A program made the translations under genes and the position numbers. A stretch of DNA of 64,000 bases. Source: Azospirillum sp. TSH58. GTDB taxonomy: Bacteria; Pseudomonadota; Alphaproteobacteria; Azospirillales; Azospirillaceae. The stretch spans positions 396,501-460,500 of the forward strand of contig NZ_CP022364.1 of the NCBI RefSeq assembly GCF_003119115.1, read 5' to 3'. This document shows positions 1 through 64,000 of this stretch, one piece after another. The notes beneath the pieces are model-generated. The model saw only the letters and a list, made by a program, of their open reading frames with translations, ran no database searches and was not told the origin of the DNA. Within the stretch, counting starts at the first letter, position 1. Each line of letters starts with the position of its first letter.

Positions 1-292
1 AGTCCAGATAGGCCGGGTTGCCGCGCCCCACCGTCAGCTCGACCACGCAGGGCACCTCATAGCTGTGCAGCTCCCTCACCCGCGCGGCGAGCCGGTCGAA
101 CAGCTCCGCCCGCGTCTTGGCGATCAGCACGGTCTCGTCGGCCTCCTCGATGGCGTCCTGCCAACGATAGATGGAGGTCATGCCGTCGAAAATGTTGGCG
201 CAGGCGGCCAGCCGTTCCTCGACCAGCGCGCGGCCGATGCGACGGGCCTCGTCCCGCGATCCGGCGGTGATGTAGGCGAAGACGAATTCCAT
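1..292 (-). CDS. cutA: CutA family protein (C-terminus cut by window edge)
   Basis: This reads on the minus strand from the ATG at 292 and runs off the left edge, so about 97 N-terminal residues are visible of a family that is usually 105-115 long. The visible part shows the CutA pattern: an opening strand (MEFVFAYITAGSRDEA), the ACANIF segment, the IYRWQ-AIEEADET hairpin, and the HSYEVPC strand near the end. CutA forms a trimer with a ferredoxin-like fold. It was named for divalent-cation (copper) tolerance, but its biochemical role remains unsettled. The gene has no operon partner in the window; the next gene lies divergently. Identification is by family pattern and the call is firm; a functional claim is not. 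Confidence 0.9.
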   Translation of the reverse strand, partial: MEFVFAYITAGSRDEARRIGRALVEERLAACANIFDGMTSIYRWQDAIEEADETVLIAKTRAELFDRLAARVRELHSYEVPCVVELTVGRGNPAYLD

Positions 293-383
293 GACCGGAG
301 CCTTTCGATGTAGAGTGCCCGAATCTTGCCACAGGCCGCCAAGCCCCAACAGCCAGGCCGCAACATCTTCGAGGCGACGAACC

Positions 384-668
384 ATGGCCGCACCCCGACG
401 CACCACGTCCCGACGCCGCCCCACCGAGGCGCAGGCGGCGTGGCTGCGCAACGGCCTGGACCAGCCCGGCGGCAAGCTGCCCCTGTTCGACGGCGACGGC
501 CAGCGCGTCAAACGCCAGACCATCGAAAGCTGCCTGAAGTCCGGCTGGGCGGAACGCTGGTTCGACAACCCGCTGAAGCCCGACTGGCTGGTCTGCCGCC
601 TGACCGACACCGGCCGCGCCGCCCTCGCCCCCCGCCCCGCCGCGAAGGAACTCGCCCAGGCGGACTGA
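384..668 (+). CDS. Small conserved-looking hypothetical protein (94 aa)
   Basis: The ATG at 384 gives a 94-residue basic protein with an Arg/Thr-rich N-terminus followed by a compact region. That region has a Gly-Gly-Lys-Leu-Pro-Leu-Phe-Asp-Gly-Asp-Gly turn, a central WAERWFDNPLKPDW segment and a VCRLTDTGRAAL stretch. The RLTDTGRAAL ending resembles the wing of winged-helix proteins, where a 'LT..G' pattern is common, but the rest is too short to prove it. The frame stays open upstream to 291, but the added residues look non-coding (Pro/Arg/Ser-rich), so the inner ATG is preferred. No family is recognised with confidence. Function is unknown; a small DNA-binding role is only a guess. Confidence 0.6.
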   Translation: MAAPRRTTSRRRPTEAQAAWLRNGLDQPGGKLPLFDGDGQRVKRQTIESCLKSGWAERWFDNPLKPDWLVCRLTDTGRAALAPRPAAKELAQAD

Positions 669-788
669 CCGCCGGACAACACCGACGGCGTACCGCATGG
701 GTGGGGTGTCGCGGCGTGCCGATGCCCGCTAGGATCGCCGCGCTTTTCGCGGCCCAACCGGGCTTTGTTTCGTAACGGTATCAATCTC

Positions 789-1316
789 ATGCAGCTTTCC
801 GACCTCGGCCAACGCATTTGCATCCTCGGGCCGTCCAACAGCGGGAAATCCACGCTTGCCGAAGCGATCGCGCGGCAGCACGGTTTTCCAATCGTCCACC
901 TCGACCGGCTGTATCACGCCCCAAACACGGATTGGCAGCCACGGCCGACCGAGGAGTTCATCGCCTTGCACGACGCGGCCATCGCCGGCGAGCGCTGGGT
1001 CATGGAGGGAAACTACTCGCGGTGCATTCCGCAGCGTTTCCAGCGGGCGACGGGGCTGATCTACCTGGATGTGCCCATGCCGCTCAGCCTGCTGCGCTAT
1101 TTCCGCCGGACGCTGTTCGAGCGGGAGCGACGGGGCGCGCTGGAAGGCCGCCGTGACAGCATCAAATGGGACATGATCCGCCACATCGCCGTCGCCACCC
1201 CGAGAAACCGGGCGCGGAACCTGCGCACCTTCGATCAGGCCGACCTGCCGAAGATACGGATCAACTCCGCGCGGGACCTGAACGCGTGGTACCGGCGCTG
1301 GGGCCTCACGCGATAA
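789..1316 (+). CDS. P-loop ATPase, adenylate kinase / FlaR-like ('topology modulation') family
   Basis: A 175-residue protein if started at the ATG at 789; an upstream TTG at 765 would add eight residues. A Walker A loop (GPSNSGKST) lies at about residues 12-20. It is followed by the HLDRLYHAP segment typical of the small 'topology modulation protein/FlaR' branch of nucleoside-kinase-like P-loop proteins. Next come a WVMEGNYS motif, an IYLDVP strand (Walker B-like) and an Arg-rich lid region (LLRYFRRTLFERERRG) expected to close over nucleotide. The family is soluble and presumably phosphorylates or binds a small substrate. The name from archaea and bacilli does not establish a flagellar or DNA role. 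It is followed 16 bases later by a convergent histidine kinase gene. Confidence 0.75.
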   Translation: MQLSDLGQRICILGPSNSGKSTLAEAIARQHGFPIVHLDRLYHAPNTDWQPRPTEEFIALHDAAIAGERWVMEGNYSRCIPQRFQRATGLIYLDVPMPLSLLRYFRRTLFERERRGALEGRRDSIKWDMIRHIAVATPRNRARNLRTFDQADLPKIRINSARDLNAWYRRWGLTR

Positions 1317-1331
1317 GGCCGCAGCGCCGGT

Positions 1332-4300
1332 TCACGCCGGCACGGCCTTCAGCTGCTGGTCCACCGCCGCCGCCAGTTCACGGGGGGTGACCGGCTTGTG
1401 GATCACGGTCAGCCCGTGGGCGGTGGCGTCGAGCAGGCAGTCCGGCCCCGTCTCCCCGGTCAGGATCACCCCCGGCACCCCGGCGCCGTAGCGCTCGCGC
1501 ACGCGCAGGATCACCTCGGTCCCGATCCGGCCCTCGCGCAGCCGGTAATCGGCGATCACGATGTCGGGGACGCGGGTCTGGGCGGACAGCCGCTCCATGG
1601 CCTGGTCCGCGCTGCCCGCCGCCAGCACGGCGTAGCCCCATTCCGTCAGGATCAGCTGAAGCCCCATCAGCACGATGGCGTCATCGTCCACCAGAACGGC
1701 GAGGCGGCCCTGCCCCATCCCCGGCGCCGCACTCCCCGCCCCCGCGGCGGCGGCGACCACCGACTCGCCCAGCGGCACCAGCACCCGGAAGGCCGAGCCC
1801 TTGCCCACCGCGGAACGCACCTCCACCGGATGGTTGAGCAGCCGCGACAGGCGCCGCACGATGGCGAGGCCGAGGCCGAGGCCCTGGTTGCGGTCCCGCT
1901 CCGGGTTGCCGACCTGATGGAACTCCTCGAAGATCCGCTCCAGATGATCGTCGGGAATGCCCATGCCGGTGTCCTGGATGACGATGGAAAGGAAGCGCCC
2001 GTCCGTCCGGCACTGCACCCGCACCAGCCCGCTTTCGGTGTAGCGGATGGCGTTCTCCACCAGATTGCGCACCAGCCGGCCCAGCAGCGTGCGGTCGCTG
2101 CGCACCCGCCCGGCGCCGACCTCCACCTGCCAGCCGATGCCCTTGCCCGCGGCGACCGGCGCGTAGGCGGCGCGGATCGGGTCCAGCACCTCCGCCACGT
2201 CGAAATCCTCGAACACCGGCGTCACCACCCCGGCGTCGAGGCGGGACACGTCGAGAAGGCTGTCCAGCAGCCCCTTCAGCGCGTCCAGTCCCTGCTCCAG
2301 ATGGGTCAGGATCTTGGTGCCCGCGGCGGACCCGACATGGGCCGACAGGGCGGCGGTGAAGAAGAACAGCGACTGGAGCGGCTGGCGCAGATCGTGGCTG
2401 GCCGCGGCCAGGAACTTCGACTTGGCGAGGTTGGCGCGCTCCGCCTCGTCGCGGGCAGAACGCAGTTCGGCCTCCATCGCCTTGCGCTCGGTGATGTCCT
2501 CGGCGACGGTGATGCGGTAGGCCGGCTCCGTGCCGGTGATCCGGGCAAGCGAGGAGGTCACCCGCACCCACACCGCCCCGCCGTCCTTGCGGCGGTAGCG
2601 CTTCTCCAGGGCGTAACTGGCCAGTTCGCCGGACAGCAGCCGCTCGATCAGCCGTTCCTCCGTTGGCAGATCGGCCGGATCGGTGATGTCGCGGTAGGTC
2701 CGCTTCAGCAGCTCCTCGCGCGGGTAGCCGACGATGTCGCAGATCTTGGCGTTGACGTCGAGAATGCGGCCGTCCAACCCCACCCGCTCGATGCCCACCG
2801 CCGCCAGTTCGAAGACCGATCGGAAGCGTTCGTCGCTCTGGCGGCGCGCCGTCTCGGCCCGGCGCAGGTCGGAGACCTCCATCACGACGGCGCCGACCGC
2901 CGCGACCTCCATCCCCTCGTGGACGGGGAACAGGGCGATCAGCCAATGGCGCGTCACGCCCGGCTCCCTGGGCGTCTCGCCCATCACCTCCCGGTAGGGG
3001 ATCGGCTCGCCGGTGTCGAACACCCGGTCGATCAGCGGCTCGACGCTGGCGCCGACGACGGGCATCAGGTCCGCCAGCTTGCGGCCCATATGAGCCTCGG
3101 CCAGGATGCCGTTGCACTCGGCCAACTGTTCGTTGATGCGGATGTAGCGGCGCTCGCGGTCGAAGAAGGCGAAGCCGACCGGCGCGCTCTGCAGCAGACT
3201 GTTCAGCTGCGCCAGCAGAGCGTTCTTTTCCCGGTTGGCGGAATTCAGCGCCGCTTCCCCCCACTTGCGGGCGGTGGTGTCCTGGAAGAAGACGGCCAGC
3301 CCGTCCGGCGACGGGAAGGCGCGCACGGCGAACCAGGATTCGAAGGCCGTGCAATAGTCCTCGAACTCGACGGGCGTCTGGTCCCGCATGGCGCGGCGGT
3401 AGTTCTCGCCGAAGGCGCTGGCGGCGGTCTCGGGGAAGACCTCCCACAGATCCTGGCCGATCAGGTCGCGCCCGCCGGCGATCAGCGTCCGGGCGCGCTC
3501 GTTCATGAAGGTGATGCGCCAGTGGCGGTCCACCTCGAACACGCCGTCGGTGATGCTGCCCAGAACGGCGGCCGTCTTGTGGGCCAGCGCGTTGGCCTGC
3601 TCCCGGACCTGCTGCTGGCGGGCCAGCTCCTCGGCCATGCCGTCGAAGGCGCGGGCCAGAGTGCCGAGTTCGGACGACTGGTCGGCCACGCCGCTGCGCG
3701 CCGTCAGGTCGCCGCCCTTCCAGCGCTCCGCCGTCGCGACCAGCGCCGCCACGGGCCGCCGCAGGAACCGGCTGGCGCCCCACCAGACGGCGAGCAGGGT
3801 CAGCAGCAGAACGGTGGCGATGCCCGTCATCGCCTGGATCATCGTGCCGCGGATCGGCCCCAGCGCCTCGCCCTTGTCCAGGCAGACGACGACCCCGATG
3901 CCGTCCACGCTTTGGCCGGTCGGCTGATAGGCGACGATGCGCGGCCGTCCGTCCAGCCCGGTCACCTCGGCGACGCCGGGCGCGTCGCGGGACAACAGCG
4001 CGATGACGGACGGGGACAGGGCGCCGCCACCGCCGGTCTGGTTCGGCGCCGTCTGGTTCGGCGCCGTCTGATTCGGCAGGGGCGGCACCTGGGCAACCAC
4101 CCGGTCGCGGCGGTCCACCAGAGTGATCCGCGCATTGTCGGGCAGCGGCCGCTTCGAGAGGAAATCGGCGATCCAGGAGATGTCGGTCATCGCCGTCACC
4201 ACGCCGGCCGCCCGGCCCTCGCCGTCCTGGAAGGCCAGCGCCACGGGCATGGCGGAACGCCCGTCGGTCCGCCGGAAGACATGCTCGCCCAGCGTCATCC

Positions 4301-4697
4301 GACCGCTGTCCAGCGCGTCGCGGAAATAGTCGCGGTCGGCGATGGACATCCCCAGCGCGACGCGGTCGGTCGCGCAACGCACCACCCCGTCCAGCCCGGC
4401 GATCACAATGCCGAGATGGCCGGGATACGACGCGCGCAGGTCGTCCATCAGCGCCTGGCAGGCGGGGGAGCCGGGGGCACGCGCCGGATCGGCCTTCACC
4501 AGCGTGTTCAGCACCTGCCGCAGCCCGTCGATCATGCGATGCTGCTCCGCCTCGAACAGGGCGGCGACATGCAGGGCGTCCCGCCCCACCTCCGCCTCCC
4601 GCGCGGCGCGCAGGGCCAGCTCGTTCTTCACCTCGATGACGGCCGCCGGAATCATCGCCACGAGGACGAGCAGCAACAGGCGGTGAAGAAGGCTCAT
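1332..4697 (-). CDS. Membrane hybrid sensor histidine kinase, Cache-HAMP-PAS-PAS-PAS-HisKA-HATPase-REC
   Basis: A protein of 1121 residues started at the ATG at 4697, which begins a clean membrane anchor (MSLLHRLLLLVLVAMIPAAV). Domains in order: membrane helix 1-18; periplasmic double-Cache-like sensor to about 265 (with ADRDYFRDAL, a Cache hallmark); second membrane helix about 280-300; HAMP; three PAS units between about 365 and 755, the last ending in ITVAEDITERK; HisKA with the phospho-accepting His in ASHDLRQPLQS; HATPase with N box (NLVENAIRY), DTGMGIP and GLGLGLAIV; and a C-terminal receiver with acidic triad VDDDA, phospho-Asp in IADY and HKP. All catalytic motifs are intact. No separate response regulator is adjacent, so output may go through the attached receiver or an unlinked partner. 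A short tandem repeat lies in the sensor domain (see repeat entry). Ligand unknown. Confidence 0.93.
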   Translation of the reverse strand: MSLLHRLLLLVLVAMIPAAVIEVKNELALRAAREAEVGRDALHVAALFEAEQHRMIDGLRQVLNTLVKADPARAPGSPACQALMDDLRASYPGHLGIVIAGLDGVVRCATDRVALGMSIADRDYFRDALDSGRMTLGEHVFRRTDGRSAMPVALAFQDGEGRAAGVVTAMTDISWIADFLSKRPLPDNARITLVDRRDRVVAQVPPLPNQTAPNQTAPNQTGGGGALSPSVIALLSRDAPGVAEVTGLDGRPRIVAYQPTGQSVDGIGVVVCLDKGEALGPIRGTMIQAMTGIATVLLLTLLAVWWGASRFLRRPVAALVATAERWKGGDLTARSGVADQSSELGTLARAFDGMAEELARQQQVREQANALAHKTAAVLGSITDGVFEVDRHWRITFMNERARTLIAGGRDLIGQDLWEVFPETAASAFGENYRRAMRDQTPVEFEDYCTAFESWFAVRAFPSPDGLAVFFQDTTARKWGEAALNSANREKNALLAQLNSLLQSAPVGFAFFDRERRYIRINEQLAECNGILAEAHMGRKLADLMPVVGASVEPLIDRVFDTGEPIPYREVMGETPREPGVTRHWLIALFPVHEGMEVAAVGAVVMEVSDLRRAETARRQSDERFRSVFELAAVGIERVGLDGRILDVNAKICDIVGYPREELLKRTYRDITDPADLPTEERLIERLLSGELASYALEKRYRRKDGGAVWVRVTSSLARITGTEPAYRITVAEDITERKAMEAELRSARDEAERANLAKSKFLAAASHDLRQPLQSLFFFTAALSAHVGSAAGTKILTHLEQGLDALKGLLDSLLDVSRLDAGVVTPVFEDFDVAEVLDPIRAAYAPVAAGKGIGWQVEVGAGRVRSDRTLLGRLVRNLVENAIRYTESGLVRVQCRTDGRFLSIVIQDTGMGIPDDHLERIFEEFHQVGNPERDRNQGLGLGLAIVRRLSRLLNHPVEVRSAVGKGSAFRVLVPLGESVVAAAAGAGSAAPGMGQGRLAVLVDDDAIVLMGLQLILTEWGYAVLAAGSADQAMERLSAQTRVPDIVIADYRLREGRIGTEVILRVRERYGAGVPGVILTGETGPDCLLDATAHGLTVIHKPVTPRELAAAVDQQLKAVPA
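4036..4077. repeat. 15-bp in-frame tandem repeat in the kinase sensor domain
   Basis: A 15-base unit (GTCTGGTTCGGCGCC on the plus strand) occurs twice exactly and a third time in part with one change. It encodes repeated Asn-Gln-Thr-Ala-Pro in the periplasmic Cache domain of the kinase at 1332-4697, followed by a run of Gly. Because the unit is a multiple of three, copy-number change would keep the frame. Confidence 0.85.
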
Positions 4698-4755
4698 GCA
4701 AGGCGGCTTTCGGAAAATGGTGCCGTGTGACGGTGCGCGAAGCCCGACCTTCCCG

Positions 4756-5043
4756 TCAACGGGTGCGCGTCGCCTTCCAGGCACCGGAGCGTTCGGCACC
4801 GGCGGCGATGCGGCGGTCGGCGATCTCCGATTCGTCCACCTCGGCGATCCCGGCGTGCTTCAGGGCGCGCAGGAGCACGCTGCGGACGGTCGTTCCCTCC
4901 TCCTCGGCGCGGCGGCGGACGGCGCGCTTGACGCTCTGCGGCACCATGGCGGCCAGCTGCACGTCGGGTTCGCGTCGGTCCGACGGAGCCGGATTGGCAT
5001 TGGACGGGATGGTGTGGACGGGTCGGAGGGGGTGGTCGCGCAT
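4756..5043 (-). CDS. Ribbon-helix-helix type small DNA-binding protein (95 aa)
   Basis: A 95-residue protein. Residues about 27-66 fit a ribbon-helix-helix unit: a short strand (DVQLAAMVPQSVKRAV), a basic helix A (RRRAEEEGTT) and helix B (VRSVLLRALKHAGI). The 'V(P/D)..(L/V)K..(L/V)...A...G.(T/S)(V/I)R..(L/V)' spacing is typical of CopG/Arc-like folds. The first 25 residues and the basic tail (WKATRTR) look disordered. It lies 58 bases upstream of, and on the same strand as, the large hybrid kinase, so the two could be co-transcribed. A near-palindrome just upstream of its start (5058-5080) is a good candidate for autoregulation. The family is assigned from pattern only; an antitoxin or partition accessory role is possible, but no toxin gene is adjacent. 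Confidence 0.7.
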   Translation of the reverse strand: MRDHPLRPVHTIPSNANPAPSDRREPDVQLAAMVPQSVKRAVRRRAEEEGTTVRSVLLRALKHAGIAEVDESEIADRRIAAGAERSGAWKATRTR

Positions 5044-5057
5044 CGGTCCTGCCGTAC

Positions 5058-5080
5058 ATGGTTCGAACGTACGAAACCAT
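5058..5080. promoter_or_regulatory. 23-bp imperfect palindrome, candidate operator of the RHH gene
   Basis: The outer arms ATGGTT (5058-5063) and AACCAT (5075-5080) are exact inverted copies around an inner segment that contains CGTACG. The element ends 15 bases upstream of the start codon of the ribbon-helix-helix gene at 5043, where an autoregulator would block transcription or translation. The repeat is seen directly; its use as an operator is inferred. Confidence 0.5.
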
Positions 5081-5092
5081 CCCCGCTTATAG

Positions 5093-5108
5093 TTAATTTC
5101 TTGTTAAC
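5093..5108. promoter_or_regulatory. CtrA-type site, TTAA-N7-TTAAC
   Basis: TTAA at 5093-5096 is followed after exactly seven bases by TTAAC at 5104-5108, which matches the alphaproteobacterial CtrA consensus TTAA-N7-TTAAC. It sits 50 bases upstream of the RHH gene (minus strand) and 155 bases upstream of the FAD protein gene (plus strand). It lies in a short AT-rich patch that stands out from the surrounding GC-rich DNA. The match is exact; occupancy by CtrA is inferred. Confidence 0.5.
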
Positions 5109-5262
5109 CATAAATCCCGCGGCGGTGCCAGGGGTTTATCCTACGCCGGAATAGCGGTTGACCTGCACAATCCTGCACCGAACAGTGGCCGGCCGGGCCT
5201 TCCGGCGCCAGGGCACCGGATCACCGCCCCTTTCGAACGGCCAGAGCAGAGGAGCGACGACG

Positions 5263-6744
5263 TTGTCAGCACGCCCTTCGAAACGCCGCATCGCCATCAT
5301 CGGGGCCGGCTTCACCGGCAGCGTCCTCGCCGCGCACCTGATGCGCTGCGCCGATGAGCCGACCAGCCTGCACCTGATCGAACGCACGCCCAGCGTCGGC
5401 GCCGGGCTCGCCTACTCCACGCCCAACGCCGCGCATCTGCTGAACGTGCGCGCCTACAACATGAGCGCCTATCCCGACGACCCGCGGCACTTCCTGCGCT
5501 GGCTGTGGGCCCGGGACGACGGGGCACAAGAGGATGGGGCGCAAGACGGCGGGGCCGGAGCGGTGCCGCCCAGCGGCCACGCCTTCGTCTCCCGCGCCCG
5601 CTACGGCGCCTACATCCAGGACGTCCTGCGGGAGGCCGTGGCCGCCGCCCCGCCCCACGTCTCGCTCACCGTGTCGCAGGCGGAGGCGGTGGACATCGCG
5701 TCGGACGCGCGGGGCACCCGGCTGCGGCTGGGCACCGGGACCAGCCTGTCGGTGGACACCGCGGTTCTGTGCGTCGGCAACTTCGCCCCCTCGCCGCCGC
5801 CGGTCCCGGCGCCGGAGGTCTACGCCTCCAGCCGCTATGTGGCCTCGCCCTGGGATTGGCCGGCGCTGGCCACCATCGCCCCCGACGCCCCGGTGCTGAT
5901 CCTGGGGACCGGGCTGACCATGGTCGACACCGTCCTGTCGCTGGAGGACCAGGGGCACCGCGGCCCCATCCTCGCTTTGTCGCGCCGCGGCCTGCTGCCC
6001 CAGACGCACCAGGAGGTGCGGCCCTTCAAGAGCTTCATCCACCCGCAGGTGATGCCGCGCACCGTGCTGGACGTGATGATCGCCCTGAAGGCCGATGTCC
6101 GCCGCGCGCGGGAGACGGGGTTCGACTGGCGGTCGGCCTTCGACGCGCTGCGCCCCTACCATCACCTGATCTGGAGCCACCTGCCGCTGGAGGAGCGGCG
6201 GCGCTTCCTGCGCCACGTCCGCCCCTATTGGGAGGTCCATCGCCACCGCATCGCGCCGGAGGTGGCGGCCCGCATCGCCGCCCTCTGCGCGAACGGCCGC
6301 CTGACCATCCGCGCCGGCCGCCTGCAGACGCTGACTCCCGTCCCGAACGGGGTGGAGGCGACGGTCCGCGCCCGCGGGGCGGAGGGAACCGTCTGGACCC
6401 GGACGGTGGGGGCCATCGTCAACGCCACCGGCACCGAATGCGATTTCAGCCGGATCGGCCATCCGCTGGTGAAGGCGCTGCTGACGCGCGGCCTGGCGCG
6501 GCCCGACCCGCTGCGGCTGGGGCTGGACGTCACGGTGGACGGCGCCCTGATCGGCGAGGACGGTCAGGCGTCGGACCGGCTGTTCGCGCTCGGCCCAATC
6601 AGCCGGCCGCCCTTCTGGGAGATGACCGCGGTGCCCGAACTGCGCAGCCAATGCGCCCAGGCCGCCCGGCACATCGCCCAGCTGCGGCGGCCCGCCTACC
6701 CTCTGGCGGAGCTGTCGCTGCTGCGCGCGCGGGCGGTGCCATGA
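5263..6744 (+). CDS. FAD/NAD(P)-binding protein (NAD_binding_9-like)
   Basis: A 493-residue flavoprotein if started at the TTG at 5263, which has an AGGAG box eight bases upstream; an ATG at 5158 in the same frame would add 35 poorly conserved-looking residues. Right after the start comes a dinucleotide fold (IAIIGAGFTGSVLAAHL, GxGxxG), then a FAD-contacting acidic strand (LHLIERTPSVGAGLAYS). A second Rossmann-type turn follows near residue 205 (VLILGTGLTMVDTVLSL), and a late segment reads LFALGPISRPPFWEMTAVPELR. This two-fold layout belongs to the FAD-NAD(P)-binding PF13454-type proteins. They are often described as putative oxidoreductases or hydroxylases, with YdhS as an enterobacterial relative. 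The substrate is unknown. It stands alone, convergent with the cupin gene. Confidence 0.8.
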   Translation: MSARPSKRRIAIIGAGFTGSVLAAHLMRCADEPTSLHLIERTPSVGAGLAYSTPNAAHLLNVRAYNMSAYPDDPRHFLRWLWARDDGAQEDGAQDGGAGAVPPSGHAFVSRARYGAYIQDVLREAVAAAPPHVSLTVSQAEAVDIASDARGTRLRLGTGTSLSVDTAVLCVGNFAPSPPPVPAPEVYASSRYVASPWDWPALATIAPDAPVLILGTGLTMVDTVLSLEDQGHRGPILALSRRGLLPQTHQEVRPFKSFIHPQVMPRTVLDVMIALKADVRRARETGFDWRSAFDALRPYHHLIWSHLPLEERRRFLRHVRPYWEVHRHRIAPEVAARIAALCANGRLTIRAGRLQTLTPVPNGVEATVRARGAEGTVWTRTVGAIVNATGTECDFSRIGHPLVKALLTRGLARPDPLRLGLDVTVDGALIGEDGQASDRLFALGPISRPPFWEMTAVPELRSQCAQAARHIAQLRRPAYPLAELSLLRARAVP

Positions 6745-6766
6745 CCGGATGGGGCTCCCACCCCGC

Positions 6767-7279
6767 TCACCAGGGTGTGCCGTCGCGGTGCGTGAAGAGA
6801 TCGGTGACGCTGTCGTAGCGCAGGTCCTCGTCCGGGTAGTGCGCCTCGTCCCCGGCGGTGCGGTCGCCGACCTCCAGATAGGTCGCCGGCTCGTCGGAGC
6901 GGTTGACGAGCTGGTGACCGTCCGGCCGTCCGGCCGGGAAGCCGGCGCACATGCCGGGACGCAGCACCGTCTCGCCGGCGTCGGTGACCAGGGTCAGCTC
7001 GCCGTCCAGCACATAGACGAACTCGTCCTGGCGGGTGTGCCAGTGCCGCAGGGCGGAGGCGGCGCCCGGCTCCAGCCGCGTCAGGTTGACGCCGAAGCTG
7101 GTGATTCCCAGCGGGTTGCCCAGCCGCTTGCGCAGGCGCCCGGCGACCGCCGCGCGGAACGGCTCCGGATAGTCGGTGGCGCCGAGCTTCGCCCCGATGG
7201 CGGCGGGGTCGAGCACCGGGGCCTCCGGCGGGACGGCGGATTCGGCGGGCGGAGCGCCGGCGGGGGCCTTGTCTGACAA
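6767..7279 (-). CDS. Cupin-domain protein
   Basis: A 170-residue protein if it begins at the TTG at 7279, which has an AAGGGAG box at proper distance; an in-frame ATG at 7297 would add six residues but has no clear ribosome site. Residues about 65-145 form a cupin barrel. Motif 1 holds the metal-ligand pattern (HWHTRQDEFVYVLDGELTL: His-X-His, then Glu). Motif 2 is PAGRPDGHQLVNRS with the fourth His ligand. The C-terminal FTHRDGTPW stretch is common in the sugar/quercetinase-like small cupins. The fold implies a mononuclear metal site; the reaction cannot be told from sequence. It converges on the FAD protein gene. Confidence 0.82.
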   Translation of the reverse strand: MSDKAPAGAPPAESAVPPEAPVLDPAAIGAKLGATDYPEPFRAAVAGRLRKRLGNPLGITSFGVNLTRLEPGAASALRHWHTRQDEFVYVLDGELTLVTDAGETVLRPGMCAGFPAGRPDGHQLVNRSDEPATYLEVGDRTAGDEAHYPDEDLRYDSVTDLFTHRDGTPW

Positions 7280-7434
7280 AGGTGGGTCTCCCTTCACCGT
7301 GGATCGATACCGATCTCTGGAATCGGTCCGGAGCCGTCACTGTAGGCCATCGGGCACGGACCGGCCATCCGGCCTGTTAAGCCACCGGCCGGGGACCTCA
7401 TCGAGGCAAGGCCCAACGAAAGGGGGAAAGGCGC

Positions 7435-8079
7435 ATGGAGACGACGCTCTACATTCCACCGCTCGGCCTTGCGGGGCAATTCGGGGCTCCCGACGGTTTC
7501 GAGGCCGTGGTGATCTTCGCCCACGGCACCTCCAGCGGCCGGACGAGCCCGCGCAACGTCCGCGTCGCCGCGCGACTGCGCGAGGCGGGATTCGCCACGC
7601 TGCTGATGGACCTGATGACCGAGGGGGAGAAGGCCGACCCGGCCAACCAGTTCGACGTCCACCGCCAGTCCGAGCGCCTGCTGCTGGCCGTCCGCCACCT
7701 GCGCGCCACCACCGCGGTGGAGCGCAAGCCCATCGGCTTCTTCGGCGCCGGGTCCGGGGCGGCGTCGGCGCTGATCGCGGCGGGGCGCGCCGCGGAGCAT
7801 GATGGCATCGGCGCCGTGGTCTGCCGCGGCGGGCGCCCCGATCTGGCGGAGGAGTGGCTGAACGCCGTCGCCGCCCCCACCCTGCTGGTGGTTGGCGGCA
7901 AGGACGCCCCGGCGCTGGACCTCAACACCGACGCCTTCGCCCGGCTGCACTGCACCAAGGCGCTGGAGGTGGTGCCGGGGGCCGGCCGCCTGTTCGAGGA
8001 GACGGGGAAACTGGATCAGGTGGCCGACTCCGCGCGCTCCTGGTTCACCACCCATCTGCTCAAGGCTGCCAACGGCTGA
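7435..8079 (+). CDS. Dienelactone-hydrolase-like alpha/beta protein, catalytic residues apparently lost
   Basis: A 214-residue alpha/beta-hydrolase fold protein with a good ribosome site (GGGGGAAAG) before the ATG at 7435. It has the oxyanion strand (VVIFAHGTSSGR), the LLMDLMT strand and the Asp-bearing VVGGKDAPALDLN segment. Close relatives in the dienelactone-hydrolase/phosphoribosyltransferase-linked group normally show a GAST-type nucleophile elbow and a GATHLFEE-type catalytic His. Here the elbow reads FGAGSGAAS, which puts Gly where the Ser usually is, and the His position reads GAGRLFEE, an Arg. Both changes are seen directly; the expected residues come from my recollection of the family. 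The protein may be a non-catalytic relative or may use the neighbouring Ser. Confidence 0.75.
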   Translation: METTLYIPPLGLAGQFGAPDGFEAVVIFAHGTSSGRTSPRNVRVAARLREAGFATLLMDLMTEGEKADPANQFDVHRQSERLLLAVRHLRATTAVERKPIGFFGAGSGAASALIAAGRAAEHDGIGAVVCRGGRPDLAEEWLNAVAAPTLLVVGGKDAPALDLNTDAFARLHCTKALEVVPGAGRLFEETGKLDQVADSARSWFTTHLLKAANG

Positions 8080-8156
8080 GCGCGGGTCGACAGCGGGAGC
8101 GATGCGGGCTACCTCTGGTTTCCCCACCGCATCGCAGCATCCGGATCGGACCGCCC

Positions 8157-9029
8157 ATGCCCCAGCTCGAAATCCTCAGCCGCCTCCCCGCTGGACCGGC
8201 CAAGCCCGTGCCCCTGCTGTTCGTCCACGGCGCCTTCTGCGGCGGCTGGATCTGGGACGAGCATTTCCTGCCCTGGTTCGCCGAGCAGGGGTGGGAGGCC
8301 CACGCCGTGTCCCTGCGCGGCCATGGCGCCAGCGAGGGGCGGGAGCGGTTGAACAGCTTCGGCATCGTCGATTACATCGAGGATGTCCTGACCGCCGTGG
8401 ACGCCTGTTCGGCCCCGCCGGTGCTGATCGGCCATTCCATGGGCGGCATGGTGGTCCAGCGGACGTTGATCCGCCGCCGCTTCCCCGGAGCGGTCCTGAT
8501 GGCCTCCGCCCCGCCGCACGGCCTGCTGGAATCGACGTTGCGGCTGGCCTGGAGCGACCCCTATGTGTTCCAGCAGATGGGCATGCTGATGACCTTCGCC
8601 AACGGCATCGAACCGGAGGCGGTGCGCCGCGCCATGTTCTCCGACCAAGTGCCGCTGGAGCTGGCCAAGCGCTACGAACCGCTGATGCAGGAGGAATCGC
8701 AGCGCGTGCTTCTGGACATCGGCGGCTGGATCCCCTTCCCGCTGCTGCCGGCCCGCGGCGTTCCCGTGGCCGTGCTGGGCGCCGAGGAGGACCGGCTGAT
8801 CCCCAGGGACCAGGTCGCGGCCACCGCCCGCGCCTTCCGGACGGAGCCGGTCTTCTACCCCGCGATGGGGCACTGCATGATGCTCGAACCCGGCTGGGAA
8901 GCGGTCGCCCGCCACATCGCGGACTGGGTGGAGACGACCGTGCCGAAGACGGCGGCGCCGAAGAGAACAGCGCCGGCAGCGGTCCCGGACACGGTGCCGG
9001 AGACCGGCACGCGCGCCGCCGCCGACTGA
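8157..9029 (+). CDS. Alpha/beta hydrolase (esterase/lipase-like)
   Basis: A 290-residue protein from the ATG at 8157. The frame is open further upstream, but that part overlaps the preceding gene. It carries an oxyanion strand (LLFVHGAFCGGWIWDEHF), a nucleophile elbow (LIGHSMGGMVVQ, catalytic Ser), a late acidic residue in VLGAEEDRLIP and a catalytic His in AMGHCMML, so the triad is intact. The last roughly 30 residues are a Thr/Ala/Pro/Lys-rich tail that looks disordered. No signal peptide is seen, so it acts in the cytoplasm. It follows the hydrolase at 7435 by 77 bases on the same strand. The substrate is not predictable; monoglyceride or carboxyl esters are typical of the group. Confidence 0.85.
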   Translation: MPQLEILSRLPAGPAKPVPLLFVHGAFCGGWIWDEHFLPWFAEQGWEAHAVSLRGHGASEGRERLNSFGIVDYIEDVLTAVDACSAPPVLIGHSMGGMVVQRTLIRRRFPGAVLMASAPPHGLLESTLRLAWSDPYVFQQMGMLMTFANGIEPEAVRRAMFSDQVPLELAKRYEPLMQEESQRVLLDIGGWIPFPLLPARGVPVAVLGAEEDRLIPRDQVAATARAFRTEPVFYPAMGHCMMLEPGWEAVARHIADWVETTVPKTAAPKRTAPAAVPDTVPETGTRAAAD

Positions 9030-9057
9030 CCGGCAGGGCGCGCGCCCGTCCCGCCGC

Positions 9058-10743
9058 TCACTGCGTGCGCAGGGTCCGCAGGAAGCCGCCGATCTCGCCG
9101 TTCAGGGCCTCCGACTGCTGGGCCAGTTGCCGGGACGCCTCCAGCACGGCGTAGGCCATCGTGCCGCACTGCCCGGCGGCGGCGGTGACGCCGGAAATGT
9201 CGCGCGCCACCTCGCGGGTGACCTCGGCGGCCTGCTGCACGTTGCGGCTGATCGCCTGGGTCGCCGCCCCCTGCTCCTCCACCGCCGACGCGATGATCGT
9301 GGCGATGCCGTTCACCTGCTCGATCACCCGCGCCACGCCGCCGATCTCGGCCACCGCCTCGCCGGTCGCGGACTGGACGCCGGCGACCTGGGCGGCGATC
9401 TCCTCGGTGGCGCGGGCGGTTTGGCTGGCGAGGCTCTTCACCTCGCCCGCGACCACCGCGAAGCCCTTGCCGGCCTCGCCCGCGCGCGCCGCCTCGATGG
9501 TGGCGTTGAGCGCCAGCAGGTTGGTCTGCGCCGCGATGTCGTTGATCAGGCTGACCACGGTGCCGATCCGTCCGACCGCCTCGGCCAGCCCGGTCACCTT
9601 GCCGGTCGCCCGCTCCGACGCGGTGGCGGCGTCCCGCGCGATGCGCGAGGCGTCGGCGACGCGGCGGCTGATCTCCCCCACCGAGCCGGACAGCTGCTCC
9701 GTCGCCACGGCGACCGTCTGCACGTTGACCGAGGTCTGCTCCGTCGCCGCCGCCACCGTGCCGGCCAGCCGGTCGGTCTGCCCGGCGGCCCGGGTCATCT
9801 CCTGGGCCTCGTGCTCCATCGCCTCGGTTTCGTGCGACACCGCCTTCATCACCTCGCCGACGCTCCGCTCGAACCGTTCGGCAAGGCCGGCGAGGGTGCG
9901 GCGCTTGTCCTCTTCCGAGCGGCGGAGCGCGGCGGCCTGATCGGCCTCCAGACGCTTCTTCTCCTCGGCGTTGCTCAGGAACACGCGGGCGGCGCTGGCC
10001 ATCGCGCCGATCTCGTCGCGGCGGCTCGCCTCGGGAAAGGCGACGGAGTGGTCGCCGTCCGCCAAAGCGTGCATGCGGGTGCTGAGGCTGCGGATCGTGG
10101 CGCTGAGCCGCACCCCGACCAGCGCGATCAGGCAGACCGCCGGCACGGCCAGAAGACCCGCCACCGCCAGAACCGTCCACAGCGTGCCCAGGAAGGCGCT
10201 GCGGATGTCGTCGATGAAGACGCCCGTCCCGATGTAGATTCCCCAGGGCTGGAAAATCTTGATGTAGGACAGCTTCGCCGCCGTCTCGTCGCTGTTCGGG
10301 GCGACGTTCCAGAAGTAACCGTAGGTTCCCTCCCCCGTCGTCTTGGCGATCCGCGCCATGTCCATCAGGATCGGCGCGCCCTTGGTGTCCTTCACGCCGG
10401 ACACGTCCTGCCCCATCAGCTTCGGGCTGGGGTGGGCGAAACCGAAGCCGTCCAGGGTGATCGCGAACAGATACTCCTGCCCGCCGTAGCGCATGCCGAG
10501 GAGCGAGCGTTTGAAGCGGGCCTGCGCCTCCTCCCGCGTGATCTGCCCGGCGGCGGCCTCCGCCTCGTAGGCGGCGGCCATGCTGTGGGCGGCCTCGACC
10601 ATGAAGCGCAGGGACTGGATGCGGTCCGCGTGCATGCGCTGGTAGTTCAGCCAGAGGCCGGCGCCGACAATGGCGGCCGACGCGACGCTCGCCAGAGCCA
10701 CCAACCCCCAAAGCTTCGAGCGGATGGACAAATTATCGAACAT
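9058..10743 (-). CDS. Methyl-accepting chemotaxis protein with single Cache sensor
   Basis: A 561-residue chemoreceptor. Residues 10-32 form the first membrane helix. About 35-185 make a periplasmic sCache_2-type sensor ([56 protein letters not shown]). A second membrane helix follows at about 190-212, then HAMP. The signalling hairpin contains the highly conserved tip [20 protein letters not shown] near residue 405, and methylatable Glu/Gln positions flank it. Cache receptors of this type usually bind small organic acids; the ligand here is unknown. The C-terminus lacks a clear CheR-tethering pentapeptide. No che genes are near, so it feeds a distant chemotaxis cluster. Confidence 0.93.
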
Positions 10744-10974
10744 GACAACCCTTCCGACAAATCAGCGCCGATGAGCGGTGGCACGCGGGCCTTCCTCTGC
10801 CGGAATGCTATCGAAGCAATCGTGACTTATTTATTAATAGTTTTATTTAGATATTTATAAACAAGATCGAGTATCATTGCATCCACTGCCGAGGTTCTTT
10901 TGCCTTCTGCGACGAAAAATTGATGACCCGCAAGGGTTATAAAATAATTCGGGCGCCGGATTTTGATGTCCCGC
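10744..10974. promoter_or_regulatory. AT-rich upstream region of the chemoreceptor gene
   Basis: This 231-base gap between the chemoreceptor start and the response-regulator stop holds the most AT-rich DNA in the window, mainly 10822-10870 and 10910-10955. The chemoreceptor promoter must lie here, reading leftward. I see no convincing sigma-54 or sigma-28 pair and no open frame worth calling. An AT-rich block like this is also the kind of DNA bound by GapR or H-NS-like proteins; that is inference. Confidence 0.5.
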
Positions 10975-12864
10975 TCAGGCGCCGGGCGCCGATTTCTGCG
11001 TCAGGACGAGGAAGACCTTCTCTTCGAGCTGCTCCGGGGTGAAGGGCTTGGCGATGTAGGCGCTGACATTGTGGGCCAGCGCCCGCTCCACCGCCTTCAG
11101 CGTGGCGAGCGCCGTCACCATCAGGAAAGGCAGATCGCGCCGCACCTCGCGCACGCGGCGCAGCACGTCGAGACCGCTGGCCTTCGGCATCATCCAGTCG
11201 CAGACGATCAGGTCGTAGGCCCCGTCCCCGGCCAGCCGGAGCAGCGCCTCCTGCCCGTCCGCCGCCGTGTCGATGTGGCCGATGCCGAGGTCGCGCAGCA
11301 CCGATTCGACGAAGCGCCGCGGCCCCTCCTCGTCGTCGACGACCAGCACGCGGATGGCGCCGAGGTCGATGAAGGGCACGCCGATCACCCCCAGCGCCCC
11401 GCGCATCCAGGAGGCGCGGGCCGAACGTTCCTTGCCACCCGTGGCCCCCAGCAGGAAGGAGCGCACGAAGCGTGGCCGGTGCACCTGCCGGTACAGCGCC
11501 TTGGCGACCGCCGCCCGGCTCTTGCCGCGGCAGAAGGCGCCGTCGCCGGCCATCCGCACCATCTCCAGCACCGTGTCGGGGTTCGGCTCGTCCTTGCCCT
11601 GGAGGGGACTCAGCAGGCGCTGGGTGCGGATGAAGGCGTTCTGGATCTCGTCGATCTGCCCGGCCATGTGCTCGCGGGCGTCCTCGGCGAAGGCGCTGTC
11701 GAGCACGAGCTTCTGGACCTCCGCCAGCCCCTTCAGCTTCTCGGTCTTCTCCTTCCAGCAGTCGAGCAGGCGCCCGGCGAAATCCCGCCCGTCGAAGAAC
11801 TGGGTCAGATAGCCGTTCACCGCCCGCTCGGCGCTGGGCGACAGCGGCATCCTCTGCAGGACGAACAGGATGCGGAGCTTCTGCATCAGCGTCCGCCCCT
11901 TGGTGATCTCGGGCAGCGTGTCCTCGTTGACGAGGAGCGCGCTGCGCCGCTGGAGCGCCGCCTCCGTCCGGGCGCCGCCGAAATAGCCCTCCCCCGTGCG
12001 CAGCCGCTGGGACACCTGGCTCAGCGCCATGATCTCCCGCTGCACCGCCTCCACCCCGAACAGGTCGCCGGCGCTGGTGATGGTGAAGCGGTCGGGCTTC
12101 GACAATTCACGGCGCAGCGCGAAGATCAGGCTGTCGCTCAGCACCGGCATGGCCGTGCGGCGCACCAGCGTCTCCAGACCCCGGAAGACGGGCGGCGCCT
12201 CGTCGGGCAGCGGCTTGTCCCCGGCGATCAGCGACACGATCATGTCCACCCGGTCCACGAAGGGCGCGTCCAGGGAACAGGACGCGGTGCCGGTGTCGCT
12301 GCGCAGGATCTCGCCGAGCAGCCGGTCGAGCGGCGCCAGCGCGTCGGCGTCCTCCAGACCGTCCGCCAGCTCCAGCAGGAGCCGCGCCTTTTCGGCGAAG
12401 CTGCGGCCCTGGTACAGATGCGTGGTCAGCGCCGCGTCGACCAGGAAGCGCCCGGTGAAGGCGTCGCGGGAGGCGATCAGCCGCTCCGCCGTGGCGGCGT
12501 AGGTGGCCGGCGTCAGGTCCGGCGGCTGGGCGTCCTTCAGCCGCTCGCGGGTCAGCCGGGCGACCTCGTTGACCAGGGCGGTCAGCGCGCCCTTGCGGTC
12601 CATCGCCCGTTCCGCCTGCTGGAGAATGGCGACGAAGGTCGGGATGTTGGACAGGCTCTGCTGGTGGCGGGGGGAGTGCAGAAGTTCGGTCGGGGTCAGC
12701 GCGTTCTCGTCGAAATAGCGCTGGCAATGCCGGCCGATGCTGTCGCGGCCCTGCGGGGTGTAGAAGTCCTCCGGGGTCCGGCAGACGGCGGTGTCGCCTC
12801 CGCCGTCCGTGTCCAGATCACGACCGCTATCCCGGCCGTCCGCGATGCTCTGGTCCGATGCCAT
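10975..12864 (-). CDS. Response regulator with long unrecognised N-terminal helical region, copy B
   Basis: A 629-residue protein. The last roughly 125 residues are a complete receiver domain: acidic pair in VLVVDDEEGPR, phospho-Asp in IVCDWMMP, Thr in MVTALAT and Lys in YIAKPFTPEQLEEKV. The 500 residues before it are predicted mostly helical (for example AEKARLLLELADGLEDADALAPLDRLLGEIL, with leucine heptads) and match no family I know. They share blocks with the protein at 15649-17601, such as DEIQNAFIRTQ versus DEIQNTFLRTN. No DNA-binding or enzymatic output domain is seen after the receiver. It starts 14 bases after the stop of the kinase at 12879-15524, so the pair is surely one transcription unit. 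Phosphorylation would act on the N-terminal module; what that does is unknown. Confidence 0.85.
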   Translation of the reverse strand: MASDQSIADGRDSGRDLDTDGGGDTAVCRTPEDFYTPQGRDSIGRHCQRYFDENALTPTELLHSPRHQQSLSNIPTFVAILQQAERAMDRKGALTALVNEVARLTRERLKDAQPPDLTPATYAATAERLIASRDAFTGRFLVDAALTTHLYQGRSFAEKARLLLELADGLEDADALAPLDRLLGEILRSDTGTASCSLDAPFVDRVDMIVSLIAGDKPLPDEAPPVFRGLETLVRRTAMPVLSDSLIFALRRELSKPDRFTITSAGDLFGVEAVQREIMALSQVSQRLRTGEGYFGGARTEAALQRRSALLVNEDTLPEITKGRTLMQKLRILFVLQRMPLSPSAERAVNGYLTQFFDGRDFAGRLLDCWKEKTEKLKGLAEVQKLVLDSAFAEDAREHMAGQIDEIQNAFIRTQRLLSPLQGKDEPNPDTVLEMVRMAGDGAFCRGKSRAAVAKALYRQVHRPRFVRSFLLGATGGKERSARASWMRGALGVIGVPFIDLGAIRVLVVDDEEGPRRFVESVLRDLGIGHIDTAADGQEALLRLAGDGAYDLIVCDWMMPKASGLDVLRRVREVRRDLPFLMVTALATLKAVERALAHNVSAYIAKPFTPEQLEEKVFLVLTQKSAPGA

Positions 12865-12878
12865 GCCCTAACCCCGTC

Positions 12879-15524
12879 TCATTCGGCCAGCAGCCCGCGC
12901 ACCGCCTCGATCAGGCGGTCCGGGGCCACGGGCTTCATGACGATCCGGCGGCCCGGCTGTGCCGTCATGTCCGCCGCCGTTTCATGGGACGCGTAGCCGG
13001 TCAGGAAGAGAATGCGCAGGTCGGGATTGCGCTCCGCCAGGGCGCGGGCCAGTTCCAACCCGTTCATGCGGGGCATGGACATGTCGGACACCACGGCGTC
13101 GAACAGCCCGCCGCACTCGTCCCAGCGCTCCAGCGCGTCCAGCCCGTCCACCGCCTCCGTCACCGTGCAACCGGCCTCCTCCAGCGCCAGACGGACATAG
13201 GTGCGCACGGATTCCTCGTCGTCCACCAGCAGGATGGCCGCCCCCTCGTCCTCGCCCAGCCCCAGCCCGTCGGCCAGAGAACCGGCCTTCACCGGCGCGG
13301 GCACCGTGGGCAGATGGATGGAGAAGACGCTGCCGCGCCCGTCCGGTCCGGCCTCCATCTCCACGGCGCCGCCGGCCTGCCGGGCGGTCCCGTAGACCAT
13401 CCACAGGCCGAGGCCGGTGCCCTTGCCCGGCTCCTTGGTGGTGAAGAAGGGTTCCCAGATTCGGTCGCGCACCGCCTCCGGCACGCCGCAGCCCTCGTCG
13501 ATGACGCGGATCACGGCGTAGCGCCCGTGCGCCAGCGCGCCGTGGCGCCCGAAGAACGCGCCGTCCGGCAGGGCGCTGTCCAACGCGATGGTCAGCCGTC
13601 CGCCGTCCGGCATCGCATCGCGCGCGTTGAGGGCGAGGTTCAGGATGGCCTGGTTCAGCATCACCGGGTTGGCGACGGCGTGGGCGTCCTCGTCGCCGAT
13701 GCGGATGTCCAGATCGATGCCGGCGCTCATCAGCGGCTTCAGGAAAATCTTCAGGTCGCGCACCAGCGGCGCCAGCGCCACCACCTCCGTCTCGTCGGAC
13801 GGACGGCGGCGCGAGAAGTCGAGAAGCTGCGCGGTCAGCGCGGCGGCCCGGTCGGACGCCTTGGCGATCTCCCGCACGCAGGTGGTGACGCGCGCCGGAT
13901 CGTCCGGCGCCCGTTCGGCCAGCCGGGCGAATCCGCCGATGGCGGTCAGCATGTTGTTGAACTCGTGGGCGATGCCGCCGGCCATGCGGCCCACCGCCTC
14001 CATCTTCTGCGACTTCTGAAGCTCCGCCTCGGCGCGGCGGCGCTCGGTCACGTCGTTCAGCACCAGGAGAACCGCCGCCTCCCGCTGGTAGACCGCGGGA
14101 AAGGCGCCGATCTCCACATGGCGCTGCTCGCCGGACGGGCGGGCGATCGCGCACTCCACCCGTTGCTGCTCGCCCTCCGCGCCCAGCCCGAGCCGCGTGG
14201 TCACCGTTTCCGCCTCGACGATGAAGCGGTTGAGGTCCAGCCCCTCCAGCCCGCCGCTGCCGTCCACCCCCAGGATCGACGCCGCCGCGGCGTTGCCGAA
14301 GCGGATGGCCCGGCGGTCCCAGAGGACGATGCCGTAAGGCGCCAGCTCGACCAGCTGCCGATAGCGCTTCTCGCTCTCGCTGAGCGCGCTGACGGTGGCC
14401 TCCAGCCGCTCCGTCTGACCGGCCAGCTGCTCCTCGCGCCGCTTCAGCTCGGTGATGTCCATCAGGATCTTCACGATGCCGCCGGAGCCGGTGGCGTGCT
14501 CGCTGATGCGGTACCAGCGACCGTCGGACAGACGCCCGTCCACCGGATCGGTGTGCAGCAGATGGCGCTTCATCCGCTCGGCGATCCAGTTCGCCATCTC
14601 GCGGTCGTCGCCCTCGTAACCACCGCGTTCGGCGGCGGCGCGCAGGATGTCCTCGAAGGCGGTGCCGGGCACCAGCACGTCGGCAAGGTTCGGGTAGGCG
14701 CTGCGGTAGCGCTCGTTGCAGAAGATCAGCCGGTCGTCCGGGCTGAACAGAACGAAGCCTTCGGAGATGCTGGACAGCGCGTCGTGCACCACCGACTGCA
14801 TGAAGCGCGCCTCGACCAGCGCCAGCGTCTCGGCGGTCGTCTCGATGCCGGTGCCCCGGTAGCCGGCGAACCGGCCGTCCGCGTCGGTGAAGGGCTGGGC
14901 GCTGATGCGGAAGACGCGGGTGTCGCCCGCCCCGTCGCGCAGCGTGACCTCCAGGTCGCGGAAGGCCCGCCCGGCCTCGATGTCGGCCAGATGGTCCAGC
15001 CAGGTGTCGGTGTCCTCGACCAGGGCGCCGAGGTCGAGCAGCGAATCGCCGAACACCGGCGCCGGATCGCCGCCGAGGATCTCCGGCAGGCGTTCGGACA
15101 CGTAGGTGTAGCGGTGGTCGGGGGCGCTTTCCCAGAACCAGTCGGACGCGGCCTCGGCGAAGTCGCGGAAGCGCTGGCGGCTGGCGGCCAGTTCCTCGTT
15201 GGCGGCGCGCAGCAGGCGGGCGGAGCGGTCCAGGGCCGCCGCCGCCGCGCGGGCGCGGCGCACCGACAGCACGGCCAGCGCCGCCATCGCCAGCGTCATC
15301 ACGCCGAGCGGCAGCATCAGCCGGTCGCGTCCCTCCTCCGGCATCATCACGGCCAGCAGGCCGGCGGCGCCGAGCATCAGGAACAGCAGGTCGGTCAACC
15401 CGCCCAGCCCGCGGCGCGGCGCCGCATCCCCGGCCGGCCGGGCGGCACGGACGTCAAGGTCGGTGTCGGTGGGGGGCAGCCCGCCCCGGCCGGAAAGATC
15501 CACGGAGCTCCGCTCCATCGTCAT
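12879..15524 (-). CDS. Membrane hybrid histidine kinase with PAS domains and C-terminal receiver, copy B
   Basis: An 881-residue protein from the ATG at 15524; a TTG six codons upstream and an ATG two codons inside are alternatives. Two hydrophobic helices (about residues 40-60 and 68-90) anchor it with almost no periplasmic loop. Three PAS-type units follow: the first with [17 protein letters not shown], the second with [23 protein letters not shown], the third with [13 protein letters not shown]. The kinase core has HEFNN (phospho-His), [18 protein letters not shown] and [11 protein letters not shown], and a receiver ([22 protein letters not shown]) ends the protein. It is a close paralogue of the kinase at 17615-19723, sharing [12 protein letters not shown] and [12 protein letters not shown]. 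It pairs with the regulator that starts 14 bases downstream. Confidence 0.92.
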
Positions 15525-15582
15525 GGGTGTACCGCCGCGCAAGGCGCGCTGTGCATAGACCCGTAATAGGAGGGGAGCCGTT

Positions 15583-15601
15583 AACAGCGGGTTTCGCTGT
15601 T
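15583..15601. other. Short inverted repeat between the two kinase/regulator pairs
   Basis: AACAGCG at 15583-15589 and CGCTGTT at 15595-15601 form a perfect 7-bp stem with a 5-base loop. It lies in the 124-base gap between the regulator stop at 15649 and the kinase start at 15524. There is no T-run after it, so it is a weak terminator at best; it could be an operator or an attenuating hairpin. The gap means the second pair may have its own promoter. Confidence 0.35.
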
Positions 15602-15648
15602 CGCCTTCGTACGATCGGATTCTACCGTGAGCATACGATTTCCACCGC

Positions 15649-17601
15649 TCAGCGCCGGTTCACCAGAACCAGGATCTTCTCTTCGAGCTGTTCTGGAGAA
15701 AAAGGCTTGGCGATGTAGGCTGTGACGTCGTGGGCCATGGCCTCCTCCACCGCGATGATGGTGGCGAGCGCGGTGACCATCAGGAAGGGCATGTCGGGCC
15801 GCACCGCGCGGACCAGCTTCAGGAACTCCAGCCCCGACAGGCGCGGCATCTTCCAGTCGCAGACGATGAGGTCGAAGGCGCCCTGCCCCTCCTCGAATCG
15901 GGTCAGCGCCTCGCGCCCGTCCTGGGCGATGGTCAGCTCGGTGATGCCGAGGTCGCGCAGGATCATCTCGACATAGCCGCGCGCGGCCGGCTCGTCGTCG
16001 GCCAGCAGGACGCGCAGCGTGTTCATGGCGCGCATCGGCAGGCCGGCGCCGGCCAGCGTGGCGAAGAAATGGGCGAAGCGCTCGGCCCGCTGCTCCGTCG
16101 CGTCCTTGCAGCGGGCGAGGTAGCCGCGCAGGAAGGCGGTGGAGCGGACATGATGCCCGACCAGCTCGCGCGCCGCCGCCACGCATTTCCCCTCGGTGAA
16201 GGCGCCCTCGGCGAGCAGGCTGGCGAACTCCATGACCTCGTCGACGTGGGGCGGACGGTCCTTGGCGATGCGGGCGAAGACCTTGTTGGTGCGCAGGAAG
16301 GTGTTTTGGATCTCGTCGAGCATGCGGACGTAGCGCTCGCGCAGGCCGTCCGGCAGGGTGGAGCGCTGCACCCGCCGTTGCAGGTCGGCCAGCGCCTTGA
16401 TGCGGGCGCGCGGCGTGCGCGCCGTCTCGAACAGGCGCTGGGTGAAGTCGCGGGCCTCCAGATGGCGGCGCAGATGGGCGACGATCATGCGCCGGCTGCG
16501 CTCCCCCGACACCGCTCCTTCGAAGGCCAGAAGATCGACGATGCGGGCATAGTGGCTCTTGGCGTGCAGCACCGCCTCCAGCCGCGCGCCGGACAGCAGA
16601 AGCGCCACCCGCCGGTCGATCAGCCGGGTCGTGCGCTCCCCGCCGATCACCCCGCCCTTCACCGTCAGGCGGGCGGCGAGGAGGCTGATCGCCGACAGCT
16701 CGTCCAGCACCGCCGCCACGCTGTTCGGCTCCGCCTTGGTGCCGGACAGCGGCGCGTCGCCGAGCAGGGCGTGGTGAACCCCCGCCTCCAGCCCCAGCCG
16801 GGCGGCGCGCGCCTGATGGCGGGCGACGAAGGCGGACAGGCGGTGCAGGACCGCCGGGGCGTCGGGGTGGGACGGCGCCTCGCCCCGCCAGACCATCGCC
16901 ATGGCGTCGAGCACGCCGCGCAGCCCGTCCGCCCAGCCGAACAGCGCCTCGACCACCAGCCCGTTGGCCAGCATCTCCCCGACGATCTGGTCGAGGATGG
17001 CGATGCCCTCGCCGGACAGCCCGTCACCGTCGAGCGACAGGATGCGCACCAGCCGAAGCTCGTGGTTGCGCCCTTCGCCCAACCAGGCGGACAGCCAGCA
17101 ATCGATGGCGTGGCGCCCGGCGAAGCCCGGCGTCCGCGTCATGCTCTGCGCCACCGTGGCGGCGAACTGCTTGGCGTCGATGGACAGGGCCGCGCCGCTG
17201 TGGGCGCGCCGGGCGGTGAAGGCCAGCACCTCCTGCTCCAGCCGCTTCAGCTCCTCCAGCCGCATGGCGGGCGAGCGGCGTCCGGGACGGGCCTGCCGCT
17301 GCGCCACCCGCTCCAGCACCTGGGCGCGGCGCGGCCAGTCGAGGAAGGAACGCTGCGGCTCGACCTTGTGCAGGAATTCGGTGGGGGTGATGCCGCGCGC
17401 CTCCAGGAACTCCGCCAGTTCCTCCGCGATCAGGAATCGCGCGGCGGGGGCGAAGATCTCCTCGACCCGAACGCAGACGGCGGACTCCGGCGACTCCTCC
17501 GGCGCGTCGCCGCTCAGCTCGCCGAGGAGCGCGTCGACGTCGTAGACGCCGATGGGAATGCCGTCGGTCGGGAGCGGGGAAGGCGGCGGTGCGGCGTTCA
17601 T
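15649..17601 (-). CDS. Response regulator with long unrecognised N-terminal helical region, copy A
   Basis: A 650-residue protein that begins 13 bases after the stop of the kinase at 17615-19723. The C-terminal receiver (about 525-650) is intact: VLLADDEPAARG, phospho-Asp in IVCDWKMP, MVTALAT and YIAKPFSPEQLEEKI. The N-terminal roughly 520 residues are Ala/Leu/Arg-rich and helical, with no recognisable domain. An early PTEFLHK block aligns with PTELLHS in the second copy, and a later DEIQNTFLRTNKVF block with DEIQNAFIRTQRLL. Receiver identity between the copies is visibly much higher than in the N-terminal region, so the helical part is evolving faster. No output domain of a known kind is present. 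Possible roles include a scaffold, a phosphatase-like partner or a protein-binding switch; none can be chosen from sequence. Confidence 0.85.
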   Translation of the reverse strand: MNAAPPPSPLPTDGIPIGVYDVDALLGELSGDAPEESPESAVCVRVEEIFAPAARFLIAEELAEFLEARGITPTEFLHKVEPQRSFLDWPRRAQVLERVAQRQARPGRRSPAMRLEELKRLEQEVLAFTARRAHSGAALSIDAKQFAATVAQSMTRTPGFAGRHAIDCWLSAWLGEGRNHELRLVRILSLDGDGLSGEGIAILDQIVGEMLANGLVVEALFGWADGLRGVLDAMAMVWRGEAPSHPDAPAVLHRLSAFVARHQARAARLGLEAGVHHALLGDAPLSGTKAEPNSVAAVLDELSAISLLAARLTVKGGVIGGERTTRLIDRRVALLLSGARLEAVLHAKSHYARIVDLLAFEGAVSGERSRRMIVAHLRRHLEARDFTQRLFETARTPRARIKALADLQRRVQRSTLPDGLRERYVRMLDEIQNTFLRTNKVFARIAKDRPPHVDEVMEFASLLAEGAFTEGKCVAAARELVGHHVRSTAFLRGYLARCKDATEQRAERFAHFFATLAGAGLPMRAMNTLRVLLADDEPAARGYVEMILRDLGITELTIAQDGREALTRFEEGQGAFDLIVCDWKMPRLSGLEFLKLVRAVRPDMPFLMVTALATIIAVEEAMAHDVTAYIAKPFSPEQLEEKILVLVNRR

Positions 17602-17614
17602 CGATGCCCCGCCA

Positions 17615-19723
<2,109 letters not shown>

Positions 19724-19755
19724 TCCCCCCGGCCCCCCGCCAGTTGATTCCGCGC

Positions 19756-20187
19756 TCAGCCCTGCTTCGGGAAATGGTGATGGCCGTGGTCGCAGACGCC
19801 ACGCGAATGCTTGTCGTCGCAGCTTTCGCCGGACGCGGTCAAGCCGATCCAGGCGTGCAGCGCGTTGGGGTCGAACCCGGCCTTGCGGTCCGCCCCGACC
19901 TGGAGCAGCGGGCGGCGGATCAGGTCGCGGTCGGCCAGAAGGGCGGCCAGCGCCGACTCCTCGTCCAGCTCGTCCGGCTTCACCGCGCCGGTCTTCACGG
20001 CGGCGGCGCGGCGGTTGAACCAGTCCTCGACCGGACGGTCCCCGAAGAAGGGGCGCAGGGTCTCGGCGGTGAGGGGCTCGGCGGCCAGATCGCGTTCCAC
20101 CAGCGTGTGGCCGGCGGCCTGGAGCTGAAGCTTCTGCTTGGCGTTCGCCGTGCAGCCGGACAGACCGTAAAAGATCACTTCCGTCAT
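19756..20187 (-). CDS. ArsC/Spx-family, nitrogenase-associated-protein type, with Cys/His-rich tail
   Basis: A 143-residue protein from the ATG at 20187. The thioredoxin-like start (EVIFYGLSGCTANAKQKLQL) carries one Cys at the position of the ArsC/Spx active site. It continues with LRPFFGDRPVEDWFNRRA and RDLIRRPLLQVG. This whole layout matches the family named nitrogenase-associated protein (TIGR01616) in diazotrophs, which is related to arsenate reductase. The last 25 residues are rich in ligands (SCDDKHSRGVCDHGHHH: two Cys and five His), so a metal-binding tail is likely. The actual reaction is unknown for the family. It lies directly before the duplicated kinase/regulator genes and after the ABC importer. 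No nif structural gene is in the window. Confidence 0.8.
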   Translation of the reverse strand: MTEVIFYGLSGCTANAKQKLQLQAAGHTLVERDLAAEPLTAETLRPFFGDRPVEDWFNRRAAAVKTGAVKPDELDEESALAALLADRDLIRRPLLQVGADRKAGFDPNALHAWIGLTASGESCDDKHSRGVCDHGHHHFPKQG

Positions 20188-20232
20188 GGGGTTGGTGCTC
20201 CGCATCGAAACAGGACGAATTAGGTCCAGTCT

Positions 20233-20259
20233 ACCGGCGCAGAGACCGGGGGCGCCGGT
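20233..20259. terminator. Possible weak hairpin between importer and ArsC-like gene
   Basis: ACCGGCGC at 20233-20240 pairs perfectly with GCGCCGGT at 20252-20259 across an 11-base loop. It is in the 121-base gap after the ArsC-like start and before the importer stop. No T-run follows on either strand, so it is only a candidate for termination. Confidence 0.3.
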
Positions 20260-20308
20260 GACGGAATGTCGCACCCCCGGATTGTCGAGCGGATCGGCTG
20301 TTCGCCAA

Positions 20309-21328
20309 TCACTTGATGCGCTTGAGCGAGTCCTCGACGTAGGCGTTGGTGTAGGTCTTGGACAGGTCGATGTCCGTCGCGGCCACGGCCTTGTCGAAGG
20401 CCTTCAGCACCTTGTAGGCGGCCTCCGCCCCCTCCTGGGAGAAGCGGCCGTCGGGCGAGTAGGTCGGCTTCGAATGCTCGAACGCCTGGGCGTAGAGCGT
20501 CTGGTTGCCGAGGAAGTATTCCGGCGGCAGGACCTTCAGGACGTCCTCGGTCTTGGCCTGGTCCAGCCACTTCAGCGTCCGCACGAAGACGTCGACCAGC
20601 GCCTGGGTGGTCTTCGGATTCTCCTTGATGAAGTCGGGCGTGGTGTAGAGCACCGCCGCCGGGTACGGCCCGCCGTAGGTGTCCAGCGTCCCCTTCTCCG
20701 TCCGGGTGTCGGCGATGGTGGTGACGTCGCCGTCGGCCTCCAGCTGGCTGATGACCGGGTCGAGGTTGGCGATGGCGTCGATCTCGCCGCGCTTCACCGC
20801 GGCCACCGCGCTGGGGCCGCCGCCGACGCCGATGAAGGACACGTCCTCCGGCGTCATGCCGTGCTGGGTCAGCAGGTAGTTGACCATGAAGTTGGTCGAG
20901 GAGCCGGGGGCGGTCACGCCGATCTTCTTGCCCTTCAGCTCCTTGATCGACTTGATCGTGCCGGCCTTGTTGACCGCGGCAAGCACGATGCCCGGATAGC
21001 GGCCCAGCAGGGCGACGGCGGTGATCGGCTGGCCCTTGGCCTGCATCTGCACCGTGTGGTCGAAGGCGCCGGTCACGATGTCCGCCGAGCCGCCGACCAG
21101 CGCCTGGAGGCTCTTGGCCCCACCGCCGAAGTCGTTGATCTCGACGGTCAGCCCGGCCTCCTTGAAGTAGCCGAGCCGCTCCGCCACCGTCAGCGGCAGG
21201 TAATAGAGCAGCGGCTTGCCGCCGACCGCCAGCTTCAGGTCCTTCTTCTCGACCTGCTGGGCGTTCGCCCCGCCGATCCCGAAGGCCAGGACCACCGCCG
21301 CGGCGGCGATCACGCTTTTCATACGCAT
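20309..21328 (-). CDS. ABC importer substrate-binding protein, NitT/TauT (NMT1-like) family
   Basis: A 339-residue periplasmic protein with a strong ribosome site (GGGAGGG) and a classic signal peptide (MRMKSVIAAAAVVLAFGIGGANAQ). The mature part shows the NMT1/SsuA-type layout: YYLPLTVAERLGYFKEAGLTVE, GGSADIVTGAFDHT, LKGKKIGVTAPGSSTNF and VKRGEIDAIANLDP. This family binds nitrate, taurine and other alkanesulfonates, or pyrimidine precursors. The ligand cannot be named from this sequence. It is the last gene of a three-gene importer (ATPase, permease, binding protein). Confidence 0.9.
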   Translation of the reverse strand: MRMKSVIAAAAVVLAFGIGGANAQQVEKKDLKLAVGGKPLLYYLPLTVAERLGYFKEAGLTVEINDFGGGAKSLQALVGGSADIVTGAFDHTVQMQAKGQPITAVALLGRYPGIVLAAVNKAGTIKSIKELKGKKIGVTAPGSSTNFMVNYLLTQHGMTPEDVSFIGVGGGPSAVAAVKRGEIDAIANLDPVISQLEADGDVTTIADTRTEKGTLDTYGGPYPAAVLYTTPDFIKENPKTTQALVDVFVRTLKWLDQAKTEDVLKVLPPEYFLGNQTLYAQAFEHSKPTYSPDGRFSQEGAEAAYKVLKAFDKAVAATDIDLSKTYTNAYVEDSLKRIK

Positions 21329-21379
21329 GGCTTCCCTCCCAAGTTTCTTTCCGTCCCAAATTTCTATGCTATGGCGCGG

Positions 21380-22189
21380 TCATCCCTGCGCGTTGGTCGT
21401 CTGCGCCTCCTGCGGGCGCCAGTGCAGAAGGCGTCTCTCGATGACGGTCACCACGGCGTCGATCACCACGACGAAGATCGTCAGAACCAGCATGCCGGAG
21501 AAGACGCCGACCGTGTCGAACACCCCTTCCGCCTGATGGATGCGGTAGCCGAGACCGGCGGCGGAGCCGAGATACTCGCCCACTACCGCGCCGACCATGG
21601 CGAAGCCGACCGCGGTGTGCAGACTTGAGAACACCCAGGACAGGGCGGACGGCAGATAGACGTGCCGGAACAGGTGCCGGTTGCTCGCCCCCAGCATCTT
21701 CGCGTTGGCCAGCACCACCGGGCTGACCTCCTTCACGCCCTGGTAGACGTTGAAGAAGACGATGAAGAAGACCAGCGTCACCCCCAGCGCCACCTTCGAC
21801 CAGATGCCGAGGCCCAGCCACAGCGCGAAGATCGGCGCCAGCACCACGCGGGGCAGCGCGTTGACCGCCTTGATGTAGGGGTCGAAGACGATGGAGACCA
21901 AGGGCGCGCGGGCGAACCAGAAGCCGAAGGCGATGCCCGCGATGGTGCCGATGGCGAAGGCCAGCGCGGTCTCCAGCAGCGTGATCCCGAGATGGTACCA
22001 GATCACCCCGGACGCGAAGTCGCTCCAGGTGCGCTCCAGCACCGCCAGCGGCGTGCCGAAGAAGAAGGGGCTCAGGATCTTCGTCGCGGTCAGGACGTGC
22101 CAGAGCAGGAAGAATCCGACCAGCACGGCGACCTGCAGCAGCAGGATCACCGGGCGGCTCGGCAGGCGTTTCACACGGGCCACGGCCAT
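21380..22189 (-). CDS. ABC importer permease, NitT/TauT family
   Basis: A 269-residue inner-membrane protein with about six hydrophobic helices, starting with PVILLLQVAVLVGFFLLWHV. The EAA loop that docks on the ATPase is present at about residues 165-185 (ANAKMLGASNRHLFRHVYLP), ending in the expected Gly-rich stretch. It begins seven bases after the stop of the ATPase gene, so translation is probably coupled. Together with the proteins at 20309 and 22197 it makes a complete small-molecule importer. Confidence 0.92.
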   Translation of the reverse strand: MAVARVKRLPSRPVILLLQVAVLVGFFLLWHVLTATKILSPFFFGTPLAVLERTWSDFASGVIWYHLGITLLETALAFAIGTIAGIAFGFWFARAPLVSIVFDPYIKAVNALPRVVLAPIFALWLGLGIWSKVALGVTLVFFIVFFNVYQGVKEVSPVVLANAKMLGASNRHLFRHVYLPSALSWVFSSLHTAVGFAMVGAVVGEYLGSAAGLGYRIHQAEGVFDTVGVFSGMLVLTIFVVVIDAVVTVIERRLLHWRPQEAQTTNAQG

Positions 22190-22196
22190 GGCGTCC

Positions 22197-23051
22197 TCAC
22201 GTCAGCTTGGTTTGGGCGTAGCCCTTCAGCACTTCCTCGCGGAGCTGCCCCCAGATCTCCCGGTGCAGGTCGAGGAAGCGAGGGGTCATGCGGATTTCCG
22301 CCACGTCGCGCGGGCGTTCCAAGTCCACCCGGTACTCGCCGATCAGCCGCGCGCCGGGGCCGGCCGACAGCACCAGCACCCGGTCGGACATGGAGATGGC
22401 CTCCTCCAGGTCGTGGGTGATGAAGACCACCGATTTGCGGTCCGCCGACCACAGGTCGAGCAGCTCGTTCTCCATCAGCTGACGCGTCTGGATGTCGAGC
22501 GCCGAGAAGGGCTCGTCCATCAGCACGATCTTCGGATCGACGATCAGCGTCTGGGCCAGCGCCACCCGCTTGCGCATGCCGCCGGAGAGCTGGTGGGGGT
22601 AGCGGTCGCCGAAGCGGTCGAGCCCGACGCGGGCCAGCCAGGGGCGCGCCCGCTCCTCCGCCTCGCGCCGCGGCACGCCGCGGAACTCCAGCCCGGCGGC
22701 CACATTCTCCAGCGCCGACTTCCAGGGCATCAGCGCGTCGGCCTGGAACATGTAGCCGGCGTGCGGATTGATGCCGTCAACCGGCTGACCGAAGGCCAGG
22801 GCGCGCCCGGCGCTGGGGGCGAGCAGGCCCGCCGCGACGTTCAGGATGGTGGATTTGCCGCTGCCGGTCGGCCCGACGATGGACACGAACTCCCCCGCGG
22901 CGACCGACAGGGTCACGCCCTGGACCGCCGTGTAGGTCTGCCCGCGTCCGTCGGGCGATGGAAAGGTGCAGGTCACGCCGTCCAGGCGGAGCGCGGCCTT
23001 GTCCGCCCCCTCCGTCCGCAGGGCGGCCGCCACGGCGGCGCTGTCTGACAT
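22197..23051 (-). CDS. ABC importer ATPase, NitT/TauT (SsuB-like) family
   Basis: A 284-residue ATPase. Walker A is GPTGSGKST, the Q-loop lies in MFQADALMPW, the signature is LSGGMRKRVALAQ, Walker B is IVLMDEPFSALD and the switch His is in FITHDLEEAI, so it is fully competent. A 30-residue N-terminal extension precedes the canonical start. It is the first gene of the importer operon; its promoter must lie in the 102 bases before 23154. I see no thiamine or other riboswitch there. Confidence 0.93.
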   Translation of the reverse strand: MSDSAAVAAALRTEGADKAALRLDGVTCTFPSPDGRGQTYTAVQGVTLSVAAGEFVSIVGPTGSGKSTILNVAAGLLAPSAGRALAFGQPVDGINPHAGYMFQADALMPWKSALENVAAGLEFRGVPRREAEERARPWLARVGLDRFGDRYPHQLSGGMRKRVALAQTLIVDPKIVLMDEPFSALDIQTRQLMENELLDLWSADRKSVVFITHDLEEAISMSDRVLVLSAGPGARLIGEYRVDLERPRDVAEIRMTPRFLDLHREIWGQLREEVLKGYAQTKLT

Positions 23052-23153
23052 CGATGCGTTCCATCCCTGATGTTCGTTTTCACGGCATCTTGGCGGAATG
23101 AGACGGTGGCGGCAATGGGCGTCGCCAACAATCGTTGTTGCGGACGATGATCC

Positions 23154-24029
23154 TCAATCCAGCCGCGCGAAGAAGTCCATGATCGCCGGCCCGACCCCTT
23201 GCGGCCATTGGTGCGGGTAAAAGCGGCCATTGCGCGTCCGGTCGTCGGCCAGCGGACACCACAGCACCGGATTCTCCTCGCCCTCGGGGCCGTAGCGGCG
23301 GCAGTTGAAGCGGTGCGGCTCGTCCGGCTCGCTGCCCGTCGGCAACCCGTCCTGTGCCAGCAGCGCGCGGCGCAGGCGCAGGGCTTCGGACAGCGGCACC
23401 TGCTCGTCGCGCGGGTTGTGCAGGACCATGGCGGCGACCGGCCCGCCGCAGTCCTTGGGCCGCGCGGAGCCGCCGCCAAGGCTGGCCAGCCCGCGGATCA
23501 CCCCGCCCCGCGCACAGGCGAGGCTGTTGGCGAAGGAGCCGCCCAGCGAATGGCCGACCACGAAGACCCGGCCCATGTCCAGGCAGTAGGTCGCCGCCAT
23601 GCTCTCCAGAACGGCGTCGAACAGCCGGAAATCGCGCAGCCGGTCCGGCGGGTCGCCGGGATCGGACCAGACGTTCAAGCCGCGCGCGTCCTTGAGGCTG
23701 GCGGGATAGACGACGATCGCCGGCTCCTCCGCATGCCCCTCCAGGCCGAAGTAGCGCCGCACCTCGGCGTTGCTGTTGGTCCGCCCATGGAAGGCGACGA
23801 CGAGGCTGTGCGGACGGTCGGGGCGGTAGTCCGCGGGCACGGCCACGATCAGTCCGCGCGCCGCCCCATCCAGGGTCACATGGTCGGGCACCGATGCCGG
23901 GGCCGGCGCTCCGCAGCCGCGCGACTTTTGCTGCGGCGCCACATTATTAACCAATTCTGCCGATAAGCCCTGACAGGACCACAGAATCAGCATGGCCGCG
24001 GCGCAAAATGCGCAAAATTGTTTCACCAT
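23154..24029 (-). CDS. Secreted polyhydroxybutyrate-depolymerase/feruloyl-esterase-like hydrolase
   Basis: A 291-residue protein with a signal peptide (KQFCAFCAAAMLILWSCQGLSA). The alpha/beta-hydrolase body has an oxyanion turn (LVVAFHGRTNSN), the lipase box VVGHSLGGSFAN, an Asp-bearing VLHNPRDEQVPLSEA and an HQWPQG near the C-terminus that may supply the His. At least four Cys in the mature part (CGAPA, YCLDMG, LACARG, KDCGG, NCRRYG, WCPL) suggest disulfides, which fits export. This resembles the LpqC/PHB-depolymerase-related esterases. Whether it acts on polyester, feruloyl sugar or another ester is not decided by sequence. It diverges from the ClpP-fold gene at 24161. Confidence 0.8.
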   Translation of the reverse strand: MVKQFCAFCAAAMLILWSCQGLSAELVNNVAPQQKSRGCGAPAPASVPDHVTLDGAARGLIVAVPADYRPDRPHSLVVAFHGRTNSNAEVRRYFGLEGHAEEPAIVVYPASLKDARGLNVWSDPGDPPDRLRDFRLFDAVLESMAATYCLDMGRVFVVGHSLGGSFANSLACARGGVIRGLASLGGGSARPKDCGGPVAAMVLHNPRDEQVPLSEALRLRRALLAQDGLPTGSEPDEPHRFNCRRYGPEGEENPVLWCPLADDRTRNGRFYPHQWPQGVGPAIMDFFARLD

Positions 24030-24160
24030 TCACAGCCCGATCGACCGACTCCCTCCATAAACAGCCTGTGGCAAAGGACGTTGCACGTTCGGACAGGCTC
24101 CGCGTTAACCATCACGCAAGCATTTCCCGGCACCCTCCTTCGCAGAGCAAGGAGGTTTCG

Positions 24161-24826
24161 ATGCCGGTTCGCGCGACTGCACGCATGATGGTTCTGGGGC
24201 TTCTGCTGGCCGTCGGCTCGTCCGGGGCCGCGACCGCCGACAGCCTGTCGGTGAACCGTCCGAACCCGGCGCCGCCGCCCGTCGCCTCGGACTTCCCCGA
24301 CGCCACGCTGGTCCGCGTCGATCAGCTGGACTCCACCACGCTGCGGCTGGACGGCATCATCACGCCGGGCGTGGAGCAGCGCTTCACCGACGCGCTGCGC
24401 AGCGTGCCGGCGGGTCAGCCGGTGGTGGTCGAGCTGTCCAGCCCCGGCGGCTTCACGACCGCGGGCTACCGCATGATCGACCTGATGCTGGCGGAACGGC
24501 AGGCCGGCCGCCAAGTCGCCACCCGGGTGGCCGGCGGGCAGTCCTGCGAGAGCATGTGCGTCGGCCTCTATCTGGCCGGCTACCCGCGCTACGCCGCGCC
24601 GACCGCGGAATTCATGGTGCACGCCCCGCGCCTGGCCGAGAACGGCCGCATGACGCTGCGCTCCACCGACCAGATGGTGAAGCGTCTGGTCGCGCTCGGC
24701 GCCGCCCCCGCCTGGATCGAGCGGGTGCGGGCCGCCGGCGGCTTCTCCGGCAGCCTCGACTACCGCGACAACGCCGATCATCTGGCGGCGGTGGGTGCCA
24801 ACATCGTCACCCACCTGATCCGCTGA
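24161..24826 (+). CDS. Periplasmic ClpP/crotonase-fold protein (COG3904-like)
   Basis: A 221-residue protein; the ATG at 24161 is set by an AAGGAGG box seven bases upstream and opens a signal peptide (ARMMVLGLLLAVGSSGAATA). The mature part has a ClpP-like core: LRLDGIITPGVEQRF, VVVELSSPGGFTTAGYRM, a GGQSCESMCVGLYLAG segment that aligns with the ClpP nucleophile strand (Ser between two Cys), and EFMVHAPRL at the His position. A Cys-X-Ser-X-Cys motif is, as I recall, shared by this predicted periplasmic family. It may be a protease or a non-catalytic relative. No neighbour explains its target. A GTTAACC half-site lies at 24103-24109. Confidence 0.75.
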   Translation: MPVRATARMMVLGLLLAVGSSGAATADSLSVNRPNPAPPPVASDFPDATLVRVDQLDSTTLRLDGIITPGVEQRFTDALRSVPAGQPVVVELSSPGGFTTAGYRMIDLMLAERQAGRQVATRVAGGQSCESMCVGLYLAGYPRYAAPTAEFMVHAPRLAENGRMTLRSTDQMVKRLVALGAAPAWIERVRAAGGFSGSLDYRDNADHLAAVGANIVTHLIR

Positions 24827-24853
24827 CGGTCCTTACGCTTCGCTGTCCACGCT

Positions 24854-26035
24854 TTACGCTTCGCTTTCCTTGAGGCGCCGCGCGATCTCCGGCATGACCG
24901 CCGCGTCCACGTTGGCGAAGGCGAAGCGCAGGTAATCGTCCTGGCCCGGACCGAACATGGAACCGGGCAGGCACAGGATGTTGTGATCGCGCGCCAGCCC
25001 CTCGGCCACCTCGTGGGCGCGCCGGCCGGCGAAGGGATGCCGGACATAGGCGAAATAGGCCCCGATGCTGGCGATGCGGTAGCCGGTGCCGCTGGCCTCC
25101 ATCGCCGACTGGAAGGCATGGACGCGGGCCAGGATGTCGCCGCGCTTCTCCGCCACCCAGCCGTCCAGATTCTCCAGCCCGAACAGCGCCGCCTTCTGCC
25201 CGACATGCGGGGCGCAGATGGCGAGGCAATCCATCACCTTGCGCGCCTGGGACAGCAGGCCGGCGTCGGCGATCACCGCGCCGACCCGGTAGCCGGCGAG
25301 GCTGTAGACCTTCGAGAAGCTGTAGAGCTGGACCAGCGTGCGCTGCCAGCCGGGCCGCTGGAACAGCCCGTGCGGCGCCCGCCCCTGCCAGTCCGGGAAG
25401 TCGCGGTAGGTCTCGTCGAGCAGCAGCTTGACGCCGCGCCGCTCGCACAGCTCGTACAGCGCCGCGATGGCGTCGGGCGAGGCGATGGCGCCGGTCGGGT
25501 TGTTGGGGGAAATCAGCACCAGCGCGCGGGTGCCGGCGTCGATCAGCCGTTCCGCCTCCGCCGGGTCGGGGATCAGCCCGTTCTCCTCGCTCAAGCCCAG
25601 CGGCCGGGCCTCGATGCCCAGCATGTCCAGCGTCATCTTGTGATTGAAGTACCAGGGGGCGGGCAGGATCACATTGTCGCCGGCCCGCGCCAGCCCCATC
25701 ACCGCGACGGCGAAGGCCTGGTTGCAGCCGGCGGTGATCAGCACCTCGTTGGCCGCGACGTCCGAACCGTAAAGCGAGCCGGTGCGCCGGGCCAGCGCGG
25801 CGGTCAGCGGCGGGATGCCGTCGATGGGGGTGTAGCGCGCGGTGTCCGGCGCCCGCACCTGCTCGGCCAGATGGGCGGTCAGCGCGTCGGCGGGCGGATA
25901 GCCGGGCACCGCCTGACAGAGGTCGATCAGCGGCTTGTCCGCGGGAAAGCTGCGGCCTTCCACCCAGCGCCACGCCTCGGCGATGGGCGGGGCCTCCGTG
26001 GCGGCGACGAGCGGGTTGACGTCTCTGCGGTCCAT
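24854..26035 (-). CDS. PLP-dependent class I/II aminotransferase
   Basis: A 393-residue fold-type I enzyme, started at the ATG at 26035, which has CAGGGA just upstream; an ATG at 26080 would add 15 residues. Visible marks are the substrate-arm YTPIDGIPPL, ITAGCNQAF, PAPWYFNHKM, the SPNNPTGA turn, the LLLDETYRDF strand (Asp binding the PLP nitrogen) and the Schiff-base Lys in YSFSKVYSLAGYRVGA. A phosphate-binding Arg follows at GYRVGA. It belongs to the aspartate/aromatic aminotransferase group; the amino donor is not clear. It lies 126 bases downstream of the diaminopropionate lyase gene on the same strand, so an amino-acid salvage role with that enzyme is reasonable. Confidence 0.9.
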   Translation of the reverse strand: MDRRDVNPLVAATEAPPIAEAWRWVEGRSFPADKPLIDLCQAVPGYPPADALTAHLAEQVRAPDTARYTPIDGIPPLTAALARRTGSLYGSDVAANEVLITAGCNQAFAVAVMGLARAGDNVILPAPWYFNHKMTLDMLGIEARPLGLSEENGLIPDPAEAERLIDAGTRALVLISPNNPTGAIASPDAIAALYELCERRGVKLLLDETYRDFPDWQGRAPHGLFQRPGWQRTLVQLYSFSKVYSLAGYRVGAVIADAGLLSQARKVMDCLAICAPHVGQKAALFGLENLDGWVAEKRGDILARVHAFQSAMEASGTGYRIASIGAYFAYVRHPFAGRRAHEVAEGLARDHNILCLPGSMFGPGQDDYLRFAFANVDAAVMPEIARRLKESEA

Positions 26036-26161
26036 TCCCTGATGTCCAGTCTGCGGGGTCCGATTTTTATGGGGCGCCATGGTGGACCGCCCCGCCGGGC
26101 TCGCGCAAGGGACCAGAACAGGGGAACGCGCATGGCAGGCCCCGCGGGAGGTCGTCGGGGG

Positions 26162-27394
26162 TCAGGCGCCGCCCAGCACCGCGTCCGGCTTGCGGCCCAC
26201 CAGCGACTCATAGACCTCGGGGTCGGTCGCCCCTTCCGATCCGAAGACCAGCACGCGGGCGTCCGGGGCGAGGCCCAGGCTGGCGCGGGTCGCCGGGTCC
26301 GCCGCGGCGCAGAGCAGACCGGCCAGACCGGCCACGCCGGACTCCCCGCCCACGATGGGCCTTCCGCCATGCCGTCCCTCGGCCAGCAGGCGCATGGTCG
26401 CCACCGCCGCGTCGTCGGGGATGGTCAGGAAATCGTCGGCGCCGCGCTCCAGGATGGCCCAGGCCAGCAGGGACACCTCCCCGCAGGCGAGCCCGGCCAT
26501 CAGCGTCTCCAGATCGCCCTTGGACGGCGTCGGGCGGCCGTTGACGGCGCTCTGGTAGAGGCAGTCGGCGGCGTGCGGCTCCACCACCACGAAGCGCGGG
26601 CGCTGGCGGCCCCAGCTTTCCCACAGATGGCCGCAGACGGCGGCGGGCAAGGCCCCCACCCCGCCCTGCACGAAGACGTGGGTCGGCCGCTCGCTGGCCG
26701 GAAGCTGGCCGATCGCCTCCTCCACCATCACGGTGTAGCCCTGCATCACGTCGCGGGGGATGTCCATGTAGCCGGTGTAGGAGGTGTCGGAGACGACGTG
26801 CCGGCCATGCTCCCGCGCGTCCACCGCGGCCTGACGCACCGCGTCGTCGTAGTTGCCGGCGACGCGGACGACGCGGGCGTCGAAGGACTCGATCGCCTGC
26901 TGCCGCCCCTGCGAGCAGTTTCCGGGAATGTAGATGACGCAGCCGCAGCCGAACACCTGCGCGCCCCAGGCGACGGAGCGGCCATGGTTGCCGTCGGTCG
27001 CCGTGGTCACCGTGATGCCGCGGGTCACCTTGGCGTAGCGACCGACCACCAGATCCAGCGCGGTCACCGGCACGCCGGGCACGCGGGCCTGCACCTCGCG
27101 CACCAGAAGGCGCAGCACGGCGTAGGCGCCGCCCAGCGCCTTGAAGCTGTGCAGGTTGAAGCGGCTGCTTTCGTCCTTGTACCAGATGCGGTCGATGCCG
27201 GCGGCGCGGGCCAGCCCGCCCAGCGAGCGCAGCGGAGTCGGCGCGTAGCCCGGCCAGGCGCCGATCTCGCTCATCGCGTCCTGGAAGGCGGCGCGGCTCA
27301 GGATCGCCCGTTCCGCGGACCCGTAGGGCTGGTCCGTGTCGGCGCGCGGATTCGAGAAGAGACGCGGGGTGCCAAGCGGCGGCAGGTCGGACAT
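26162..27394 (-). CDS. dpaL: Diaminopropionate ammonia-lyase
   Basis: A 410-residue fold-type II PLP enzyme. The ATG at 27394 has a GGAGAG box eight bases upstream; the frame runs on to 27451, but those residues look non-coding. Hallmarks are the PLP Lys in RFNLHSFKALGGAYA, TTATDGNHGRSVAWGAQ (phosphate and substrate loop), VFGCGCVIYIPGNCSQGR, and SDTSYTGYMDIPRDVMQGY, which is specific for the YgeX/DpaL group. The enzyme converts 2,3-diaminopropionate to pyruvate and two ammonia. The length fits the family (about 400). The neighbouring aminotransferase may act on the same or a related amino acid. Confidence 0.92.
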   Translation of the reverse strand: MSDLPPLGTPRLFSNPRADTDQPYGSAERAILSRAAFQDAMSEIGAWPGYAPTPLRSLGGLARAAGIDRIWYKDESSRFNLHSFKALGGAYAVLRLLVREVQARVPGVPVTALDLVVGRYAKVTRGITVTTATDGNHGRSVAWGAQVFGCGCVIYIPGNCSQGRQQAIESFDARVVRVAGNYDDAVRQAAVDAREHGRHVVSDTSYTGYMDIPRDVMQGYTVMVEEAIGQLPASERPTHVFVQGGVGALPAAVCGHLWESWGRQRPRFVVVEPHAADCLYQSAVNGRPTPSKGDLETLMAGLACGEVSLLAWAILERGADDFLTIPDDAAVATMRLLAEGRHGGRPIVGGESGVAGLAGLLCAAADPATRASLGLAPDARVLVFGSEGATDPEVYESLVGRKPDAVLGGA

Positions 27395-27580
27395 CGTGTT
27401 CGCTCTCCAGACCGCAAGGACGGCCGCAGCCACGAAAGCATTGCCGGCCACGCCGCGTCAAGCCACGCGCGTTGTCCCCGGACAAAGCGCCGCGAGCTGT
27501 GCTAACAGCGCCTCCCCCCGCGGTCCGGCCGGAGCGCCGAAGGCGGCGGGGTCCCCGTTCCTGAAGGAGATGGTTCCGTC

Positions 27581-27862
27581 GTGACGACCGGTTTCAACAC
27601 CACCGCCGCCGACCAATTGAAGCAGTTCGCCGACCGCATGGAGCGGTTGATGGACGAGATCGACGGCCTGAAGGCCGACCTGAAGGACCTGCGCAGCGAG
27701 GTCAAATCCGCCGGCTTCAACATCAAGGCGCTCGACAAGCTGGTCGCCATCCGCCGCAAGGACGCCGGCGAGCAGGAGGCCGAGCTGCTGAACGACCTGA
27801 TGCTCTACGCCCACGCCACCGGCACGCCGCTGGACATCGTGGTCCCCGAACCGGCGGAGTGA
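27581..27862 (+). CDS. gapR: GapR-family DNA-binding protein (DUF2312)
   Basis: A 93-residue coiled-coil protein with a good ribosome site (GAAGGAG). Two long helices (ADQLKQFADRMERLMDEIDGLKADLKDLRSEVKSAGFNIKALDKLV) and a terminal AELLNDLMLYAHATGTPL match the alphaproteobacterial DUF2312/GapR family. In Caulobacter GapR is a nucleoid protein that clamps AT-rich, overtwisted DNA ahead of replication and transcription forks. Charged and hydrophobic residues are in the usual heptads. It converges with fliN across a repeat array (27875-27972). Confidence 0.93.
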   Translation: MTTGFNTTAADQLKQFADRMERLMDEIDGLKADLKDLRSEVKSAGFNIKALDKLVAIRRKDAGEQEAELLNDLMLYAHATGTPLDIVVPEPAE

Positions 27863-27874
27863 CGCCGTAGAATC

Positions 27875-27972
27875 GTTACGAAGCCGCATCATGAATGTTC
27901 CGGGAGCGCAACGTGATGTTTCGCTTCCGGAACATCTCATTGCGCAAGCGGAACGCTTTCGTTGCGAAACCG
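27875..27972. repeat. Phased array of five 12-bp cores every 21-22 bp
   Basis: Five copies of the core GTTNCGNNNSCG (one with A for the first G) start at 27875, 27897, 27918, 27939 and 27961, with spacings of 22, 21, 21 and 22. That is two helical turns. The spacer also repeats in part, reading CAAC/GAAC just after each core. The array fills the 120-base gap between the gapR and fliN stop codons and does not code for either. It can also fold into hairpins, for example ATGTTCCGG near 27896 with CCGGAACAT near 27935. Function unknown. Confidence 0.75.
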
Positions 27973-27982
27973 CACCGAAGCT

Positions 27983-28285
27983 TTACCGCTTCCACTCGCG
28001 GCTGGATTTCACGAAGTCGGTCAGGGTGACGCCGATCTTGTCGTCCACGATGACCACCTCGCCGCGGGCGACGAGCACGCCCTCGACATAGACGTCGGTC
28101 GGGTCCTTCAGGTGCCGGTCCAGCTCGACGACGGCGCCGCGGCCCAGCTTCAGCAGATCGCGGACGCGCAGCATGGCGGTTCCGATGACCACCTTGATCT
28201 CGACCGGTGCGTCGCCGATGGCGAAGGCGTCGCTGCTCATGTCGTCGGACGAGCCGGCGCCCAGCAGATCGTCGATGTTGGCCAT
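27983..28285 (-). CDS. fliN: Flagellar motor switch protein FliN (orphan)
   Basis: A 100-residue protein; the ATG at 28285 has AAGGAG at the right distance. The SpoA/FliN fold fills residues about 25-95: VEIKVVIGTAMLRVRDLLKLGRGAVVELDR, VYVEGVLVARGEVVIVDDKIGVTLTDF. Length and the GRGAVVELDR and EVVIVDDKIGV blocks are typical of FliN in the C-ring, where it binds CheY-P-related proteins and the export apparatus. No flagellar gene lies beside it, so it is either an orphan copy or a separated member of the switch set. It converges with gapR. Confidence 0.92.
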   Translation of the reverse strand: MANIDDLLGAGSSDDMSSDAFAIGDAPVEIKVVIGTAMLRVRDLLKLGRGAVVELDRHLKDPTDVYVEGVLVARGEVVIVDDKIGVTLTDFVKSSREWKR

Positions 28286-28448
28286 GCCGCACTCCTTCAC
28301 CCCGGGTCACCGGACCCTTCAACCGACTAGAGTTACCCCACCAGGGGCGCCGGGGCAACGGCGTCCGTCGCGAGGGCCTGCGACAAGGATGGGAAACAAC
28401 AGCGCAGATTTGGTTTTCCTGCGCCGCCTTGTGTTGATACCCTGCCAG

Positions 28449-28487
28449 CCCGACGTGAAAACCCGACTTGAAACCCCGACTTGAAAC
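28449..28487. repeat. Three tandem 13-bp repeats before the sulfurtransferase gene
   Basis: The unit CCCGACTTGAAAC occurs at 28462 and 28475 exactly and at 28449 with two changes. The array ends 19 bases before the start codon at 28507, so it lies in the leader or promoter region. It may bind a protein or reflect slippage. Confidence 0.8.
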
Positions 28488-28506
28488 CAGCCGCGAAGGC
28501 AGAGCC

Positions 28507-29349
28507 ATGACGACCGATTCACAACGCCCGCTGGTCGACAGCGCTTGGCTGAAAGGCGCCCTCGACCACCCCGACCTCGTGGTTCTGGATGTGCGCACGC
28601 CGCCGTCTGGCGGCTTCATCCCCGGTTCGATCCATTCCGACTACGCCAAGGCCGGCTGGCGGGCGACGGTGGACGGCGTTCCGGGGCTGCTGCCCGACGC
28701 CGCCTTTCTGGAAAAGTTGATCGGCGGGCTGGGCATCGGCAACGGGGACCACGTCGTGCTGGTCGCCAGCGGCCTGAGCGCCGCCGACATGGGGAACGCG
28801 ACGCGCGTCTATTGGACCTTCAAGACGCTGGGCCACGACCGCGTGTCGGTGCTGGACGGCGGCTTCGCCGCCTGGAGCGAGGGCGGCAACCCCGTCGCCA
28901 CGACGGCCGCCACCCGCCCCGCCACCACCTTCACCGCGGCGCCCCGCGAGGACTTGCGCGCGCCCCTGCCTGTGGTCGCGGCGGCGGTGACCGACGGCTC
29001 GGTCCCGTTGCTGGACTCCCGCTCCGCCGAGCAGTTCGAGGGCAAGGCCAAGAGCCCGCAGGCCCGCGTTCCGGGCACGCTGCCGGGGGCGGTGCTGATT
29101 GAGAATGGCGCCTTCTACTCCGCCGCCGGGAAGCGCTTCCTCTCCGCCGACGCGGTGAAGGCTCTGGCGGATCGGGCCGGGACCGGCGACGCGACGATCG
29201 CCTTCTGCAACACCGGCCACCTCGCCTCCGTGGCTTGGTTCGCGCTGAGCGAACTGGCGGGGATCGACGGGGTCCGCCTCTATGACGGGTCGATGTCGGA
29301 ATGGACCGCCGACCCGGCCCGCCCGGTCAAGAACGGGCCGGCGGCCTAG
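28507..29349 (+). CDS. Two-domain sulfurtransferase (rhodanese / 3-mercaptopyruvate type)
   Basis: A 280-residue protein with two rhodanese domains. The N-terminal half (LVDSAWLKGALDHPDLVVLDVRTPP, LIGGLGIGNGDHVVLVAS) lacks the Cys. The C-terminal half (VPLLDSRSAEQFEGKAKSPQARVPGTLPGAV) carries the catalytic Cys in AFCNTGHLASVAW. This loop, CNTGH, differs from the CGSGVTA of classical mercaptopyruvate transferases and is closer to thiosulfate-sulfurtransferase-like forms. The enzyme moves sulfur to cyanide or thiols. Its TAG stop overlaps the left end of an insertion sequence but is preserved (see findings). A 13-bp repeat precedes it. Confidence 0.88.
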   Translation: MTTDSQRPLVDSAWLKGALDHPDLVVLDVRTPPSGGFIPGSIHSDYAKAGWRATVDGVPGLLPDAAFLEKLIGGLGIGNGDHVVLVASGLSAADMGNATRVYWTFKTLGHDRVSVLDGGFAAWSEGGNPVATTAATRPATTFTAAPREDLRAPLPVVAAAVTDGSVPLLDSRSAEQFEGKAKSPQARVPGTLPGAVLIENGAFYSAAGKRFLSADAVKALADRAGTGDATIAFCNTGHLASVAWFALSELAGIDGVRLYDGSMSEWTADPARPVKNGPAA

Positions 29350-29399
29350 GTTCTGTTCTCAAAGGCTGTGAGGGTTTGGCTGTGCCCTGTTGAAGGGGG

Positions 29400-29753
29400 A
29401 TGGCACGATCTGAACTGAGCGATGAGCAGCTTCAGCATTTGCTGGAGTTGCTTCCGCCGGAACGCCCGTGGACGGGCCGGCCGGCGCGGGACCTGGAGCG
29501 CACCGTGCGGGCGATCCTGTGGGTGAACCGCACCGGCTCGCCCTGGCGCGATCTTCCGGCCGAGTACGGTCCCTGGCAGACGGCGGCCAACCGCTTCTAC
29601 CGCTGGCGCAAGGCCGGGGTATGGGAGCGCGTGTTGGAACTGGTTCAGGCCGAGGCGGATGAGGCCGGCAAGTTGGACTGGAGCCTGCACCAAGTCGACA
29701 GCACAGTGGTCCGCGCCCACCAGCACGCCGCCGGCGCAAAAGGGGGCAGTTGA
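29400..29753 (+). CDS. IS5-type transposase, first frame (OrfA)
   Basis: A 117-residue frame from the ATG at 29400, preceded by GAAGGGGG. It has the DUF4096-type N-terminal domain (ELSDEQLQHLLELLPP, TVRAILWVNRTGSPWRDLP, WQTAANRFYRWRKAGVW) and the first catalytic Asp in HQVDSTVVRAH. The frame ends at a TGA right after a slippery run (GCAAAAGGGGGC) from which a -1 shift would enter the second frame. It is therefore half of a fused transposase rather than a broken gene. Confidence 0.88.
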   Translation: MARSELSDEQLQHLLELLPPERPWTGRPARDLERTVRAILWVNRTGSPWRDLPAEYGPWQTAANRFYRWRKAGVWERVLELVQAEADEAGKLDWSLHQVDSTVVRAHQHAAGAKGGS

Positions 29754-30208
29754 ACCAAGCGCTTGGCCGCTCGCGCGGCGGCTTCTCAGCCAAGATCCAC
29801 CTGCGCGCCGACCGCCACGGCCAACCGCTCGCTTTCGTGCTGAGCCCCGGTCAAGCCGCCGACCAGAGCGCGTTGACGGTGCTGATGGAGGCGGTCGCAG
29901 TGCGCCGAGTGGCAGGTGGACGACCGCGGGAAAGACCCGAGCGCGTGGTCGCTGACCGCGCCTACTCCAGCCAAGCCATCCGCCGCTACCTGCGTCGGCG
30001 CGGGATCGGGGCGGTGATCCCACAGCCCTCCAGCCAGAAGCCCTGTGCTCTGGTGGATTGGGCCGCCTATCGCTCCCGCAACGCCATCGAGCGCCTGATC
30101 AACCGCCTCAAACAGTTCCGTCGCATCGCCACCCGATACGAGAAACTCGCCGCCAACTACCTCGCCATGGTCCACATCGGGGCTATCCGACTATGGCTCA
30201 GGGTTTGA
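29750..30208 (+). CDS. IS5-type transposase, second frame (OrfB), made by -1 frameshift
   Basis: This frame continues the transposase after the slippery A4G5 run near 29738-29747 and has 152 codons from the TTG at 29750. It holds the second catalytic Asp (VVADRAYSSQAIRRYL) and the Glu (NAIERLINRLKQFRR, with the Y-2-R-3-E-6-K-like spacing expected for IS5). No good ribosome site precedes it, so translation most likely comes from frameshifting. The full protein would be about 270 residues. All three acidic residues are present, so it may be active. Confidence 0.85.
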   Translation: MNQALGRSRGGFSAKIHLRADRHGQPLAFVLSPGQAADQSALTVLMEAVAVRRVAGGRPRERPERVVADRAYSSQAIRRYLRRRGIGAVIPQPSSQKPCALVDWAAYRSRNAIERLINRLKQFRRIATRYEKLAANYLAMVHIGAIRLWLRV

Positions 30209-30224
30209 GAACAGGACCTAGTCT

Positions 30225-31808
30225 TCACACGCTCTTGCGGCGCCGGCGGAACCGCCCGAGGTCCGACCGGCGCAGCAAGCCCAGCGCGACCGCCAGAACC
30301 GCGTAGACCAGCAAACCGGCAAGGCCCAGCAGCACCAGCCCGCCCAGCCGCTCGAACAGGCCATGGGCGGTCAGCCAGGGCGAGAGCTGGGTCTGCACCA
30401 GCCACAGCGTGCCGCCCATGGCGAGCGCCGCGATGGCCATGCGCGGCAGATTGCGCAGCAGCCGGGCGTCGGCCTTGAACAGCCCGCGCCGGGTCAGCAG
30501 CCACGCCAGCAGACCGGCGTTGACCCAGGCGGCGACGGAGGTCGCCACCGCCAGCCCGACCTGGGCCAGCGGCCCCATCAGCGCCAGCTTCAGCGCCACG
30601 TTGACCGCCGTCGCGGCCAGCGCCACCCGCACCGGGGTCGCCGTGTCGTGGCGGGCGTAGAAGCCGTTGACGAGGCTGCGGATCACCACGAAGGCCGGCA
30701 GGCCCAGCGCGTAGGCCTGCAGGGTGGCGGCGGACTGCGCCGCGTCGGTCGGGCCGAAGGCGCCGTGCTGGAACAGCACCGACACGATGGGCAGGCCGGC
30801 GACCAGGAAGGCGGCGGCCGCCGGCAGGGTCAGCACCAGCGACAGCTCCACCGCCCGGTTCTGGCTCTCCACCGCGCCCGGCTCGTCCCCGCCCTTGATG
30901 CGCCGGGCCATTTCCGGAAGCAGAACGGTCCCCACCGCGATCCCGATGACGCCCAGCGGCAGCTGGTTCAGCCGGTCCGCGTAGTAGAGGTAGGACACCG
31001 CCCCGGTCGGCAGCAGCGAGGCGATCAGCGTGTCGACGAACAGGTTGATCTGCGTCAGGCCGGACCCCAGGGCCGCCGGCCCCAGCACGGTCAGGAACCG
31101 CTTCACGTCGGGCGTCAGGCGCGGCAGGGCCAGCCGCAACCCCATCCCGGCGCGGCTGGCCTCCCAGTACAGATAGAGGAACTGCGCCAACCCGGCGGCG
31201 AAGACGCCCCAGGACAGGGCGTGGCCGACCGTCGGCATCAGCGGGGCGGCCAGCACCATCGCCGCGATCAGGCACAAGTTCAGCAGGATCGGCGCCGCCG
31301 CCGCCGCCCCGAACCGCCCCATGCTGTTGAGCACGCCGGCCAGCAGCGATTCCAAGGAGATGAACAGCAGGTAGGGGAAGGTGATGCTGGTGAACAGGAC
31401 GGCCAGCCGGAACTTCTCCGGCTCGTCGGAGAAGCCCGGCGCGAAGACCGTCATGAACTGCGGCATGATCGCCAGGATGCCGGCCAGGAACAGCAGCTGC
31501 ACCGCCAGCAGCAGGCTCATCACCTCCTCGGCGAAGCGCTTGGCGGCGGCCTGCCCGTCCTGCACCAGCTTGGCGGAGAACAGCGGCACGAAGGCGGAGT
31601 TGAAGGCCCCCTCGGCGAACAGGGCGCGGAAATGGTTGGGCAGCCGGAACGCCACGAAGAAGGCGTCGGCCACCGGCCCGGCGCCGAGCAGCGCGGCGGT
31701 CAGAACGTCGCGCAGGAAGCCAAGGACGCGGCTGACCAGCGTCAGCCCGCCGACGGACAGGATGTTGCGGAGCACGGTGCGTACGGGTCCTCTGATGGGC
31801 GGCGCCAT
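30225..31808 (-). CDS. murJ: Lipid II flippase MurJ
   Basis: A 527-residue inner-membrane protein of the MVF/MOP family from the ATG at 31808; the frame is open to 31919, but the added part is Pro/Arg-rich and unlikely. It begins with RNILSVGGLTLVSRVLGFLRDVLTAALLGAG, the most conserved MurJ segment, and shows about 13-14 hydrophobic helices. The Arg and Asp in the first helix (SRVLGFLRD) and the later AYADRLN-type motif (here YYADRLNQLPLGVIGIAVGT) are those expected in the central cavity. It flips lipid II for peptidoglycan synthesis and is essential in many bacteria. Its stop lies seven bases from the right end of the insertion sequence, so transcription from the IS could run antisense into it. 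Confidence 0.95.
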   Translation of the reverse strand: MAPPIRGPVRTVLRNILSVGGLTLVSRVLGFLRDVLTAALLGAGPVADAFFVAFRLPNHFRALFAEGAFNSAFVPLFSAKLVQDGQAAAKRFAEEVMSLLLAVQLLFLAGILAIMPQFMTVFAPGFSDEPEKFRLAVLFTSITFPYLLFISLESLLAGVLNSMGRFGAAAAAPILLNLCLIAAMVLAAPLMPTVGHALSWGVFAAGLAQFLYLYWEASRAGMGLRLALPRLTPDVKRFLTVLGPAALGSGLTQINLFVDTLIASLLPTGAVSYLYYADRLNQLPLGVIGIAVGTVLLPEMARRIKGGDEPGAVESQNRAVELSLVLTLPAAAAFLVAGLPIVSVLFQHGAFGPTDAAQSAATLQAYALGLPAFVVIRSLVNGFYARHDTATPVRVALAATAVNVALKLALMGPLAQVGLAVATSVAAWVNAGLLAWLLTRRGLFKADARLLRNLPRMAIAALAMGGTLWLVQTQLSPWLTAHGLFERLGGLVLLGLAGLLVYAVLAVALGLLRRSDLGRFRRRRKSV

Positions 31809-31947
31809 CCTAGCGTTTTCCCCGCCCGCGTCACGCCTTTCGGCATGCCAGCCCGTGTGGAATTTGAAGGCGGGCGGCGGAAACGGTCTGCTAGGATCGC
31901 CGCCCACCCATTGTCCCATCCCTCCACTTCAGACAATCGGAACGTCC

Positions 31948-32727
31948 ATGGCCCAGGGTCTTCCCCTCACCTATCTGGAAGCCGGCGAAGCGAACGGCGG
32001 CACCCCCCTGCTGGTCCTGCACGGCCTGTTCGGGTCGGCGCGCAACTGGCAGACCCTGGCGAAGCGCTTCGCGGAGCGGCACCGGGTCTACGCACTGGAC
32101 CTGCGCAACCACGGCGGCGCCCCCTGGTCGGACGAGATGACCTATCCGGCGATGGCCGCCGACGTGCTGCGCTTCCTCGACGACCGCGGCTTCGCGCGGG
32201 CCTCCGTGGTCGGCCATTCCATGGGCGGCAAGGTGGCGATGACTCTGGCGCTGAACCATCCCGACCGGGTGGAGCGTCTGGCCGTGGCCGACATCGCGCC
32301 GGTCGCCTACACCCACACCCACGCCCCCTTCGTGGCGGCGATGAAGCAGGCAAAACTGGAAGGCTGCACCCGCCGGTCGGAGGTCGAGGCGCAGCTGGTG
32401 GACGCGGTGCCGGAAGCCCCCCTGCGCTCCTTCCTGCTGCAGAATCTCGTTCTGGAACAGGGGACGTTCCACTGGCGGATCAATCTCGACGCCATCGGCG
32501 CCCGCATGGGTGACCTGATCGGCTTCCCGGATCTGGGCGACGCCCGGTACGACGGCCCCACCCTGTTCATCGGCGGCACCCGGTCCGACTATATCGTGCC
32601 GGAAAACCACGCCGCCATCCGCCGCCACTTCCCCAAGGCCGCCATCGAGATGATCGAGGGCGCCGGCCACTGGCTGCACGCCGAACGCCCGCAGGAGTTC
32701 GCCGCGCTGGTCGAAGACTTCGCGTAA
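31948..32727 (+). CDS. Alpha/beta hydrolase, YbfF-like esterase
   Basis: A 259-residue cytoplasmic esterase from the ATG at 31948. It shows LLVLHGLFGSARNW (oxyanion), the DLRNHGGAPW strand that marks the YbfF group, the elbow VVGHSMGGKVAM (Ser), an acidic residue in IGGTRSDYI and a His in GAGHWLHAERP. The DLRNHG pattern is typical of acyl-CoA/palmitoyl esterases of this branch. It diverges from murJ across 139 bases and ends just before a bidirectional hairpin at 32747. Confidence 0.9.
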   Translation: MAQGLPLTYLEAGEANGGTPLLVLHGLFGSARNWQTLAKRFAERHRVYALDLRNHGGAPWSDEMTYPAMAADVLRFLDDRGFARASVVGHSMGGKVAMTLALNHPDRVERLAVADIAPVAYTHTHAPFVAAMKQAKLEGCTRRSEVEAQLVDAVPEAPLRSFLLQNLVLEQGTFHWRINLDAIGARMGDLIGFPDLGDARYDGPTLFIGGTRSDYIVPENHAAIRRHFPKAAIEMIEGAGHWLHAERPQEFAALVEDFA

Positions 32728-32746
32728 CTCCGTAAGGACAAAAAGA

Positions 32747-32771
32747 AACGGGGGCCGCGAAGGCCCCCGTT
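32747..32771 (-). terminator. Rho-independent terminator for the ParA-like gene
   Basis: The arms AACGGGGGCC (32747-32756) and GGCCCCCGTT (32762-32771) are perfect with a 5-base loop. Reading leftward it is followed by TCTTTTTG, so it ends transcripts of the minus-strand gene that stops at 32853. It may also stop the convergent esterase transcript, though without a T-run on that strand. Confidence 0.8.
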
Positions 32772-32798
32772 CCCGCATGCTGGCGATGAATCATCCGC

Positions 32799-32874
32799 TC
32801 AGAGCGCGTCCTGGCGGTGATTCTTTCAGAGCGCGCCCTGGCGGCGATTCTTTCAGAGCGCGCCCTGGCGGGCG
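32799..32874. repeat. 27-bp tandem repeat over the stop of the ParA-like gene
   Basis: The unit starting TCAGAGCGCGCCCTGGCGGC recurs at 32799, 32826 and 32853 (the last in part), period 27. The TCA that begins each unit is the minus-strand stop, so the 3' end of the gene (Arg-Gln-Gly-Ala-Leu-stop) has been copied twice downstream. Being 9 codons long, the array would extend the protein in frame only if the first stop changed. Confidence 0.85.
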
Positions 32875-34304
32875 CCGGTCTTGGCGGCCGGACCGGCGGA
32901 CTGGTTGAAGGCGTCGCGCAGGTAGGGCGACAGCGCCTGACGCATCGTGCGCAGCCACTCGTGGATGATGATCAGCGAGCGGGACGCGACCGGCGGGGTC
33001 ATGCCCAGCTTCACCAGATCCTCGCGGGTCATCTGGGCCACCTCGTCGATGCGATGGCCGGTCAGGCGCGCCCAGGCCGGGGCCGTGCAGGGGGCCATGG
33101 AGATGACCTCGACACCCTCGCGCTCCACCATCTCCGCCTTGCGGCGGGCGTATTGGCTGTCGTCGAGCTGCGAGAAGGGGCCGGAGAAGCCGTTCTCGAC
33201 CAGGACGCGCTTGGCCTTCGGGGCGATGGTGGCAATGCGCTCCAGCGTGTTCATGCCGGTGGACAGCGATGCGAGATCGACGGTGACCGGCACCATGAAG
33301 GTCAGCCGCTCGCCCTCGCCGACGTAGTAGTCGAAGCCCGACACCTCGGCCCAGTTGAAGAACCACTGGGAGATGTTGCCGCCGAAGTCGAAGAGGCGGC
33401 CGCCGCGCTGCAGCTCCGGACCGATCTGGTCCCAGAATTCGTAGAAGCCGTCACCCGAGCCCATCATGTTCATGAAGTCCTGGGTGATGCGGCGGTGCTC
33501 GACCACCTCCGGGCCGAACAGGCGGTTCAGGCGCTCGTTGACCTCATACTCGACGACCTTGAGCTGAAGGCCTTCAAGCATGGCGGTCGCCATCAGGTGA
33601 TGGGACAGCAGCGTCTTGCCGACGCCACCGCGGTCGTTGAGAACGAAGATGGTGCCCAGCATGCGATCGCCTTTCCAGGGTCTGTTCGTTGTCGAATCTT
33701 GAGGTGTTGAAACGTGAGGGGCCGGCGCCCGGAAGTTCTCTGCCTGGGGAGCCGGAGCCTGAATGGAAGGAGTTTCCGGAACCGGAACCGGCTCGACCGC
33801 TGGACCGCCGGGTTCGGTGGCCGCTGGGGCCGGTTCCGGAACGGGATCCGGCTCTGGAGCCGAAGGGAGTTCCGGTTCCGGCACGGCGGATTCCCGCGGG
33901 CCGTCGGTCGCGCCTTCCACCATGTCCGGTTCGGCCGGTTCCGGCGCAGGCGCCGCATCCTCGTCGTCGGCCGGCTGTCCGGCGGCGAGAGCGGCACGGT
34001 GCACCGCGTCCAGCGTTTCGCGCGGGGTCGTGCCGCCGGGATCCTCCCCGTCCACGCCGCCGTCGCGCCCTTCGTTCCCCACGAGGAAGAAGGCGGAGCG
34101 CAGGGTGACCGGCGAGATCGGCTGGTTGTCGCGGGCGGTGACGCCCAGCTTCGCCAGCACGTCGGAGATTTCCGCCCAGGACAGGCCGCGCTCGCGCATC
34201 AGGCCGATGTCGGCGTAGCTTTCGCGGACGGCCTGCATGGCCGAGCGGTTTCCAGTCGGACGATCGGCAAGGAGCCGTTCCAGTTCCGCGCGATCAATCG
34301 ACAC
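32853..34304 (-). CDS. ParA/MinD-like ATPase with N-terminal helical domain and Pro-rich linker
   Basis: A 483-residue protein if it begins at the GTG at 34304; an ATG at 34445 extends it by 47 residues that look non-coding. Residues 1-85 form a helical module (AELERLLADRPTGNRS, RERGLSWAEISDVLAKLGV, ISPVTLRSAFFL) that resembles helix-turn-helix units of plasmid mobilisation proteins. Then come about 100 residues of Glu/Pro/Ala repeats. The ATPase domain starts with TIFVLNDRGGVGKTLLSHHL, a deviant Walker A box in which the signature Lys is Arg. It continues with LKVVEYEVNER, LFDFGGNISQW (switch II-like) and LVENGFSGPF. It lies divergently from the Pro-rich gene at 34517. Cargo and partner are unknown; a positioning or partition role is inferred from the family. 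Confidence 0.75.
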   Translation of the reverse strand: MSIDRAELERLLADRPTGNRSAMQAVRESYADIGLMRERGLSWAEISDVLAKLGVTARDNQPISPVTLRSAFFLVGNEGRDGGVDGEDPGGTTPRETLDAVHRAALAAGQPADDEDAAPAPEPAEPDMVEGATDGPRESAVPEPELPSAPEPDPVPEPAPAATEPGGPAVEPVPVPETPSIQAPAPQAENFRAPAPHVSTPQDSTTNRPWKGDRMLGTIFVLNDRGGVGKTLLSHHLMATAMLEGLQLKVVEYEVNERLNRLFGPEVVEHRRITQDFMNMMGSGDGFYEFWDQIGPELQRGGRLFDFGGNISQWFFNWAEVSGFDYYVGEGERLTFMVPVTVDLASLSTGMNTLERIATIAPKAKRVLVENGFSGPFSQLDDSQYARRKAEMVEREGVEVISMAPCTAPAWARLTGHRIDEVAQMTREDLVKLGMTPPVASRSLIIIHEWLRTMRQALSPYLRDAFNQSAGPAAKTGARQGAL

Positions 34305-34516
34305 CGTGTGTACCCGGCTTTGCGTGGTTCTGGGGAGGGGGTGGGTAGGATTTGTGATACCGCAGGATTCCGTTCCCCCCGATGCGGAAAAAATAGTACA
34401 AGCGATTGGGGTGCGCAAACGGTTTCCAACCATGTTCAACCGCATTAAACCTGTGACACGGCAACCTTCCTTGGTCTCCGTCAGGATTGCAGGATAGGGC
34501 CCGGCGTTTGGCGAAG

Positions 34517-35263
34517 ATGCCCTATGATTTCCGATCGCAGGATCAGCGGACCGCCGACTCCGGGCGGACGCCGGGGACGCCCATCGGCTTCCACGAGCTT
34601 CGCCAGGCCTGCGAGATTTCCGCTCTTCGAGAGGACCTGGAACGCGTCCTCCAGGACACCGGCGCCCTGCGCGACAGCATCGAGGACGCGGTGGAGCAGG
34701 TGCGCCAGCGCTTCGCCGCCCTGACGGCGGAGGAGCTGGCGAATTCCGAGACGATGGCGCCGCTGCTCCAGTTCGCGGTGTCGACCCTGCTGTCCATCCG
34801 CGACGAGGCGCGGCGCATCAACACCCGGACCGGCCCGGTCGACGATGACGACCGCCCCACGCGGACCGTCGCCGACCCGCGCCCCCAACCGGCTCCAGCG
34901 ACACCGCAGAGCGCGCCGCAAGCGGCCCCGCCCCCCGCCCCCCAGACCGCTCCCCAGACCGCCCCCCAGACCTACGCGCCGCCGCCGTCCGACGAGCCGG
35001 CCCCTTCCTTCGCCGCCGAACCGTCGCACGACGATCCGCCCCAGCCGTCTTCGCCCCCGTCCCCGGCGCCGGTTCTGTCGCCCTTCGTCCCACGCTCGCC
35101 GGCCCCGGCGCCGCAGCGGCCGGCGGCTCCGGACCCTGCTCCCGACGCGCCTCCGGCTCCCTCCTGGCTTTCGCCCCTGTCCGGGCGCAAGGGCGGCCCA
35201 GGGGCCAACGGCACCGCCCCCCGCAGCGGCAATGTGGACTGGCTGAGCCGGCCCAAGCGCTGA
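34517..35263 (+). CDS. Proline-rich hypothetical protein with helical N-terminus and two terminal Trp-Leu-Ser motifs
   Basis: A 248-residue protein from the ATG at 34517; a TTG at 34487 is a weaker start. Residues about 20-100 are helical and acidic (LREDLERVLQDTGALRDSIEDAVEQVRQRFAAL, NSETMAPLLQFAVSTLLS) and may pair as a coiled coil. Residues 105-215 are Pro/Ala/Ser-rich with short Pro-Gln-Thr-Ala repeats, so disordered. The C-terminus has two short motifs, SWLSPL and DWLSRPKR. No family is recognised. It diverges from the ParA-like gene, with a 212-base shared promoter region. A scaffold or tether for that ATPase is a plausible but unproven role. Confidence 0.65.
   Translation: MPYDFRSQDQRTADSGRTPGTPIGFHELRQACEISALREDLERVLQDTGALRDSIEDAVEQVRQRFAALTAEELANSETMAPLLQFAVSTLLSIRDEARRINTRTGPVDDDDRPTRTVADPRPQPAPATPQSAPQAAPPPAPQTAPQTAPQTYAPPPSDEPAPSFAAEPSHDDPPQPSSPPSPAPVLSPFVPRSPAPAPQRPAAPDPAPDAPPAPSWLSPLSGRKGGPGANGTAPRSGNVDWLSRPKR
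34942..34977. repeat. 12-bp tandem repeat coding Pro-Gln-Thr-Ala
   Basis: Three successive 12-base units of the form CCCCAGACCGCY occur in the linker of the Pro-rich protein, the last one changed at its end. They encode Pro-Gln-Thr-Ala repeats. The length would vary without a frameshift. Confidence 0.7.
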
Positions 35264-35379
35264 CCCGTTCCCCCCCTGATCTCGTCGAGCCACATTGTTG
35301 CGGGAAGGTCGCACCTCATCCGAACGCACCCACGTCACACCGATTTTCCTTGAACTCCGAAATGGGTGTGGCTACCACT

Positions 35380-35408
35380 TTATTTGGTAAATGAATCTTT
35401 ACCAATAA
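35380..35408. promoter_or_regulatory. AT-rich inverted repeat upstream of the single-receiver regulator
   Basis: TTATTTGGTAAA at 35380-35391 and TTTACCAATAA at 35398-35408 are inverted copies apart from one extra T, separated by six bases. The element ends 27 bases before the ATG at 35436. The core TTTGGTAAATGAA (35383-35395) recurs exactly at 39282-39294 upstream of the type I secretion genes. A shared operator is inferred. Confidence 0.5.
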
Positions 35409-35435
35409 CACCTGCGGCGACGCATGGGGGTGGTC

Positions 35436-35942
35436 ATGGCACGGGATGATGTGGACACGCTGGCACGACCGGCGTCCCGCCTGGAATGGCGGCACCGCTG
35501 CGGCCCGGCCGCCCAGGCCGACCGGAAAGATTCCACCCGGGGCGACGCTCCGGCGACGGTTCGTCCCCTGCGGTTGCTGATCGTGGAAGACGAATCCTTG
35601 GCCGCCGAGGCGGTGGGGATGGCCGCCATGGACCTCGGCCACATCGTCTGCGGCACCGCCCGCACCGAGGAGGAGGCGGTGGCGATCGCCGGTCGCGAGC
35701 GCCCCGACGTGGCGCTGATGGACGTCCGGCTGGCCGGCGGCGACGGGATCGAGGCGGCGCGGCGCCTGCGCGCCAACTACGGCATCCGCTCGATCTTCCT
35801 CTCCGGCTACGCCAACCACGCGATCATGGCGCGCATCACCGAGACCTATCCCCTGGGCGTGGTCAACAAACCCTATTCGCTCGCCCAATTGAAGCTGGCG
35901 CTGGACCTCGCCGCGCGGCGCCTGCACGGCCCGCGCGGCTGA
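35436..35942 (+). CDS. Single-domain response regulator (CheY-like)
   Basis: A 168-residue protein from the ATG at 35436, which has GGGGGTGG upstream; an ATG four codons earlier is possible. After about 45 disordered residues comes a receiver: LLIVEDESLAAEAVG (acidic pair), phospho-Asp in VALMDVRLAGGDGIEAA, SIFLSGYANHAI (Ser for the usual Thr) and VVNKPYSLAQL (Lys). No output domain follows, so it acts by protein-protein contact or phosphotransfer. This 'LSGYA...NKPY' style is common in stand-alone alphaproteobacterial receivers. No kinase is adjacent. It converges with the secretion genes and shares an upstream motif with them. Confidence 0.88.
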   Translation: MARDDVDTLARPASRLEWRHRCGPAAQADRKDSTRGDAPATVRPLRLLIVEDESLAAEAVGMAAMDLGHIVCGTARTEEEAVAIAGRERPDVALMDVRLAGGDGIEAARRLRANYGIRSIFLSGYANHAIMARITETYPLGVVNKPYSLAQLKLALDLAARRLHGPRG

Positions 35943-35954
35943 CACCCCGCGTCA

Positions 35955-36008
35955 CCGAACAAGGAAAGGGCGGCCTCCCCCATGGGAAGCCGCCCTTTCC
36001 TTGTTCGG
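35955..36008. terminator. Perfect 20-bp stem, bidirectional terminator
   Basis: CCGAACAAGGAAAGGGCGGC at 35955-35974 pairs without mismatch with 35989-36008, with a 14-base loop. It lies between the convergent response regulator (stop 35942) and the HlyD gene (stop 36046). Strong symmetry and placement make it a two-way terminator even without long T-runs. Confidence 0.8.
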
Positions 36009-36045
36009 ACGATCGCGGAGCGCGAAGCCCCTTAGGCTTGGCCAC

Positions 36046-37407
36046 TCACTCCTGAATGAACGCCTTCACGTAGGAGTGCGACAGCGGCTGCACCAGATAG
36101 TCGAGCGGGGTGCGGGCGGACAGCAGGATGCGCGCCTCCACCGGCATGCCCGGCTTGATCGTCAGGTTGTGGACCTGATGGGAGTCGCTGTCCTTCAGCT
36201 TGATCCGCGCGATGTAGGATTCCTGCCGGGTGATCGGGTCCATCACGCGGTCGGCCGAGACGTAGGTCACGGTGCCGTCCAGCGAGCCGACGACGCGGCT
36301 GTCATAGGCGGTCAGCTGCACCTTCACCGGCAGATCGACGGTCAGCGACTTGATGTCCTTCGGCTGGACCTTCACCTCGGCCAGCAGGGCGCGGTCGTCC
36401 GGGATGATGTCCAGGATCGGCTCGTTGGCGGTGATCGTGCCGCCGGCGGCCCAATGGCTGTGCATCACGACGGTCCCGGCGTCCGGCGCCTTTATGGCGC
36501 GGGTCTCCAGCCGGTTGGCGGCGTCGCGGATCTGCTCGGCGAGGCGGATGACGTCGCCGCGGGACTTCTCCAGATCGACCAGAACCTTTTCGCGGAAGTC
36601 GTTGCGGCGGCGCAGAAGCTCGCCCTCGGCGTCCACGGCGGCCTGGTTGGCCTGGGCGATGCGGGCCTCAAGCTCGCGGTCGCGGCCCTTGAGCTGCGCC
36701 TCCTCCTTCTGCTGCTCGACCAGCTTGGTGCGGGTGGCGTTGCCGCGGGACAGCAGACCCTGGGTGATGCGCAGATCGTCCTCGATGAGCTGGATCTCGC
36801 GGGCCAGGAACTTGCGCTGCTCCTGAAGGCTCTTGCCCTCCTCGCGCAGCGTGGCAACGCGCTCCTTGGTCAGCTTGGCCTCGGTGTCGAGCTGGTTGCG
36901 GCGGACCTGGAACAGGGTTTCCTGGTTGCCCATCAGCTTCTCCACCGTGCGGTCGCTGCCGCGGCGCCGGATCAGCTCCTCCGGCCACTCGATGGCGGGC
37001 TGCTCGAACAGCTCGGCGGTCAGGCGCGCTTCGAGAGCCAGGGTTTCCAGCCAGGAGGTGCTCAGCACCTGGAGCCGGGTCGCCGCCTCCGTGCTGTCCA
37101 GGCGCATCAGAACCTGACCGGCCTTCACCTTGTCGCCCTCCTTGACGAGGATCTCCCCGATCTGGGCGGTCTCGGTGTGCTTCACGATCTTGCGGCCGGT
37201 CTCCGGGGCCAGCGCGCCGGAGGCCATGACGGCGCTGTGAAGCGGGGCGAGCGCGGCCCAGGCGGTCATCCCGCCGAAGCCCACCGCCAGCACCATGAAG
37301 CCGCCGGCCAGAAGCCCGCTGACCCGGGTGTCGGGAACCAGCGCGCGCAGCGCGCCGATCGACGTCATGGTCTTCGTCTTGTAGGTGTTCATGGTGGTGT
37401 CGGTCAT
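36046..37407 (-). CDS. Type I secretion membrane fusion protein, HlyD family
   Basis: A 453-residue protein. A short cytoplasmic N-terminus leads to one membrane helix (VSGLLAGGFMVLAVGFGGMTAWAALAPL). A lipoyl half-motif follows (GRKIVKHTETAQIGEILVKEGDKVKAGQVLMRLD), then a long coiled coil (about 135-290, with ATLREEGKSLQEQRKFLAREIQLIEDDLR). The second lipoyl half and the beta-barrel come after, with IKAPDAGTVV and LTIKPGMPVEARI. Architecture and length match HlyD/PrtE adaptors that link an inner-membrane ABC exporter to TolC. It is 68 bases downstream of the ABC gene and on the same strand. No TolC homologue or RTX-type substrate is near. Confidence 0.92.
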   Translation of the reverse strand: MTDTTMNTYKTKTMTSIGALRALVPDTRVSGLLAGGFMVLAVGFGGMTAWAALAPLHSAVMASGALAPETGRKIVKHTETAQIGEILVKEGDKVKAGQVLMRLDSTEAATRLQVLSTSWLETLALEARLTAELFEQPAIEWPEELIRRRGSDRTVEKLMGNQETLFQVRRNQLDTEAKLTKERVATLREEGKSLQEQRKFLAREIQLIEDDLRITQGLLSRGNATRTKLVEQQKEEAQLKGRDRELEARIAQANQAAVDAEGELLRRRNDFREKVLVDLEKSRGDVIRLAEQIRDAANRLETRAIKAPDAGTVVMHSHWAAGGTITANEPILDIIPDDRALLAEVKVQPKDIKSLTVDLPVKVQLTAYDSRVVGSLDGTVTYVSADRVMDPITRQESYIARIKLKDSDSHQVHNLTIKPGMPVEARILLSARTPLDYLVQPLSHSYVKAFIQE

Positions 37408-37475
37408 AACAATCGGTCCTTGATCGCCGGAGGTGCCCCGGAATTGGGCTGGGGTCTGGTCTGGAGGTTCCGGCG

Positions 37476-39212
37476 TCAGCCGGCGGCGCTCTGCACCGGC
37501 GCCGGGCCGATGTTGCGCAGGCGGCTCCAGTTCGGGCCCTGCTGCTCCTGCTGGCGTTGCGGCAGTTCGACCGCCATGCCGTTCTTCAGTACGAAGGTCT
37601 TGTCGGAAATGTCGACGAAGGCCGGGGAATGGGTCAGCACGATGGTGGTGACGCCGCGGTTCTTCGCCTCGACGATGAACTCGCGCACCGCCTTGTGGCC
37701 GATCTCGTCCATGCCGGCGGACGGCTCGTCGAGAACCATCAGCGACGGGCGGCCGTAGCCGGCGCGGGCCAGGGCGATCAGGCGGGCCGAGGCGCCGGTG
37801 ATCGGGAACAGCGGGTCGGTCACCTCGGTCTCATAGCCGCCGGGCAGGCTCTCGACCCAGGAGTGGATGCCGGCGCGCTTGGCCGCGTCCTCGACCTTCT
37901 CCCGCGTCGTCTCGGTGAAGCGGGCGATGTTCTCGGCGATGGTGCCGGGCAGCAGATCGGCGCCCTGCGCCATGTAGCCGATGCCCTGCTCCGGGGTTTC
38001 CGGGTTCAGCGAGGCGACGGCCAGACCGCCAAGCCGCACGGTGCCCGCCGACGGCATCGCCACACCGGCGAGCAGACGGGCCAGGACCGACTTGCCGGAG
38101 CGGTTGGGACCGGCGATGCACACCGTCTGGCCCGGCTCCACCGCCAGCGTGACGCTGCGCAGGATCGGCTTCTGGTCGCGGGGGGAGACGAACAGCAGGT
38201 TCTCGACGGTCAGGCGCTCGCGCTCCACCGGGATCGTCGGACGCTCCGGCTCCAGGGACAGGCGCTTCAGCAGCGGCAACAGACGGCGGAAAGCCTGGTA
38301 GGACTTCTGGATCTGGCCCCAGGCGCCGGCGCTCTGCTCCACCGGGGCGAGGGCGCGGCCGACCAGCATGGAGGTGGCGATCATGCCGCCGAAGGACAGG
38401 TGCTGCTCGATCACCAGCAAGGCGCCGACGCCGGTCACCGCGATCTGGATGACCATGCGGACCCACTTGGTGAAGGCACCGATGGCGGCGGCGCGCTCGG
38501 TCGAGCGGCCCTGCAGGGCGGAGGTGGTCATGGCGTCGCGGGCCACCGTGTCCAGCGCGCTCGGCCCCATGCGCAGGCCGCGCACCGTCTCCGACCGCGA
38601 CAGCAGGGAGTCGAACAGGCGCTGCGAGCGGCTGGCCGGGGCCTTGCTGTCCTCGGCGAAGTGGCGCACCGCCCAGTTGCTCAGATAGCCCAGCGCCGTC
38701 ATGATGACCATCGCGGCGACCAGGATCACGGCGAGCAGCGGGTGGATCAGGTAGATGCCGATGACGTACAGGGGCACCCAGGGCAGGTCCATCAGGGCCG
38801 GCAGCGAGGGGCGGCTCATCGCGCCCTTGACCTCCATGAGGTCGCTGACCGGGGCGGTGTCCGGGCGGCCTCGGCCTGAGGCGTCCAGCACGTCGGCGGT
38901 CAGCCGGCGGCGCCAGGCGACCTCCAGGGCGTTGCCGGCGCGGGCCAGGATGCGCGCCCGCACCGTTTCCATGGCGGCGCTCAGCGTCAGGGCCATCACG
39001 ACGATGACCGTCAGCATGACCAGCGTATCGATGTTGCCGGACGGAATAGCGCGGCTAAAGACCTGAAGCGAATAAAGTGGCATCGCCAACATCAGAAGAT
39101 TGATGGTGGCGCTGAAGACAAATGCACCAACGAGTACCCGGGTGAAATAACGTCCCCCGTGAGCCATTTCTTTTTTGGCCTTTTCAGACCCGCGAGAAAA
39201 CAGGCGAGGCAT
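37476..39212 (-). CDS. Type I secretion ABC exporter (PrtD-like) with degenerate ABC signature
   Basis: A 578-residue half-transporter: six membrane helices in residues about 20-310, then one nucleotide-binding domain. Walker A is GPNRSGKSVL, the Q-loop lies in IGYMAQGADLLPGTIAENI, Walker B is LMVLDEPSAGMD with the catalytic Glu, and the switch His is in VLTHSPAFVD. The C-loop, normally LSGGQRQRIALAR, reads ITGASARLIALAR, so Ser, the second Gly and Gln are all replaced. In a homodimer this motif faces the ATP of the partner, so hydrolysis should be affected. The lineage is the PrtD/RsaD group by length and sequence. Substrate unknown. Overexpressed motif TTTGGTAAATGAA lies 70 bases upstream. 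Confidence 0.88.
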   Translation of the reverse strand: MPRLFSRGSEKAKKEMAHGGRYFTRVLVGAFVFSATINLLMLAMPLYSLQVFSRAIPSGNIDTLVMLTVIVVMALTLSAAMETVRARILARAGNALEVAWRRRLTADVLDASGRGRPDTAPVSDLMEVKGAMSRPSLPALMDLPWVPLYVIGIYLIHPLLAVILVAAMVIMTALGYLSNWAVRHFAEDSKAPASRSQRLFDSLLSRSETVRGLRMGPSALDTVARDAMTTSALQGRSTERAAAIGAFTKWVRMVIQIAVTGVGALLVIEQHLSFGGMIATSMLVGRALAPVEQSAGAWGQIQKSYQAFRRLLPLLKRLSLEPERPTIPVERERLTVENLLFVSPRDQKPILRSVTLAVEPGQTVCIAGPNRSGKSVLARLLAGVAMPSAGTVRLGGLAVASLNPETPEQGIGYMAQGADLLPGTIAENIARFTETTREKVEDAAKRAGIHSWVESLPGGYETEVTDPLFPITGASARLIALARAGYGRPSLMVLDEPSAGMDEIGHKAVREFIVEAKNRGVTTIVLTHSPAFVDISDKTFVLKNGMAVELPQRQQEQQGPNWSRLRNIGPAPVQSAAG

Positions 39213-39281
39213 TTACAGCCCTCCAATTGTCACCGTTTGAAGCAGTGCCCACTGGATGCAGGCGAGGTCAGTTGGCGCGTT

Positions 39282-39294
39282 TTTGGTAAATGAA
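39282..39294. promoter_or_regulatory. TTTGGTAAATGAA motif shared with the regulator upstream region
   Basis: This exact 13-base AT-rich motif repeats the one at 35383-35395. Here it lies 70 bases upstream of the ABC exporter start (39212, minus strand) and 117 bases before hutH (39411, plus strand). In GC-rich DNA a chance match of this length between two neighbouring intergenic regions is unlikely. Function as an operator is inferred. Confidence 0.45.
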
Positions 39295-39410
39295 ATCTGA
39301 AGATTGAGGGACATCACAGGAATGCCACCGAAAACCACCCCCTTTGCGCAGACGACAACGGCTCCTCATGTGAAGGACTGCCGCACGTGCTCCGCCGTAA
39401 GGAACGCCGC

Positions 39411-40937
39411 ATGACCGACACGCTGACCATCGACCCCGGCCATCTCGCCCTGCCCGACCTGCGCCGCATCCTGCGCGACCCGCCCGTTCTGGCCCTGGCG
39501 CCCGGCTGCCGCGCCGCCATCGACGCTTCGGCCCGCACGGTGGCCGAGGCGGCGGGCGGGGAGCGCGCGGTCTATGGCGTGAACACCGGCTTCGGCCTGC
39601 TGGCGAAGAAGCGCATTCCCCCGGAGCAGGTGCGGGAGCTGCAACGGCGGCTGGTGCTGTCGCACAGCGCCGGCACCGGGCCGGACCTGCCGCCGGGCGT
39701 GGTTCGGCTGATCCTGGCGCTGAAGGTCAACGCTCTGGCCCGCGGCCATTCCGGCGTGCGCATGGCGGTGATCGAGGCGCTGCTGGCGCTCTACAACCGC
39801 GGCGTCCTGCCGGTGGTGCCGGCCAAGGGGTCGGTCGGGGCGTCCGGCGATCTGGCGCCGCTGGCCCATCTGACCGGCGTGCTGATCGGCGAGGGTGAGG
39901 CCGATGTGGACGGCCAGCGGCTGCCCGCCGCCGAGGCGCTGGCCCGCGCCGGGCTGGCGCCGCTGGCGCTGGAGGCCAAGGAGGGGCTGGCCCTGCTGAA
40001 CGGCACGCAGGTGTCCACCGCGCTGGGCCTCGCCGGGCTGGTCGCTGCCGAGGACGGCTTCGCCGCCGCCCTGGTCGCCGGCGCGCTCAGCGTCGATGCC
40101 GCGCTGGGCAGCGACGGCCCCTTCGACGCGCGCATCCACGATCTGCGCGGCCAGCCGGGCCAGCGCGACGTCGCCGCGGTCTACCGCTCGCTGCTCCAGG
40201 GCAGCGGCATCCGCGATTCCCACCGCGAGGGACACGAGACGGTTCAGGACCCCTACAGCCTGCGCTGCCAGCCGCAGGTGATGGGCGCGGTGCTCGACCA
40301 TCTGCGCTTCGCCGCGGGCGTCCTGGAGCGCGAGGCCAACGCCGTCTCCGACAACCCGCTGGTCTTCCCGGACAGCGGCGACATCCTGTCGGGCGGCAAC
40401 TTCCACGCCGAACCGGTGGCGATGGCCGCCGACGTGCTGGCCCTGTCCATCGCCGAGACGGGAGCCCTGTCGGAACGGCGGATCGCGCTGCTGATGGACA
40501 CCCACCTGTCGGGCCTGCCGCCCTTCCTGGTGGCCGACGGCGGGCTGAACAGCGGCTTCATGATCGCCCAGGTCACCGCGGCGGCGCTGGCCAGCGAGAA
40601 CAAGCAGATGGCCCACCCGGCCAGCGTGGACAGCCTGCCCACCTCCGCCAACCAGGAGGACCATGTGAGCATGGCGACCCACGCCGCCCGCCGCCTGTCG
40701 GACATGGCCGACAATCTGGCGGGGATCGTCGCCGTGGAGCTGCTGAGCGCCGCCCAGGGGATCGACCTGCGGGCGCCGCTGACCTCCTCCCCCGCGCTGG
40801 AGCGCGCCCGGGGGCTGCTGCGCGCCCGCGTGGCGGTGTGGACGGAGGACCGCGCGATGGCTCCGGACATCGCGGCGGCGAAACGGCTGGTGAGGGAGGG
40901 GGCCTTCCGTCCCTTCGCCGAGGCGCTTCTGCCCTGA
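39411..40937 (+). CDS. hutH: Histidine ammonia-lyase
   Basis: A 508-residue enzyme; the ATG at 39411 has AAGGAA six bases upstream, while an earlier in-frame ATG at 39387 lacks one. The cofactor-forming Ala-Ser-Gly triad is in [16 protein letters not shown]. Other hallmarks are YGVNTGFG near the start, [10 protein letters not shown] (Ser-His, the histidine-selective pair), [21 protein letters not shown] and [15 protein letters not shown]. It deaminates histidine to trans-urocanate. The rest of the hut pathway (hutU, hutI, hutC) is not in the window, so it is an isolated copy or the pathway is split. Confidence 0.93.
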
Positions 40938-41058
40938 TCCGCGAGACCGGCTGAGACAAGACCGCGCAGGCGGCTCCGGCCGGTTTTCGTCAATCCGTTG
41001 AGGGGCTAAGCTTCAGGCCATCCCACACCAACCGCTTCACTTCGATCCGGAGACCATC

Positions 41059-41589
41059 ATGGAAGGACGCAAAGTCCCCTCGGTCGTGTTCAAGACCCGC
41101 GTGCGCGACGAAAGCGTCGGCGGCCCCAACCCGTTCCGCTGGCAGGACGTCAGCAGCGACGCGCTGTTCGCCGGCAAGCGTGTGGTCGTCTTCTCGCTGC
41201 CCGGCGCCTTCACCCCGACCTGCTCCAACCAGCAGGTGCCGACCTACGACGCGCTCTATCCGGAGTTCCGCGACCTGGGCGTCGACGAGGTCTATTGCCT
41301 CAGCGTCAACGACGCCTTCGTGATGTTCCAGTGGGGCAAGCATCTCGGCGTGAAGAACGTCAAGCTGATCCCCGACGGCTCGGGCCACTTCACCCGCCGC
41401 ATGGGCATGCTGATCAACAAGGACCATGTCGGCTTCGGCATGCGGAGCTGGCGCTACGCCATGGTGGTGACCGACGGCGTGATCGAGAAGCTGTTCGAGG
41501 AGCCGGGCATCAACGACGCCGGCGAGGGCGGCGATCCCTACGGCGAGTCCGCTCCGGAAGCGGTGCTGGCCTATCTGCGGTCGCGCTGA
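41059..41589 (+). CDS. Peroxiredoxin, Prx5/glutaredoxin-type
   Basis: A 176-residue cytoplasmic peroxiredoxin with GGAG before the ATG at 41059. The peroxidatic Cys is in LPGAFTPTCSNQQVPTYD, the typical Prx5 motif. VDEVYCLSVNDAFVMFQWGKHL, a mid-protein FTRRMGMLINK (catalytic Arg) and WRYAMVVTDGVIEKLFEEPG follow. It reduces alkyl hydroperoxides and hydrogen peroxide with glutathione/glutaredoxin or thioredoxin as donor. No fused glutaredoxin domain is present. It lies 121 bases after hutH on the same strand, probably with its own promoter. Confidence 0.93.
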   Translation: MEGRKVPSVVFKTRVRDESVGGPNPFRWQDVSSDALFAGKRVVVFSLPGAFTPTCSNQQVPTYDALYPEFRDLGVDEVYCLSVNDAFVMFQWGKHLGVKNVKLIPDGSGHFTRRMGMLINKDHVGFGMRSWRYAMVVTDGVIEKLFEEPGINDAGEGGDPYGESAPEAVLAYLRSR

Positions 41590-41610
41590 GCCGGTTTCCC
41601 GGTTCTTTAG

Positions 41611-41727
41611 CCCTCTCCCCTCTGGGGAGAGGGTGGCCCCGAGGGCCGGTGAGGGGGTTGCGCATAGCGGTACGTCCGGCACAAGCGCATCCCCCTCACC
41701 CTAACCCTCTCCCCAGGGGAAGAGGGG
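41611..41727. repeat. REP-like inverted repeat of the CCCTCTCCCC / GGGGAGAGGG type
   Basis: Two arms carry copies of CCCTCTCCCC followed by GGGGAGAGGG, and GGTGAGGGGG pairs with CCCCCTCACC. The whole forms a long imperfect hairpin between the peroxiredoxin and DUF2061 stop codons. Similar dispersed palindromes are common in many GC-rich proteobacteria. It can serve as a two-way terminator. Confidence 0.8.
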
Positions 41728-41745
41728 ATATAACCACCGAACTCC

Positions 41746-41970
41746 TCAAGCCGGAACGGCGGTCCCTTCCGCCGGCTCCGCCTCGACGGCCTGCGCCTTG
41801 CGGCGCTCATGGGCCGCCCAGGCCCGCTCGTGCAGGTGATAGGCCACCGTGTTGCACAGCGGCTCCACCAGCGCCAGCGCGCCGCCCACCGCGATGCTGC
41901 CGGTCATCAGATAGCCGACCGTGAAGGCCACCGTGAAGTGGATGCAGGCAAAGCTGAAGGTCTTGGTCAT
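41746..41970 (-). CDS. DUF2061 small membrane protein
   Basis: A 74-residue protein with two hydrophobic stretches (FACIHFTVAFTVGYLMTGS and VGGALALVEPLCNTVAYHLHERAW). The pattern of KT.SF...HF.VAF.VGY...G is that of DUF2061. An Ala/Glu-rich charged tail follows. It is a predicted inner-membrane protein of unknown role. The stop at 41746 faces the REP-like repeat. No clear operon partner. Confidence 0.85.
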   Translation of the reverse strand: MTKTFSFACIHFTVAFTVGYLMTGSIAVGGALALVEPLCNTVAYHLHERAWAAHERRKAQAVEAEPAEGTAVPA

Positions 41971-42057
41971 CGCGGAACTCCCGAACGCCGCCGTTTCTGT
42001 TCAGCTTCAGCATGCCCGCCGGGCGGCGACAGGTCCAATCGAACGATTCAAACAGAC

Positions 42058-42076
42058 CGATAGGCGCCCCCTATCG
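42058..42076 (-). terminator. Hairpin just after the rhomboid gene
   Basis: CGATAGG (42058-42064) and CCTATCG (42070-42076) pair perfectly with a 5-base loop, right beside the rhomboid stop at 42078. The leftward tail has only a short T-rich stretch, so it is a modest terminator candidate. Confidence 0.4.
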
Positions 42077-42077
42077 T

Positions 42078-42869
42078 TCAACGGAAAGGACGGCGGCGGT
42101 CGCCCGCCTCCGGCACGCTGCCGCGGCGCAGTCGGGTTCCCGGTGGAACAACCTCGAAGGGCCGGCTGTGCGGTGGCTCCAGCAGCCGCACCTCGGGCCG
42201 CTTGAAGAAGGGGATCAACGCCGCTCCCATGACGAACCCGCCGACATGCGCCCAGAAGGCCACCCCGCCGCTGTCGTCGGAGGTCGGGGTGGTGACCCCG
42301 CTCAGGATCTGTCCGAGGAACCAGAAGCCCAGCACCAGCACCGCCGGGACGCTGATGACGCGCACGATGATGATGAACCAGAAGAAGACGCCGACATTCG
42401 CCCGCGGGTGCAGCACCAGATAGGCGCCGAGCACCCCGCCGATCGCCCCGCTCGCCCCCACCATCGGGACCTCGGAGGTCGGGGCCGCGAAGCTCTGGGC
42501 CAGCGCCGCCGCCGTCCCGCACAGCAGGTAGAAGACCACGAAGCGGCCCCGCCCCATGCTGTCCTCGACGTTGTTGCCGAAGATCCAGAGGTACAGCATG
42601 TTGCCGGCGATGTGCAGGAAGCCGCCATGCATGAACATGGAGGTGACGACCGACATCCAGGGCGGGACGACCCGCAGCGGCTCCGGCAGTTCGGCGTGGC
42701 CGAACAGCACCGCCGGAACGAGGCCGAAGGAATAGACGGCGAGGTTCCCGGCGCGCGCCCCCAGCGAGAGCTGCCACAGGAACACCATCACGCACAGCGC
42801 GATCAGCGCCATGGTGACGACCGGCGTCCGCCGCGTCGGATTGTCGTCGTAGATGGGGAGGAACAGCAT
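42078..42869 (-). CDS. Rhomboid family intramembrane serine protease
   Basis: A 263-residue membrane protein from the ATG at 42869; the frame is open to 43013, but those residues are Arg/Ser/Pro-rich and unlikely. Six hydrophobic helices are visible. The catalytic Ser is in VGASGAIGGVLGAYL and the His in VAFWAHVGGFVMGAAL, and an HGGFLHIAGNMLYLWIFGNNVED segment supplies the conserved loop. This is the type found beside stress or housekeeping genes. The protease cleaves within membrane helices; substrates are unknown. Its C-terminal tail is cytoplasmic and basic. Confidence 0.92.
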   Translation of the reverse strand: MLFLPIYDDNPTRRTPVVTMALIALCVMVFLWQLSLGARAGNLAVYSFGLVPAVLFGHAELPEPLRVVPPWMSVVTSMFMHGGFLHIAGNMLYLWIFGNNVEDSMGRGRFVVFYLLCGTAAALAQSFAAPTSEVPMVGASGAIGGVLGAYLVLHPRANVGVFFWFIIIVRVISVPAVLVLGFWFLGQILSGVTTPTSDDSGGVAFWAHVGGFVMGAALIPFFKRPEVRLLEPPHSRPFEVVPPGTRLRRGSVPEAGDRRRPFR

Positions 42870-42968
42870 CGGCGGCGCTTTCGGTTGAGGCGACCCTGGT
42901 CTACACGATGGTCCCGCCCTCCGGTTCCGCCAAGACGTACGGGACACACGTACAGCCGGGAGTCGGCA

Positions 42969-43003
42969 AAGAAAAACCGGCGCCCCTTGCGGAGCGCCGG
43001 TTT
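42969..43003 (-). terminator. Terminator of ftsH
   Basis: AAACCGGCGC (42974-42983) pairs perfectly with GCGCCGGTTT (42994-43003) across a 10-base loop. Reading leftward the stem runs into TTTTTCTTTG, a good rho-independent terminator 50 bases after the ftsH stop. Confidence 0.85.
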
Positions 43004-43055
43004 CTCTGAACAAAGCGGCGATGCGGATCAGGTGCCGGCCATCAGGTGCGGACCA

Positions 43056-44993
<1,938 letters not shown>

Positions 44994-45077
44994 GTCGAAA
45001 GCCTTTCTGCGAACCCTGCGCGGAAAGGTAGGCTGATGCGGGGCCACCCCTCCCGGGCTTACGGGCACGTTCCCAGA

Positions 45078-46424
45078 TTAAATAATGCCGACACGGTCCG
45101 AAACAACCGGAAAAGCTGGGCCGGCCAACACCACCCCGGGCGCGTGCAAAGCGACCGCCGACAGGGGGAATCCGGGCCGGGAAAAGCCCAGATGCGGCAC
45201 CGCCGCCAGCCCGTTTCCGTCCCACAGCGCCGGCAGCGTCTCGCGGACCGGCTCGGGCAGGCCGATGCGGCCCGAATCCGGGCCTGCGGACCCCGCCATT
45301 TGCCACCCCTCCCGCCCCAATTTTGCCACGGTGACCGGACCGATCTGCCCCGCGCCCAGCCGAACGGCGAATCGGCGATCCCACCAGACCTCTCCGCCCG
45401 GGGTAAGACTCAGCCGTTCGGTGACCCCGACCGGCTCCCGCGCGATCACCAAATGCCCCCGCCTCGGCAGGATGCGGCAGCCGCCCAGCGTCCGTCCCCG
45501 GAAGCCGCCACTCGCGATCTCGGCGAACAGACGCTCCGCCGCCTCGTCCTTCGGCGGGTAGGCAGCGCCTCCCGTCGCAGCGATGCAGCGGACCAGCGCG
45601 CGCAGGCCAAGCTCCTCCGGCGCCTCCAGCAGAGGCGTCGGGTCCAGCCGCAGCCAGCCCTCCGGATGAACCTCCACGGCCTTGGCCAGCAGAGCGGCGG
45701 TTCCCGCCTCCAGGGCGTTGCGGGCGCGGGCGGCCCGTCGGGCGAGGTCGGCCAGACGCGGCGGGTCCAGCCCCTCGGCGGCCAGCGCCTCCCCCGCCGC
45801 GCGCAGGCGGGCGCGGGCGAAGCGTGGGTTGCGGTTGGACGGGTCCTCGACCCACTCCTGGCCGAAGGCGCGGCAGGTCGCCACCAGCCGCTCGTGAGGC
45901 AGGTCGAGCAGCGGCCGGATCACCCGGACCGCCCCCGCCGCACGCACCGGCGCCATGCCGGCCAGCCCGTCGATGCCGGAGCCGCGGGCGAAGCGCAGAA
46001 GCACCGTCTCGGCCTGATCGTCGCGGTGATGGGCGAGCGCCAGATGAAGGATGCCCTCCTCCCGGCAGCGCTCGGCCAGCAGGCGATGGCGCGCCGCGCG
46101 GGCCGCCTCCTGGATGCCGGTTGCCGGTTTCTCGCCGTCCCAGCGCAGAACGGCGTGGGCAATGCCGCGGGCCTGGAGCCAACCGCCCACCCGGGCGGCC
46201 TCCGCCGCCGACTCCCCGCGCAGGCCATGGTCGACGATCAGCGCGAGGACATCCCCGGCCCGCTCCGCCGCCCAGCGCTGGACGAGCAAGGCCAGCCCGA
46301 GGCTGTCCGCCCCGCCGGACACACCGACAGCCACGCGCGGTTTCGCCTCGAAGCCGCCCAGCCGGTCCATGCGGGCCGCGAACTCACCCGCGGAAATTGG
46401 CCCAGCCGGGTCGGACGCGTTCAC
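45078..46424 (-). CDS. tilS: tRNA(Ile)-lysidine synthase TilS
   Basis: A 448-residue protein from the GTG at 46424, eight bases after ybgF. The N-terminal PP-loop ATPase carries VAVGVSGGADSLGLALL. HGLRGESAAEA, ALAHHRDDQAETVLLRFARGSG and the later IRPLLDLPHERL mark TilS. It modifies C34 of the AUA-reading tRNA(Ile) to lysidine, which is essential for decoding. The C-terminal half is less conserved and supplies tRNA contacts. It is co-transcribed with ybgF and likely ftsH. The start is placed by the SD-poor but coupled context. Confidence 0.93.
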   Translation of the reverse strand: MNASDPAGPISAGEFAARMDRLGGFEAKPRVAVGVSGGADSLGLALLVQRWAAERAGDVLALIVDHGLRGESAAEAARVGGWLQARGIAHAVLRWDGEKPATGIQEAARAARHRLLAERCREEGILHLALAHHRDDQAETVLLRFARGSGIDGLAGMAPVRAAGAVRVIRPLLDLPHERLVATCRAFGQEWVEDPSNRNPRFARARLRAAGEALAAEGLDPPRLADLARRAARARNALEAGTAALLAKAVEVHPEGWLRLDPTPLLEAPEELGLRALVRCIAATGGAAYPPKDEAAERLFAEIASGGFRGRTLGGCRILPRRGHLVIAREPVGVTERLSLTPGGEVWWDRRFAVRLGAGQIGPVTVAKLGREGWQMAGSAGPDSGRIGLPEPVRETLPALWDGNGLAAVPHLGFSRPGFPLSAVALHAPGVVLAGPAFPVVSDRVGII

Positions 46425-46432
46425 CGCGCCCG

Positions 46433-47338
46433 TCAGGCGCAGTTCAGGCGGCGGCGCTCGGTGTCGGCGCGGCGCTTCACGCTGGCCGAGGCTTCGGGGA
46501 ACTTGGTGATCAGCTGGTTGAAGGCCGTGCAGGCGTCCTTCTTCTGGTTCAGCTGCTGCAGCGACATGCCGAGCTTCAGCAGGTTGTCCGCCGCCTTGTT
46601 GTTCTTCGGATACTTCTGCACGCCCTCGGCGAAGGCCACGGCGGCGTCCTGGAACTTGTTGCGGACATAATAAGTCTCACCCAGCCAGTACTGGGCGTTG
46701 CCGGCGAGCTGGTGGCCCTTGTTCTTCGCCAGGAAGTCGCTGAAGGCCTTTTCCGCCTTGTCGTAGTCGGACTGGCGCAGCAGTTCGAAGGCGTGCTCGT
46801 ACTGCTTTTCCGGGGTCGAGTTGGCGGGCAGCGGCGCCAGGGCGGCGGTCTGCTTCTCAGCCGGCTTGTCGGCCGCCTTCTCGGGCGCCTTGGCGGCGCT
46901 GGGGGCCGCGGCCGGAGCCGCCGCGCTGGGCTTGGCCGGACCACCGAACGGATCGCTGGCCGCCCCGCCGCCCTTGCTCTCCAGCTCCTTCAGGCGGAAG
47001 TCGATGTCGCTGTTGACCCGCTCCAGCCGGTCCTTCATCTGCGAGATCTGATAGGTCGCCTCTTCATAGCGCCCGGTCAGCTCCGAGAGGGCGCGCTCCA
47101 GCTTCTGCAGCCGCACCTCGAAATCCGCGGCCAGCGAGGGCTGGATCTCGGCGGTCTGCCCCCGCGTGTAGGAATTGCCCGGATAGGCCTGCGCCACCTC
47201 GACGCGCCCGCCCAGCGCCTCCACCCCCGACTCCAGCCGGTCCAGACGGTCCTGCAGCGAAACCGTCTGCGCGAGGACGGAACCGCTGCACAGCAGGCCG
47301 CCAAGCAGCAGGGCGGCGAAAGAAGTGGTCTTGGTCAT
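46433..47338 (-). CDS. ybgF: Tol-Pal cell envelope coordinator CpoB/YbgF
   Basis: A 301-residue periplasmic protein with a signal peptide (TSFAALLLGGLLCSGSVLAQ). An N-terminal coiled coil (about 28-120, SLQDRLDRLESGVEALGGRV and FEVRLQKLERALSELTGRYEE) trimerises. An Ala/Pro/Lys-rich linker follows, then TPR repeats (EKQYEHAFELLRQSDYDKAEKAF, AGNAQYWLGETYYVRNKFQDA, NNKAADNLLKLGMSLQQLNQ). CpoB links Tol-Pal to peptidoglycan synthesis at division. In alphaproteobacteria this gene normally follows tolQRAB-pal; here it is preceded by eno, so the tol-pal genes are elsewhere. It is coupled to tilS. Confidence 0.92.
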   Translation of the reverse strand: MTKTTSFAALLLGGLLCSGSVLAQTVSLQDRLDRLESGVEALGGRVEVAQAYPGNSYTRGQTAEIQPSLAADFEVRLQKLERALSELTGRYEEATYQISQMKDRLERVNSDIDFRLKELESKGGGAASDPFGGPAKPSAAAPAAAPSAAKAPEKAADKPAEKQTAALAPLPANSTPEKQYEHAFELLRQSDYDKAEKAFSDFLAKNKGHQLAGNAQYWLGETYYVRNKFQDAAVAFAEGVQKYPKNNKAADNLLKLGMSLQQLNQKKDACTAFNQLITKFPEASASVKRRADTERRRLNCA

Positions 47339-47498
47339 GCGTCGAGGGTCCTGTCCGGGCGGGAAAAGCCGTCGTTAAGAGGGTGCCGGTCCAAGCGGGC
47401 GAAACTATGGCGGCTGTTTACCAGAAGCGCGCGCCCCTTGCACGGTGGTGATTTGGAAATCTCCCGCGCACCGGGCGCAACCCCAAAAGAGAACACAG

Positions 47499-47533
47499 AA
47501 AAAAAGCCCCTTCCCGGTATCCCGGAAAGGGGC
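47499..47533 (-). terminator. Rho-independent terminator of eno
   Basis: GCCCCTTCCCGG (47506-47517) pairs with 47522-47533 with one mismatch. Reading leftward it is followed by a run of seven T (47505-47499), 30 bases after the eno stop at 47563. Stem and T-run are classic. Confidence 0.85.
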
Positions 47534-47562
47534 CTTTCCCAAAGGAGAACCCTAAGAGCGCC

Positions 47563-49164
<1,602 letters not shown>

Positions 49165-49245
49165 ATGAAGACCTGGCGCAAGCCCCAGATCGTCGAAATC
49201 GCCGTCGGAACCGAAATCAACGCCTACGCCTGCGCCCGTCTCTGA
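49165..49245 (+). CDS. pqqA: PQQ precursor peptide PqqA
   Basis: A 26-residue peptide, MKTWRKPQIVEIAVGTEINAYACARL in two parts: MKTWRKPQIVEI and AVGTEINAYACARL. The ATG at 49165 has GGAGG eight bases upstream. It has the conserved Glu-X-X-X-Tyr (Glu17, Tyr21), the two residues that are cross-linked and become PQQ. The small size fits PqqA (22-29). It is the first gene of pqqABCDE. A 68-base gap before pqqB leaves room for a processing hairpin that sets a high PqqA level, as in other pqq operons. Confidence 0.97.
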   Translation: MKTWRKPQIVEIAVGTEINAYACARL

Positions 49246-49275
49246 GCGCCGGACCGTTTCCATGCGTGACGACCG

Positions 49276-49303
49276 CCGCCTGATTCGGGCCGCCTGATTC
49301 GGA
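49276..49303. repeat. 14-bp tandem duplication just before pqqB
   Basis: CCGCCTGATTCGGG (49276-49289) is repeated with one change at 49290-49303, ending ten bases before the pqqB start codon. The second copy ends in the GGAAGAG ribosome site. It may alter spacing between pqqA and pqqB. Confidence 0.75.
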
Positions 49304-49313
49304 AGAGCATCCC

Positions 49314-50243
49314 ATGCTGACGATCCTCGTCCTTGGCTCCGCCGCGGGCGGCGGTTTTCCCCAGTGGAACTGCAACTGCGCGGGCTGCCGCCGCGCCCGC
49401 TCCGGCGACCCGGCGGCCCGCCCACGCACCCAGTCCTCGCTCGCCGTCAGCGGCGGCGACGGGCGCTGGCTGCTGCTGAACGCCTCTCCGGACATCGGCC
49501 AGCAGATCCGCGCCAACCCGGCGCTGCACCCGCGGACCGGCCTGCGCCACAGCCCCATCGCGGCGGCGGTGCTGACCAACGCCGACATCGACCATGTGGC
49601 GGGCCTGCTGACTCTGCGCGAATCCCAGCCGCTGGCCGTCTACGCCACCGACCGGGTGCACGGCGTGCTGGAGGCGAACGCCGTCTTCCGCGTGGTCAAT
49701 CCGGAGCTGGCCCCGCGCCGCGCCATGGCGCTGGACCGGCCCTGGGTTCCCGCCGACGCCGCCGGCATCCCCTTCCCCTTCGAGATCGAGGCCTTCGCCG
49801 TGCCCGGCAAGGTCGCGCTCTATCTGGAGGACCCGACCGCCGCCGGCTTCGGCTCGGTGGCGGAGGACACGGTGGCGCTGCGCGTCCGCGACCGAAACGG
49901 CGACGGGGAGTTCTTCTACATCCCCGGCTGCTCGTCCATGCCGGACTGGCTGGCCGACCGGCTGCGCGGGGCGCCGCTGGTGCTGTTCGACGGCACCACC
50001 TGGACCGACGACGAGATGATCCGCGCCGGCACCGGCAGCAAGACCGGCCAGCGCATGGGCCACATGGCGATGTCCGGCCCGGAGGGCTCCATCGCCGCCT
50101 TCGCGGGGCTGGGCGTGCGGCGCAAGGTCTTCGTCCACATCAACAACACCAACCCGGCCCTGCTGGACGACTCGCCCGAACGGGCCGCCGCCACCGCCGA
50201 AGGTTGGGAGATCGCCCACGACGGGATGGAGTTCACCCTATGA
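49314..50243 (+). CDS. pqqB: PQQ biosynthesis protein PqqB
   Basis: A 309-residue metallo-beta-lactamase-fold protein. It starts with LTILVLGSAAGGGFPQWNCNCAGCRRARSG, the PqqB Cys-rich zinc loop, followed by TQSSLAVSGGDGRWLLLNASPDIGQQI, LTNADIDHVAGLLTLRE and MGHMAMSGPEGSIAAF. The family acts as a hydroxylase on the tyrosine-glutamate intermediate in PQQ synthesis. It overlaps pqqC by four bases (ATGA), so the two are translationally coupled. Confidence 0.96.
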   Translation: MLTILVLGSAAGGGFPQWNCNCAGCRRARSGDPAARPRTQSSLAVSGGDGRWLLLNASPDIGQQIRANPALHPRTGLRHSPIAAAVLTNADIDHVAGLLTLRESQPLAVYATDRVHGVLEANAVFRVVNPELAPRRAMALDRPWVPADAAGIPFPFEIEAFAVPGKVALYLEDPTAAGFGSVAEDTVALRVRDRNGDGEFFYIPGCSSMPDWLADRLRGAPLVLFDGTTWTDDEMIRAGTGSKTGQRMGHMAMSGPEGSIAAFAGLGVRRKVFVHINNTNPALLDDSPERAAATAEGWEIAHDGMEFTL

Positions 50244-51016
50244 CGTCACTGCTGTCGCGCGAAGGTCTTGAACGTGAGCTGCGCGCCATCGGCGAGCGCC
50301 AGTACCACGACCTCCACCCCTTCCACAAACTGCTGCATGGCGGAAAGCTGAAGCGCGGTCAGGTCCAGGCCTGGGCGCTGAACCGCTTCTACTATCAGGT
50401 CTGCATCCCCAAGAAGGATCTGGCCCTGATGGCGCGGATGGACGATCCGGCGCTGCGCCGCATCTGGATCCAGCGCGTGCTCGACCATGACGGCTTCGGC
50501 GAGAGCCGGCAGCGCGAGGAGGGCAAGGTCGGCGGGATCGAGCGCTGGCTTCGCCTGACCGACGGGCTGGGGCTGGACCGCGACTATGTGACCTCGCTGA
50601 GGGGCATCCTGCCGGCGACCCGCTACGCCGTCGATTCCTACGTCAATTTCGTGTCGGGCAAGTCGACGCTGGAGGCCGTCGCCTCCTCGCTGACCGAGCT
50701 GTTCGCCCCGGCCATCCACCGCGAGCGCATCGCCGGGTTCGAGGCCTATTACGCCTTCGCCAACGACGCGACCCTCTCCTACTTCCGCAAGCGGCTGGAC
50801 GAGGCGCCGCGCGACGTCGAGTTCGGGCTCGAATACGTGCTCGACAACGCCCGCACGCCGGAGCAGCAGCAGCAGGTGATCGCCGCCCTGCGCCACAAGG
50901 CGGAACTGCTGTGGGCGCAGTTGGACGCGCTGCACCACGCCTATGTGTCCCCCGGCCTGATCCCGCCCGGCGCCTTCGTGCCGGACGACATGGAACCGAC
51001 GGTCTACCAGCGATGA
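50240..51016 (+). CDS. pqqC: Pyrroloquinoline-quinone synthase PqqC
   Basis: A 258-residue helical oxidase of the TenA/PqqC fold. Conserved parts are YHDLHPFHKLLHGGKLKRGQVQAWALNRFYYQ, RMDDPALRRIWIQRVLDHDG, VDSYVNFVSGKSTLEAVASSLTELFAP and FEAYYAFANDATLSYFRKRLDEAP. It carries out the last ring closure and eight-electron oxidation to PQQ. Start at 50240 is fixed by the ATGA overlap with pqqB. It overlaps pqqD by four bases. Confidence 0.97.
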   Translation: MTSLLSREGLERELRAIGERQYHDLHPFHKLLHGGKLKRGQVQAWALNRFYYQVCIPKKDLALMARMDDPALRRIWIQRVLDHDGFGESRQREEGKVGGIERWLRLTDGLGLDRDYVTSLRGILPATRYAVDSYVNFVSGKSTLEAVASSLTELFAPAIHRERIAGFEAYYAFANDATLSYFRKRLDEAPRDVEFGLEYVLDNARTPEQQQQVIAALRHKAELLWAQLDALHHAYVSPGLIPPGAFVPDDMEPTVYQR

Positions 51017-51315
51017 CGGACGGCGTGACCGAGGAGGACCGGGTTCGGCTGGCCCCCGGCGTCATGCTCCGCCAGGACCGGGTGCGCGGCCACTGGCAGC
51101 TTCTGGGGCCGGAGCGCGTGCTGATCCTGGACGAGGTGGCGCTGGAGGTGGTGCGGGCCGTCACCACACCATCTCAGGCGGGCCAGCCTCCGGTGACGGT
51201 GGGTGCGGCCATCGCGACGCTGGCCGCACAATTCGACGCCCCGCGGGAGGAGATCGCCGCGGATGTGTTGGAAGTGTTGGGCGACATGATCACGAAGGGG
51301 TTCCTGACCCGATGA
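51013..51315 (+). CDS. pqqD: PQQ peptide chaperone PqqD
   Basis: A 100-residue protein of the PqqD (RRE) fold: RLAPGVMLRQDRVRGHWQLLGPERVLILDEVALEVVRAV with LAAQFDAPREEIAADVLEVLGDMITKGFL at the end. It binds PqqA and presents it to PqqE. It overlaps pqqC and pqqE by four bases each, so PqqC, D and E are coupled. The first residues are acidic and likely flexible. Confidence 0.96.
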   Translation: MTDGVTEEDRVRLAPGVMLRQDRVRGHWQLLGPERVLILDEVALEVVRAVTTPSQAGQPPVTVGAAIATLAAQFDAPREEIAADVLEVLGDMITKGFLTR

Positions 51316-52418
51316 CCTTCTGTGGCGCCACGACCGGACTCGAACCGCCGCTGGCCCTGCTGGCGGAACTGACGCACCGCTGCCCGCTGCGCTGCGCCTA
51401 CTGCTCCAACCCGCTGGCGCTCGACCCGGCCAGCCGGGAGCTGGACACCGCCGCCTGGTGCCGCGTCCTCGACGAGGCGGCGGACCTCGGCATCATCCAA
51501 GTGCATTTCTCCGGCGGCGAGCCGACGGCGCGCAAGGACCTGGAGGCGCTGATCGCCCATGCCACCGCGGCCGGGCTCTACGCCAACCTCATCACCTCGG
51601 CGGTTCTGCTCGACCGGACACGGCTGGAGCGGCTGCGCGACGCCGGGCTGCAGCATGTGCAGATCGGCTTCCAGGATACGGTGCCGGCCAAGGCCGAGCT
51701 GATCAGCGGCTTTCCCGGCGGCCAGCCGAAGAAGCTGGAGGTGGCGCGGGCGGTGACCGACGCCGGCATGGCGCTGACCGTCAACGCCATCGTGCAGCGC
51801 CACAACATCGACCGGGTGGACGATTTCATCGACATGGCGCTGGAGCTGAAGGCCGGCCGGATCGAGATCGCCAACGTCCAGTATTACGGCTGGGCGCTGA
51901 AGAACCGCGCCGCCCTGATGCCGACCCGCGACCAGCTGATCCGCATGGACGAGCGGGTGCGCGCCCGCCTGCCGGAGCTGAAGGGCCGGCTGGTCGTCGA
52001 TTACGTGGTGCCCGACTATTATGCCAAGCGCCCCAAGGCCTGCATGGGCGGCTGGGGCCGCAAGTTCCTCAACGTCACGCCCAGCGGCTCGGTCCTGCCC
52101 TGCCACGCCGCCGAGACGATCCCCGGCATGACCTTCGACCGGGTGACGGAGCGCCCGCTGGCCGACATCTGGGCCAACTCCGCGGCCTTCCAGCGCTACC
52201 GCGGCACCGACTGGATGCCGCAGCCCTGCCGGAGCTGCGATCAGAAGGAGATCGACTGGGGCGGCTGCCGCTGTCAGGCGCTTGCGCTGACGGGAAGCGC
52301 CGACAACACCGACCCGGTGTGCGACCTGTCGGAGCATCACGGCCTGTTGGGAGACATCGCCGCGACGGACGGCGGCACGGCCGAGGCCCCGATCATCTAC
52401 CGCAGCTTCAGCCTGTAA
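51312..52418 (+). CDS. pqqE: PqqA peptide cyclase PqqE (radical SAM)
   Basis: A 368-residue radical SAM enzyme. The iron-sulfur site for SAM is Cys-X3-Cys-X2-Cys in THRCPLRCAYCSNPL. The SAM Gly pair is in VHFSGGEPTAR. A C-terminal SPASM region holds the auxiliary-cluster Cys: KACMGGWGRK, VLPCHAAE, PCRSCDQKEIDWGGCRCQ and DPVCDL. It links the Glu and Tyr side chains of PqqA by a carbon-carbon bond. It closes the operon; no pqqF/G protease or quinoprotein dehydrogenase follows, so these lie elsewhere. Confidence 0.97.
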   Translation: MTFCGATTGLEPPLALLAELTHRCPLRCAYCSNPLALDPASRELDTAAWCRVLDEAADLGIIQVHFSGGEPTARKDLEALIAHATAAGLYANLITSAVLLDRTRLERLRDAGLQHVQIGFQDTVPAKAELISGFPGGQPKKLEVARAVTDAGMALTVNAIVQRHNIDRVDDFIDMALELKAGRIEIANVQYYGWALKNRAALMPTRDQLIRMDERVRARLPELKGRLVVDYVVPDYYAKRPKACMGGWGRKFLNVTPSGSVLPCHAAETIPGMTFDRVTERPLADIWANSAAFQRYRGTDWMPQPCRSCDQKEIDWGGCRCQALALTGSADNTDPVCDLSEHHGLLGDIAATDGGTAEAPIIYRSFSL

Positions 52419-52420
52419 GG

Positions 52421-52456
52421 GCGGCCCCCATTCCACAGTTTAGGAACGAGGGCCGC
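52421..52456. terminator. Possible hairpin between pqqE and the ComEA-like gene
   Basis: GCGGCCC (52421-52427) pairs with GGGCCGC (52450-52456), a 7-bp perfect stem with a 22-base loop, in the 45 bases between two convergent stops. There is no T-run. A weak two-way terminator is possible. Confidence 0.35.
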
Positions 52457-52463
52457 TTCCATC

Positions 52464-52910
52464 TCACTTCTTCGGGGCGGTGGTCGCCGACGCGCTGGTC
52501 TTGGAGCCGCCGACCGCGGCGATGCGGCCCTTGATGTCGTCGTAGACGCTCTGCGGGACGATCTTCTTGCTGACCAGCTCGTCCTTCGAGCGGTAGGGGC
52601 GGTTCTTCACGATGGCGTCGGACCGCGCCTCGCCGATTCCCGGCAGGGTCTGAAGCTCGTCCTTGCCGGCGGTGTTGAGGTCGATGACCTTGGCCTTCGC
52701 CGCCGACGATCCGCTGCTCATGGGCGGGGCCGTGGTGGAACCGCTGGTCCCCGGCGGCATGGCCGGCTTGGCCTGCGGAACAGGGGTGCCCATCGGGGCG
52801 GACTGGGTCTTGTTGGGTGTGGAGGGACTGGTCGTCGTCGATTGCGCCAACGCAGGGACTGCGATCAGCGCACCAATGGCGGCGATGGCGCACAGGCGGG
52901 GCAGCTTCAT
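52464..52910 (-). CDS. Secreted ComEA-like helix-hairpin-helix protein
   Basis: A 148-residue protein from the ATG at 52910 with a GGAGGAAA box. A signal peptide (LPRLCAIAAIGALIAVPALAQ) is followed by a Ser/Thr/Pro-rich linker. A ComEA-type helix-hairpin-helix unit follows at about 75-125: VIDLNTAGKDELQTLPGIGEARSDAIVKNRPYRSKDELVSKKIV. The DLNTA..EL..LPGIG pattern is diagnostic. Such proteins bind double-stranded DNA in the periplasm during uptake, but many alphaproteobacteria have them without known competence genes. No com genes are near. Confidence 0.9.
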   Translation of the reverse strand: MKLPRLCAIAAIGALIAVPALAQSTTTSPSTPNKTQSAPMGTPVPQAKPAMPPGTSGSTTAPPMSSGSSAAKAKVIDLNTAGKDELQTLPGIGEARSDAIVKNRPYRSKDELVSKKIVPQSVYDDIKGRIAAVGGSKTSASATTAPKK

Positions 52911-53007
52911 GGCTTTCCTCCATCTCTCAGCACGCGGACGCTCCAACCGTCGGCGCGGCGTCCACGATGCGATGGCAACGTCTCCGCCCGCCGGGCGTTC
53001 CCGTTCC

Positions 53008-53751
53008 ATGGGCACGCGCATGCGCTGGGCGATTCTTGTCACCACCCTTTTCTGCGCGGGGAGCGCCCTGGCGCAGCACCCGCCTGGGTCGGAACGGGTG
53101 GACATGCAACTCGTGCTGGCCATCGACGGCTCCACGAGCATCGACGGTGGTCTGTTCGAATTCCAACTGCAAGGCCACGCCGCGGCCTTCCGCGACCTGA
53201 AGCTGGTGGAAGCCATCACGGCGGGCAGCGGTGGCATCGCGGTGACGGTCGCGCTGTGGTCCGACCCGGCGACCTTTCGGATTCTCGTGCCCTGGACGGT
53301 GGTGTCCGACCGGTCTTCCGCCACGGGCCTCGCGGCCGCCATCGACGCGGTGCCACGCCGGCCTTTGCAAGGCAGCACCGGAATCGGCGCGGCGCTGCTC
53401 AACGCCGCCGACCTCTTCCAGCGCGGCGGCAATGCGGCGCCGCACCGGGTCATCGACATCGTCAGCAACGGCTACAACAACATCGGCATCGCTCCCCAGG
53501 CGGCGCGCGAACGCGTGGTCGCCCAGGGGATCACGATCAACGGTCTCGTCATCCTGGACGAGGTGCCCTGGCTCGCGGAGTATTTCGCGACGCAGGTCAT
53601 CGGCGGGCCGTCCGCCTTCGTCACGGTGGCCGACACGCCGGACGCCTTCCGCCGCGCCATCCTGGACAAGCTGGTCCAGGAGATCACCGACAATGGCAAC
53701 GCGGGGAACCGCCCCGCGTCCGTCCGAACCGCGGAGGGCGTCCAGCGGTGA
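53008..53751 (+). CDS. DUF1194 (vWA-like) secreted protein
   Basis: A 247-residue protein, taken from the ATG at 53008 because it gives the clean signal peptide MRWAILVTTLFCAGSALAQ; an ATG at 52972 would add 12 residues. The mature protein matches DUF1194: VDMQLVLAIDGSTSIDGGLFEFQLQGHAAAFRD (a MIDAS-like Asp-X-Ser-X-Ser), VTVALWSD, STGIGAALLNAADLF, RVIDIVSNGYNN and GLVILDEVPWLAEYF. It has a von Willebrand A-like fold that likely binds a metal. Function is unknown. It diverges from the ComEA-like gene by 97 bases. Confidence 0.85.
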   Translation: MGTRMRWAILVTTLFCAGSALAQHPPGSERVDMQLVLAIDGSTSIDGGLFEFQLQGHAAAFRDLKLVEAITAGSGGIAVTVALWSDPATFRILVPWTVVSDRSSATGLAAAIDAVPRRPLQGSTGIGAALLNAADLFQRGGNAAPHRVIDIVSNGYNNIGIAPQAARERVVAQGITINGLVILDEVPWLAEYFATQVIGGPSAFVTVADTPDAFRRAILDKLVQEITDNGNAGNRPASVRTAEGVQR

Positions 53752-53757
53752 GCCGGC

Positions 53758-54588
53758 TCAGAGCCCCTTGGCCAGACGGTCGAACGCCTGGAGCCGCGCC
53801 AGCAGGGCCGGCATCTCCTTCAGCGGGACCATGTTCGGGCCGTCGCTGGGCGCGCAGTCCGGATTCTCGTGGGTTTCCATGAAGACGGCGGCAACCCCTA
53901 CGGCGATGGCGGCGCGGGCCAGCACCGGAACGAACTCGCGCTGCCCGCCGGAGGTCGTGCCCTGCCCGCCCGGCTGCTGCACGGAATGGGTGGCGTCGAA
54001 GACCACCGGGAAGCCCGTCTCCGCCATGATCGGCAGAGCTCGCATGTCCGACACCAGCGTGTTGTAGCCGAAGCTGGCGCCGCGCTCGCACAGCAGGACC
54101 TTGTCGTTGCCCGAGGCCACCAGCTTCGCCGCGACGTTCTTCATGTCCCAGGGGGCGAGGAACTGGCCCTTCTTGACGTTGACCGCCCGGCCCGTCCTGG
54201 CGGCGGCGATCAGCAGGTCGGTCTGGCGGCACAGAAAGGCGGGGATCTGGAGGACGTCCATCACCTCGGCCACCGGGGCGCACTGGTCGGCCTCGTGCAC
54301 GTCGGTGATCACCGGGCAGCCGAACCGCTCCTTGATCTCGGCGAAGATCGGCAGCGCCTTGTCCATGCCGAGGCCGCGCGCCGTGCTGATGGAGGTGCGG
54401 TTGGCCTTGTCGAAGGAGGATTTGTAGATCAGCCCGATGCCCAGCGCGCCGGTCATCTCCACCAGCGCCGCCGCCGTCTCCAGCGCGTGGTCGCGGCTTT
54501 CCATCTGGCACGGCCCGGCGATCAGGGTGAAGGGCCGGTCGTTGGCGATGGTCAGGTTGCCGATCTGGACGGTCTTGGCGGTGGTCAT
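53758..54588 (-). CDS. kdsA: 3-deoxy-D-manno-octulosonate 8-phosphate synthase
   Basis: A 276-residue protein from the ATG at 54588 with GGAGAG upstream. It shows [81 protein letters not shown] and [21 protein letters not shown]. It condenses arabinose 5-phosphate and phosphoenolpyruvate in Kdo synthesis for lipopolysaccharide. The Cys in AGPCQM is of the metal-type form. In alphaproteobacteria kdsA follows pyrG and precedes eno; here a hydrolase sits between pyrG and kdsA and the pqq block between kdsA and eno. It converges with the DUF1194 gene. Confidence 0.96.
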
Positions 54589-54691
54589 CCCGTGCTCTCC
54601 AAAAAGCAATGCGAGGGGACGCATGCCGAAGGCCCCCTCGCGCTGCCCATTCCTTCCCAGATATCGGCGATCCCGGTCAACCGGAATGGCG

Positions 54692-55390
54692 TCAACCCAG
54701 ATGCTGCTTGAAGAAGGCTGCCGTGCGTCCGTTGGCAAGCTCCGCCGCCTCGGCGTCGAAATGGGCGCCGCCCGCGCGGGCGAAGGCGTGGTCCATGCCG
54801 GGGTAGACGTGGGCGGTGACGTTCGGGTTGCCCTTCACCGCGGCCAGCACCTTTTCCCGCGCCTCCGCCGGGACGAACTGGTCCTTCTCGGCGATGTGCA
54901 TCAGCAGCGGCTTGGTGATGCTCGCCGCCTCGCCGACCAGACCGTCCAGACCGACGCCGTAATAGCTGACGTTGGCGTCGGAATCGGAGCGCGCCGCCAT
55001 CATGAAGGCGAGCCGCCCGCCCAGGCAGTAGCCGACCGACCCGGCCTTCCCCGTGCAATCCGGATTCTGGCGCAGCCACGCCAGGGTGGCCTTGAGGTCG
55101 TCCACCGCCTTGTCCTGATCCATGCCGTTCATCAGGGCGAAGGCGCGGTTCCACTCCTCCTGGGTCTTGTCGGTGATCTGCACGCCCGGCTCCTGCCGCC
55201 AGAACAGGTCCGGGCAGACGGCCAGCCAGCCCTGGGCGGCGAAGCCGTCGCACAGGTCGCGCATGACCTGATTGACCCCGAATATCTCCTGGATGACGAC
55301 GAGTCCCGGCGCCGGCCCGCCGCCCGCCGGCTTGGCCACATAGGCGGAAAAGCTGCCGCCGTCGCTGGCGGGGATGCTGATATCGGTCAT
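54692..55390 (-). CDS. Dienelactone hydrolase family protein
   Basis: A 232-residue protein from the ATG at 55390 with GGAGAC upstream. It shows [43 protein letters not shown] (Cys nucleophile elbow), [13 protein letters not shown] (Asp) and [13 protein letters not shown] (His), so the Cys-Asp-His triad is complete. Carboxymethylenebutenolidase is the named member, used in aromatic ring breakdown, but many paralogues act on other lactones or esters. No aromatic pathway genes are near. It lies between pyrG and kdsA, which are normally adjacent. Confidence 0.9.
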
Positions 55391-55431
55391 GGTGTCTCCA
55401 GCCTCTTGGTTTTTTCCTGGCCCGTAACGCA

Positions 55432-55463
55432 AAAGCGGCGGCCGTTGGCTCGGCCGCCGCTTT
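55432..55463 (-). terminator. Terminator of pyrG
   Basis: AAAGCGGCGGCCG (55432-55444) and its exact inverse at 55451-55463 form a 13-bp stem with a 6-base loop. It is followed leftward by TTTT. It lies about 70 bases after the pyrG stop at 55532. Confidence 0.85.
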
Positions 55464-55531
55464 CACTATACCCACGGGAAACCCGGAACCGGAACGCGCG
55501 GGGGAGGAAGCGCCTCCCCCGATCGGTCACA

Positions 55532-57653
<2,122 letters not shown>

Positions 57654-57711
57654 GCAACCCGTTCCCTTGATCCCTTCCCGGAGCGATCCGCAGGGACCGC
57701 CCAAACCAACA

Positions 57712-57747
57712 GCGCGCCACGGACCTTGGCAAGGGCCCGTGGCGCGC
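57712..57747. terminator. Hairpin between tpiA and secG
   Basis: GCGCGCCACGG (57712-57722) pairs perfectly with CCGTGGCGCGC (57737-57747), and an inner CCTT/AAGG stem fills most of the loop. Strong stem, weak T-run leftward, and a T5 run about 7 bases further on the right. Candidate terminator for tpiA. Confidence 0.6.
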
Positions 57748-57781
57748 GCCCACTGTTTTTAACGCGGTCCTGCGCGATATG

Positions 57782-58537
57782 CTAGCGGCAACTGGTGGCG
57801 ATGGCCCAGAAATCGTCCGCCTTCAGCGCGGCCCCGCCGACCAGCGCGCCGTCCACATTCTCCACCGCCATCAGTTCCGCCGCGTTGCCCGGCTTGACCG
57901 AGCCGCCGTAGAGGACGCGCACCGCGTCGGGATCGGCGGTCTTGCCGGCCAGCTCCGCCCGGATGTGGGCGTGCATCGCCTTGACGTCGTCGGGCGTGGC
58001 GGTCTTGCCGGTGCCGATGGCCCAGACCGGCTCGTAGGCGATGACGGTGTTTGCCGCGGTGGCGCCCTCCGGAATCGAGCCCTTGAGCTGGCTGGCGACG
58101 ACGGCGTTGGCCTGCCCGGCGTCGCGCTGGGCCTCCGTCTCGCCGACGCAGATGATGGCGATCAGGCCCGCCTTGTGGGCGGCGGCGGCCTTGGCGGCGA
58201 CCTGCGCGTCGGATTCGGCGTGGTCGGCGCGGCGCTCCGAATGGCCGAGGATGACGTAGCGGCAGCCGGCGTCGGTCAGCATGGCCGGGCTGACGTCGCC
58301 GGTGTGCGCGCCGGAGGTCTTGGCGTGGCAGTCCTGCGCGCCCAGCGCCAGCGGGCTGCCGGAGATGGCGTCGCCCACCGGGAACAGCAGCGGGAAGGGC
58401 GGGCACACCAGCATGTCGAAGGCGACCGTCCCGGCCCCGGTCAGGCGTCCGGCGAGGTCCGAGGCCAGATCCAGCCCGTCGGCCTTCAGCCCGTTCATCT
58501 TCCAGTTCCCGGCAATCAGTTTGCGGCGTGCGGCCAT
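57782..58537 (-). CDS. tpiA: Triosephosphate isomerase
   Basis: A 251-residue glycolytic enzyme from the ATG at 58537. The catalytic Lys is in [10 protein letters not shown], the His in [10 protein letters not shown] and the Glu in [14 protein letters not shown]; phosphate contacts [12 protein letters not shown] and [12 protein letters not shown] are present. It interconverts dihydroxyacetone phosphate and glyceraldehyde 3-phosphate. It diverges from ppiD with a 216-base gap that holds both promoters. Confidence 0.97.
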
Positions 58538-58753
58538 GGCGTTTTCGTCCTCCGGCTCTCGTTTGTTGGTGCGGGTGTTCGTTTTCAAAGTGCGCCCCCT
58601 GTCTAGCAAGGAGTGCGGGGCATTTCCACCCGTCCAACGGGTTCTTTCCGATGGGGAATCGCGGGGGAAATGGGGTGTTGCCGGGCTTTCGCGGGGTGCC
58701 TATGATGCCGCCCCGGCCGCAGGGCCGCCCTTTGCGCACTCACTTCGGGTCCC

Positions 58754-60640
58754 ATGCTTCAGTTCATCCGCACTTACGCCGGTTCGTGGGTCGTCAAGAT
58801 CCTGTTCGTGCTCCTCATCGTCAGCTTCGCGGCCTGGGGCATCGGCGACATGATCCGCACAGGCGGGATCTCCAGCACCGTCGCGTCCGTCGGCAAGGTG
58901 GACATCGACCGGGCGGAGCTGGACCAGGAGTTCCGCCGCCAGATGGAGCGGCTGCGCCCGATGCTGGGCGGCAACCTGACGACCGAGCAGGCGCGCCAGT
59001 TCGGCCTTCTCGACCAGTCGCTGTCGGCGCTGGTGCAGCGCGCCCTCTATGATCAGGCGGCGCGCGACGCCGGGATCTCCGTCGGTCCGGACGTGGTGCG
59101 CCAGCGCATCGCCGAGGAGCCGGCCTTCCGCAACGCGCAGAACCAGTTCGACCCGAACCAGTTCCGCAGCGTGCTGCGCAACAACCAGCTCACCGAGGAC
59201 GGCTACGTCGCCCTGCTGCGCCGCGAGACCGCGCGCGAGCTGGTGGCCGGGGCGGTCGGCGCCGGGGTGACCCCGCCGAAGCCGCTGGTCCAGGACCTCT
59301 ACCGCTTCCGCGGGGAGCGCCGCGTGGCCGAGGTGGTCACCCTGCCCAACGCCGCCATCGGCGACGTCGGCGTGCCCGACGAGGCGGAGCTGACCCGCTA
59401 TTACGAGGACCATCAGGTCCGCTTCACCGCGCCGGAATACCGCGCGCTGAGCATCGCCCAGCTCTCCGCCGACGAGATCGCCAAGGACATCCAGATCCCC
59501 GACAACGAACTCCGCGCCGCCTACGACGAGCGCGCCGACGAGCTCGGCACCCCGGAGCGCCGCACGGTGGGGATGGTCCTGGCCGACGACGAGGCGAAGG
59601 CCAAGCAGATCGCCGAGGCCGCCAAGACCAAGGGCCTGACCGCCGCCGCCAAGGACGCCGGGACCGACGTCATCACGCTCGACAACGTCACCCGCAACGA
59701 GCTGCCGGAGATCGGCGACGCCGCCTTCGCGCTGGCCCAGGGTGCGGTCAGCGACGCGGTGCGCAGCGGACTGGGCTGGCACGTCCTGACGGTCACCGCC
59801 ATCCAGCCGGGCGCCACCAAGAGCTTCGAGGAGGCCCGCGACCAGCTCCTGGCCGAGCTTCGCAAGGAGAAGGCGATGGATTCGCTCTACTCCATCGCCA
59901 ACCGGGTCGAGGACCAGCTGGCCAGCGGAGCCCCGCTGGAGGAGGTCGCCCAGGCCCAGTCGCTGCCCATCGCCAAGATCGCCGCGGTGGACAGCAGCGG
60001 CAAGGCGCCGGACGGCCAGGACGCCGCCCCGGGCCGCGCGAACTTCGCCGCCATGGTGCAGACCGCCTTCCAGCTCGCCTCCGGCGCCACCTCGAACCTG
60101 ACCGAGGCGCCCAACAACGTCTTCTACGCCGTGCGCGTCGACGGCGTGACGCCCGCCGCCGCCAAGCCGCTGGCCGAGGTGCGCGATCAGGCCGTCGCCG
60201 GCTGGCAGGACGACAAGCGCGCCAAGCTGGCCGCCGAGAAGGCCCAGGACATCGCCGCCAAGCTGAAGCAGGGCTCGGAAGCGGCGGCGCAGGACGTCGC
60301 CAGCCAGTCCGGCGCCAGCTTCGCCATGACCACGCCCTTCACCCGCGACGCCCGCTCGGTCGAAGGGCTGCCGGGCGAGCTGGTGCGCAAGCTGTTCGAG
60401 GTGAAGCCCGGCGAGACGGTGACCGGCGCCACCGCCGACAGCCAGGTCGTCGCCCGCCTGAAGGAGGTCATCCCGGCGGACCCGGCGGCCTCCGACGCCA
60501 CGCTGGCGACCGTGGAGAGCACCGTCGCCCAGGGGCTGGAAAGCGACATCATGGCCCAGTTCGGCAACGCGCTGCGCAACAGCTACCCGGTCGAGGTGCA
60601 CCGCAACCGCATCGACCAGTTCTTCGCCAGCGGCAACTAA
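58754..60640 (+). CDS. ppiD: Periplasmic folding chaperone / peptidyl-prolyl isomerase PpiD
   Basis: A 628-residue inner-membrane-anchored protein. One N-terminal helix (WVVKILFVLLIVSFAAWGIGDMI) is followed by the SurA-type N-domain (VGKVDIDRAELDQEFRRQMERLR, LLDQSLSALVQRALYDQAARDAGI). A parvulin-like part follows at about 240-355 (RRTVGMVLADDEAKAKQIAEAA, LGWHVLTVTAIQPG), and a long C-terminal helical part with FELASGATSN-type repeats. The parvulin site looks weakly conserved, as in many PpiD. It assists newly exported proteins at SecYEG. It precedes trpE by 24 bases, as in many alphaproteobacteria. Confidence 0.92.
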   Translation: MLQFIRTYAGSWVVKILFVLLIVSFAAWGIGDMIRTGGISSTVASVGKVDIDRAELDQEFRRQMERLRPMLGGNLTTEQARQFGLLDQSLSALVQRALYDQAARDAGISVGPDVVRQRIAEEPAFRNAQNQFDPNQFRSVLRNNQLTEDGYVALLRRETARELVAGAVGAGVTPPKPLVQDLYRFRGERRVAEVVTLPNAAIGDVGVPDEAELTRYYEDHQVRFTAPEYRALSIAQLSADEIAKDIQIPDNELRAAYDERADELGTPERRTVGMVLADDEAKAKQIAEAAKTKGLTAAAKDAGTDVITLDNVTRNELPEIGDAAFALAQGAVSDAVRSGLGWHVLTVTAIQPGATKSFEEARDQLLAELRKEKAMDSLYSIANRVEDQLASGAPLEEVAQAQSLPIAKIAAVDSSGKAPDGQDAAPGRANFAAMVQTAFQLASGATSNLTEAPNNVFYAVRVDGVTPAAAKPLAEVRDQAVAGWQDDKRAKLAAEKAQDIAAKLKQGSEAAAQDVASQSGASFAMTTPFTRDARSVEGLPGELVRKLFEVKPGETVTGATADSQVVARLKEVIPADPAASDATLATVESTVAQGLESDIMAQFGNALRNSYPVEVHRNRIDQFFASGN

Positions 60641-60664
60641 CCACACTCAATCGAGGCCCGTCCC

Positions 60665-62176
60665 GTGAAGGTTCAGCCGGAATCCGCCGCCTTCCACACC
60701 GCTTATGAGGCCGGCAAGCCGCAGGTGGTGTGGACCACCCTGGTCAGCGATCTGGAGACCCCGGTCTCCGCCTACATGAAGCTGGCCGACGGGCGACCCT
60801 TCGGCTTCCTCTTCGAATCGGCGGAGCGCGGGGCGGGGTCGCGGCGCGACCGTTATTCGGTGATCGGCTTCAAGCCCGATCTGGTCTGGCGCTGCCGCCG
60901 CGACCGGGCGGAGGTGAACCGCAACGCCCTGCACGACCGCGACGCCTACGAGCCCATCGACGCGGCCCCGCTGGAGTCGCTGCGCGCCCTCATCAACGAG
61001 AGCCGCATCGACCTGCCGGACGCCCTGCCGCCGATGGCCGCCGGCCTGTTCGGCTACCTGACCTACGACATGGTCCGGCTGATGGAGCGTCTGCCGGACG
61101 ACAACCCGGACGAGCTGGGCATCCCCGACGCCATCCTGTCGCGGCCGAGCATCGTCGCCATCTTCGACAGCCACACCGATTCGGTGACTCTGGTCACCCC
61201 GGTCTGGCCGAAGCCCGGCGTCGACGGCGCCGCCGCCTATGGCGACGCCCGCGAGCGGCTGATGGACGCGGTGGCCGACCTGGAGCGCCCCCTGCCCTAC
61301 CGGCGGGAGCCGCGGACCAAGGACGGGCTGCCGCTCGCCTGGACCTCCAACACGACGCGCGAGGAGTATCACGCGATCGTGGAGCGGGCGAAGGAGTACA
61401 TCCGGGCCGGCGACATCTTCCAGGTCGTGCCGTCCCAGCGCATCCGCTTCCCCTTCAAGCCGTCGCCGCTGGCGCTGTACCGCACGCTGCGCCGCCTGAA
61501 CCCGTCGCCCTTCCTGTTCCACTGCGACTTCGGCGAGCTGTCGGTCGTCGGCTCCAGCCCGGAGATCCTGGTGCGCGTGCGCGACGGCAAGGTGACCGTC
61601 CGCCCCATCGCCGGCACCCGCAAGCGCGGCGCCACGGCGGCGGAGGACCAGGCGCTGGCCGAGGACCTGCTGAGCGACCCGAAGGAGCTGGCCGAGCATC
61701 TGATGCTGCTCGACCTCGGCCGCAACGACGTGGGCCGCGTGGCGCGCACCGGCACCGTCAAGGTGACGCAGAAGATGATCGTGGAGTTGTACAGCCACGT
61801 CATGCACATCGTCTCCAACGTCGAGGGTGACCTCGACCCGAAGCACGACGCGCTGGACGCGCTGATCGCCGGCTTCCCGGCCGGCACCGTGTCGGGGGCG
61901 CCGAAGGTCCGCGCCATGCAGATCATCGACGAGCTGGAGAAGGCCCGCCGCGGCGTCTACGCCGGCTGCGTGGGCTATTTCGGCGCGTCGGGCGCCATGG
62001 ACACCTGCATCGCGCTGCGCACCGCCGTGCTGAAGGACGGCATGATGTATGTCCAGGCCGGCGGCGGCGTGGTCGCGGACAGCGATCCGGAGGCCGAGTA
62101 TCAGGAGACCGTCAACAAGTCGATGGCCCTGATCCGCGCCGCGGAGGAAACCGTCCGCGAGACCTCCGCCCGGTAA
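60665..62176 (+). CDS. trpE: Anthranilate synthase component I
   Basis: A 503-residue chorismate-utilising enzyme from the GTG at 60665. It shows the Trp-feedback segment LFESAERGAGSRRDRYSVIG, GDIFQVVPSQRI, SPSPFLFHCDFGELSVVGSSPEILVR, VRPIAGTRKRGA, LLDLGRNDVGRVARTG, FPAGTVSGAPKVRAMQIIDELE and YAGCVGYFGASGAMD. It lacks a fused glutaminase (TrpG) part. trpG, trpD and trpC do not follow; the next gene is an unrelated membrane protein, so the trp genes are split. Azospirillum is also known for a fused TrpEG elsewhere, so this may be the second form. Confidence 0.96.
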   Translation: MKVQPESAAFHTAYEAGKPQVVWTTLVSDLETPVSAYMKLADGRPFGFLFESAERGAGSRRDRYSVIGFKPDLVWRCRRDRAEVNRNALHDRDAYEPIDAAPLESLRALINESRIDLPDALPPMAAGLFGYLTYDMVRLMERLPDDNPDELGIPDAILSRPSIVAIFDSHTDSVTLVTPVWPKPGVDGAAAYGDARERLMDAVADLERPLPYRREPRTKDGLPLAWTSNTTREEYHAIVERAKEYIRAGDIFQVVPSQRIRFPFKPSPLALYRTLRRLNPSPFLFHCDFGELSVVGSSPEILVRVRDGKVTVRPIAGTRKRGATAAEDQALAEDLLSDPKELAEHLMLLDLGRNDVGRVARTGTVKVTQKMIVELYSHVMHIVSNVEGDLDPKHDALDALIAGFPAGTVSGAPKVRAMQIIDELEKARRGVYAGCVGYFGASGAMDTCIALRTAVLKDGMMYVQAGGGVVADSDPEAEYQETVNKSMALIRAAEETVRETSAR

Positions 62177-62183
62177 GGACCGA

Positions 62184-62987
62184 ATGCCCCTCGATGCGCT
62201 GCTGCTGCCGCTGATCATCAAGATCGCGGCGGCGGCCCTGGTGGTCGTCGCCGCCTCGCTGGCGGCGGAGAAGGCCGGTCCCTTCTACGGCGGCATGATC
62301 ACCGCCCTGCCCGTCTCCACCGGACCGGCCTTCGTGATGCTCGCGATGGAGCATGGCGACCGCTTCGTCGCCGACGCGGCCCTGTCGGGAATGGTCGGGA
62401 ACGCGACGATCGTCCTCTATCTGGCCCTTCTCGTGCGGATCGCCCCGCGCTGGGGCATGCCCGCGACCGTTCTCACCAGCTCCGTCTTCTGGATCGTCGT
62501 GGCGGCCAGCCTGCGCTCGGCCGTCGCCTGGACGCTGCCGCTGGCGCTGCTGCTGACCCTGGCCTGCTACGGCATCGCCGCCTGGGCGGTGTCCGCCCCG
62601 ATCCCCCAGGACAGGGCGGTCCGGGTGGCGCGGTCGCGCTGGTACGACATCCCGGCCCGCGCCGGTCTCGTCGGCTTGCTGGTCGCCACGGTGACCACGC
62701 TCAGCCACAGCATCGGGCCGGCGGCCACCGGCATCGCCGCCGTGTTCCCCATCGCCCTGACCAGCCTGACGGTGATCCTGCACGGCCGCCTGGGCGGCGG
62801 CGTGGTCGCCGCGGCGATGCGCAGCGCGCTGCTGACCAACCCCGGCCTCGCCCTGGCGCTGACCACCGCCCATCTGCTGGCCGAACCCGCCGGACGGTTC
62901 GTGGCGCTCGGCGCCGCGCTGGCGGTCTCGCTGTCCTGGGCCGGCGGCCTGCTGGTGTGGCGGCTGCGCCGCCCTCAGCCGGTCTGA
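62184..62987 (+). CDS. Multi-pass inner-membrane protein of unknown function
   Basis: A 267-residue protein with about eight hydrophobic helices and almost no loops: LLPLIIKIAAAALVVVAASLAAEKAGPFYGGMITALPVSTGP opens it, and AAVFPIALTSLTVILHGRLGGGVVAAAMRSAL is repeated-looking in the second half. The two halves each carry a 'GP..GG/.A..PV' pattern (GPFYGGMITALPVSTGPAF and GPAATGIAAVFPIALTSL), which suggests an internal duplication. No signature of a known transporter is clear. It starts seven bases after trpE, so it is co-transcribed. Confidence 0.8.
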   Translation: MPLDALLLPLIIKIAAAALVVVAASLAAEKAGPFYGGMITALPVSTGPAFVMLAMEHGDRFVADAALSGMVGNATIVLYLALLVRIAPRWGMPATVLTSSVFWIVVAASLRSAVAWTLPLALLLTLACYGIAAWAVSAPIPQDRAVRVARSRWYDIPARAGLVGLLVATVTTLSHSIGPAATGIAAVFPIALTSLTVILHGRLGGGVVAAAMRSALLTNPGLALALTTAHLLAEPAGRFVALGAALAVSLSWAGGLLVWRLRRPQPV

Positions 62988-62994
62988 GTCGGTT

Positions 62995-63198
62995 TCAGGC
63001 CTGACCGCCGAAGTCGAATCCGGCGCCCTCCACGGCCTTCCTCACCGTTTCCGGGGCGACCCCGCCCTCCACCGCCACGGTGCCGGCGTCGAGGTCCACC
63101 GTCACGGCGGCGCCCGGCGCCAGCTTGCCGATGGCGTTGGTGACGGAGCGGGCGCAGCCGCCGCAGGTCATGCCGCCGACCTTGTAGGTGTCAGCCAT
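62995..63198 (-). CDS. Heavy-metal-associated (CopZ-like) metallochaperone
   Basis: A 67-residue single HMA domain with the metal site GMTCGGC at residues 9-15 and the usual beta-alpha-beta-beta-alpha-beta layout (VTVDLDAGTVAVEGGVAPETVRKAVEGAGFDF). It should bind Cu(I) or a similar soft metal and pass it to a P-type ATPase. Such an ATPase is not in the window. It converges with the membrane protein gene. The ribosome site (GGAGAG) is good. Confidence 0.93.
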   Translation of the reverse strand: MADTYKVGGMTCGGCARSVTNAIGKLAPGAAVTVDLDAGTVAVEGGVAPETVRKAVEGAGFDFGGQA

Positions 63199-63225
63199 GG
63201 AACTCTCCTCAAGCGGAACCGGCGG

Positions 63226-64000
63226 TCACCCGCCGGCGTGATGGGCGCGCACGACGGCGCTGACCGGAACCAGGACGAAGCCGCGTTTCTGCACGTCCGG
63301 CATCCAGGAGGCCAGTGCGTCGATTGTCGCATCGTGCGGGTGGCCGATGGCGATGGCGTAGCCCTGGCGGCGGGCCACCTGCTCCGTCCTGGCCAGCTGG
63401 GCGCGCACCGCCGGCACGGTCATCTCGTTGTCCAGGAAGATGTCGCGCCCGGCGAAGGGCATCTGAAGCTCCCGCGCGATGGTCAGGCCGGCGCTCTTCG
63501 CGGTGGTCCGGCTGTCCAGCCACAACAAGCCGCGCCGCGCGATCTCCCCCAGCACGGGCGCCATGGCCGCATGATCGGCGGTGAAGCGGCTGCCCATGTG
63601 GTTGTTCACCCCGACATAGCCGTCGAAGCTGTCCAGCGCCGTCTTGGTCCGGCGCAGGATCTCCCCCTTGTCCAGAGACACGCGCAGCGCCTGCGGCCCC
63701 GGATCGGCGGAGCCGCTGGGCTCCATGGGGAGATGCAGCATCAGCTCGTGCCCTGCGGCGCGGGCGGCGCGGGCCTGGGCCGGCAGCTCGTGGGCGTAGG
63801 GCAGCCACGCCAGCGTCAGCGGCGCCGGCAGCGACACCGCGCGGTTCGAGCGCTTGCGGTCCACGCCCATGTCGTCGATGACGATGGCGATGGCCGGCTT
63901 GCCCGGCGGCGCGCGGAAGGGCAGCGCGTTCTTCTTCCACAGCGGCGATCCGGGGGCCACCTTGGGCGGCTCCAGCGGGGCGACGGGGGGCGGCAGCATC
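63226..64000 (-). CDS. Divergent polysaccharide deacetylase (YibQ/DUF610-like), N-terminus cut by window edge
   Basis: At least 257 residues are visible and the frame continues past the right edge, so the true start lies outside. The catalytic part shows the divergent NodB fold: PAIAIVIDDMGVDRKRSNRAV (metal Asp-Asp), PLTLAWLPYAHEL, AAGHELMLHLPMEPSG (His-His), ALDSFDGYVGVNNHMGSRFTAD and YAIAIGHPHDATIDALASWMPD. The ..NNHMGS.. and IGHPHDAT motifs are typical of the family. It presumably acts on cell-envelope sugars, but the YibQ substrate is unknown. The Pro-rich start seen here (LPPPVAPLEPPKVAPG) is probably an internal linker after a membrane anchor. Confidence 0.85.
   Translation of the reverse strand, partial: MLPPPVAPLEPPKVAPGSPLWKKNALPFRAPPGKPAIAIVIDDMGVDRKRSNRAVSLPAPLTLAWLPYAHELPAQARAARAAGHELMLHLPMEPSGSADPGPQALRVSLDKGEILRRTKTALDSFDGYVGVNNHMGSRFTADHAAMAPVLGEIARRGLLWLDSRTTAKSAGLTIARELQMPFAGRDIFLDNEMTVPAVRAQLARTEQVARRQGYAIAIGHPHDATIDALASWMPDVQKRGFVLVPVSAVVRAHHAGG

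Follow-up and report, generated by a model that had tools for sequence, protein, structure and literature searches.

Locus layout and gene products

The DNA that we consider here lies between two divergently oriented genes of Azospirillum sp. TSH58, in a 64-kb window (the whole stretch of sequence that was analysed). On the minus strand there is a gene for a small protein resembling the Arc/CopG ribbon–helix–helix (RHH) proteins, followed by a gene for a hybrid sensor kinase; on the plus strand there is a gene for an FAD-NAD(P)-binding protein (Table 1). The RHH-like reading frame is present, at 4756–5043, and 14 bases separate it from position 5058, where the first of the sequence elements described below begins. 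A second conserved block, which includes TTGACC, occupies positions 5140–5190 upstream of the FAD gene and is probably that gene's own promoter.

Table 1. Coordinates of genes and sequence elements at the RHH–kinase locus, and of the box before a paralogous kinase gene. Positions refer to the window unless a locus is named.
Feature	Position	Strand	Basis or remark
RHH gene (Arc/CopG-like ribbon-helix-helix), 95 aa	4756..5043	-	ATG at 5043; open reading frame, homologues, weak structural matches
Hybrid sensor kinase gene, 1121 aa	1332..4697	-	Starts 58 nt after the RHH stop codon; Pfam domains
CtrA-type box TTAA-N7-TTAAC	5092..5108	both	Sequence, conservation
Candidate RHH operator ATGGTTCGAACGTACGAAACCAT	5058..5080		Core dyad TTCG-N6-CGAA at 5062-5075
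Likely ribosome-binding site AGGA	5047..5050	-	Inferred from sequence
Predicted transcription start, RHH–kinase operon	5066..5070	-	From sequence and the geometry in excerpts of PMC4287350
Divergent FAD-NAD(P)-binding protein gene	5263..6744	+	Pfam NAD_binding_9; start codon inferred
Box before the paralogous kinase gene	L048:2003-2018 (G000:C2:1406502)		Relatives L116-L127

The 95-residue product displays the strand–helix–helix sequence pattern that is typical of RHH proteins. Searches of Pfam and NCBIfam reached no RHH family, and a profile search of PDB sequences, made with an alignment in which one row (L069) was mis-cut, reached the RHH protein AvtR only at an E value of 0.49. A structure model calculated from 15 sequences has a mean pLDDT of 69.6, rising to about 90 over residues 31–70; helices 36–49 and 53–63 are well predicted and the single-chain model contains no strand. 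The top 11 rows of a Foldseek search with this model are all RHH proteins (Arc, AvtR and VapB), with E values above 1 throughout; CopG, TacA and CdbA appear lower in the list, and unrelated proteins are also among the matches. The best Z score in the structural comparison was 3.8. We regard an RHH fold for this product as weakly supported by the model.

The gene is patchily distributed. Matches to the protein occur in 35 of 82 genomes of the family (E values up to 0.001), 18 of them strong, which we define as an E value below 1e-30; all 18 strong loci fall within the 45 genomes of the genus that were searched, so that 18 of 45 carry a strong copy. Across the class, 10 of 385 genomes gave a match, the nine besides the genome of the window itself at 4.6e-13 or weaker. 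Five loci of these nine genomes were inspected over about 3.2 kb each and TTAA-N7-TTAA was absent from all five. The weaker class-wide loci were therefore left out of the comparison.

The kinase carries HAMP, PAS-repeat, HisKA, HATPase and REC matches in Pfam, together with a dCache-like match of 40 bits that lies below the cut-off of 45. Its C-terminal part resembles NahK/ErcS, with a score of 339.2 for NCBIfam NF041832, below the curated cut-off of 400. The likeness to the NahK/ErcS' hybrid sensor kinases (NF041832, NF041831) covers the HisKA–HATPase–REC part (E value 2.9e-101); what sets the window kinase apart is the dCache-like sensor, the HAMP domain, several PAS matches and the RHH gene that precedes it.

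In each of the 18 strong Azospirillum loci the RHH gene is followed by what looks like the start of a kinase gene. The gap between the RHH stop and the kinase start, 58 nt in the window, ranges from 35 to 79 nt in other loci, and at L009 and L010 a hairpin lies within this gap. In eight of the 18 the RHH gene is directly followed by a long open kinase frame (the window genome, G009, G011, G030, G038, G043, L064 and L070). Pfam also identifies kinases downstream of the RHH gene at L066, L067 and L068. The exception is a metagenome-assembled genome (MAG) of the Rhodospirillales (L065/L085), where an RHH copy with an exact, equally spaced box in front of it has no kinase gene behind it. At this locus an outer repeat, ATGGTCG/CGACCAT, flanks the operator region.

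The CtrA-type box

The preliminary description had reported an exact TTAA-N7-TTAAC motif, and it is present as TTAATTTCTTGTTAAC at 5093–5108 of the plus strand. The box also reads on the opposite strand, shifted by one base, as TTAACAAGAAATTAAC at 5092–5107. This is the sole place in the window with TTAA-N7-TTAAC; in 100 dinucleotide shuffles the pattern occurred 0.00 times on average.

That description had made its reading depend on conservation of the sites between strains, and conserved they are. The box occurs in 18 of the 18 strong loci of the genus, with varying letters in the N7 spacer and always 63–65 nt from the ATG of the RHH gene, and three of four further loci carry it with no mismatch or one. 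Among the latter loci, L085, from the Rhodospirillales MAG, has an exact box 64 nt before the RHH start codon; L066, of the same genus as L085, has a box with one mismatch at 63 nt, and L086, from Arenibaculum, one with a single mismatch at 62 nt. The proportion of shuffles reaching one mismatch or fewer at 60–67 nt was at most 0.00085 (0.085%). At L068, an RHH–kinase copy from a different Azospirillum genome, the box is absent. Sixteen of the loci share the same divergent neighbour, and over these all nine fixed positions of the box and four of the seven N7 positions are invariant, against 58 of the 182 other intergenic positions (box versus other, Fisher p = 5.6e-5, a value that ignores relatedness).

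Two features expected of a CtrA-dependent promoter are found here, namely a full TTAA-N7-TTAA motif in the window and a CtrA encoded in the same genome. The CtrA orthologue (G000:C5:1375888-1376565) is 72% identical over 226 residues to the Caulobacter CtrA sequence, and its DNA-binding part is nearly identical to that of the Caulobacter protein. The CtrA query gave 119 matches in the genome; after the orthologue there is one full-length match at 41% identity, the others being at 38% or less. Near both ends of contigs G000:C1 and G000:C5 there are response-regulator matches with the same score and frame length, a sign that these may be circular replicons whose overlaps were left untrimmed.

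With the N7 spacing the genome contains 25 strand hits at 20 places, compared with 11 hits for the reversed control; the corresponding values are 4 (reversed 7) for N6 and 4 (reversed 9) for N8. We considered proximity to gene starts as further evidence for CtrA. According to a crude gene finder, 18 of the 19 N7 places outside the window have a promoter-like location, as do five of seven control places (seven of eight were examined; the eighth adjoins an N7 place in L058). Since the control spacings fall in such locations too, the promoter-like location adds nothing and this line of evidence was dropped.

Two of the other boxes were followed through the genus. One precedes a CheZ-like gene (Pfam) and is kept in six of 13 loci and missing in seven. 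The other is a TTAA-N7-TTAAC about 100 nt upstream of the gene for a paralogous kinase with dCache, HAMP, PAS, HisKA and HATPase domains (Pfam); it is kept as TTAA-N7-TTAA in 12 of 13 loci, with strongly diverging N7 letters, and the 13th (L128, in G015) shares just 35% identity and is perhaps not orthologous. A CtrA box as a general trait of this kinase family was rejected, none of eight further paralogue loci having a box within 400 nt. At L052:2089-2104 (G000:C2:2374088) a TTAA-N7-TTAAC lies between convergent predicted genes and is not obviously in a promoter.

The candidate operator

A 23-bp palindrome had been described at 5058–5080, and this claim has to be qualified. An outer repeat, ATGGTT/AACCAT, and an inner dyad, TTCG-N6-CGAA, are present in ATGGTTCGAACGTACGAAACCAT, but a perfect palindrome is ruled out by direct reading: six of the 11 pairs match in the odd register, and the inner dyad is centred half a base away from the outer repeat.

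On its own, TTCG-N6-CGAA is ordinary in the window, with three occurrences against 1.14 expected and at least three in 11 of 100 shuffles. The dyad is significant because it is conserved and because its extended form is unique genome-wide. TTCG-N6-CGAA is found in 16 of the 18 strong loci of the genus and differs by a single change in the other two, L009 and L010, where CTCG replaces TTCG. At L018 direct reading gives a perfect GGTTCG-N6-CGAACC dyad. Over the 16 loci with the same neighbour, 14 of 21 operator positions are invariant (p = 0.002, relatedness ignored). The extended 21-bp pattern has one exact match in the genome, the next best having two mismatches, and this uniqueness fits a dedicated autorepressor. 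Repressors of the Arc/CopG type bind repeats in their own promoters, and the RHH gene has such a dyad in its own promoter region.

The 45 genomes of the genus were also searched for the box and dyad together, without reference to any gene; the combination occurs in 17 genomes, once in each, and the reversed control once in all 45. All but two of the 18 strong loci are among the 17 places, and the remaining place is in G040 (L141:4500-4700; G040:C77:78500). There, the two elements lie ahead of a frame that starts like the RHH gene and is without the RHH domain; the next frame is that of a kinase without most of the sensor part.

Proposed regulation of the putative RHH–kinase operon

Our preferred reading, which we hold with moderate confidence, is that 5058–5108 is the promoter of an RHH–kinase operon, activated by CtrA and repressed at its start site by the RHH protein itself. 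Phosphorylated CtrA would bind TTAA-N7-TTAA and recruit RNA polymerase, and leftward (minus-strand) transcription would begin near 5068. The RHH protein would be made first, bind the TTCG-N6-CGAA dyad over the start region and repress its own operon, thereby limiting the output of both RHH protein and kinase. Each of these steps, from binding and activation by CtrA to the binding of the RHH protein, the start point and co-transcription, is predicted from sequence. For the start site we drew on Caulobacter ctrA P2, where according to excerpts of PMC4287350 a full motif lies 39 bp upstream of the start and is thought to activate. The start is placed near 5068, inside the dyad, because the box was set 39 nt upstream of it as at P2. 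Direct reading of the window sequence gave no convincing -10 hexamer at the predicted spacing. The inference of the preliminary description, that the small DNA-binding gene, perhaps together with the kinase gene, is under CtrA control and self-regulation, finds support in the comparative evidence. Against the operon model we note the missing -10 hexamer, the weak support for an RHH fold and the patchy distribution of the RHH gene, and further that the dyad is imperfect, with CTCG for TTCG at two loci, that L068 is without a box, that L065/L085 is without a kinase and that the cheZ box is missing in seven of 13 loci.

The arrangement can be compared with established systems. In motif and spacing the box resembles the full CtrA sites (TTAA-N7-TTAA) of Caulobacter crescentus and those of the Rhodobacter sphaeroides fla2 system (excerpts of PMC4287350 and PMC6180460); the near-identical DNA-binding part of CtrA and the nearly fixed distance are further points of likeness, and the location would be compatible with a -35 region. 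The difference lies in the putative target, an RHH gene with a hybrid kinase, a kind of target that did not come up in the literature searches on RHH with CtrA or with hybrid histidine kinases. With the Arc/CopG repressors the locus shares the strand–helix–helix pattern, RHH proteins as best, if weak, structural matches, a dyad in the gene's own promoter and a unique extended candidate operator. In contrast to them, the window protein is outside the Pfam and NCBIfam families and has N- and C-terminal extensions, and it is followed by a sensor kinase and not by a toxin, phage or plasmid replication gene.

The alternative that fares best, possible but unlikely in our estimation, accepts CtrA control and holds that the dyad is not the RHH operator: it would belong to the core promoter or be bound by a different regulator, with the RHH protein acting elsewhere or on the kinase. 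RHH binding is a prediction, and conservation would be expected in any case of the predicted start region, with which the dyad overlaps; moreover, G040 has retained the dyad ahead of a frame that has lost the RHH domain. A core promoter, however, needs no dyad symmetry, and at L018 the symmetry is perfect. The uniqueness of the extended form in the genome is also what would be expected of a dedicated autorepressor.

We think it improbable that the main target of the box, or a second one, is the divergent FAD-NAD(P)-binding gene. The motif is exact on both strands, and a precedent for one CtrA site common to two divergent promoters is provided by fliF2–fliL2 of R. sphaeroides (excerpts of PMC6180460). 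Yet the distance from the box to the FAD start varies between 155 and 213 nt over the 16 loci with that neighbour, whereas the distance to the RHH gene is steady. Nor does the box depend on the neighbour: it stays in other genera and at loci whose RHH gene has no FAD gene upstream (L063 and L064; likewise L017 and L018, where the dyad stays as well). In addition, the FAD gene has a conserved sequence of its own closer to its start.

Binding of the TTAA box by an OmpR-type regulator other than CtrA appears less probable still. Several more distant CtrA relatives are encoded in the genome and one of them (C4:399186) has a box upstream, but there is a single gene in which the CtrA DNA-binding part is almost unaltered, and the N7 spacing with TTAA halves agrees with the full CtrA motif given in excerpts of PMC4287350. 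That an ordinary AT-rich promoter matches the consensus by accident is very hard to credit: the motif is short, AT-rich and intergenic, as are the control spacings in their location, but its fixed letters are kept in every strong locus of the genus while N7 varies, the N7 spacing is in excess genome-wide and the box distance is nearly fixed across three genera.

An extension of the CtrA-activated, RHH-autorepressed operon can be imagined in which the kinase, switched on by CtrA, would feed back through its receiver or phosphotransfer to CtrA itself or to the CtrA phosphotransferase, the RHH protein on the CtrA-activated start site would turn kinase expression into a pulse, and the paralogous kinase with its own conserved box would form a second branch. 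We consider this feedback doubtful.

The CtrA homologue of Rhodospirillum centenum, which belongs to the Azospirillum clade, influences encystment according to excerpts of PMC4340629, and an effect on swarming is announced in the title of a paper cited there. Excerpts of PMC2877005 contain nothing specific to the RHH–kinase locus. Literature searches combining RHH with CtrA, RHH with hybrid histidine kinases and CtrA with Azospirillum returned, among the matches listed, no description of an RHH–kinase module; for CtrA with Azospirillum, no title or opening of an abstract among the matches listed announces CtrA binding or start-site data. The parts of the locus are all of known kinds, and their combination is one that was not met in the literature searched.

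To our knowledge, most studies of CtrA concern bacteria other than Azospirillum. The conserved locus would link CtrA to an uncharacterized sensor kinase and a probable repressor, and as such it presents a directly testable target. In addition, 20 candidate full CtrA sites are now available for one Azospirillum genome.
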